Of a stretch of DNA of 20,109 nucleotides, positions 1-20,109 are shown in pieces. The first letter of the stretch is position 1, and each line of letters starts with the position of its first letter. Source of the DNA: a virus; the IMG/VR virus record IMGVR_UViG_3300050119_000046, positions 1-20,109 of that record; one strand, given 5' to 3'. A model generated the notes under the pieces. The model was given only the letters and a program-made list of their open reading frames with translations. It was not told the origin of the DNA and made no database searches. Both the position numbers and the translations under genes were made by a program.

Positions 1-1
1 C

Positions 2-1411
2 CTGAGCGATTATGCCTTCGCGTACTCCGGCAAGCCCGAGGCGACATATCAGTACTACGACGAGCAGGGGAAGCTTCTCTACGAGGTTCAGCGCACGCGG
101 GACCCCAGGAGCAGCCGCAAGCGCATCACCAACCGCAGGCCGGTAGGCAAGAATGGCTGGGAGTACACACTCGAAGGCACGCGTCGGGTGCTGTATCACC
201 TTCAGGAAGTTTTGAGATCGGATCAGATTTACATCGTCGAAGGCGAGAAGTGCGCGGACGCGGTGAGAGAAGCATTAGGAGAGGAGATTCACAATGGAGT
301 CACGGCTACGACTAACCCTCACGGAGCTGGAAAGTGGAGGGACGAATTCTCTCCCTATTTCACCGGGAAAAGAGTTGTGCTTATTCCTGACAACGACCAG
401 ACAGGTCGGTCCCACATGGAATCTGTTGCAGCGTCTGTATCTCGGTACGCTCTCGGGGTCAAGTGGCTTAGTCTTCCACTTGATTCCGAAAAAGATGACG
501 TGGCTGACTATCTTGAAAATCATAGCCTTCAAGATCTTGCCACGGCGTCCCGAAACGCTCCTCAATGGCGTCGAAAAGACGACGCCGGTCTCCTAGTTCC
601 GGCCCACGACTTCATGCGCCATGTAAGTCCAGCCGTGGACTGGCGCGTCGAGGGGGTGATTGAGAAGGGCACCTCTGGTTTCATCATTGCTTTGCCGAAG
701 GGTGGCAAGAGCTTCTCCACGGTCGATTTGGCCGTCTCCCTGGCCGTAGGAGCCCCCTGGCTCGATTGCAGGGTATCTGAGCCTACCCGAGTGGCTCTCG
801 TGAGCAGGGAGGACGGTGCAGGGCTCACGGCGAGGCGTATAAAGCGAGTCATTGCTGGTCGCGGACTCGATCCCGAAGACCCCACGTGGGAAACCAACCT
901 CTTGGTGAATACCAGGGACCAAAGTCCGCACTTGGCGTTGGAGGACGACGCCCAAGTAGCTGAGTTGATCCACGCGATGCAGGCGAAGAAAATTGAGTTC
1001 TGTATCCTGGACGTTTTGAATGTGCTGCACGATGCGGACGAAAACGACAACACCGAGATGCGGCGGGTGCTCTCTCGCGTGTCCCATATTCGTAAGGAGG
1101 TTGGGTGTCAGGTCTGCATCGTGCATCATGGAGTCAAAGATTGGGATGAGAATAAGACGCTTTCTCAGCTTGCCCGTGGGTCGAGCGCGATTGCTGGTTT
1201 TGCTGAGTTCATTATCGGCACGCGCATGGTCGACGAAGAGACGCAGACGCGGGAGATGCGGTTCGAGACGAAGAGTTCCGAGCCTCTTCCCTCGTTCTAC
1301 TGGAAGATTATTGACAAGGCTGACGGTGGGGCCATGCTGGAGCGTGTCGAATACGAAGACAAGCGCAGTACAGCCAAGCGCCGTCTATCGGTGCTGACGA
1401 GGGAAGCATGA
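2..1411 (+). CDS. Phage DNA primase/helicase-like protein (toprim + RecA-like ATPase), 5' end missing
   Basis: The frame is open from the first complete codon of the window, so the start lies upstream; the GTG at 188 is internal. The N-terminal part carries the pattern usual before a toprim domain (aromatic-rich YQYYDEQGKLLYEV, then a basic stretch and a GW..Y.L motif). A toprim domain follows: VEGEKCADAV (catalytic Glu) near 236-265 and VLIPDNDQTGR (Asp-x-Asp-like acidic motif) near 375-410. A RepA/DnaB-type RecA fold comes next, with Walker A ALPKGGKS near 690-711, Walker B-like CILDVLNVL near 1001-1027, a VHHGVKD motif, and RGSSAIAGFAEFIIG. Such proteins prime and unwind phage DNA in the cytoplasm. 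The stop overlaps the next ATG (ATGA), suggesting translational coupling. Identification of the two domains is firm; whether it truly primes, or is a RepA-like ATPase only, is inference. Confidence 0.9.
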   Translation: MSDYAFAYSGKPEATYQYYDEQGKLLYEVQRTRDPRSSRKRITNRRPVGKNGWEYTLEGTRRVLYHLQEVLRSDQIYIVEGEKCADAVREALGEEIHNGVTATTNPHGAGKWRDEFSPYFTGKRVVLIPDNDQTGRSHMESVAASVSRYALGVKWLSLPLDSEKDDVADYLENHSLQDLATASRNAPQWRRKDDAGLLVPAHDFMRHVSPAVDWRVEGVIEKGTSGFIIALPKGGKSFSTVDLAVSLAVGAPWLDCRVSEPTRVALVSREDGAGLTARRIKRVIAGRGLDPEDPTWETNLLVNTRDQSPHLALEDDAQVAELIHAMQAKKIEFCILDVLNVLHDADENDNTEMRRVLSRVSHIRKEVGCQVCIVHHGVKDWDENKTLSQLARGSSAIAGFAEFIIGTRMVDEETQTREMRFETKSSEPLPSFYWKIIDKADGGAMLERVEYEDKRSTAKRRLSVLTREA

Positions 1412-1623
1412 GCACATTTGGAGATTTTATGATTGGGCAGGCAGTTGAGAAAGATAAGGAGCTTGCCGAGGTTCTACAACAGCGCGGTCAAATGATCCGA
1501 CTATTGATTGAATGTCGCGATGCCTTGCCTGCTATCTCTCTTGCATCGGCTAGGCTACACGGCGTGAATCTGGACTTGGCTGATCGAATTGAGGAAATTC
1601 TCAAGCCGTGGGAGGTTGCATGA
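1408..1623 (+). CDS. Small hypothetical protein, 71 aa
   Basis: Starts at the ATG that overlaps the primase/helicase stop (ATGA) and its own stop overlaps the ATG of the next gene, so it is embedded in a translationally coupled chain. The product is mainly helical: a charged N-terminal half (VEKDKELAEVLQQRG) that could form a short coiled coil, and a C-terminal half ending in LADRIEEILKPWEVA. There are no cysteines arranged for metal binding and no membrane segment. I do not recognise the family. Its position next to the replicative primase suggests a replication or early role, but that is only context. Confidence 0.75.
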   Translation: MSTFGDFMIGQAVEKDKELAEVLQQRGQMIRLLIECRDALPAISLASARLHGVNLDLADRIEEILKPWEVA

Positions 1624-2465
1624 GTGAATTCGGACTATGCGCTTGCGGATGCGGGCAAACGACCCCAATCGCAAAGAAGACTGACGCCCGCAAAGGCTAT
1701 CGCAAGGGCGATCACACGAAGTATTGCCCCGGCCACGTCCAGCGAACCCAAGGCCATGCGGTGCAGGTCGTGCAGGCGCTAACCATCCCCGGCGAGCTGA
1801 CCGAGAGTGACATTGCGAACCTTGAAGAAGGGGACTACGAAGAGGGGGCCAGGGTAGTTGACGCTCGCGCTCGCGCTATCGAGAAGCAGACCCGCAGAAG
1901 CTTTGTGGAGCTGGGGCTTATCTGTCACACGATGGACCGCACCGGCTGGTGGGCAAAGCTGGCAGACCCCGTTACCGGAGTGACCTTCCATAGCTGGGAG
2001 GACTGGGCAACCTCTGCTTTGAATGTCGCCAGGTCGAGTGCGTTCGCGGCGAAGAAAGTGATCGAAGCCACGAAGGGGACTCCGCTCGACGACCTCCGCG
2101 ATATGACGCGCGGGAACCTTCAGCAATTCGCTCGTCTTTCTTCTAAGGTTCAGGCCGATCCTGAAATCTTAGAGAAGGCGAAGACGCTCACGGAGGAGAA
2201 GTTTGTCGAGGCGGTTCATAAGTCTGCGCCAGACCAGCATCTCTCGAAAGCTCCTGCCTTGATCGTCAACTTGGAGAAGTCTGATCGCGAGAACTTTGAC
2301 GAAGCGGTAGAGGCGGCGAAGTGGGCTTACGAAGTCGAAAGTCGCAACGATGCCATCGCCAGCATTATTGCCTACTTCCTTGACGGCCTGTGCGAGCGTG
2401 AGGGATACATCAAACAGACCAACCGGGATGCGTTCGCGGCAGCCAGTAAGCGAGCGGCAGCATGA
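1620..2465 (+). CDS. Hypothetical protein with N-terminal Cys/His zinc-binding knuckle, 281 aa
   Basis: I chose the ATG at 1620 over the in-frame GTG at 1608 because a GGGAGG ribosome-binding site (1610-1615) sits just before it and it overlaps the previous stop. The first 40 residues hold a C-x-C-x-C cluster (Cys7, 9, 11) and a later C-P-G-H (Cys36, His39). This is the treble-clef-like pattern at the N-terminus of many phage HNH-type and DNA-binding proteins. The rest is helical and contains FVELGLICHTMDRTGWW and a Trp-rich SWEDWATSAL stretch. No nuclease active site is visible after the knuckle. The next ATG overlaps its stop (ATGA). DNA binding in replication or modification is plausible; the precise function is unknown. 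Confidence 0.82.
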   Translation: MSEFGLCACGCGQTTPIAKKTDARKGYRKGDHTKYCPGHVQRTQGHAVQVVQALTIPGELTESDIANLEEGDYEEGARVVDARARAIEKQTRRSFVELGLICHTMDRTGWWAKLADPVTGVTFHSWEDWATSALNVARSSAFAAKKVIEATKGTPLDDLRDMTRGNLQQFARLSSKVQADPEILEKAKTLTEEKFVEAVHKSAPDQHLSKAPALIVNLEKSDRENFDEAVEAAKWAYEVESRNDAIASIIAYFLDGLCEREGYIKQTNRDAFAAASKRAAA

Positions 2466-2770
2466 ATCTACAGTGTCGTAAATGCGGGAAGCTGAAGGAA
2501 GCTTTTCTTTTTACCCCCGGAGAGATAAAGAAAAAACATTTGTCGGTCTGTCGGGAATGCGTAAGAGCCAAAAATCGGGCGGTAAATTACCGCCAATCAA
2601 AGGCGGCTGCCGAAGTCAGCAAGCTTTCTGCGCGTCCTCTACTTGCTTATGAGGCGCATTTCAATCGCAATTCCTACATGAATAAGATAGCTAAAAATGT
2701 AGAGATAAAGGTGTTGGTCGAGGCTCGGGAAAAGCGGCTAGAAAGAGAAGGCAAAAATGACGCGCTCTAA
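2462..2770 (+). CDS. Small zinc-ribbon protein, 102 aa
   Basis: Two CxxC pairs, Cys5/Cys8 (CRKC) and Cys30/Cys33 (CREC), are separated by 21 residues, the spacing of a four-cysteine zinc ribbon. The remainder is basic and helical with many Lys/Arg (VEAREKRLEREGK at the C-terminus), consistent with nucleic-acid binding. It starts on an ATGA overlap with the preceding gene and overlaps the next start by 14 nt. Similar small CxxC...CxxC proteins are common in phage early regions, where their function is generally unknown. No catalytic residues are visible. Confidence 0.78.
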   Translation: MNLQCRKCGKLKEAFLFTPGEIKKKHLSVCRECVRAKNRAVNYRQSKAAAEVSKLSARPLLAYEAHFNRNSYMNKIAKNVEIKVLVEAREKRLEREGKNDAL

Positions 2771-3068
2771 TTTGCTGGCGTGGTTTTATCGTAAGAGGAG
2801 AGGCGTAAGCGCGGAGCAGATTCGTCTAACGTTTGGTGGCGTAACTGACGCGTTGAGGGGTCTCGTGGATTTGGGAATGGTTTTCGAGTACGGTTCTAAA
2901 AAGCAGATGTTCAAGGTGTGTGCTAGATGGTCAAAAGCTCTCGAACTAAACAGCGGCCAGGGAGGTTATCGCCTGCGGAGGTCCGGGAACAGCAATGGCG
3001 GATATTCCAACGGGATAAAGGAATATGTCAAGACTGCCAAAGGGAAGTACGTTTTGGCGCACCGATAG
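2757..3068 (+). CDS. Putative winged-helix-like small protein, 103 aa (C-terminus overlaps the HNH gene)
   Basis: The first ~60 residues look like a compact helix-turn-helix or winged domain: SNLLAWFYRKRRGVSAEQIR, TDALRGLVDLGMVFEYGSKK and MFKVCARW resemble recognition helices followed by a beta wing. After about residue 57 the frame continues for 142 nt inside the HNH nuclease gene, and its composition becomes Gly/Ser/Asn/Lys-rich and unlike a folded domain. The true protein may therefore have ended earlier before a frameshift, or the overlap may be genuine. The start is a well-placed ATG inside the end of the upstream gene. Function unknown; DNA binding is inferred from the fold-like pattern only. 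Confidence 0.6.
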   Translation: MTRSNLLAWFYRKRRGVSAEQIRLTFGGVTDALRGLVDLGMVFEYGSKKQMFKVCARWSKALELNSGQGGYRLRRSGNSNGGYSNGIKEYVKTAKGKYVLAHR

Positions 3069-3220
3069 AAGACCCCGACAGCTTCCATCGTGCCCACATT
3101 CGCAATAAGAGGAACAATGGAGACGATGACTCAAACGTGAAAACGAGTTGCGGAGATTGTCATAGAAAGTTCCACAACTACGGCCCCTCCGGGAAAAAAC
3201 CTTGCCCTCCCAAGAGGTGA
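2927..3220 (+). CDS. HNH endonuclease, 97 aa
   Basis: The HNH signature is complete: CxxC at Cys34/Cys37 (CQDC), the AHIRNKRNNG stretch with His57, Asn70 in the NVKTSC segment, then CGDCHRKFH with Cys75, Cys78, His79 and His83. A basic N-terminal tail (residues 1-25) precedes the domain, as is usual in stand-alone phage HNH proteins. These enzymes cut DNA using one metal ion. In phages they act in homing, in packaging beside the terminase, or in recombination. It is far from the terminase here, so homing or a DNA-metabolism role is more likely. The ATG at 2927 is preceded by AAGG at an acceptable distance. It overlaps the upstream frame by 142 nt. Confidence 0.85.
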   Translation: MVKSSRTKQRPGRLSPAEVREQQWRIFQRDKGICQDCQREVRFGAPIEDPDSFHRAHIRNKRNNGDDDSNVKTSCGDCHRKFHNYGPSGKKPCPPKR

Positions 3221-3229
3221 TACTATAAA
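3202..3229 (+). promoter_or_regulatory. Possible weak promoter between HNH and AP2-like genes
   Basis: A TTGCCC (3202-3207) and a TATAAA (3224-3229) lie 16 bp apart at the end of the HNH gene, in the only small gap (3221-3267) of the left block. The match to sigma70 boxes is partial. It could supply the AP2-like, DUF1064 and following genes; no experimental or comparative support. Confidence 0.3.
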
Positions 3230-3267
3230 TAATCGCTGGGGGGTCTGCGACCGCTTCGGAGAACGCT

Positions 3268-3495
3268 TTGAATCGCCGCCCATCCCCGCGAAGCATTCCA
3301 GTTGGGATCATGTGGCACAAGCAATCCCAAAGATGGGAGGCAAGGGTTGTTCGCAGGCCGATGAGAAAATACGTGGGAAGGTTTAGGACTATTGAACAGG
3401 CGGTCGCAGCTAGGCAGGCCGCGCTAATCAAGCTGCGGAAGGGTGGTTTTCATGCCGCACAAGTATCATGCGGTGAAGACTCGCGGATACGATAG
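3268..3495 (+). CDS. AP2-like DNA-binding protein, 75 aa (TTG start)
   Basis: Residues 12-56 follow the AP2/integrase-type DNA-binding pattern found beside phage HNH nucleases: VGIMWHKQSQRWEARV, then RKYVGRF and a helix EQAVAARQAALIKL. In AP2 domains the first part forms three strands that contact DNA and the last part is the packing helix. I chose the TTG at 3268 because GGAG (3257-3260) precedes it at a normal distance and the only in-frame ATG (3310) would cut into the domain. The C-terminus overlaps the next gene by 44 nt. With the HNH gene just upstream it may be a split relative of HNH-AP2 homing enzymes; that link is inference. Confidence 0.68.
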   Translation: MNRRPSPRSIPVGIMWHKQSQRWEARVVRRPMRKYVGRFRTIEQAVAARQAALIKLRKGGFHAAQVSCGEDSRIR

Positions 3496-3760
3496 CAAGC
3501 GAGAAGCGAAGCGGGCTACAGAGCTTCACTACACGCAAGAGATGGGGATAATCTCTGATCTTCAAGAACAGGTGAAATTCGAGATCATCCCCAAGTGTGG
3601 ACCCAACCGCGCGGCACATTACATCCTCGATTTCCAGTACATCGATTGCACTACTGGGTTGACTCACCACGAAGACTCTAAGGGCTACAAGACCCCAGAA
3701 TATATTTTGAAAAAGAAGTTGATGCTGGTGGTTCACGGCATCCTAATCGAAGAGGTATAA
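3452..3760 (+). CDS. DUF1064-family putative nuclease / resolvase-like protein, 102 aa
   Basis: The start is the ATG at 3452 (PHKYHAVKT...), which has GGAAGG upstream; an in-frame GTG at 3443 is less likely. The sequence follows the DUF1064 family closely: KYHAVKT at the N-terminus, DSKREAKRATEL, GIISDLQEQVKFEI, YILDFQYID with Asp60, and HEDSKGYKTPEY with Glu74/Asp75 and Lys77. The Asp...(E/D)-x-K arrangement is a PD-(D/E)XK-type active site. Members are phage proteins suspected of cutting branched DNA during recombination or replication; this is family-level knowledge, not shown here. It fits the surrounding replication/nuclease cluster. Confidence 0.82.
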   Translation: MPHKYHAVKTRGYDSKREAKRATELHYTQEMGIISDLQEQVKFEIIPKCGPNRAAHYILDFQYIDCTTGLTHHEDSKGYKTPEYILKKKLMLVVHGILIEEV

Positions 3761-3764
3761 AACA

Positions 3765-3938
3765 ATGCCAATCGGAATTTTATTTTGGACCGTTTACGTT
3801 ATCGCAATCATCTTCGGGCTCTGGTCGAATTACAATCCGCAGCAACCGCTCTGGTATCGGGCGGCTGGAGCCTATCTAGTTATTTGGCTCCTGGTCGGAA
3901 TCCTGGGATGGTCAGTCTTTGGTCCAGTTGTAAGATAG
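3765..3938 (+). CDS. Small two-helix membrane protein, 57 aa
   Basis: The ATG at 3765 follows the DUF1064 stop after 4 nt and the frame closes with TAG at 3936-3938. It encodes two hydrophobic segments, about residues 3-20 (IGILFWTVYVIAIIFGLW) and 35-54 (GAYLVIWLLVGILGWSVFG), joined by a short polar loop SNYNPQQPLWYR. The pattern, with tryptophans at the membrane borders and a short basic C-terminus, is typical of a small phage inner-membrane protein. A holin or other membrane function is possible, but there is no endolysin next to it, so I do not assign one. Confidence 0.72.
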   Translation: MPIGILFWTVYVIAIIFGLWSNYNPQQPLWYRAAGAYLVIWLLVGILGWSVFGPVVR

Positions 3939-3947
3939 GGAGCAGTA

Positions 3948-4433
3948 ATGAGTAGCCGAAGGGAAGACCGAGAGCTAAGAGAGATCATTGACTTGGACCG
4001 CAAGATTTTAGAGCGGCTCCCCAACCCCCACCGCATCACACCTACAGGAATCATATTCAAAGAGGTCACAATGAATCCAACACAGGCAGGACAGGTCCAA
4101 GTTTTCACCGGCACGCTGCAACCGGCAGCCATCGGTACTACCCCGGCAGCAGCTTATCCGGCAGGCGTAACCTTCACCGCAACCGCGAATGACGACGCGC
4201 TCAATTCTGGGGCAATCGTAGTTGATCCGACCGGCACAATCGTAACGGTAACCTACCCTGATGGATGGGTGGAGAACGCTGCGCTTCCGCTGGCGATCAC
4301 GTATGAGTCGAGCCCGTTCACTCCGTTCCCGTCGACGAGCCCAAGCCAAGTTTCAGCGGTCATCACGCCGAGTGCTCCTCCGCAGGCCGCCGTGCCGACG
4401 CCGACGAGCATCTCGTTTGTGCAGACTCAATGA
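3948..4433 (+). CDS. Hypothetical protein with Ig-like (Big-type) beta domain, 161 aa
   Basis: The start at 3948 has GGGAG five bases upstream. The first 41 residues are charged and helical (RREDRELREIIDLDRKILERL). They are followed by an internal ATG at 4071 that has its own AGAGGT site, so a shorter product of about 120 aa starting MNPTQAG is possible. From there the sequence is a beta-sandwich-like domain: QVQVFTGTL, GVTFTATANDDA, VDPTGTIVTVTYPDGW and LPLAITYE, resembling bacterial Ig-like domains on phage virion or surface proteins. The C-terminus is Pro/Ser/Thr-rich. It is the last gene before the terminator. The role is unknown; the dual-start possibility is inference from the two binding sites. 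Confidence 0.7.
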   Translation: MSSRREDRELREIIDLDRKILERLPNPHRITPTGIIFKEVTMNPTQAGQVQVFTGTLQPAAIGTTPAAAYPAGVTFTATANDDALNSGAIVVDPTGTIVTVTYPDGWVENAALPLAITYESSPFTPFPSTSPSQVSAVITPSAPPQAAVPTPTSISFVQTQ

Positions 4434-4467
4434 ATCAAATAAAAGTCCCCGAAGGCAAGTAAAAAGA

Positions 4468-4507
4468 AAAGCCCCCATGTAGCTCATCACGAGCCATCGG
4501 GGGCTTT
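4468..4507. terminator. Bidirectional rho-independent terminator between convergent operons
   Basis: Arms AAAGCCCCC (4468-4476) and GGGGGCTTT (4499-4507) pair perfectly, with an inner GCTC/GAGC hairpin. On the minus strand the stem is followed by TTTTCTTTTT, an excellent U-tract, so it best terminates the leftward operon. On the plus strand the tail (TTTGAATTTC) is weaker but may end the rightward 2-4433 transcript. Confidence 0.88.
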
Positions 4508-4521
4508 GAATTTCAGTACGC

Positions 4522-4750
4522 GTGGAGGGGAGGCCCCGTGTTGCTCCTCCACCTCTATCCACAGCGTTCCCGGTGGTCAACGTGGACTTTCCGGGTTCTT
4601 TCCAACGGTTCCTCGTTGGGCGAACTTTGCGCGGTCGTTTCGTAGACCGCGACTCCGAGTTACCAGCTCGGACGATTCCAGGGGGAGGAAAACCATGAAA
4701 ACGACCCCTGGGAATGCGTTCAAAGTCTGCCCCGAGGAATAGCCTCGGGG
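4522..4750. ncRNA. Candidate structured RNA: seven consecutive hairpins in a non-coding gap
   Basis: Perfect or near-perfect stems occur one after another: 4522-4528/4546-4552, 4569-4573/4591-4595, 4602-4607/4614-4619, 4630-4636/4645-4651 (7 bp), 4654-4659/4667-4672, 4678-4684/4705-4711 (7 bp) and CCCCGAGG/CCTCGGGG flanking AATAG near 4730-4750. ACTTTG (4624-4629) can pair with CAAAGT (4721-4726), enclosing three of the stems as a multibranch junction. The region (4508-4761) has no convincing gene in a genome that otherwise overlaps its genes. Extra G-U pairs that extend the stems exist only on the plus strand, weakly favouring that strand. On the minus strand it would be the 3' part of the operon transcript just before the terminator. 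It does not match tRNA, tmRNA or another class I recognise. Confidence 0.45.
4695..4742 (+). CDS. Possible 15-codon mini-ORF inside the structured region
   Basis: A strong GGGGGAGG site (4680-4687) stands 7 nt before an ATG that opens a 15-codon frame ending in TAG at 4740-4742. The binding site is partly inside the 4678-4711 stem, with the ATG in its loop, and the stop lies in the loop of the following hairpin. This could be a leader peptide or a chance frame. I see no promoter for it on the plus strand. Confidence 0.2.
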   Translation: MKTTPGNAFKVCPEE

Positions 4751-4761
4751 ACTTGGACCAA

Positions 4762-5583
4762 CTAGCTGTTCATCTGGCTGCTACCGCCAAGATACACCTC
4801 CTTGAATCTGGTCTTGCTGAGCGCCACACCGTTAACGGTAAATTCTCCGATGCCTGCGGGGAGGTCGATGGTTTTGTTGTGGACGACAATCGCTCCCGCG
4901 TCAACGTATGGCTTGGAGAGTGGACCTCCCTTACTCGCGTCTTCGGTCAGGGCGTCGATAAACTCGATCAGCTCCGGCGTCGGTTCGAGACCCAGTTTGC
5001 GGACGGCTTCTTTCTTTCCGGCGTCCTGGTTGGTTTCCTTACGCTCCGCTTGGATCTCCTCGACGCGCTTGTCGAGCGCCGCCTGGTACTCGGGGTTGTC
5101 GAGCAGGTACACCGCGAGACGTTTCCCTCGAATGATCCCTTCGTCCACGGTAAGTCCGAGGCTCTTGGTCACGGTCTCCAGCTCGTCGTCGTCCCCCTCT
5201 ATTGCGACAGCGGCCATCAAGGCGTCGTGCTCTAAGTTTGGGATGAAGACCTTCTGAGTTGCCTCCGGGCCTTTCACGTGACCGACGAGCCGCGCGTACT
5301 CGCAATAATCGCACTTGCAGCCGGGAGTTATATCGCCCTCCTTGATAGCGATACCCTTCTCGGTCGCTATCTCAGACACGCGTGCGTTGAACTTCACGCG
5401 ATATACATCATTAGCGATAAGGTAGGGAAGCAGGGTGGCAGCCAGTCCTAAAACAGCCGGTTCGGAGAGCTTGTGCTCCACGCAGTAGTCGTCGAATGAC
5501 TTGCCGTCGTCTTCCTCCTCCACTAGGACATAGAGTTGCGCGTCGGTTTCAAGATCCCGACTGTCTACGATATTTTCATGCAT
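4762..5583 (-). CDS. Acidic hypothetical protein, 273 aa
   Basis: Last gene of the leftward operon. The N-terminus is strongly acidic (VLVEEEDDGKSFDDY). A middle segment has a Cys cluster CKCDYC (about residues 88-93) that may bind metal. Residues 155-200 are helical and charged (ALDKRVEEIQAERKE), and the C-terminal part ends in a small beta-rich region with IDLPAGIGEFTVNGV. There is no signal peptide or membrane helix. I do not recognise the family. The start ATG at 5583 follows a purine-rich leader AGAAAAGAGAAAAAC, which is shared with the 6296 gene and sits right after a long hairpin. Its stop is followed by the structured region and terminator. Confidence 0.78.
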   Translation of the reverse strand: MHENIVDSRDLETDAQLYVLVEEEDDGKSFDDYCVEHKLSEPAVLGLAATLLPYLIANDVYRVKFNARVSEIATEKGIAIKEGDITPGCKCDYCEYARLVGHVKGPEATQKVFIPNLEHDALMAAVAIEGDDDELETVTKSLGLTVDEGIIRGKRLAVYLLDNPEYQAALDKRVEEIQAERKETNQDAGKKEAVRKLGLEPTPELIEFIDALTEDASKGGPLSKPYVDAGAIVVHNKTIDLPAGIGEFTVNGVALSKTRFKEVYLGGSSQMNS

Positions 5584-5587
5584 GTGT

Positions 5588-5604
5588 TTTTCTCTTTTCT
5601 GAAG
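5588..5604 (-). repeat. 17-nt repeated leader, copy 1
   Basis: In mRNA sense this reads CTTCAGAAAAGAGAAAA, directly before the start at 5583. The identical 17 bases occur at 6301-6317 before the 6296 start. It probably contains the ribosome-binding purine tract. Confidence 0.8.
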
Positions 5605-5609
5605 GCCAG

Positions 5610-5647
5610 TTACCTTCCCTATGCCCCGGAGGGCATAAGGCTGGTAA
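5610..5647 (-). promoter_or_regulatory. Imperfect long hairpin upstream of the 5583 gene
   Basis: CCCTATGCCC (5617-5626) pairs with GGGCATAAGG (5631-5640, one G-U on the RNA strand) around a 4-nt loop. After a 2x2 mismatch, TTACC (5610-5614) pairs with GGTAA (5643-5647). It starts 1 nt after the TAA of the preceding gene and ends just before the purine leader. No U-tract follows, so it is not a terminator. An RNase III-type processing site or 5' stabiliser is plausible. Confidence 0.6.
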
Positions 5648-5648
5648 G

Positions 5649-5831
5649 TTACCGGGTGACTTTTTCGCGCTTCTCGGCAGCTTCGAGATACTCGCGAACG
5701 TTGGCGACGCGCTTAGACGCCTTAGCACGCTCATCTGGGTCAGTGGTCGCGTTCAATGTCGCCACTTCCCGCTCAAGTTGGCGTTTGTACTCGCGTGCGG
5801 TGTAATGGTGCGGTTGGTTGTTTGCGTTCAT
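5649..5831 (-). CDS. Small charged helical protein, 60 aa
   Basis: A short protein made almost entirely of charged helix (YTAREYKRQLEREVATLNAT, then ERAKASKRVANVREYLEAAEKREK), probably a coiled coil or helical hairpin. The start ATG at 5831 lies 3 nt beyond the stop of the upstream gene, whose last codons supply the AAGGCAGGTAG binding region, so it is co-translated. No enzyme or DNA-binding motif is visible. Function unknown. Confidence 0.7.
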   Translation of the reverse strand: MNANNQPHHYTAREYKRQLEREVATLNATTDPDERAKASKRVANVREYLEAAEKREKVTR

Positions 5832-5834
5832 GAT

Positions 5835-6077
5835 CTACCTGCCTTTCACTTTCTTGGCTATGGCGCGTTCCTTGCGGAGCGCGTCGGCTTCTTGTTTGGC
5901 CGCGAGAGAGTACATCGCGTCGTAGGTTAGGGTGAAGCTCTTTCGCGTGCCCTTCAATCTTAGAGTAGCGAAGGAGTTGTGGGCTTCGACTATGATAGGC
6001 CGGAGCCTGCCCTTCTCACGAATTGCCGAACCCGTTTCAAAGATCGTACGCGTCCGGCGCTCACTCAGTCTCGTCAT
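5835..6077 (-). CDS. Hypothetical phage protein, 80 aa
   Basis: Basic protein with a beta-rich centre (RPIIVEAHNSFATLRLKGTR, SFTLTYDAMYSLAA) and a charged C-terminal helix (EADALRKERAIAKKVKGR). Small proteins of this general layout (I-V-E-A-H ... L-R-L-K-G-T-R ... T-Y ... helix) occur in phage early operons without known function. The ATG overlaps, as ATGA, the stop of an alternative frame of the upstream gene (see 6074-6184), an arrangement typical of translational coupling. Nucleic-acid binding is possible from the charge; I cannot say more. Confidence 0.72.
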   Translation of the reverse strand: MTRLSERRTRTIFETGSAIREKGRLRPIIVEAHNSFATLRLKGTRKSFTLTYDAMYSLAAKQEADALRKERAIAKKVKGR

Positions 6078-6184
6078 CGGGACGCCTCATGCGCCGCAGC
6101 AAATGCGTGGAATAGTTCCTTGATTGGGACTTCGTACGTGGCGTTTCCAACCTCGACAAACCACTTCCCAGTTATATCCGCACT
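6074..6184 (-). other. Likely true 3' part of the 6296 gene in the +1 frame
   Basis: In the frame shifted by one base, 36 codons from 6184 to a TGA at 6076-6074 encode a well-behaved sequence (KWFVEVGNATYEVPIKELFH, then an alanine-rich helix). Its stop overlaps the next ATG as ATGA. It has no start codon of its own after the TAG at 6187-6185. This suggests it belongs to the upstream gene and is now separated by a one-base frameshift. Confidence 0.5.
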
Positions 6185-6296
6185 CTACAAGGCCCCGAAG
6201 CTCTTCATACTCGAACCTTTTCTTATTAGCTGGTGAGACTTTGCATTGGGACCCATCTACCGCATAGATGTTGGCGTATTGCACCTTCTTGGCCAT
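6087..6296 (-). CDS. Hypothetical protein, 69 aa, probably frameshifted near its C-terminus
   Basis: The start is the ATG at 6296 (MAKKVQYANIYAVDG), not the upstream in-frame ATG at 6383, because the purine leader shared with the 5583 gene stands directly before it and the upstream part lies in a long hairpin. Residues 1-38 resemble the front half of DUF3846-like phage proteins (Y-x-x-D-G..., V-S-P-A-N-K-K-R-F-E-Y-E-E-L-R-x-L-V). The last ~28 residues of the annotated frame are Arg/Cys-rich and unlike a folded domain, while the +1 frame gives a plausible continuation that ends in an ATGA overlap with the next gene. A mutation, a programmed frameshift or a sequencing error could explain this. 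Confidence 0.6.
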   Translation of the reverse strand: MAKKVQYANIYAVDGSQCKVSPANKKRFEYEELRGLVECGYNWEVVCRGWKRHVRSPNQGTIPRICCGA

Positions 6297-6300
6297 CTTG

Positions 6301-6317
6301 TTTTCTCTTTTCTGAAG
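6301..6317 (-). repeat. 17-nt repeated leader, copy 2
   Basis: Identical to 5588-5604 and in the same position relative to a start codon (ATG at 6296) and an upstream long hairpin (6321-6401). Confidence 0.8.
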
Positions 6318-6320
6318 CCT

Positions 6321-6401
6321 GGTAAGCTCCGCGATGCAATGAGAGTAGGCTCGTGGGAGACCCAATCCTGCACTTTGTCTCATTGCATCGCGCAGCTTAC
6401 C
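6321..6401 (-). promoter_or_regulatory. 24-bp inverted repeat (long hairpin) upstream of the 6296 gene
   Basis: Arms 6321-6344 and 6378-6401 are complementary over 24 positions with a single G-G mismatch on the RNA strand and a 33-nt loop that has its own GGG/CCC mini-stem. It ends a few bases before the repeated purine leader and start codon. No U-tract follows. Such a perfect duplex would be an excellent RNase III substrate; alternatively the arms are a DNA-level inverted repeat. Confidence 0.75.
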
Positions 6402-6527
6402 CCGCTGCGCTGGATGGTTTTAGCCATCCGTTTTCATAGCCACCTCCAAGTGGGACTTGCTAGGTTCCTGTTGCAGTGTTCAGCGTAAATGAGCACTCTT
6501 GTAAGATGCTTGTCTTACAGAAAGGAT
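6402..6527 (-). other. Non-coding stretch with small hairpins, perhaps a decayed gene
   Basis: Between the stop at 6528 and the 24-bp hairpin there is no convincing gene. On the RNA strand it holds TGTAAGA/TCTTACA (around 6500-6519), CAAG/CTTG around TCCCA, and GGATGG/CCATCC (6411-6428). A strong GGAGGTGGCT precedes an ATG near 6440 that opens only a 5-codon frame, which may be the remnant of a lost gene or a leader peptide. Confidence 0.4.
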
Positions 6528-6950
6528 TCAGGCGTCCAGTTTATCAACTTTGACGATGGCACTGGCAGGGATTGATCCTGGATGCCAATAGGCTTCCATA
6601 GAGGCCGCGTCCTCATCGACGTGCAGCGTTGAGAAGTCGTCGATCTGTATTTCAAGCAGGATTGGCTTAGCGTTGCCTAAAGGTGCGGGAGCATCCTCGG
6701 ACCTATAAAACCCTTGATAGAGCGGGAAGTTCACCTTCTGTCCGGGGAGTGCATTCAGATAGCTCGCGCGAAGAATTGCGAATGCTTCAGCCGTCTCGCG
6801 CGAGGTGCTTAGATACACTCCGGGATGGGTGGGTGGGACTCGATCTCCGTAAGATGTTTCAACCTGAAAGATGCGTGTCTTGGACGGCTTGAGCCCATTC
6901 TTTTGGATGGACGGTAAATAGGTGCTGGCGGTGCCGTGGTATAGCAGCAT
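6528..6950 (-). CDS. ADP-ribosyltransferase / RNA 2'-phosphotransferase-like protein, 140 aa
   Basis: The start is the ATG at 6950 (MLLYHGTAS), which has GAGG six bases upstream; the longer frame to 7070 would run through the hammerhead ribozyme and is rejected. The sequence has the layout of small ART-fold proteins: LLYHGT near the N-terminus (the H-x-T of the NAD-binding site), ILSIQKNG-type helix (SIQKNGLKPSK), HPGVYLSTSRETAEAFA, and a C-terminal PILLEIQIDD...YWHPGSIPASAIVKV. Phage proteins of this type are often annotated as KptA/Tpt1-like or PARP-like, and could modify RNA or host proteins with NAD. A catalytic Glu is not certain. The gene lies behind a ribozyme and a 6-bp hairpin (6966-6983). 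Confidence 0.68.
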   Translation of the reverse strand: MLLYHGTASTYLPSIQKNGLKPSKTRIFQVETSYGDRVPPTHPGVYLSTSRETAEAFAILRASYLNALPGQKVNFPLYQGFYRSEDAPAPLGNAKPILLEIQIDDFSTLHVDEDAASMEAYWHPGSIPASAIVKVDKLDA

Positions 6951-6965
6951 GTTTCCTCGTTTTCT

Positions 6966-6983
6966 CGACGCTGGTAGGCGTCG
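6966..6983 (-). promoter_or_regulatory. RBS-proximal hairpin of the 6950 gene
   Basis: CGACGC (6966-6971) and GCGTCG (6978-6983) pair around a 6-nt loop; the AGAAAACGAGGAAAC ribosome-binding segment follows at once. It lies between hammerhead ribozyme 1 and the start codon. Confidence 0.6.
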
Positions 6984-7001
6984 TTCAGATGTCCATTCCT
7001 T

Positions 7002-7053
7002 GGACTCATCAGCACGCGCATTACGCGTGGAGCGGGCGGACCCGCTTTCGTCC
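7002..7053 (-). ncRNA. Type II hammerhead ribozyme 1 (52 nt)
   Basis: Reading the minus strand from 7053: stem II 5' strand GGAC (7053-7050); core GAAA (7049-7046); stem III GCGGG/CCCGC (7045-7041, 7036-7032) with a 4-nt loop; U (7031) pairing with the last core A; C17 (7030), the expected cleavage position; stem I CACGCG/CGCGTG (7029-7024, 7018-7013) with a 5-nt loop; core CTGATGA (7012-7006); stem II 3' strand GTCC (7005-7002). Every conserved hammerhead nucleotide is present, including the G-C pair next to the core. Stem II is the open stem, which defines type II. It starts on the base after the TAA of the upstream gene. Cleavage would leave a downstream RNA whose 5' end is immediately the stem I hairpin. 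Confidence 0.94.
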
Positions 7054-7269
7054 TTATTCGTCGCAGTCAAGAGTGAAGCTATTAGCTTTTTGATCGTAGT
7101 AGGCTTGCACGTTGCACGGGGGTGGGGCGATGCTTATTAGGGCGCGTGCTGGCGGTTGGAGAACTTCTACCGCCCAATTAGCTCCAATACATGTAGTTCC
7201 GATGTACAGTCCAGCAACTACAGCGATGAGGAAGAATTTCTCGGAGTGATTCTTGAGGTAGGTTTTCAT
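7054..7269 (-). CDS. Small membrane-anchored protein, 71 aa
   Basis: A positively charged start (MKTYLKNHSEK) is followed by a hydrophobic helix at about residues 12-31 (FFLIAVVAGLYIGTTCIGA), then a Pro-rich, Cys-containing tail (PPPCNVQAYYDQKANSFTLDCDE) that would face outward. This is a signal-anchor layout. The start at 7269 has AAAGGAAAACC before it, 16 nt after the previous stop. Its N-terminus resembles that of the 38-aa protein at 9028-9144, so the two may be related. Its TAA stop is directly followed by hammerhead ribozyme 1. Function unknown. Confidence 0.72.
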   Translation of the reverse strand: MKTYLKNHSEKFFLIAVVAGLYIGTTCIGANWAVEVLQPPARALISIAPPPCNVQAYYDQKANSFTLDCDE

Positions 7270-7285
7270 GGTTTTCCTTTCGGGG

Positions 7286-7597
7286 TTAGTCGTTCAGTGA
7301 ATTGGAGTAATCGATCTCTATCACATCTCCGCGAAGTGGAAGGACGCAATGATCGACTGCAAACGGGTTTATAGGCCGGTCTGTACTAGGGATGGCATAG
7401 GCGATGCGTCTACCGTCGTGCGATTCGCAGAATTCGACATGGTTGTCGTCTAATGCGCCTATCAAACGGGTGATGGAATCCCGTCCTAATTGCGCCCGAG
7501 GCTCGCTACGCGCGATTCCCGGTCTACAGGTGAAGTAATCGGGCGTATTAACCTCTTCGACTTCACCTGAAGCCTTGTAGAGCGTTGCTAGTGGCAT
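7286..7597 (-). CDS. Hypothetical protein, possibly DUF3846-like, 103 aa
   Basis: Starts one base after the stop of the upstream gene, with GAGAAAGGCGG as the likely ribosome-binding region, so it is co-translated. The layout is a beta strand with A-T-L-Y-K-A-S-G-E-V-E-E-V, a helix containing SITRLIGA, a strand followed by DGRRIAYA, then RPINPFAV and RGDVIEIDY. That order (strand, helix, strand, DGR, P-x-N-x-x-A, GD-V-I) resembles DUF3846 phage proteins, whose role is unknown. The match is by pattern only and not strong. No metal site or membrane segment is visible. Confidence 0.7.
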   Translation of the reverse strand: MPLATLYKASGEVEEVNTPDYFTCRPGIARSEPRAQLGRDSITRLIGALDDNHVEFCESHDGRRIAYAIPSTDRPINPFAVDHCVLPLRGDVIEIDYSNSLND

Positions 7598-7598
7598 C

Positions 7599-7775
7599 TC
7601 AGGCCGCCTTTCTCGCCACTAACCCAGCTTCGATCAGTGAAGCGGCTGTGCGGCCATAGGAGCCTTGCAACTGCCATGCTAGGCCGCTGTTGACGAGTTC
7701 TTGGAAGAGTTCAATAGTTGCATCCTCGTCCAAGTCTCCCTGTTCATACGCGATGATTTTGTCTACTTGATCCAT
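7599..7775 (-). CDS. Conserved small phage protein (VDKIIAYEQG type), 58 aa
   Basis: The product begins MDQVDKIIAYEQGDLDED and continues with IELFQELVNSGLAWQLQGSY and GRTAASLIEAGLV. This is a small helical protein of a type very widespread in tailed phages (I believe Pfam has it as a DUF around DUF7417; the number should be checked). Its function is unknown. The start at 7775 follows a GAGAGGATAAAAATC site and lies 25 nt behind hammerhead ribozyme 2, so its mRNA would start with the ribozyme's stem I hairpin. The downstream gene begins one base after its stop. Confidence 0.85.
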   Translation of the reverse strand: MDQVDKIIAYEQGDLDEDATIELFQELVNSGLAWQLQGSYGRTAASLIEAGLVARKAA

Positions 7776-7800
7776 GATTTTTATCCTCTCTTCAGACGTT

Positions 7801-7852
7801 GGTCTCGTCAGTGTGAGCTTTACCCACAGAGCCCATTGAAGGGCTTTCGACC
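7801..7852 (-). ncRNA. Type II hammerhead ribozyme 2 (52 nt)
   Basis: Minus strand from 7852: stem II GGTC (7852-7849); core GAAA (7848-7845); stem III GCCC/GGGC (7844-7841, 7834-7831) with a 6-nt loop; U (7830); C17 (7829), the expected cleavage site; stem I TGTGGG/CTCACA (7828-7823, 7817-7812, one G-U) with a 5-nt loop; core CTGACGA (7811-7805), matching CUGANGA; stem II GACC (7804-7801). All core positions agree. The stems differ in sequence from ribozyme 1 while the core is kept, which is covariation. It has the same 52-nt length and also starts directly after a TAA stop, in the context AATAAGG-N-C-GAAA-GC shared with ribozyme 1. Confidence 0.94.
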
Positions 7853-8080
7853 TTATTTGACAATCTCTTCGAGCGATTCCGAGACTTCTGCAACCGCCTC
7901 AGTTTGTTCGCCTGATGCGAGTATCACGCGGGAGAGAATACCGCCCGCCGCAAGCTCCGTGCCTAGATGCGACAGATAGAGCTTGAAAAGGTATTCGCAA
8001 CCTTGGATTGCTGCAATCGCCGCAATGATGATGAGCGAGTGAAGGATGATAGAGCGGGTGCGCTTGCTAATTCTGTGCAT
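7853..8080 (-). CDS. Small membrane or lipoprotein-like protein, 75 aa
   Basis: I chose the ATG at 8080 (MHRISKRTRS) because GGGGGAGAT precedes it; the longer frame to 8140 lies inside the upstream gene. A basic N-terminus is followed by a hydrophobic segment at about residues 11-26 (IILHSLIIIAAIAAI) and then QGC. This resembles a signal peptide with a lipobox, but Gln at -2 is unusual. The rest is an amphipathic, mildly acidic region (TEAVAEVSESLEEIVK). It overlaps the upstream gene by 14 nt. Its TAA stop is followed at once by hammerhead ribozyme 2. Function unknown. Confidence 0.68.
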   Translation of the reverse strand: MHRISKRTRSIILHSLIIIAAIAAIQGCEYLFKLYLSHLGTELAAGGILSRVILASGEQTEAVAEVSESLEEIVK

Positions 8081-8255
8081 ATCTCCCCCAGTCGTCGTTA
8101 TCGCCAGTGAAGCGAATGGGGGAACCATGCGTCTCTGCATCGTTGATTGCGACTTCTAATTCACCACGATCAACGTTCAGTAGTACGGCTATGGTCGGGA
8201 CGTTTATTCCAGCGGCGTAGAGATTGATTGCGTTTTGCCTTGTATCGTGGTCCAT
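8067..8255 (-). CDS. Small helix-turn-helix-like protein, 62 aa
   Basis: The start is the ATG at 8255 (MDHDTRQNAINL) with CGGAG before it; the 8282 start would lie in the hairpin. Residues 5-35 follow a homeodomain/transposase-type HTH pattern: RQNAINLYAAGINVPTIAVL then LNVDRGELEVAIND, with the turn at AGINV. The remaining 25 residues are polar. It could be a small transcription regulator of the phage or the host, but with only one short motif this is a moderate inference. It overlaps the following gene by 14 nt and is preceded by the 8274-8316 hairpin element. Confidence 0.68.
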   Translation of the reverse strand: MDHDTRQNAINLYAAGINVPTIAVLLNVDRGELEVAINDAETHGSPIRFTGDNDDWGRYAQN

Positions 8256-8273
8256 GGTTTTTCTCCGATGGTT

Positions 8274-8316
8274 GGTTACCATCTCTAAGCTCTAATAGAG
8301 CTTAGGGCCGGTTACC
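8274..8316 (-). promoter_or_regulatory. Intergenic hairpin element, copy A
   Basis: Upper stem CTAAGCTC/GAGCTTAG (8285-8292, 8298-8305) sits above an internal loop (GCC/AGA in RNA sense) and a lower stem formed by the two GGTTACC segments (8274-8280, 8310-8316) with one A-A mismatch. It begins at the stop codon of the upstream gene and ends just before the CGGAG ribosome-binding site of the 8255 gene. Same plan as 8517-8562 and 8980-9021. Confidence 0.72.
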
Positions 8317-8495
8317 TAGCTCTCTAATTCAGAGCCATCATTGAAGCTGGTATAAACGGGTGCTTGTCCATTCGAAAACTGCCTTGCGGTAACGATGTAT
8401 TCGTCAACTTCTTGCAGTGATTCGTAGACGTAATGGTCAGTTCCAAGCGCTTCCGTGCGACGTTGCGCCTCTTTGGTTGCGAATTCGAGTGTCAT
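8316..8495 (-). CDS. Hypothetical protein, 59 aa
   Basis: The start is the ATG at 8495 (MTLEFATKEAQRRTEALG), with TGAGGA at the right distance upstream; the frame to 8525 enters the hairpin. A first helix (ATKEAQRRTEAL) is followed by strand-like segments HYVYESL, DEYIVTARQF and APVYTSF, so a small alpha/beta fold is likely. Short phage proteins of the form 'F-A-T-K-E-A ... helix ... three strands' are common and uncharacterised. Its TAG overlaps the next hairpin element by one base. Function unknown. Confidence 0.7.
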   Translation of the reverse strand: MTLEFATKEAQRRTEALGTDHYVYESLQEVDEYIVTARQFSNGQAPVYTSFNDGSELES

Positions 8496-8516
8496 TTGTT
8501 TATCCTCATGATGGAT

Positions 8517-8562
8517 GGTATCCACCTCTAAGCATCGTATGAGGATGCTTAGGGTTGGTTAC
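8517..8562 (-). promoter_or_regulatory. Intergenic hairpin element, copy B
   Basis: Upper stem CTAAGCATC/GATGCTTAG (8528-8536, 8544-8552) with a 7-nt loop, a small internal loop, and a lower stem between GGTATCC (8517-8523) and GGTTAC (8557-8562) that keeps an A-A mismatch on the RNA strand. A second small hairpin GTCCA/TGGAC (8565-8578) sits between it and the upstream stop. It lies directly before the binding site of the 8495 gene. Confidence 0.72.
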
Positions 8563-8577
8563 TTGTCCAGTGGTGGA

Positions 8578-8961
8578 CTACTTAGAATAGTCGGAGTAGA
8601 CCCGGGACGGATGGATGCCGATTAGCCTCAAAATACCTTCATTTTCATCGCCATTCTCACTCTCGACTGATACGGGAGTGCTGGTAGAACGCGTGTAGTA
8701 GACGGGTTTGGGTGTCACTAGGAATGATGTCGCCTGAATCTCTTGCACTAGGACTGCCTCTTGCTTATTCGCCGTCCGAATCCGTTCGGTGCATTCCGCT
8801 TGAAAGCGGGTCACACCGTCTAGTTCGATAATCAGTGATTTCTCTCGCACGCCTTTCCATGATCCTTCGCAGGGAATGAGCGTGTATGCGTCTATGGAAG
8901 CGCTTGCGAGTGCTGCATGGATATTCTCGCGATTGATATCTTCAGTAAGTATGCGAATCAT
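8578..8961 (-). CDS. Hypothetical protein with CutA/PII-like pattern, 127 aa
   Basis: The start at 8961 has a strong GGAGGAAACACA before it. Residues 1-75 show an alternation like small ferredoxin-like folds: MIRILTEDINRENIHAALA, DAYTLIPCEGSWKGVREKSL, IIELDG, a helix FQAECTERIRTAN, then KQEAVLVQEI. The G-x-W-x-G-x-x-E-x-S-L and N-x-Q-E-A-V-L-V motifs recur in uncharacterised phage proteins that I associate with a CutA/PII-like shape. The C-terminal 50 residues are polar and probably flexible. Binding of a ligand or a partner is possible, but no catalytic site is visible. Confidence 0.75.
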   Translation of the reverse strand: MIRILTEDINRENIHAALASASIDAYTLIPCEGSWKGVREKSLIIELDGVTRFQAECTERIRTANKQEAVLVQEIQATSFLVTPKPVYYTRSTSTPVSVESENGDENEGILRLIGIHPSRVYSDYSK

Positions 8962-8979
8962 TGTGTTTCCTCCGATGCC

Positions 8980-9021
8980 GGTAGCATCTCTTAGTCCACG
9001 AATGGACTAAGGGTTGATACC
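8980..9021 (-). promoter_or_regulatory. Intergenic hairpin element, copy C (UUCG loop)
   Basis: Upper stem CTTAGTCCA/TGGACTAAG (8990-8998, 9003-9011) closed by a UUCG tetraloop in RNA sense, an internal loop, and a lower stem between GGTAGCA (8980-8986) and TGATACC (9015-9021) with one mismatch. Compared with copies A and B the CTAAG/CTTAG base of the upper stem is inverted to CTTAG/CTAAG, a compensating change. It ends just before the GGAGG site of the 8961 gene. Confidence 0.75.
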
Positions 9022-9027
9022 ATTCCG

Positions 9028-9144
9028 TTAGCGAACGATGAATGGATGAGCTGCGAGTCCGGCCACAATCGCGCAAACGATAAAGCCAAGGATGATGGCG
9101 ATTGCAACGATGAGCTCTTGACGGTCTTTGATGAAGTTCTTCAT
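9028..9144 (-). CDS. Single-helix membrane peptide, 38 aa
   Basis: First gene of the leftward operon. The ATG at 9144 is preceded by AGAGGAGAACAAACC. The product has a charged N-terminus (MKNFIKDRQE) and one long hydrophobic helix (LIVAIAIILGFIVCAIVAGL), then a short tail. The longer frame to 9237 would cover the promoter and is rejected. The N-terminus is similar to that of the 71-aa protein at 7054-7269. Proteins of this size in phage early operons sometimes inhibit host functions or act in lysis control; neither is shown. Confidence 0.7.
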   Translation of the reverse strand: MKNFIKDRQELIVAIAIILGFIVCAIVAGLAAHPFIVR

Positions 9145-9159
9145 GGTTTGTTCTCCTCT

Positions 9160-9175
9160 GTCGCTTGGCTGCGAC
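9160..9175 (-). promoter_or_regulatory. 5'-terminal hairpin of the leftward operon transcript
   Basis: GTCGC (9160-9164) and GCGAC (9171-9175) pair around a 6-nt loop. With the promoter at 9182-9210 the expected start of transcription is about 9174-9176, so the RNA would begin on the first base of this hairpin. The AGAGGAG ribosome-binding site follows directly. Confidence 0.55.
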
Positions 9176-9181
9176 TCCCAA

Positions 9182-9210
9182 ACAATAAATGCATCTGTAA
9201 GACAAGTCAA
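9182..9210 (-). promoter_or_regulatory. sigma70-type promoter of the leftward operon
   Basis: On the minus strand TTGACT (9210-9205) and TATTGT (9187-9182) are separated by exactly 17 bp and stand in an AT-rich divergent region. They match 5 of 6 and 4 of 6 consensus bases. It points to the first gene (ATG 9144) and is the only good promoter seen for the 4762-9144 operon. Confidence 0.72.
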
Positions 9211-9236
9211 GAAAATAATACATTCCATATTTATCA

Positions 9237-9710
9237 ATGAGATACTTTAGATATCCACAGGATGAGAATGGAATTGTGTGGATATATTACAATGGAGTAA
9301 TGGCAAACAAAGAGAGTGTTAGGCGAGCGCAACGCAAGATGCGCTCGAATTGGGCTATTGCTGGTTTATGTCACAGTTGCGGTAAGTGTCCACCACTGGA
9401 CAAACGGACACTATGCGGGGATTGTCTCTTGAATCGTCGCCGTAACGTGCAATTGAGGCGTAGAGGTGTGAAGGTTCTCGACCTATTCGAGCGGGTAGAG
9501 CTTTCATGCGACATATGTGGGAAGTCTCTTGAGCGTAAGGATGCAAGACTCGACCACGATCGCGGTACCGGCATTGTGCGGGGATGGCTCTGCAATGCGT
9601 GCAACGTAGGCTTAGGGCTCTTTGGGGACGATATTGATATGCTGGTAGAGGCGGCTAGGTATCTGCGCAAGCATGGCAAGCGTAAGGCGATTCCATCTGA
9701 TATTCTTTGA
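9237..9710 (+). CDS. Recombination endonuclease VII-like protein, 157 aa
   Basis: The C-terminal half is a clear endonuclease VII domain: CDICG (Cys91, Cys94), LDHDRGTGIVRGWLCNAC with Asp106, His107, Asp108 and Cys119/Cys122, then NVGLGLFGDDIDMLVEAARY. A second CxxC...CxxC site precedes it (CHSC and CGDC). In T4, endonuclease VII resolves branched DNA before packaging; relatives in other phages often lie close to the terminase genes, as here. The start is uncertain: the ATG at 9237 has no Shine-Dalgarno, while the ATG at 9300 (MANKESVRRA) has GGAG very close by. The shorter form would be 136 aa and still contains both zinc sites. Confidence 0.85.
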   Translation: MRYFRYPQDENGIVWIYYNGVMANKESVRRAQRKMRSNWAIAGLCHSCGKCPPLDKRTLCGDCLLNRRRNVQLRRRGVKVLDLFERVELSCDICGKSLERKDARLDHDRGTGIVRGWLCNACNVGLGLFGDDIDMLVEAARYLRKHGKRKAIPSDIL

Positions 9711-9713
9711 ATC

Positions 9714-10145
9714 ATGCCTAAACGCGGCCTAGCTCCAAAGATTCGCGCACTACATGAGAAGTATCCGGAGATGTCTCAGAGCGCGATAGCTCGCAAGGTT
9801 GGTTGCACGCCTGCGAACGTTAGAGGTGTTCTATCAGCGTATCTATCGGGCACGTCTGACGAAGCGCTGAGGGGGTATCAGGCGAATCGTAGCGACATAC
9901 TGGACGCGATACAGCATCGCGCGTTACTACACATCACAGAGGCGAAGCTAGACAAAAGCTCGCCAGCGGAGCTAATGACCGTGTTTGGTATAAGTTACGA
10001 CAAGGCTAGACTCGAACGAGGCCAAGCAACTGGCATCAATGTGACAGTGCTTATGGACGTTGCTCAAGCTATCAGAGACAAGCAACGGGGGGTCGCACGT
10101 GAACAAAAAGCGAACGTGATCGACGCGGGTGAGCCTGCTTTTTGA
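9714..10145 (+). CDS. Putative terminase small subunit (HTH protein), 143 aa
   Basis: The ATG follows the endonuclease stop by 3 nt. Residues 18-44 form a helix-turn-helix (PEMSQSAIARKVGCTPANVR then GVLSAYL), followed by a helical region (RSDILDAIQHRALLHITEAK, ELMTVFGISYDKARLERGQA) and a polar tail. HTH followed by an oligomerising helical core is the layout of small terminase subunits, which bind the packaging site and hand DNA to TerL. TerL begins about 530 bp downstream, with an RHH gene and a repeat array in between. It could instead be a regulator, but the position favours TerS. Confidence 0.68.
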   Translation: MPKRGLAPKIRALHEKYPEMSQSAIARKVGCTPANVRGVLSAYLSGTSDEALRGYQANRSDILDAIQHRALLHITEAKLDKSSPAELMTVFGISYDKARLERGQATGINVTVLMDVAQAIRDKQRGVAREQKANVIDAGEPAF

Positions 10146-10223
10146 GTGCACCCCATGTCCCCCATACGGCGGGCCGGGGGTTGTTGGCATACTAACGCCC
10201 ACAAACAATTTCCCCCCAAAAGG

Positions 10224-10268
10224 TGTTACATCCGTAACACATGTAACATCTGTTACACTTGTTACATG
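10224..10268. repeat. Five phased 9-bp repeats (TGTWACA heptads), operator or packaging site
   Basis: Heptads TGTTACA, CGTAACA, TGTAACA, TGTTACA and TGTTACA start at 10224, 10233, 10242, 10251 and 10260, exactly 9 bp apart, with two in the inverted orientation. The last touches the ATG at 10266 of the RHH gene, and no Shine-Dalgarno precedes that ATG. Regular short repeats over the start of an RHH gene are the usual form of an RHH autorepressor operator. The position between terS and terL makes a terminase-binding (pac/cosB-like) site an alternative. Confidence 0.75.
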
Positions 10269-10667
10269 GCAATCAACCTGCGCCACATATCGGAAGAACT
10301 TCACCAAAAGCTAAATGTGCGAGCTGCGACCGAGAAGGTCACGCTCGAATCGCTTTGTGTGCGGTTCCTCTGGGCGGGATTAGACGATCTAGGAGACTTG
10401 AATGGAAGCAGCGATGAGAAAGCGATTGGAGATGACCCCGAGCCAAAGAGTGAACGAGCCGGGGATGATGTCCCCGTGCCCGTTCTGTCAAAAGCCAAGG
10501 GTCGAGCGAAGCGACTACGTGCGGTGCAACCACTGCGGGGTGAATTGGCTGGACGGGGAGGATCTGACGAAGAACCCATCCATCGAACGCATGAAGGCTG
10601 TCGTATCGTCCGGGAAGGCTCACGTAGCTTCTGTGTCGCCCACCGCGTCTATGTCGAGGTAGACTGA
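10266..10667 (+). CDS. Ribbon-helix-helix (Arc-like) protein, 133 aa
   Basis: Residues 2-40 fit an RHH fold: strand MAINLRHI, helix SEELHQKLNVRAATEK, turn, helix TLESLCVRFLWAGLDDL. RHH proteins dimerise and insert the strand into the DNA major groove at short repeats, matching the five heptads over its own start. After about residue 45 the product is polar and Arg/Gly-rich until a better-looking end (CRIVREGSRSFC, AHRVYVEVD). A zinc-ribbon frame is nested inside this part, so the C-terminal half may be partly out of frame. The stop is 4 nt before terL. Autorepression and control of the packaging/late genes are inferred. Confidence 0.65.
   Translation: MAINLRHISEELHQKLNVRAATEKVTLESLCVRFLWAGLDDLGDLNGSSDEKAIGDDPEPKSERAGDDVPVPVLSKAKGRAKRLRAVQPLRGELAGRGGSDEEPIHRTHEGCRIVREGSRSFCVAHRVYVEVD
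10402..10662 (+). CDS. Zinc-ribbon protein in an overlapping frame, 86 aa
   Basis: A TAGGAG site stands 7-8 nt before the ATG at 10402. The frame encodes a convincing zinc ribbon: CPFC (Cys26, Cys29) and CNHC (Cys42, Cys45) followed by GVNWLDGEDLTKNPSIER. It lies entirely inside the RHH gene in another frame. Its last ~25 residues look random, while the RHH frame looks coding there, so the real zinc-ribbon protein may switch frames near 10585. Either this is a nested gene, or a base has been gained or lost in the region. Confidence 0.5.
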   Translation: MEAAMRKRLEMTPSQRVNEPGMMSPCPFCQKPRVERSDYVRCNHCGVNWLDGEDLTKNPSIERMKAVVSSGKAHVASVSPTASMSR

Positions 10668-10671
10668 TTCA

Positions 10672-12381
10672 ATGGCGCGTAAGGTAGAAGCTCCGAAGAT
10701 CGATATCCTCGATGGATACGTCCCCGAGGACCCTAAGAGCTTGGAAGAGGTCGAGACGCGTGTCATTGACAGCCTTGGCCTCTTCTACCTCACGATGAAC
10801 CCCAAGCAGGAGGAGTTCATTCGGGTAAAGAACGCTCGGGGCCGCACTCCCAAGACTCGCCTCTTCGAGGCTGGCAACCAAGGAGGCAAGACCACGATTG
10901 GTGTGGCCGAGGATGTGGCGCACGCAATGGGATTCCGACCCTGGTTGGACAAGGATGACCCCGACTACAAGATCGCCGTCAAGGTGCCCAATCAGGGGAT
11001 CGTCGGTTGCGAAGTCGCCGGTCAAGTTCTCAAGGCCAATATCGAGCCATTGTTCCTCAAGTTCATCCCTAAATTCTGCGACCCGAAGATTGATCGCTAT
11101 TCGGATGGGTCGATCAAGAGCCTCACTCTCACCTACGACTACAACGGAAACTACTGCGGGTCGACGATTCATTTTCGCTCGTATGTCCAACCGGCCGACT
11201 CCTACGAAGGCATCGTGGTCGACTGGCTGCACTGGGACGAGCCGCCGCCCCGCCCTATCCTCAACGCTGCCGAACGCGGCAAGATGAGCACCAATGCCCC
11301 GTCCTGGCTCACTATGACCCCACTAAAGGAGCCTTACATTTATGACATCTTCACGCTCAACGCATTCAACAACGGAGGCGACGACCAAGAGATCGCAGTA
11401 TTTCGCGGAGCTGTTTGGGAGAATTGCCAAGACTGGTGCCGCGCGTGCGACATCACGATTCCTGAAAACGACCCTGAAAAAATTGATGCTGGAGTTCTAC
11501 GTCCCGTCAACAACTGTCCCGGATGCGGTCGAGTCATGGGGTTCATGCCCCGTGCCGGTATCGACAACTACCTCAAAAAGATCACGGACCCCGACGAGCG
11601 GGAAGCCCGTGAGGAAGGAAAGTGGAAGCACCTCTCCGGCCTTGTCTACAAAGAACTCGACCGCGAGAAGCACCTCTACGAAGACTTCGAAATCCCGCGC
11701 GACTGGATGCGTGTTGAAGTCGTCGACCCCCACGACGCCCGCCCGACGCGTTGGATCTTCGGCGCAGTCTCCCCGGAGGAAATCGAAATCAACGGTCGCA
11801 CCTGTAACCGGGTCTACTGGTACACCTATCTCCTCGCCAAAGGCAACATCGACTCCATCGCAAAGCAAGTCAAGGTCCGCAGGGCAGAGTACGGATACCG
11901 CGAAGCCGCAATGGTTATCATCGACGCAAAATTTGGGGCAGCCCACAAGCCCAGCCACGGGGAAGAACAAACGTCCTGGCAAGAGGAGCTAGAGGCGTGC
12001 GGGATCAAGCACATCATCCTCAGCCACTCGGCCTCTGGGGATATTGCTCTTGGGCACAAGATGGTGAAGGAGTATCTGCAACCGCATTATTCCGTGGTCA
12101 AAGACAAGAACTTTCCTGGGATGATGTTCGCAGCGGTTGGGTGTGCGGGGGATCGTGGTCCGATCTACGATATGTTCCACTACCAATGGAAGCTGGGAAC
12201 CGACAAGCCTGAAGAGGCTTACAAGGACGCGTGCGACTGTATCCGATATTTTGCCCTAGAGCAGCCTCAGTACAAGCCGCCCGTACCAGAAATTGACCAA
12301 GAGTTCGCTCGCATGATTCTCAGTCGCCAGCACGACGATACGACAGGCGGCCTATTTCACGGCATGACAGTCAAGAGGTAA
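10672..12381 (+). CDS. terL: Terminase large subunit, 569 aa
   Basis: DNA-packaging motor and nuclease. The ATPase has Walker A FEAGNQGGKTT (residues 66-75) and Walker B IVVDWLHWDE with Asp189/Glu190, followed by the coupling motif SWLTMTPLKEP. An insertion with CRAC (Cys256, Cys259) and CPGC (Cys282, Cys285) forms a zinc ribbon, seen in some podoviral terminases. The RNase H-like nuclease shows VEVVDPHD (Asp352), VIIDAKFG (Asp418) and AYKDACDCIRYF (Asp519/Asp522). Length and motif order match complete TerL proteins. It cuts concatemeric DNA and pumps it through the portal encoded downstream. The stop is 2 nt before the next ATG. Confidence 0.96.
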   Translation: MARKVEAPKIDILDGYVPEDPKSLEEVETRVIDSLGLFYLTMNPKQEEFIRVKNARGRTPKTRLFEAGNQGGKTTIGVAEDVAHAMGFRPWLDKDDPDYKIAVKVPNQGIVGCEVAGQVLKANIEPLFLKFIPKFCDPKIDRYSDGSIKSLTLTYDYNGNYCGSTIHFRSYVQPADSYEGIVVDWLHWDEPPPRPILNAAERGKMSTNAPSWLTMTPLKEPYIYDIFTLNAFNNGGDDQEIAVFRGAVWENCQDWCRACDITIPENDPEKIDAGVLRPVNNCPGCGRVMGFMPRAGIDNYLKKITDPDEREAREEGKWKHLSGLVYKELDREKHLYEDFEIPRDWMRVEVVDPHDARPTRWIFGAVSPEEIEINGRTCNRVYWYTYLLAKGNIDSIAKQVKVRRAEYGYREAAMVIIDAKFGAAHKPSHGEEQTSWQEELEACGIKHIILSHSASGDIALGHKMVKEYLQPHYSVVKDKNFPGMMFAAVGCAGDRGPIYDMFHYQWKLGTDKPEEAYKDACDCIRYFALEQPQYKPPVPEIDQEFARMILSRQHDDTTGGLFHGMTVKR

Positions 12382-12383
12382 TT

Positions 12384-12821
12384 ATGATTCGCAAGGTAAG
12401 CTATTCGAAACTCTTTATGGACGACGCCTTCCCGGAGATCGTAGAGCAGTATGGGCGGGAGTGTTCTGCGTTGGGAACTCCTAATCCCGACCCACTCCTC
12501 TACGCCATGCTTGAAAATTCGGGAGGATTTCAAGCCTTTGGTGTATACGACGGGGATAAGCTAATTGGTTTTGGAGCGGTACTGGTTTACGTATTGCCCC
12601 ACTTCGGAAGAAAGATCGCCGCCAGCGAAAGCGTGTTTATCCTCAAGGAGAATCGCAAGAGTTGGTTGGGGATCGACCTCCTTGAGGAAATGAAGAATCA
12701 TGCGAGGTCCAATGGATGCGAGAAGTTCATCTACAGTGCTCCGGTTGGAAGCCGATTCGATCAAATGCTGAGAACCCTATACCCTCATACCAACAACATC
12801 TATATCGAGGATTTGGCATGA
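12384..12821 (+). CDS. GNAT-like N-acetyltransferase fold protein, 145 aa
   Basis: The central part follows the GNAT pattern: QAFGVYDGDKLIGFGAVLVY (strands 2-4), then ASESVFILKENRKSWLGIDL where the acetyl-CoA-binding turn would be (R-K-S-W-L-G), helix LLEEMKNHARSNG and strand KFIYSAP. Proteins of this kind lie between terL and the portal gene in many podovirus-type phages, with unknown substrate; some may be structural rather than enzymatic. AGAGGTAATT precedes the ATG and the stop overlaps the next start (ATGA). The fold is fairly secure; acetyltransferase activity is family knowledge only. Confidence 0.78.
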   Translation: MIRKVSYSKLFMDDAFPEIVEQYGRECSALGTPNPDPLLYAMLENSGGFQAFGVYDGDKLIGFGAVLVYVLPHFGRKIAASESVFILKENRKSWLGIDLLEEMKNHARSNGCEKFIYSAPVGSRFDQMLRTLYPHTNNIYIEDLA

Positions 12822-13321
12822 ACGAGCTTCTCCATATCGCTGCCTCCATAGCCGAATCACACGTAAGGCTCAATGGGATAATCCCATCGGCCTCCGGCGA
12901 GAACCTTGCCAAAATCAAGATAGCTGAGGAGATCATTCGTGGAAGACCCCAAATCGAGTTCTGCACCGAGCACGTATTCCATGCGGGCATGTACGCCCGG
13001 ACAGTTCGAATTGCATCTCACGTTGTCTTCACCTCAGTCCTTATCAAGAGAGCAACTCTTCTTATTTCTCAAGGGTGTTACGAGGTTCTTGCGGGAGACC
13101 GTTGGTTGCGATACGAGGGGTACAACGTACTATGCGGATTTGCTGGAAGAAAGCAAATCTACCGAACCGTCACGCCCATTGAACTAACCATGATCTTCCC
13201 GACCGAGGCTCAATCTGTAGTGGACGCCGAGAGGGAATTTACGGACGAAGTGGAAAGTCTTCTATCGCATAAGTTGGAAAATGATATTGTGGTGACTGGG
13301 GTGCCAGCATGTCGGGAATAG
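12818..13321 (+). CDS. Conserved phage protein of the head-gene cluster, 167 aa
   Basis: The start is the ATG at 12818 that overlaps the GNAT stop. After a helical N-terminus (LHIAASIAESHVRLNG) the middle is beta-rich: YARTVRIASHVVFTSVLIKR, ATLLISQGCYEVLAG and WLRYEGYNVLCGFAGRKQIY. It is followed by TPIELTMIFPTEAQSV and an acidic helix (EFTDEVESLL). The order resembles a cupin-like sandwich common at this position in podovirus-type phages, where it is usually annotated as a hypothetical virion-cluster protein. No metal-binding His triad is clear. The C-terminus overlaps the next gene by 13 nt. Confidence 0.75.
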   Translation: MNELLHIAASIAESHVRLNGIIPSASGENLAKIKIAEEIIRGRPQIEFCTEHVFHAGMYARTVRIASHVVFTSVLIKRATLLISQGCYEVLAGDRWLRYEGYNVLCGFAGRKQIYRTVTPIELTMIFPTEAQSVVDAEREFTDEVESLLSHKLENDIVVTGVPACRE

Positions 13322-13581
13322 CAACGGGTACGGCGCTGTTAGTATCGGCGGGGGTAGGGCTGGCTACTACAGCAGCCAGCGTCGGTTATGAGGCATCGCA
13401 GAAAGGCCCGTCAGCTCCGACGCAGCAGCAAGATGAAATCGATCAGGCTAAGGCTGCTACGGCAGCGGCGCAAGCTCAGGCGGCAGCCCTCACAAAACGT
13501 AGAGGAATGGCTTCCACGGTACTCACAAGCCCGCTAGGGACATCTGGGGCGGCCAGCACACAGAAAGCGACTCTGGGATAA
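13309..13581 (+). CDS. Small Ala-rich virion-associated protein, 90 aa
   Basis: The N-terminal 25 residues are hydrophobic and Ala/Gly-rich (IATGTALLVSAGVGLATTAA). They are followed by a Gln-rich helix (QQQDEIDQAKAATAAAQAQA) and a conserved-looking tail RRGMASTVLTSPLGTSG ending QKATLG. This short tail motif (G-x-A-S-T-x-L-T ... T-L-G) recurs in small proteins encoded just before or after the portal in podovirus-type phages, suggesting a minor head or internal virion protein. The start codon overlaps the previous gene and its TAA is directly followed by the portal ATG. Exact role unknown. Confidence 0.7.
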   Translation: MSGIATGTALLVSAGVGLATTAASVGYEASQKGPSAPTQQQDEIDQAKAATAAAQAQAAALTKRRGMASTVLTSPLGTSGAASTQKATLG

Positions 13582-15468
13582 ATGGCATATCCAGTAGGAT
13601 CTCGCAGAACGAGTTCTAATTACTACAACTCCACGGGGTACTCTCCGTCGACGCTGGGTAACGCCGAAGACTCTGAGGAGCGGGCGAAGGATCTCCAGAA
13701 GTATCTGAATGTTCTTGCCCAGCAAAGGCTCCCGTGGGAGCCCATGATCGACAACATCATCATGTACGTCAATCATGGTCGACGCTTCGTGCAGGACTGG
13801 GATCAGTACCCTGGGATGCAGACCGGTCAAGAGGTATACGACGACTCAGCCATGCTTGCGAGGAATATCCTCACCGATGGGATGGTGGGCTATCTATGCA
13901 GCAGGAACCAGCCCTGGTTCGGATTAGAACTACCTGGGAAGTTCAACTTTCCTGCCGATACGGGATTGGGTCGCTGGAACGGACAGCGTATTGATTCCTA
14001 TCCTGAAGTTCAGCGCTGGCTCCAGGAAGTTCAAACCGTGATGTACTCGGCCTTCAATCGGTCGAACTTCTATGATGTCGTAACAGAGTTCGTGTCAGAT
14101 GGAGCTACCTGCGGGACGGCTCACATGCTGGTCGAGGAGAACATCGAGGACGCGAGCATCGTGTTTACGGTTCCTCACTATCGCGAGTGCTTCATAGCCG
14201 AGAACGAATTCGGAGAAGTGGACACATGCTTCCGCGTATTCAACATGACCCTGAAGCAGTTTTCCGAGAAGTTTGGCATGGAGGTTATGAAGGGTGCTGA
14301 CAAGAATTTTGAAAAGGACTACAAGGCGAATATGTATGATGAGCGCCAGGTTCTTCATGCGATTTATCCGCGCCGGGACTTTGACCCCTCAAGGATTGAC
14401 GCGAAGAATAAGAAGTGGGCCTCCTCGTGGGTATACCAACAGGGTGGTAAGATCCTCAACAAGACGGGAGGGGGACGAAAGACGGACAACAAGACGACCC
14501 TCCTAAGCGAGGGCGGATACGATACTATGCCGATCCTCTCCTGGCGCTGGAGGAAGAACAGCGATGAGGTTTATGGGCGTGGTCCGGCGCATGATGCATT
14601 TGTCTCTATCGCCCAGGGTAATCAGATGGGTCGCACGAATCTTATCACGGCTCAACAGGCGGCGGAACCGCCTCTTATTGCTTTCTCGGATATGCGTGGA
14701 GCTATTCAGCGCGGTCCCAATGGAATTACGTATGTTGAGGCGAATCGCGGTGATATTAGAGCTAGAGCCCCCATGCCACTCACGACGGGCGTGCAGAATC
14801 TTCCGTTCAATATCGAGTATCAGGACAGGGTTACGAAGATAATCAATCAGTATTTTCATACTGATGTGTTCATGATGATGTCGCAGCTCGCCGCAGGCGG
14901 CAAGAGCGAGCGTATGGTGACGGAGCAGATCGCAGAATTGCAAGGAGAGAAGGCAGCGATCCTGGGGACGCGCGTCGGGAATCTCCAGTCCGAAGCATTC
15001 AACCCGCTCATCAATCGCGTGTACGCTATCGAGGTAGAGGCGGGCCGTATCCCCGAGCCCCCAGAGATTCTCTTGAAGTCGATTCATGGTCCAGTGCAGG
15101 TTGAGTACTTGGGGCCTCTCTCGCAGGCCCAGACGCGCCTTACTACGATTCGCTCGATCCAGTCCTTCCTGCAAGTCGTCCAGCAGGTAGCGCAGTTCGA
15201 TCCGACGATCACCCATGCAGTCAATGCGCCTGAGATTCTTCGTGTCGTCAGGGATGCAATGAACGCGCCGGTCGACATCGTGTACGACGCGAAGACCTTC
15301 CAAGCTATCGTCGAGGGCGTCAACAAGATTGCGTCGCAGCAGAGGCAGGCCGAGACATTACCGAAGCTCGCCAAAGCTGCGGGAGCGCTCGCAAAATCCC
15401 CTGAAGCTGGAAGTATTCTGTCTAAGCTGATGGGTAACGATGAGGGGTCAGATGCCGCAACCCAATAA
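13582..15468 (+). CDS. Portal (head-to-tail connecting) protein, 628 aa
   Basis: Length and sequence fit the head-to-tail connector family of podoviruses (PF12236 type). The pattern includes ERAKDLQKYLNVLAQQRLPW then INNIIMYVNHGR-like sequence near the N-terminus, the stretch YDDSAMLARNILTDGMVGYL, ATCGTAHMLVEENI, LSWRWRKNSDEVYGRGPAHD and the C-terminal helical YLGPLSQAQTRL. Twelve copies form the ring at one capsid vertex through which TerL drives DNA and to which the tail adaptor binds. The ATG directly follows the previous TAA, with binding determinants inside the upstream gene. The C-terminus (residues 600-628) overlaps the next gene by 17 nt. Confidence 0.93.
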   Translation: MAYPVGSRRTSSNYYNSTGYSPSTLGNAEDSEERAKDLQKYLNVLAQQRLPWEPMIDNIIMYVNHGRRFVQDWDQYPGMQTGQEVYDDSAMLARNILTDGMVGYLCSRNQPWFGLELPGKFNFPADTGLGRWNGQRIDSYPEVQRWLQEVQTVMYSAFNRSNFYDVVTEFVSDGATCGTAHMLVEENIEDASIVFTVPHYRECFIAENEFGEVDTCFRVFNMTLKQFSEKFGMEVMKGADKNFEKDYKANMYDERQVLHAIYPRRDFDPSRIDAKNKKWASSWVYQQGGKILNKTGGGRKTDNKTTLLSEGGYDTMPILSWRWRKNSDEVYGRGPAHDAFVSIAQGNQMGRTNLITAQQAAEPPLIAFSDMRGAIQRGPNGITYVEANRGDIRARAPMPLTTGVQNLPFNIEYQDRVTKIINQYFHTDVFMMMSQLAAGGKSERMVTEQIAELQGEKAAILGTRVGNLQSEAFNPLINRVYAIEVEAGRIPEPPEILLKSIHGPVQVEYLGPLSQAQTRLTTIRSIQSFLQVVQQVAQFDPTITHAVNAPEILRVVRDAMNAPVDIVYDAKTFQAIVEGVNKIASQQRQAETLPKLAKAAGALAKSPEAGSILSKLMGNDEGSDAATQ

Positions 15469-15706
15469 GGAAATACTCGATCAGATCCAAGCCGCGAAAG
15501 ACATGCAGCAGATGTACAAAAACGTCTTCGGAACCATCGAGGGAAGAATTGTTTTAGGAGACATCTTGACTACGGCTCATTTTGGTGATCCACTGAATCC
15601 ATTGGACCCTGTTGCCGTAGCAGAACACAACGCAGCAGTTTTGATTGCTCGGCAAGCTGGGGCATTCGATAAGCTCTGGATTGATCTAGGAATGGTAAAG
15701 GAGTAA
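15452..15706 (+). CDS. Bbp19-like phage protein, 84 aa
   Basis: I prefer the ATG at 15452 (MPQPNKEIL), which has GAGGGG just before it, over the in-frame ATG at 15440. The sequence MYKNVFGTIEGRIVLGDIL, then DPVAVAEHNAAVLIARQAGA and FDKLWIDLGM follows the Bbp19-like pattern known from Bordetella phage BPP-1 and relatives (Y-x-x-V-F-x-T-x-E-G-x-x-V-L-x-D-L-L ... G-x-R). The role is unknown, but members always sit beside the portal, so a virion or assembly role is likely. It overlaps the portal end, giving translational coupling. Confidence 0.75.
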   Translation: MPQPNKEILDQIQAAKDMQQMYKNVFGTIEGRIVLGDILTTAHFGDPLNPLDPVAVAEHNAAVLIARQAGAFDKLWIDLGMVKE

Positions 15707-15709
15707 CAA

Positions 15710-16096
15710 ATGGCAGGATTTCCTCCAGATTACGATAACGTGCGGTGGGGTGGACCTGATGGGCTTCGTGTCCCCCAAGAAGTTGGCAAGGCGACTCTGG
15801 TGGTCAAGAGAGAAGTAACTCTCAGCGTCACCTCCGGAACTATCACATTGCCGGTGGATCAGGCTGGGTCGAGCTACTTCTCTGTATTGGATACAGGAGC
15901 CACCACTCTCGTCTTTCCCTCCCTCCCCGGGCATGAGTTCATTGTCAACAACCTCGCGGCTTCCGCTGGATCGGTTACTGTTGAAGTGGCTAGTCAGAGT
16001 GCAACAGCTATTGCTGTTGCCGCTGGCCATCTACAGCATTTTGTAATTGACAGTGCGCTCGGAGTTATTCCTGTGGCAGCGGCGGTAGCAGTCTAA
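15710..16096 (+). CDS. Putative minor virion protein, beta-rich, 128 aa
   Basis: Apart from a short N-terminal segment (FPPDYDNVRWGGPDGLRV), the protein is a series of strands rich in Val, Thr and Ser (LVVKREVTLSVTSGTITLPV, SVLDTGATTLVFPSL, VTVEVASQSATAIAVAAG, QHFVIDSALGVIPV). This beta-sandwich composition, and the position between portal and scaffold, suggest a capsid decoration or minor structural protein. I do not recognise the family. It begins 3 nt after the previous stop, with AAAGGAG before the ATG. Confidence 0.68.
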   Translation: MAGFPPDYDNVRWGGPDGLRVPQEVGKATLVVKREVTLSVTSGTITLPVDQAGSSYFSVLDTGATTLVFPSLPGHEFIVNNLAASAGSVTVEVASQSATAIAVAAGHLQHFVIDSALGVIPVAAAVAV

Positions 16097-16124
16097 GCGT
16101 AGTACACTTCTCACGGAGAACATA

Positions 16125-16850
16125 ATGCCTGAAGCAGTATTGAAGTCCGTAGTATCGACAGAGACACCCGAATCGCTAGGATGGCGAGCTGGGTTGCCGG
16201 ACGAACTCAAAAAGAACGAGTCTCTTGCGAAGTTCAAGACCGTAGGCGAGTTTGCCAACGACTATCTTGCAACCGCAACGCAGAAGACCGAACTGGAAGG
16301 TAAGCTCGGCAACACGATTCCCAAACTGGGCGACAACGCGACCCCTGAAGATAAAGCGGCGTTCTACAATGCTCTGGGCCGTCCGAAAGAGGCGAAAGAG
16401 TACGAATTCGATGGTGAGAACGAGAACGCTACCGAGTGGACGAGCAACTGGAAGCAGACGTTTTATGACTTGGGTCTTACGAAAGACCAGGCCAAGCAAC
16501 TGAGCGGCAAGTGGAATGGTGCCGTGCAGAAGATGGTCGAAGCGCATAACACCGCGCTCAAGGCTGAAATTACTGCTTCAGAACAGAAGCTCAAAAGCGA
16601 GTACGGCGACAAGTACGAAGCCAACGTGGAACTAGCGAAGCGGTTGTACAACAAGCATCTGGGCGCTGAATTCGATAAGGATTTCGATGCTGGAACGAGC
16701 ACAAATCGTTTCAACATGGTGCGTTACCTTATCAAGCTCGCCGCCTTGACGGGGGAAGATCGCACGCCGCAGAGCGGAAATACTCCTGGTCAGAGACGAG
16801 TACCGTTCATCAACTTTGACAAGAGCCCCGCTCCTCCGGTTCGCAGATAA
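16125..16850 (+). CDS. Capsid scaffolding protein, 241 aa
   Basis: Acidic, Lys/Glu-rich and helical, with no globular enzyme motif, directly before the major capsid gene; this is the classic place and composition of a phage scaffold. Typical features are SLGWRAGLPDELKKNESLAK and FKTVGEFANDYL near the N-terminus, the LGRPKEAKEYEF motif that recurs in scaffold/assembly proteins of podovirus-type phages, and a long helix (VEAHNTALKAEITASEQKLK). It would guide procapsid assembly and leave before or during packaging. The C-terminus is Pro/Arg-rich. GGAGAACATA precedes the ATG. Confidence 0.85.
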   Translation: MPEAVLKSVVSTETPESLGWRAGLPDELKKNESLAKFKTVGEFANDYLATATQKTELEGKLGNTIPKLGDNATPEDKAAFYNALGRPKEAKEYEFDGENENATEWTSNWKQTFYDLGLTKDQAKQLSGKWNGAVQKMVEAHNTALKAEITASEQKLKSEYGDKYEANVELAKRLYNKHLGAEFDKDFDAGTSTNRFNMVRYLIKLAALTGEDRTPQSGNTPGQRRVPFINFDKSPAPPVRR

Positions 16851-16867
16851 AGTAAAGGGGACACACA

Positions 16868-17926
16868 ATGGCTGACGTAGGTCAACTCGGTTACTCTACA
16901 CTCAACGACATTCTGGTGAATTATTCTTCCGCCGACGCAGGCGCGAAGCTGATTCTCCCGACGCGCATTCTCGACCGCATGACTCCGCTGGTCAAGATGC
17001 TTCCCATGAAGCCCAGCAACAACGTTCTGTCGAACATCGCCGTTCGTACAGACTCGTTGCCTATCGCTTCCACCCGCCAGTTCAATGCTGGCATTCTGGC
17101 GACTGCTTCCAAGAATGCTCCGATCAGCGATCCGATTGCCCTCTTCGAGGACTACTCGGAAGTCGACAAAGCGCTCTGGGGCATTCAGAACGATCCGAAT
17201 CTCTGGCGTGCGGATCAGGTCGCAAACCACATTGAAGGTCTCTTTCAGTTGATGGAGTCGACGTTGCTGTACGGTAACTTGGCGACCAACCCTGGAGGAT
17301 TCAACGGTCTCGCGACTCGCTTCAACAACCTCGAATCGTATCCGAACGGTGACGCAAGTGGCGTATTCTTGCCAAATGTTTGGAACGGGGGATCGACAGC
17401 GGCTGGTGCTGTGACCTCGGCCTGGATGATCGAGTTCGGCGAAGATTCCGTCTATGGAATCTATCCCCCGAATACGGCTGCTGGTCTCGATGTGCGCGAT
17501 CTTGGCGAAGTCACCAAGGAGCGTTCGAGCGGCACCGGCGCAGTCGGGGCGAACTACATGTATCAGGTGCTCCGCACCATGTTGCAGTGGTGGATGGGTA
17601 TCCAGATCGCGGATGAGCGCTGCATTCAGCGTATCGCCAACATCAACCCCATCGCTCTCGCGCAGGGTAACTTCGATGAGAATATCTTCATCCAGGCGAA
17701 GAACAACTTGCCTCGCGTTGGAGAGTCCGGCACGACCGTCATTCTGGTAAACCGGCAGCTCAAGGCGCAGATCGACATCCGCGCCGTCTCGCAGAAGATC
17801 AACACCTACTTCACTCCGCCCTCGAACAACACGATGGATGTTTTCGGCAAGTCCGTCACTCAGTTCCAAGGCATTCCGATCTACGTTGCTGAGAAGATTC
17901 TCAGCACTGAGACCGTCGTAAGCTAA
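16868..17926 (+). CDS. Major capsid protein, 352 aa
   Basis: Follows the scaffold and precedes the cement-like protein. The length (352 aa) and features fit an HK97-fold capsid protein of podovirus-type phages: a short N-terminal arm (GQLGYSTLNDILVNYSSADA), SNIAVRTDSLPIASTRQFNA in the E-loop region, a long middle spine helix (VANHIEGLFQLMESTLLYGN), a Gly/Asn-rich stretch, NYMYQVLRTMLQWWMGIQIA, and ENIFIQAKNNLPRVG ... VILVNRQLKAQIDI in the A-domain. AAAGGGGA precedes the ATG at good distance, expected for a highly expressed gene. Assignment is from position plus pattern. Confidence 0.88.
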   Translation: MADVGQLGYSTLNDILVNYSSADAGAKLILPTRILDRMTPLVKMLPMKPSNNVLSNIAVRTDSLPIASTRQFNAGILATASKNAPISDPIALFEDYSEVDKALWGIQNDPNLWRADQVANHIEGLFQLMESTLLYGNLATNPGGFNGLATRFNNLESYPNGDASGVFLPNVWNGGSTAAGAVTSAWMIEFGEDSVYGIYPPNTAAGLDVRDLGEVTKERSSGTGAVGANYMYQVLRTMLQWWMGIQIADERCIQRIANINPIALAQGNFDENIFIQAKNNLPRVGESGTTVILVNRQLKAQIDIRAVSQKINTYFTPPSNNTMDVFGKSVTQFQGIPIYVAEKILSTETVVS

Positions 17927-17934
17927 TAAATCCC

Positions 17935-17948
17935 CGACCAGGAGGTCG
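17935..17948 (+). promoter_or_regulatory. Hairpin over the ribosome-binding site of the cement gene
   Basis: CGACC (17935-17939) and GGTCG (17944-17948) enclose AGGA, so the AGGAGGT Shine-Dalgarno (17940-17946) of the gene at 17952 is partly inside a 5-bp hairpin. It could lower translation of the cement protein relative to the major capsid protein. Confidence 0.45.
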
Positions 17949-17951
17949 ACA

Positions 17952-18482
17952 ATGCCTGTAACTGATATCGTTTCCTATCTACACGGGACGGGGACATCCG
18001 CTTACGGTCCTCTCACCAATAACGCTGGCGTATACGGAGATGCTTTCCTAGCCACGGGTTATTCCAACCTTGAACTCGACTTCGGTGCTCCCGCTACTGG
18101 CGCGGCGTATCCGTGGATCACTCAGTTCCCCTCGCTCGCGGAGAAGGGTTACACCTTCCCCCCTGAAGTTGTTGGTCAGGGCGGGGTGGACTTCGGCATC
18201 CACCTCATCGTCGGTCAGGCATACAACACCCTGACCAGCATCCTGTTCGATGTCTGTACTTCAGCTACGACCGGCGCTCTCTACACGGCCGCTCCGAATC
18301 CGATTGCAGCTCGCACTCTCACTCTGGCCCAACTCCAGATCGTAGGAGCCCACTATTACATTCCCGTTCAGGGCGTGGCAGTTTTGGAGTTCCTCCGCTG
18401 GTATGGGGCTATCACCGGCTCTGTGCCGACCACCGGGACGCTGATCTCATGGTTCGGACCTCGCACTGGAGGCGAGCAGTAA
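17952..18482 (+). CDS. Bbp16-like capsid cement/decoration protein, 176 aa
   Basis: The sequence follows the Bbp16-type cement proteins of BPP-1-like phages: NLELDFGAP near the N-terminus, GVDFGIHLIVGQAYNTLTSI, LFDVCTSATTGALY, then AARTLTLAQLQIVGAHYYIP and VLEFLRWYGAITGSVPTTGT, ending in a strand ISWFGPR. These small beta proteins bind the outside of the capsid and stabilise it after expansion. The position directly after the major capsid gene agrees. There is an extra N-terminal segment of about 30 residues rich in Gly and Tyr before the core. Confidence 0.82.
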   Translation: MPVTDIVSYLHGTGTSAYGPLTNNAGVYGDAFLATGYSNLELDFGAPATGAAYPWITQFPSLAEKGYTFPPEVVGQGGVDFGIHLIVGQAYNTLTSILFDVCTSATTGALYTAAPNPIAARTLTLAQLQIVGAHYYIPVQGVAVLEFLRWYGAITGSVPTTGTLISWFGPRTGGEQ

Positions 18483-18483
18483 A

Positions 18484-18927
18484 ATGATCGTAAAGGCAAA
18501 ATGCACCGCGCCTGCATGGGATAGCCCAAGTGCTGTCTACTACGCTCCTGGCGGCGGCCCTCTGGAAGGCGGTCTCTATGAGATCGACACCGAGGGGCCG
18601 CTCCCGGCTCTCAAAATCGGCAATCGCTACGTTTTCGATTTTGACCGCAACGCCAACCCCGAGGATAAACCTCACGACTATACATGCGACGAGTGCGGAA
18701 AAGATCTCAAGACCTTACCGGCCTTGGGATCTCACAAGCGCAAGGAGCACGCGAAGAGTCCAGCAGTGGACAATGAGCCTGTCGTGGTTGCCAAGCATGG
18801 CCTCAAGGGTCGTACAGCAACAATGAAGTGCAGGGATTGCGGGGAGAAGTTTCCCAATCTCCACGCACTGAAGGTTCACAAAAAGAAAGATCATGCAAAG
18901 GTCGAGGCCGAGCCCGTTCTCGCCTAG
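18484..18927 (+). CDS. Virion-cluster protein with two C2H2 zinc fingers, 147 aa
   Basis: Residues 1-55 form a small beta-rich module (MIVKAKCTAPAW ... GLYEIDTEGPL ... LKIGNRYVFDFDR) like those of short head-tail region proteins. Two classical C2H2 fingers follow, each C-x2-C-x12-H-x4-H: Cys68/Cys71/His84/His89 (CDECGKDLKTLPALGSHK) and Cys116/Cys119/His132/His137 (CRDCGEKFPNLHALKVHK), joined by a 26-residue linker. The fingers would bind zinc and could contact DNA or another virion protein. The ATG is 1 nt after the previous stop. C2H2 pairs are uncommon in phage head operons, so the function is open. Confidence 0.8.
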   Translation: MIVKAKCTAPAWDSPSAVYYAPGGGPLEGGLYEIDTEGPLPALKIGNRYVFDFDRNANPEDKPHDYTCDECGKDLKTLPALGSHKRKEHAKSPAVDNEPVVVAKHGLKGRTATMKCRDCGEKFPNLHALKVHKKKDHAKVEAEPVLA

Positions 18928-18939
18928 AGAGAGGGCCAA

Positions 18940-19689
18940 GTGAACTACAGTCAAGTCCAGATCGTGAATTTGGCTCTAGGCCGCCTCGGCGCTCGGACCA
19001 TTACTAGCATGGACGAATCCAGCCCCAACGCCCAAAAGGCGTTGGTGGTCTGGGACCCCGTTTTCCAAGAAGTTCTCTCGGAGCGCGATTGGCGCTTTGC
19101 CAAGACCCGCACACAGCTCCAACTGAGCCCTTGGCAGCCCCTCTACGGCTATCAGTGGGCCTGGGCTCTACCTGCCGACCTCCTGCGCTTCGTGAGGCCC
19201 TACAAGAAACAGCACAGCGAGCACGGCTTTCTTTGGTGCTGGGGGCCTGAGGGTGAGGGCTGGTACTCCCACAGGGATGCCCCCGTATGGCCTATAAACA
19301 TCCCCTACGTGATCGAGACGATGAATACGGGTGCTAACGCCACTCCGGTCAACGGAGCCCCTCCTGACCCCCTTCCAAGCCCGCCGAGCGGGCGGTATCT
19401 ATTGTGCGACTACAAGGGCTGGAGCGGGCCGGTTAGAATTACCTACATCCAGCTCATTTCCGACTACACTCAGCTCATGCCCGGTTTTGTGAATGCCTTG
19501 GTATGTCGTCTAGCCCAAGAGCTTGCGATTCCGATTACTGAGGATAAGGCTAAGTTCTCCGCTGCTGGCGAGTGGTACAAGGAGGCTCTGAATTCCGCAG
19601 AGGCTCAAAATGAGTGCTTGGACTACAGCGAAGACGAAGCTGGGTCTAATTCGTGGCAAATGGCTGGTAGGCGCTGGAGAATTTGGTAA
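18940..19689 (+). CDS. Tail tubular protein A / head-tail adaptor (T7 gp11-like), 249 aa (GTG start)
   Basis: The N-terminal half matches the gp11-like family well: QIVNLALGRLGARTITSMDE, SPNAQKALVVWDPVFQEVLS, ERDWRFAKTRTQL and YGYQWAWALPADLLRFVRPY. This adaptor forms the ring between portal and tail nozzle. The C-terminal part shows ITYIQLISDYTQLMPGFVNA, LVCRLAQELAIPITEDKAKF and a final helix region, as in the family. The GTG at 18940 is preceded by GAGAGAGGG and no ATG fits better. The next gene, the nozzle, starts directly after its TAA. Confidence 0.9.
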   Translation: MNYSQVQIVNLALGRLGARTITSMDESSPNAQKALVVWDPVFQEVLSERDWRFAKTRTQLQLSPWQPLYGYQWAWALPADLLRFVRPYKKQHSEHGFLWCWGPEGEGWYSHRDAPVWPINIPYVIETMNTGANATPVNGAPPDPLPSPPSGRYLLCDYKGWSGPVRITYIQLISDYTQLMPGFVNALVCRLAQELAIPITEDKAKFSAAGEWYKEALNSAEAQNECLDYSEDEAGSNSWQMAGRRWRIW

Positions 19690-20109
19690 ATGGCCCCCAA
19701 GACGTATCCCGTAAAATACGCGTTCAATGCGGGAGAAATTTCGCAGCTTTGTCAGTTCCGTGACGACGTAGGCAAGATTTCTACCGGATGTCTAACGCTT
19801 GAAAACATGGTTCCCCTAGTCGAGGGGGGAGCTAAGAAAATACCAGGAACGCACTTTGCTGGCCCGACTGCTTTTGGTGGGGCGATGTTCGTCGGCTCCA
19901 TATCCGGAACAACACTAACCGTCACGACTGTAAACTACGGATTCCTTCAACTAGGACCAATCACCGCTCCAGGCGTCGCACCTGGTACGACCATCACGGC
20001 CTTCGGGTCTGGAGTGGGCTTGGCGGGCCAGTACACGGTCAGTACGGCGCAGACGGTAGTCAGCGAGCTGATAATGCAGCCCAGCACTGGTAGGAGCCGC
20101 TTGGTTCCA
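19690..20109 (+). CDS. Tail tubular protein B / tail nozzle-like protein (T7 gp12-like), 3' end missing
   Basis: The ATG directly follows the adaptor stop. The open frame runs to the end of the window (140 codons). The start resembles tail nozzle proteins: YPVKYAFNAGEISQLCQFRD, then GCLTLENMVPLVEGGAKKIP and GTHFAG (pattern F-x-x-G-E-x-S ... L-x-N-x-x-P-x-x-G-G-x-x-x-x-P-G-T). The nozzle forms the end of the short tail through which DNA leaves. From about residue 65 a beta-rich Thr/Gly stretch (SISGTTLTVTTVNYGFLQLG ... GTTITAFGSGVGLAGQYTVS) is inserted, a repeat-like module found in many phage tail proteins. Confidence 0.8.
   Translation, partial: MAPKTYPVKYAFNAGEISQLCQFRDDVGKISTGCLTLENMVPLVEGGAKKIPGTHFAGPTAFGGAMFVGSISGTTLTVTTVNYGFLQLGPITAPGVAPGTTITAFGSGVGLAGQYTVSTAQTVVSELIMQPSTGRSRLVP

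Follow-up and report, generated by a model that had tools for sequence, protein, structure and literature searches.

Is the transcript of a phage operon cut between its genes, and if so by what? The question is raised by a leftward-read operon in IMG/VR virus record IMGVR_UViG_3300050119_000046, a stretch of 20,109 nucleotides that was analysed whole (the window) and in which ribozymes and hairpins stand at the gene junctions (Table 1). The initial annotation had about 14 genes read from a single promoter; the ORF count comes to 13 (A–M), and the sigma-70-like promoter is present, as a consensus match only, because a promoter scan of positions 4400–9400 gave no excess of sites over shuffled sequence. 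On the operon strand that scan returned two sites, the second being GTGAGA-16-TATCAT at 6019–5992. An orthologous phage, L004, has a similar stretch (TTGACTTGTCTTACAG); searches with proteins E, G, I and M found no relatives of the operon beyond L004 and L006. A terminator scan gave one site at the operon end, two weak sites inside gene E and none at the operon junctions on the operon strand. Of the 12 junctions, five are overlapping or short (at most 16 nt), two hold ribozymes and five hold hairpins. Ribozymes at just 2 of the 7 open junctions of this operon were counted against a cutting model. The predicted structure of protein I has a pLDDT of 31, too low to be of use.

Table 1. Features of the operon and its junctions, in window coordinates.
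Feature	Position	Strand	Basis or remark
Sigma-70-like promoter, TTGACT-17-TATTGT	9182..9210	(-)	consensus match
5' leader, hairpin GTCGC-agccaa-GCGAC before SD GGAG	9145..9186	(-)	z -2.4
13 small genes, A–M	4762..9144	(-)	ORF count
A/B hairpin element, GGTATCAACCC TTAGTCC..GGACTAA GAGATGCTACC, SD GGAGG	8962..9027	(-)	z -2.7
B/C hairpin, second copy of CCCTAAG..CTTAGAG element	8496..8577	(-)	z -4.5
C/D hairpin, third copy of CCCTAAG..CTTAGAG element	8256..8315	(-)	z -4.5
HHR1, compact type II hammerhead, E/F junction	7801..7852	(-)	cut predicted at 7829/7828
HHR2, compact type II hammerhead, H/I junction	7002..7053	(-)	cut predicted at 7030/7029
Spacer hairpin CGACGC..GCGTCG, between HHR2 and SD of gene I	6964..6983, approximate	(-)	
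I/J long hairpin, inner motif GAGAC..AAAG..GCAG..GGG..CCC..CGAGCC..TACTCTC	6317..6406	(-)	z -5.0 over entire 231-nt gap
L/M hairpin, CCTTATGCCC-tccg-GGGCATAGGG	5584..5648	(-)	z -3.3
Intrinsic terminator at operon end	4460..4501, approximate bounds	(-)	stem 4493-4474 + T tract

Both ribozymes are 52 nt long and begin on the base right after a TAA stop, as had been described. Each contains the CUGANGA and GAAA core and a UH before the predicted cut, and each has the type II hammerhead topology, in which loops close stems I and III and stem II is open. HHR1 and HHR2 score 62.4 and 69.1 bits with a covariance model of 73 aligned copies that includes them; the window holds exactly two hammerheads, because the next match scores 9.6 bits. 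Our descriptor found no match in 1.2 Mb of shuffled window sequence or 3.3 Mb of shuffled viral loci. Compensatory changes occur in all three stems, across the 73 copies and between the window and L004, which keeps both ribozymes and whose HHR2 has both stems altered with double compensatory changes. The claim that cleaved RNAs would start with a hairpin and then a Shine-Dalgarno (SD) sequence fits both predicted 5' ends, with the qualification that stem I is the sole clear predicted 5' hairpin after HHR1, a spacer hairpin before the SD being present only after HHR2 (CGACGttaccaGCGTCG in L004).

A search of IMG/VR with the core pattern returned 120 stretches, 117 of them with full hammerhead stems, compared with 3 of 119 for the same pattern in prokaryote genomes. 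In the 73-copy alignment 99.7% of cells are paired and both sides have changed in 14 of 16 pairs, figures that come from copies selected by a stem-requiring descriptor, yet one that just 3 of the 120 pattern matches failed; the covariation score is 0.80 against 0.15 when shuffled. GAAA, U16.1 and CUGA.GA are invariant in these copies. Topology, core and cleavage position are shared with Rfam RF02276 (Hammerhead_II), from which the compact copies differ by a fixed stem I (almost always 6 bp), its U-N-A-N-G loop and a loop-tail pseudoknot that was not detected (loop I-tail pairing of at least 4 bp in 19 of 165 against 13.8 expected). Against the RF02276 gathering threshold of 37 bits HHR2 reaches 20.3 and HHR1 is unmatched; across 12 viral loci, 1 of 58 descriptor matches passes. 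At HHR2, in the window and L004, the 3' strand of stem II could refold with downstream sequence and make cleavage irreversible; this was rejected as a general feature (4 cases seen, 7.1 expected).

The density of these elements was then considered, with the metagenomic junction counts based on a homemade same-strand ORF chainer. Loci with several copies have a hammerhead at 90 of 109 open junctions, and additional variant copies lie among the remainder. Dense punctuation is not universal, since in single-copy loci a ribozyme was found at 51 of 270 other open junctions. A search for hammerheads of type I or III at the remaining junctions gave one candidate in 105 loci, which had been gathered by the type II pattern. 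A second, pseudoknotted subtype occupies the same junction places in five cultured Streptomyces phages, R4 included, each with 9–14 copies in the early region; these mostly exceed the RF02276 threshold and show loop I-tail pairing of at least 4 bp in 19 of 22 cases (9.3 expected). In R4 (NC_019414) nine Rfam-matched sites lie in the early region, at about 41776–49461. No compact copies were found in HMO-2011, CRP-207, Ligma, PhatBacter or PaP3 (the last by descriptor only). The comparison of related genomes that the initial annotation had proposed came out in its favour, with a type II hammerhead at nearly every open junction of some viral loci and at 45 of 54 in the five Streptomyces phages.

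From the fold with its covariation, and from the placement and conservation of the elements, we consider it likely that type II hammerheads at gene junctions cut the polycistronic mRNA into hairpin-capped, insulated and probably stabilised segments. A polycistronic RNA would start at the single promoter, and at two junctions a compact hammerhead fused to the preceding gene's stop codon would cleave it in cis in infected cells. Because both type II arms at the cut are closed hairpins, the upstream mRNA would carry a 2',3'-cyclic phosphate and end in stem III, just past its stop codon; its downstream counterpart would begin with stem I and a 5'-OH, a few dozen nucleotides ahead of its SD. The products should separate easily, as they are held by a 4-bp stem II only. 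Segments A–E, F–H and I–M, into which the predicted ribozyme cuts would divide the transcript much as the initial annotation had supposed, would be insulated from one another and would probably live longer, and each could be degraded and translated on its own; in some other phages the device would act likewise at nearly every open junction. Early mRNA of phage T7 is likewise a polycistronic RNA cut between genes at structured sites, by RNase III; here the RNA itself would make the two predicted cuts, and the long hairpins may be RNase III sites.

The position of the ribozymes relative to stop codons, which speaks for the cutting model, also allows another reading. Among 177 unique copies, 88.7% begin between -6 and +10 nt from a stop, compared with 12% of random positions, and stop choice tracks the register: at offset -1 the stop is TAG in 46 of 48 copies, and at offset 0 it is TAA in 25 of 28. 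Most compact copies have their 5' end at -2 to +3 nt, often with one base in common with the stop, and a ribosome terminating there would cover the 5' strand and the GAAA core, which start at that codon. The element may thus be a translation-linked switch in which that ribosome blocks folding and cleavage follows only if the upstream gene is poorly translated. We regard this as unlikely: many of the Streptomyces phage copies begin 10–20 nt or more past the stop, so strict overlap is not needed, and simple compactness also explains the overlap.

Slightly less likely still is an origin as mobile or selfish RNA, or as recombination joints, with the ribozymes retained through the swapping of small phage genes at them and cleavage incidental. 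HHR1 is nearly identical in L004 despite different directly adjoining genes, the genes flanking ribozymes are mostly of unknown function, and several copies are degenerate, all of which such an origin would accommodate. However, the strong compensatory evolution, the stop-codon register, the strict strand (all copies on one strand in 35 of 36 multi-copy loci) and the use of the same positions by two subtypes point to selection for a folded, active form.

Cuts within operons can destabilise one product, and cleavage might mainly remove RNA, sending 5'-OH segments to decay in a timed drop of downstream gene expression. This appears improbable, as every downstream gene retains its own SD right after the ribozyme (the next SD-led start lies a median of 22 nt downstream of the copies) and as RiboJ, a synthetic hammerhead-plus-hairpin insulator, increases expression in E. 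coli instead of lowering it (transcript about 2-fold, protein 2–10-fold; PMC6206723). Circularisation of cistrons between two hammerheads by an RtcB-type ligase would suit the expected end chemistry (5'-OH and 2',3'-cyclic phosphate) and the many single cistrons that lie between two ribozymes in dense loci, L139 and L183 among them. It is very improbable given that a non-systematic look noticed no ligase gene in the window and that Perreault et al. detected neither circular nor spliced products when they looked for them (PMC3088659).

If cutting by hammerheads is the preferred reading for two junctions, the five plain hairpins call for a separate one. They had been described at the other open junctions, and all five exceed shuffled sequence (z -2.7 to -5.0), compared with 14% of 43 control junctions with z below -2 and 7% below -3; these hairpins are real and non-random. 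The A/B element is conserved in L004 and L006 with a changed loop, and the I/J inner motif in L004. The covariance model detected no hammerhead at any of the five. Outside the window phage the CCCTAAG-type leader hairpin turned up in one close lineage alone. Neither a wide distribution nor a concealed ribozyme could be upheld for it, since 16 pattern matches elsewhere lacked the stem and any resemblance. For the J-leader (I/J) element there was no credible Rfam match, and one collection scan matched two stretches. Read from the sequence, the loop of the C-leader (B/C) hairpin, ATCCTCAT, is complementary to its own SD region, ATGAGGAT, so that plain hairpins need not all be protective. Of the processing and stabilising scheme first proposed, splitting by predicted ribozymes is retained, different gene levels may follow from it, the generality of protected 5' ends is not, and plain hairpins as processing sites are not borne out; each may be an RNase site, a stabiliser or a translational operator.

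Clustered prophage hammerheads, some of type II, flank single genes or gene blocks and have been shown to cleave themselves both in vitro and in E. coli, the type II forms included, and in 2011 Perreault et al. already proposed that they cut long phage transcripts into gene-length mRNAs (PMC3088659). The operon resembles those clusters in having several ribozymes on one strand between genes. It differs in lying on a metagenomic phage contig with ribozymes fused to stop codons and structured non-ribozyme leaders at its remaining junctions; in the other loci found here most open junctions are occupied, and most copies belong to the compact subtype without a loop I pseudoknot. Four aspects appear to be new: how densely the ribozymes are placed, their fusion to stop codons, the compact subclass, and cultured hosts that can be named. 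The order hammerhead, hairpin, ribosome-binding site after HHR2 is also that of RiboJ, an engineered part in a gene's 5' leader, whereas the motifs here are natural, of type II and between operon genes.

A 2017 review treated the role of prokaryotic hammerheads as an open question and noted their persistent phage link (PMC6155905). In our data they densely punctuate the junctions of phage genes, and their compact form escapes Rfam. We tentatively suggest that a large class of phages matures early mRNA without host RNases, compact stop-fused hammerheads yielding insulated, hairpin-capped, mostly single-gene mRNAs as a natural RiboJ, and type II having been selected for capping both ends. The role of the hammerhead is directly testable, because R4, which carries the second form, infects Streptomyces coelicolor and can be cultured. 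If cleavage occurs, phages would build insulated gene cassettes by self-cutting RNA, which would matter for how operons evolve, for mosaicism among phages and for the ribozyme parts used in synthetic biology.

The minus strand of the window reads as a single operon from 9210 to 4460. The initial annotation had about 14 genes read leftwards from one promoter; one clear promoter was indeed found, although the genes number 13 (ORFs A to M). This promoter is a consensus match only, and promoter-like sites were no commoner than in shuffles across the whole promoter scan. Five of the 12 gene junctions are overlapping or short, two contain hammerhead ribozymes (HHR1 between E and F, HHR2 between H and I) and five contain hairpins, a punctuated architecture that is real and well beyond chance. 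The sequence TTGTCTTACAG has just two occurrences, one at the promoter (9195-9205, minus strand) and one, inverted, at the I/J junction (6510-6520, plus strand), and is present at both corresponding places in the related phage locus L004; it is a possible operator. Downstream of gene M (4640-4761, minus strand), a structured tail that precedes the terminator contains a conserved block, CATTCCCA.GGGTCGTTTTCATGGTTTTCCTCCCC.TGGAATCGTCC, with a counterpart in L004 near 2100-2250 (minus strand); the opposite strand contains a possible start of a tiny ORF with a strong Shine-Dalgarno sequence (SD).

Features of the operon and their coordinates
Feature	Coordinates	Strand	Assignment
Sigma-70-like promoter	9210-9182	minus	consensus match
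13 ORFs, A-M	9144 to 4762	minus	ORF reading
HHR1	7852-7801	minus	type II hammerhead fold; predicted cut 7829/7828
HHR2	7053-7002	minus	type II hammerhead fold; predicted cut 7030/7029
I/J long hairpin	6317-6406 (in L004, about 3095-3150)	minus	conserved inner motif
Terminator closing the operon	4493-4474	minus	

Both ribozymes fold in the order GGNC-GAAA-stem III-UC|stem I-CUGANGA-GNCC and, as had been claimed, their first base is the one right after a TAA. With HHR1 and HHR2 among the 73 copies used to build it, a covariance model scored them at 62.4 and 69.1 bits, respectively, with the rest of the window at or below 10, and a stem-requiring hammerhead descriptor returned no hammerheads from 4.5 Mb of shuffled sequence. 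Rfam nearly misses both (HHR2 reaches 20.3 bits where the threshold is 37; HHR1 is unmatched). L004, whose portal protein is 76% identical and which keeps genes E, G, I and M, has both ribozymes at the matching junctions. There, HHR1 is nearly identical despite a gene inserted upstream and a different downstream gene. In HHR2, stems I and III are both new, each compensated, and C17 has become A. Both ribozymes are also present in L006, a related locus from a different metagenome, the second clipped by the contig end. At about 5077-5040 (minus strand) of L004, the start of B (ATGATTCGC) is joined to the leader of D (AACCAACCATCGG), by which genes B and C seem to have been lost. Gene I (6528-6950, minus strand) lies immediately downstream of HHR2, and its L004 ortholog likewise follows a hammerhead. 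Its N-terminus, LYHGTASTYLPSIQKNGLKP, resembles RNA 2'-phosphotransferase (KptA/Tpt1) chains (E 0.011); if gene I is KptA/Tpt1-like, an RNA-end-modifying enzyme adjoining a ribozyme would be notable.

Hairpins had also been proposed at the remaining open junctions, and five were recovered, whose fold z-scores range from -2.7 to -5.0; among control junctions, 14% fall below -2 and 7% below -3. None of the five is a hammerhead by the covariance model. The A/B, B/C and C/D hairpins repeat a single element, GGTAaCC..CCCTAAG-hairpin-CTTAGAGaTGGtAaCC, whose stems differ between copies and which was found only in the window phage and L004/L006; the A/B ortholog in L004 retains the stem and has an altered loop. 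The B/C loop could, from its sequence, pair with the SD. In the L/M hairpin, the stem is 10 bp long. By its length, the I/J hairpin is a candidate RNase III site; its inner motif, GAGAC.AAAG.GCAG.AT.GGG..CCC.CGAGCC.TACTCTC, is conserved between the window and L004 and has no credible Rfam match.

The pattern GGNCGAAA-N33-CTGANGAGNCC was then run on IMG/VR and on prokaryote genomes. At least 120 IMG/VR stretches match, and 117 of the 120 matches listed contain a hammerhead with all stems, compared with 3 of 119 in prokaryote genomes; the compact form is therefore strongly virus-associated. Stem I is 17 nt long in 167 of 177 unique copies, its six pairs closing a U-N-A-N-G loop (with U in all 167, A in 140, G in 148), and an A follows stem II in 122 of the 167. 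Although the pattern fixes total length, copies of other lengths in the same loci still have a 17-nt stem I. The 73-copy alignment has 99.7% paired cells and a covariation score of 0.80 versus 0.15; the descriptor required stems, yet just 3 of the 120 listed matches failed it. A loop-tail pseudoknot was not detected in compact copies (19/165 against 13.8 expected), and Rfam at threshold reported one of 58 descriptor matches in 12 loci. We refer to these copies as a compact subclass. One type III candidate lies beside nine type II matches on the minus strand of L139, an IMG/VR locus, near the start of its array, the sole non-type II candidate in 105 loci gathered with the type II pattern.

Placement relative to genes is tightly constrained. 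Copies start -6 to +10 nt from the upstream stop in 88.7% of cases versus 12.3% at random. Start positions peak at -1, 0 and 2; the stop is a TAG, whose G is shared with the ribozyme, for 46/48 copies at -1, and a TAA for 25/28 at 0. The next SD-led start lies a median of 22 nt downstream, and 35 of 36 multi-copy loci have every copy on the same strand. The suggested comparison, for a ribozyme or hairpin at every junction of related genomes, gave ribozymes at 90 of 109 open junctions (at least 40 nt, counted from first to last ribozyme) where a locus has at least two copies. In single-copy loci, 51 of 270 other open junctions contain one and most do not. L139 has eight consecutive occupied junctions and L183, another IMG/VR locus, seven of seven; visual inspection showed variant or broken copies at several of the other junctions, and the covariance model picked up further ones (e.g. 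L066 10892-10943, L068 8896-8947). Most of the flanking genes scanned have no known function; those that could be named encode ATPases, an HNH endonuclease, ParB, an integrase, a RusA-like resolvase and a sigma factor.

A stem III match led to the cultured Streptomyces phage Marav, whose early region contains 13 Rfam Hammerhead_II matches on one strand, 11 at or above threshold; R4 has 9, phiELB20 10, Diane 9 and Jevington 14 (one below threshold). Hammerheads occupy 45 of 54 open junctions in these five Streptomyces phages, counted on annotated genes with three tiny ribozyme-overlapping R4 ORFs excluded, and most leave 10-20 nt between their end and the following start codon. These belong to a pseudoknotted subtype (19/22 against 9.3 expected in Marav and Diane). 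Two subtypes thus occupy the same positions, which argues that position and function are selected, rather than reflecting common descent of one element. The tiny annotated R4 genes gp60.1, gp67.1 and gp75.1, which overlap hammerheads at 1277-1341, 3645-3709 and 6597-6661 in the numbering of R4 locus L331, are probably spurious, and the annotated start of the R4 OCR gene is upstream of a hammerhead (5248-5313).

In the type II topology, the cut would fall between two closed hairpins, giving an upstream product ending in stop-GGNCGAAA-stem III-UC>p and a downstream product beginning with HO-stem I. Cleavage would be co-transcriptional, and the products should part easily, being held together by just the 4 bp of stem II. 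Each new end would be capped by a hairpin, 3' tails would be minimal and every SD would be preceded by a standard leader, with the window operon divided into A-E (~1.35 kb), F-H (0.8 kb) and I-M plus the structured 3' tail (~2.6 kb). Self-processing with insulation is our best reading, in which cutting of the RNA during infection, and what follows from it, are predictions.

Between HHR2 and the SD lies an extra hairpin, which L004 has too. The engineered insulator RiboJ likewise places a hammerhead and then a hairpin ahead of the SD; in E. coli, it increases transcript levels about two-fold and protein levels two- to ten-fold (PMC6206723). Perreault et al. described hammerheads clustered in prophages and demonstrated that they cleave both in vitro and in E. 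coli (PMC3088659), and a review lists the function of such hammerheads as open (PMC6155905). We found no earlier report of hammerheads in Streptomyces phages in the open-access literature. As Perreault et al. had already proposed transcript splitting (PMC3088659), the principle already exists in proposed form; what is added here is its density, its geometry, the compact form and cultured systems.

Follow-up and report, generated by a model that had tools for sequence, protein, structure and literature searches.

Type II hammerhead ribozymes are common in bacteria, and clusters of them flank genes in prophages (Perreault et al. 2011, PMC3088659). Three prophage arrays cleave in vitro and one in E. 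coli, processing into shorter mRNAs has been proposed for them, and the majority of type II ribozymes have a loop I/3'-tail pseudoknot, which is not required of all (PMC3088659). A 2017 review noted that hammerhead clusters flank ORFs for small, poorly conserved proteins and called their bacterial role open (PMC6155905). A full-text literature search that covered few subscription papers yielded no subsequent publication dealing with type II hammerheads in phages. The locus described here agrees with the bacterial and phage type II ribozymes (PMC3088659, RF02276) in its permutation, core, cleavage rule, phage or prophage setting and gene-flanking clusters. As in the prophage clusters of Agrobacterium, Azorhizobium and Clostridium scindens, several hammerheads flank genes or short gene blocks; however, those clusters mix hammerhead types, whereas both ribozymes in this phage are of type II and abut stop codons, an anchoring that the main text of PMC3088659 does not mention for those clusters. 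Hammerheads flanking phage genes are thus already known, and the anchoring to stop codons is the notable part.

The window, that is, the whole 20,109-nucleotide stretch analysed (positions 1 to 20,109 of the virus record IMGVR_UViG_3300050119_000046), contains a 52-base type II hammerhead ribozyme at 7852-7801 on the minus strand (copy 2). Its sequence reads GGTC-GAAA-GCCC(TTCAAT)GGGC-T-C-TGTGGG(TAAAG)CTCACA-CTGACGA-GACC, and its core is a complete consensus according to the sequence and a motif scan, with CUGANGA, GAA, A15.1-U16.1 and the U-H before the cut, C17 being position 7829. Stem II (GGUC/GACC) is open, and stems I and III are closed by loops, which defines the type II permutation. 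All of the core segments (GAAA, U-C, and CUGACGA) and the three stems (GGTC/GACC, GCCC/GGGC, and TGTGGG/CTCACA) named in the original prediction are present on this strand, and all three stems pair, stem I with one G-U pair and an optional U-G pair closing the loop. The predicted cut, between 7829 and 7828, likewise lies where it had been placed, 53 nt upstream of the ATG that starts at 7775. Copy 2 begins at the very next base after a TAA stop codon. The genes on either side of it run in the same direction and belong to a minus-strand operon made up of small phage genes, with genes taken from simple ORF calls. The features of the region are as follows.

7853..8080, minus: upstream ORF of 75 aa, whose TAA (7855-7853) adjoins copy 2; its homolog in the related phage L508 is 68% identical (ORF call, comparison).
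7801..7852, minus: type II hammerhead ribozyme, copy 2 (sequence, motif scan, covariance model).
7849..7852, minus: 5' strand of stem II, GGTC, pairing with 7801-7804 (sequence, pairing in the subfamily).
7845..7848, minus: core GAAA, i.e., G12, A13, A14, and A15.1 (sequence, alignment).
7831..7844, minus: stem III hairpin GCCC(TTCAAT)GGGC, which would be the 3' end of the upstream mRNA (covariation, product folds).
7829..7830, minus: U16.1 and C17, with predicted cleavage at 7829/7828 (hammerhead rule).
7812..7828, minus: stem I hairpin TGTGGG(TAAAG)CTCACA with a UNANG loop, which would be the 5' end of the downstream mRNA (loop tabulation, product folds).
7805..7811, minus: core CTGACGA (sequence, alignment).
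7801..7804, minus: 3' strand of stem II, GACC (sequence, covariation).
7599..7775, minus: downstream ORF of 58 aa, DUF7417, E 7e-21 (domain match).
7054..7269, minus: ORF of 71 aa, whose TAA (7056-7054) adjoins copy 1 (ORF call).
7002..7053, minus: type II hammerhead copy 1, with a predicted cut at 7030/7029 (motif scan, covariance model, L508).
6528..6950, minus: ORF of 140 aa after copy 1, weakly ADP-ribosyltransferase/Tpt1-like, kept with the ribozyme in L508 (sub-threshold Pfam match, comparison).

Copy 1, at 7053-7002 on the minus strand, belongs to the same subfamily and begins one base after the TAA at 7056-7054. The core bases are kept in both copies and the stems have changed, in line with the earlier description of two ribozymes with a common core and different helices. 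In the motif scan, these two copies were the sole type II matches in the window, and no type I or type III hammerheads were listed there. When 200 Markov-shuffled windows were scanned on both strands, five loose type II matches appeared, and in none of them did the stems reach the quality of those in the two copies. For an independent test, a covariance model was trained on 41 divergent phage and prophage copies, a set that excluded this phage and its relatives; it scored copy 2 (7853-7800) at 56.3 bits (E 1e-13) and copy 1 (7054-7001) at 64.3 bits (E 6e-16), with no further match in the window up to E 10. Neither copy was reported by Rfam release 15 at its cut-off; when short stretches were searched with a relaxed threshold, RF02276 gave copy 1 a score of 20.3 bits, below the gathering cut-off of 37, and did not list copy 2. 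This miss reflects a limit of the RF02276 model, because verified clusters also escape it: the same model found only three copies in nine loci holding many more. Each sequence and structure criterion that could be tested computationally supports the proposed type II hammerhead identity of copy 2, and its catalytic activity is predicted from these features.

Among 41 terminase relatives, the ribozyme region was kept only in L508, whose terminase is 88% identical, and in L507, which looks the same as L508 in this region. Loss of the core nucleotides in relatives that keep the gene pair had been named as the outcome that would speak against a ribozyme; in L508, the one close relative found, both ribozymes are present with intact cores. 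Copy 2 differs there at 2 of 52 bases: one change converts the G-U pair of stem I to A-U, and the other falls at the free position of loop I. In copy 1 of L508, stems I and III are rewritten with pairing kept (GCGGG/CCCGC to CGGGC/GCCCG and CACGCG/CGCGTG to CGGCGA/TCGCCG), stem II and the core are unchanged apart from position 17, where C is replaced by A, and A at this position is permitted by the hammerhead rule. The original prediction had also suggested looking for the element at the same gene junction in related phages: both ribozymes were indeed found in L508, but the genes adjoining copy 2 differ there, with a new 29-codon ORF before it, whose TAG extends into the ribozyme's first base, and an unrelated gene after it. 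The swapped genes and the re-formed stop junction indicate that the ribozyme is kept at a stop-codon junction and not with one fixed gene pair.

The gene after copy 1 (6528-6950, minus) encodes a product with an LYHGT motif that looks like an ADP-ribosyltransferase/Tpt1 fragment, with a sub-threshold Pfam match, and that shares 35% identity with the annotated RNA 2'-phosphotransferase of a Tunturiibacter phage. A search for homologs of this gene in viral contigs confirmed none. For the annotated phage homolog, Tunturi_3, no type II hammerhead was found in the 30-kb stretch scanned, and matches to a loose core pattern in its whole genome did not exceed those of the reversed control. A functional tie between the ADP-ribosyltransferase/Tpt1-like gene and 2'-phosphate ends was considered and dropped, since the family match was below the cut-off and the predicted structure was unusable (mean pLDDT 31).

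The two copies are members of a larger group. The first four pattern scans of viral and bacterial contigs recovered at least 388 distinct copies with core and pairing in phages and prophages, characterized by a 4-bp stem II preceded by a near-invariant A and a 6-bp stem I with a UNANG loop, a pattern-based recovery that favours copies with fixed geometry. Among the 410 raw core matches listed, for which no pairing was demanded, pairing was complete at the five free positions of stem I in 388 (chance <1%) and at the three free positions of stem II in 376. Across 102 representatives less than 80% identical to one another, the inner pair of stem II was fixed and all other stem positions showed several pair types. 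An alignment of 41 sequences contained two-sided changes at 13 of 14 pairs, and sliding the partner abolished the signal; these sequences had been preselected for pairing, and the 410 raw matches are the cleaner test of covariation. Among the 370 listed copies in which both stems pair, stem II was always preceded by A (370/370) and a fifth stem II pair was avoided (6/370), neither of which the search pattern demanded. The stem I arm was 17 nt long in 176 of the 189 listed copies that matched a pattern with loop I free, some of these loci having originally been fetched with loop-I patterns. Loop I started with U in nearly all of the listed copies, UNANG being the commonest form.

This fixed architecture (4-bp stem II, flanking A, and 17-nt stem I arm) distinguishes the UNANG subfamily from published type II ribozymes, and the failure of the window copies to reach the RF02276 cut-off is a further difference. 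The window copies and the subfamily also depart from the published consensus (PMC3088659) in having no general loop I/3'-tail pseudoknot. Four or more possible pairs between loop I and the 3' tail occurred in 67 of the 372 listed UNANG copies, against 55.6 with shuffled flanks, and 19 of 500 flank shuffles reached the observed number; the window copies can form at most two such pairs each. A pseudoknot as a general feature of the subfamily was rejected, as it was not clearly above shuffled flanks. The conserved U of loop I and the A after stem II may instead fit the reverse-Hoogsteen contact of types I and III (PMC6155905), so that the loop I-stem II contact would be alike in the UNANG subfamily and in the hammerheads of viroids, satellite RNAs and eukaryotic repeats. 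Types I and III nevertheless have other permutations and serve circular RNA replication or lie in repeats, whereas the ribozymes of the window lie at phage gene junctions.

Single records were sometimes rich in such copies. In L125 and in L504, a stretch of a few kilobases held nine copies on the same strand, with no matches to the reversed control pattern, and the nine copies of L004 were divided between the two ends of the record. The subfamily was also observed in genomes of cultured bacteria, namely Phycicoccus jejuensis NRRL B-24460 (L355; three copies on one strand within approximately 2.3 kb), Burkholderia (L389 and L412) and Paraburkholderia antibiotica (L393). Six contigs fetched for their type II ribozymes (L123, L124, L149, L158, L173, and L280) had type I and/or type III hammerheads elsewhere, and L124, L149, and L173 had both types.

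For 361 of the listed copies, the flanking sequence was long enough to examine the position of the ribozyme relative to genes. In 237 of them (66%), an ORF of at least 50 codons had its stop within -5 to +4 of the 5' edge of the ribozyme; of 3000 positions drawn at random from the same strands, 97 (3%) had a stop in this range. Within 150 nt downstream, 300 of the 361 had a Shine-Dalgarno-like site and a start codon, against 955 of the 3000 random positions. In the commonest arrangement (70 listed copies), the stop was a TAG whose A was the conserved flanking A and whose G was the first base of stem II; TAA or TGA ending in the conserved A (46 copies) and TAA two bases earlier (39 copies) were other listed forms. 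Listed copies that abutted a stop and had a good start site after them lay at a median of 22 nt from the start codon. No description of such anchoring, or of the fixed pseudoknot-free UNANG form, was found in the literature searched, which included the main text of Perreault et al.

We consider it probable (roughly 0.8) that the element is a cis-acting type II hammerhead that cuts multi-gene phage mRNA into shorter, hairpin-capped units. The fold, its conservation and covariation, the position at stop codons and the recurrence at gene junctions were obtained here; from them we infer cleavage, the chemistry of the ends and the effects on mRNA stability or expression. Transcription of the minus-strand operon would yield an RNA in which each ribozyme can fold alone, and the 2'-OH of C17 (7829) would attack the next phosphate, separating the 75-aa ORF from the DUF7417 ORF on the polycistronic mRNA. 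The upstream piece would end with the stop codon, GAAA, the stem III hairpin, and U-C bearing a 2',3'-cyclic phosphate approximately 25 nt past the stop; the downstream piece would begin with a 5'-OH and immediately the stem I hairpin, approximately 50 nt ahead of the start codon. Copies 1 and 2 together would divide the operon into separately decaying units. Folding of the predicted cleavage products indicated that both hairpins are stable alone, and from geometry, type II alone among the three permutations leaves a hairpin at both new ends. Capping of both ends would suit the processing of phage mRNA into end-protected units shielded from exonucleases, the role that we favour. Because the loop I/3'-tail pseudoknot speeds typical type II hammerheads, cleavage of the window copies, which lack it, could be slow. 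Also counting against this role, a single close relative keeps the copies, the region being absent from the other terminase relatives.

A related reading couples cleavage to translation: a ribosome terminating on the upstream gene would keep the ribozyme open by covering stem II, GAAA and some of stem III, and cutting would be confined to times when no ribosome is completing the upstream gene, making the ribozyme a switch and not a constitutive cutter. The clustering of stops at the ribozyme edge, often sharing the conserved A, and the re-forming of the stop spacing in L508 beside a different neighbouring ORF point in this direction, but compact phage genomes could place stops there merely to save space, and one third of the listed copies are not at a detected stop codon. 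We regard this coupling as an attractive but doubtful addition to mRNA processing. The broader proposition, that a widespread and distinct type II subfamily has the upstream stop as its 5' edge, makes a pseudoknot-free UNANG contact, and physically links termination with self-cleavage, is put forward tentatively, as a possibility with the odds still against it.

It is improbable that two ribozymes excise the intervening RNA, which is then ligated or copied, as a circular RNA or mobile cassette. The copies do flank small, poorly conserved genes, and their neighbours are swapped between the window and L508; however, it is gene ends that they mark and not the borders of one repeated unit, no repeated cassette was seen, and a search by Perreault et al. 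for products of splicing or circularization from such arrays was negative (PMC3088659). An equally slight chance attaches to the idea that cutting has been lost and the element persists only as a pair of hairpins with a role in mRNA protection or in translation: the hairpins of stems I and III are stable by themselves and there is no pseudoknot, but the unpaired core bases are kept in both copies and in L508 though the stems change, and CTGANGA and GAAA are fixed across the subfamily with co-occurring pairing. A chance match, which might be expected of so short a motif in large databases, is refuted by the independent covariance model and the conservation in L508 and has practically no probability left; the shuffled windows also speak against it.

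The putative mRNA-cutting ribozymes would not be this phage's only way of marking junctions, as structured elements of other kinds, and no hammerhead, occupy the junctions farther upstream in the operon. At 9027-8970, 8577-8508, and 8315-8265 (minus), a different repeated element follows directly after a stop and precedes the next start, with a CCCTTAG/CTAAG-type hairpin, AGATG, and finally another hairpin whose loop contains ACC (fold z of -2.5, -5.4, and -3.9, respectively). One copy is conserved in L508/L507 (L508 approximately 6030-5970, minus), and a pattern search found it nowhere else. After the ADP-ribosyltransferase-like gene, at 6403-6321 (minus), there is a long hairpin GATGCAATGAGA...TCTCATTGCATC whose 30-nt loop (CAAAGYGCAGNAT..GGGT..TCCC) is conserved; a hairpin with the same loop and compensated stem changes occurs in L508 (approximately 4045-3980, minus), and the pattern scan matched only the record of L508 and one other contig. 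These junction elements were rejected as a second ribozyme class, their patterns matching only this phage and close relatives and the remainder looking like chance. A repeated TGTCTTACA/TGTAAGACA motif was also observed before the operon (approximately 9212-9190, minus) and near its end (6518-6500, minus), with counterparts in L508 (approximately 6345-6315 and 4078-4065, minus). The copy before the operon adjoins a promoter-like TTGACTTGTCTTACA stretch in both phages, and the motif is possibly an operator.

Since the public RNA model misses most of the copies in the loci examined, such ribozymes are under-annotated in phage genomes. A uniform subfamily placed at stops and before starts, with up to nine copies per phage, provides a testable rule of mRNA punctuation and makes the debated purpose of these ribozymes easier to test. 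If self-cleavage is indeed linked to termination, phages would have in this element a portable form of punctuation, dividing an operon into mRNA units with capped ends and with relative amounts that could be set gene by gene.
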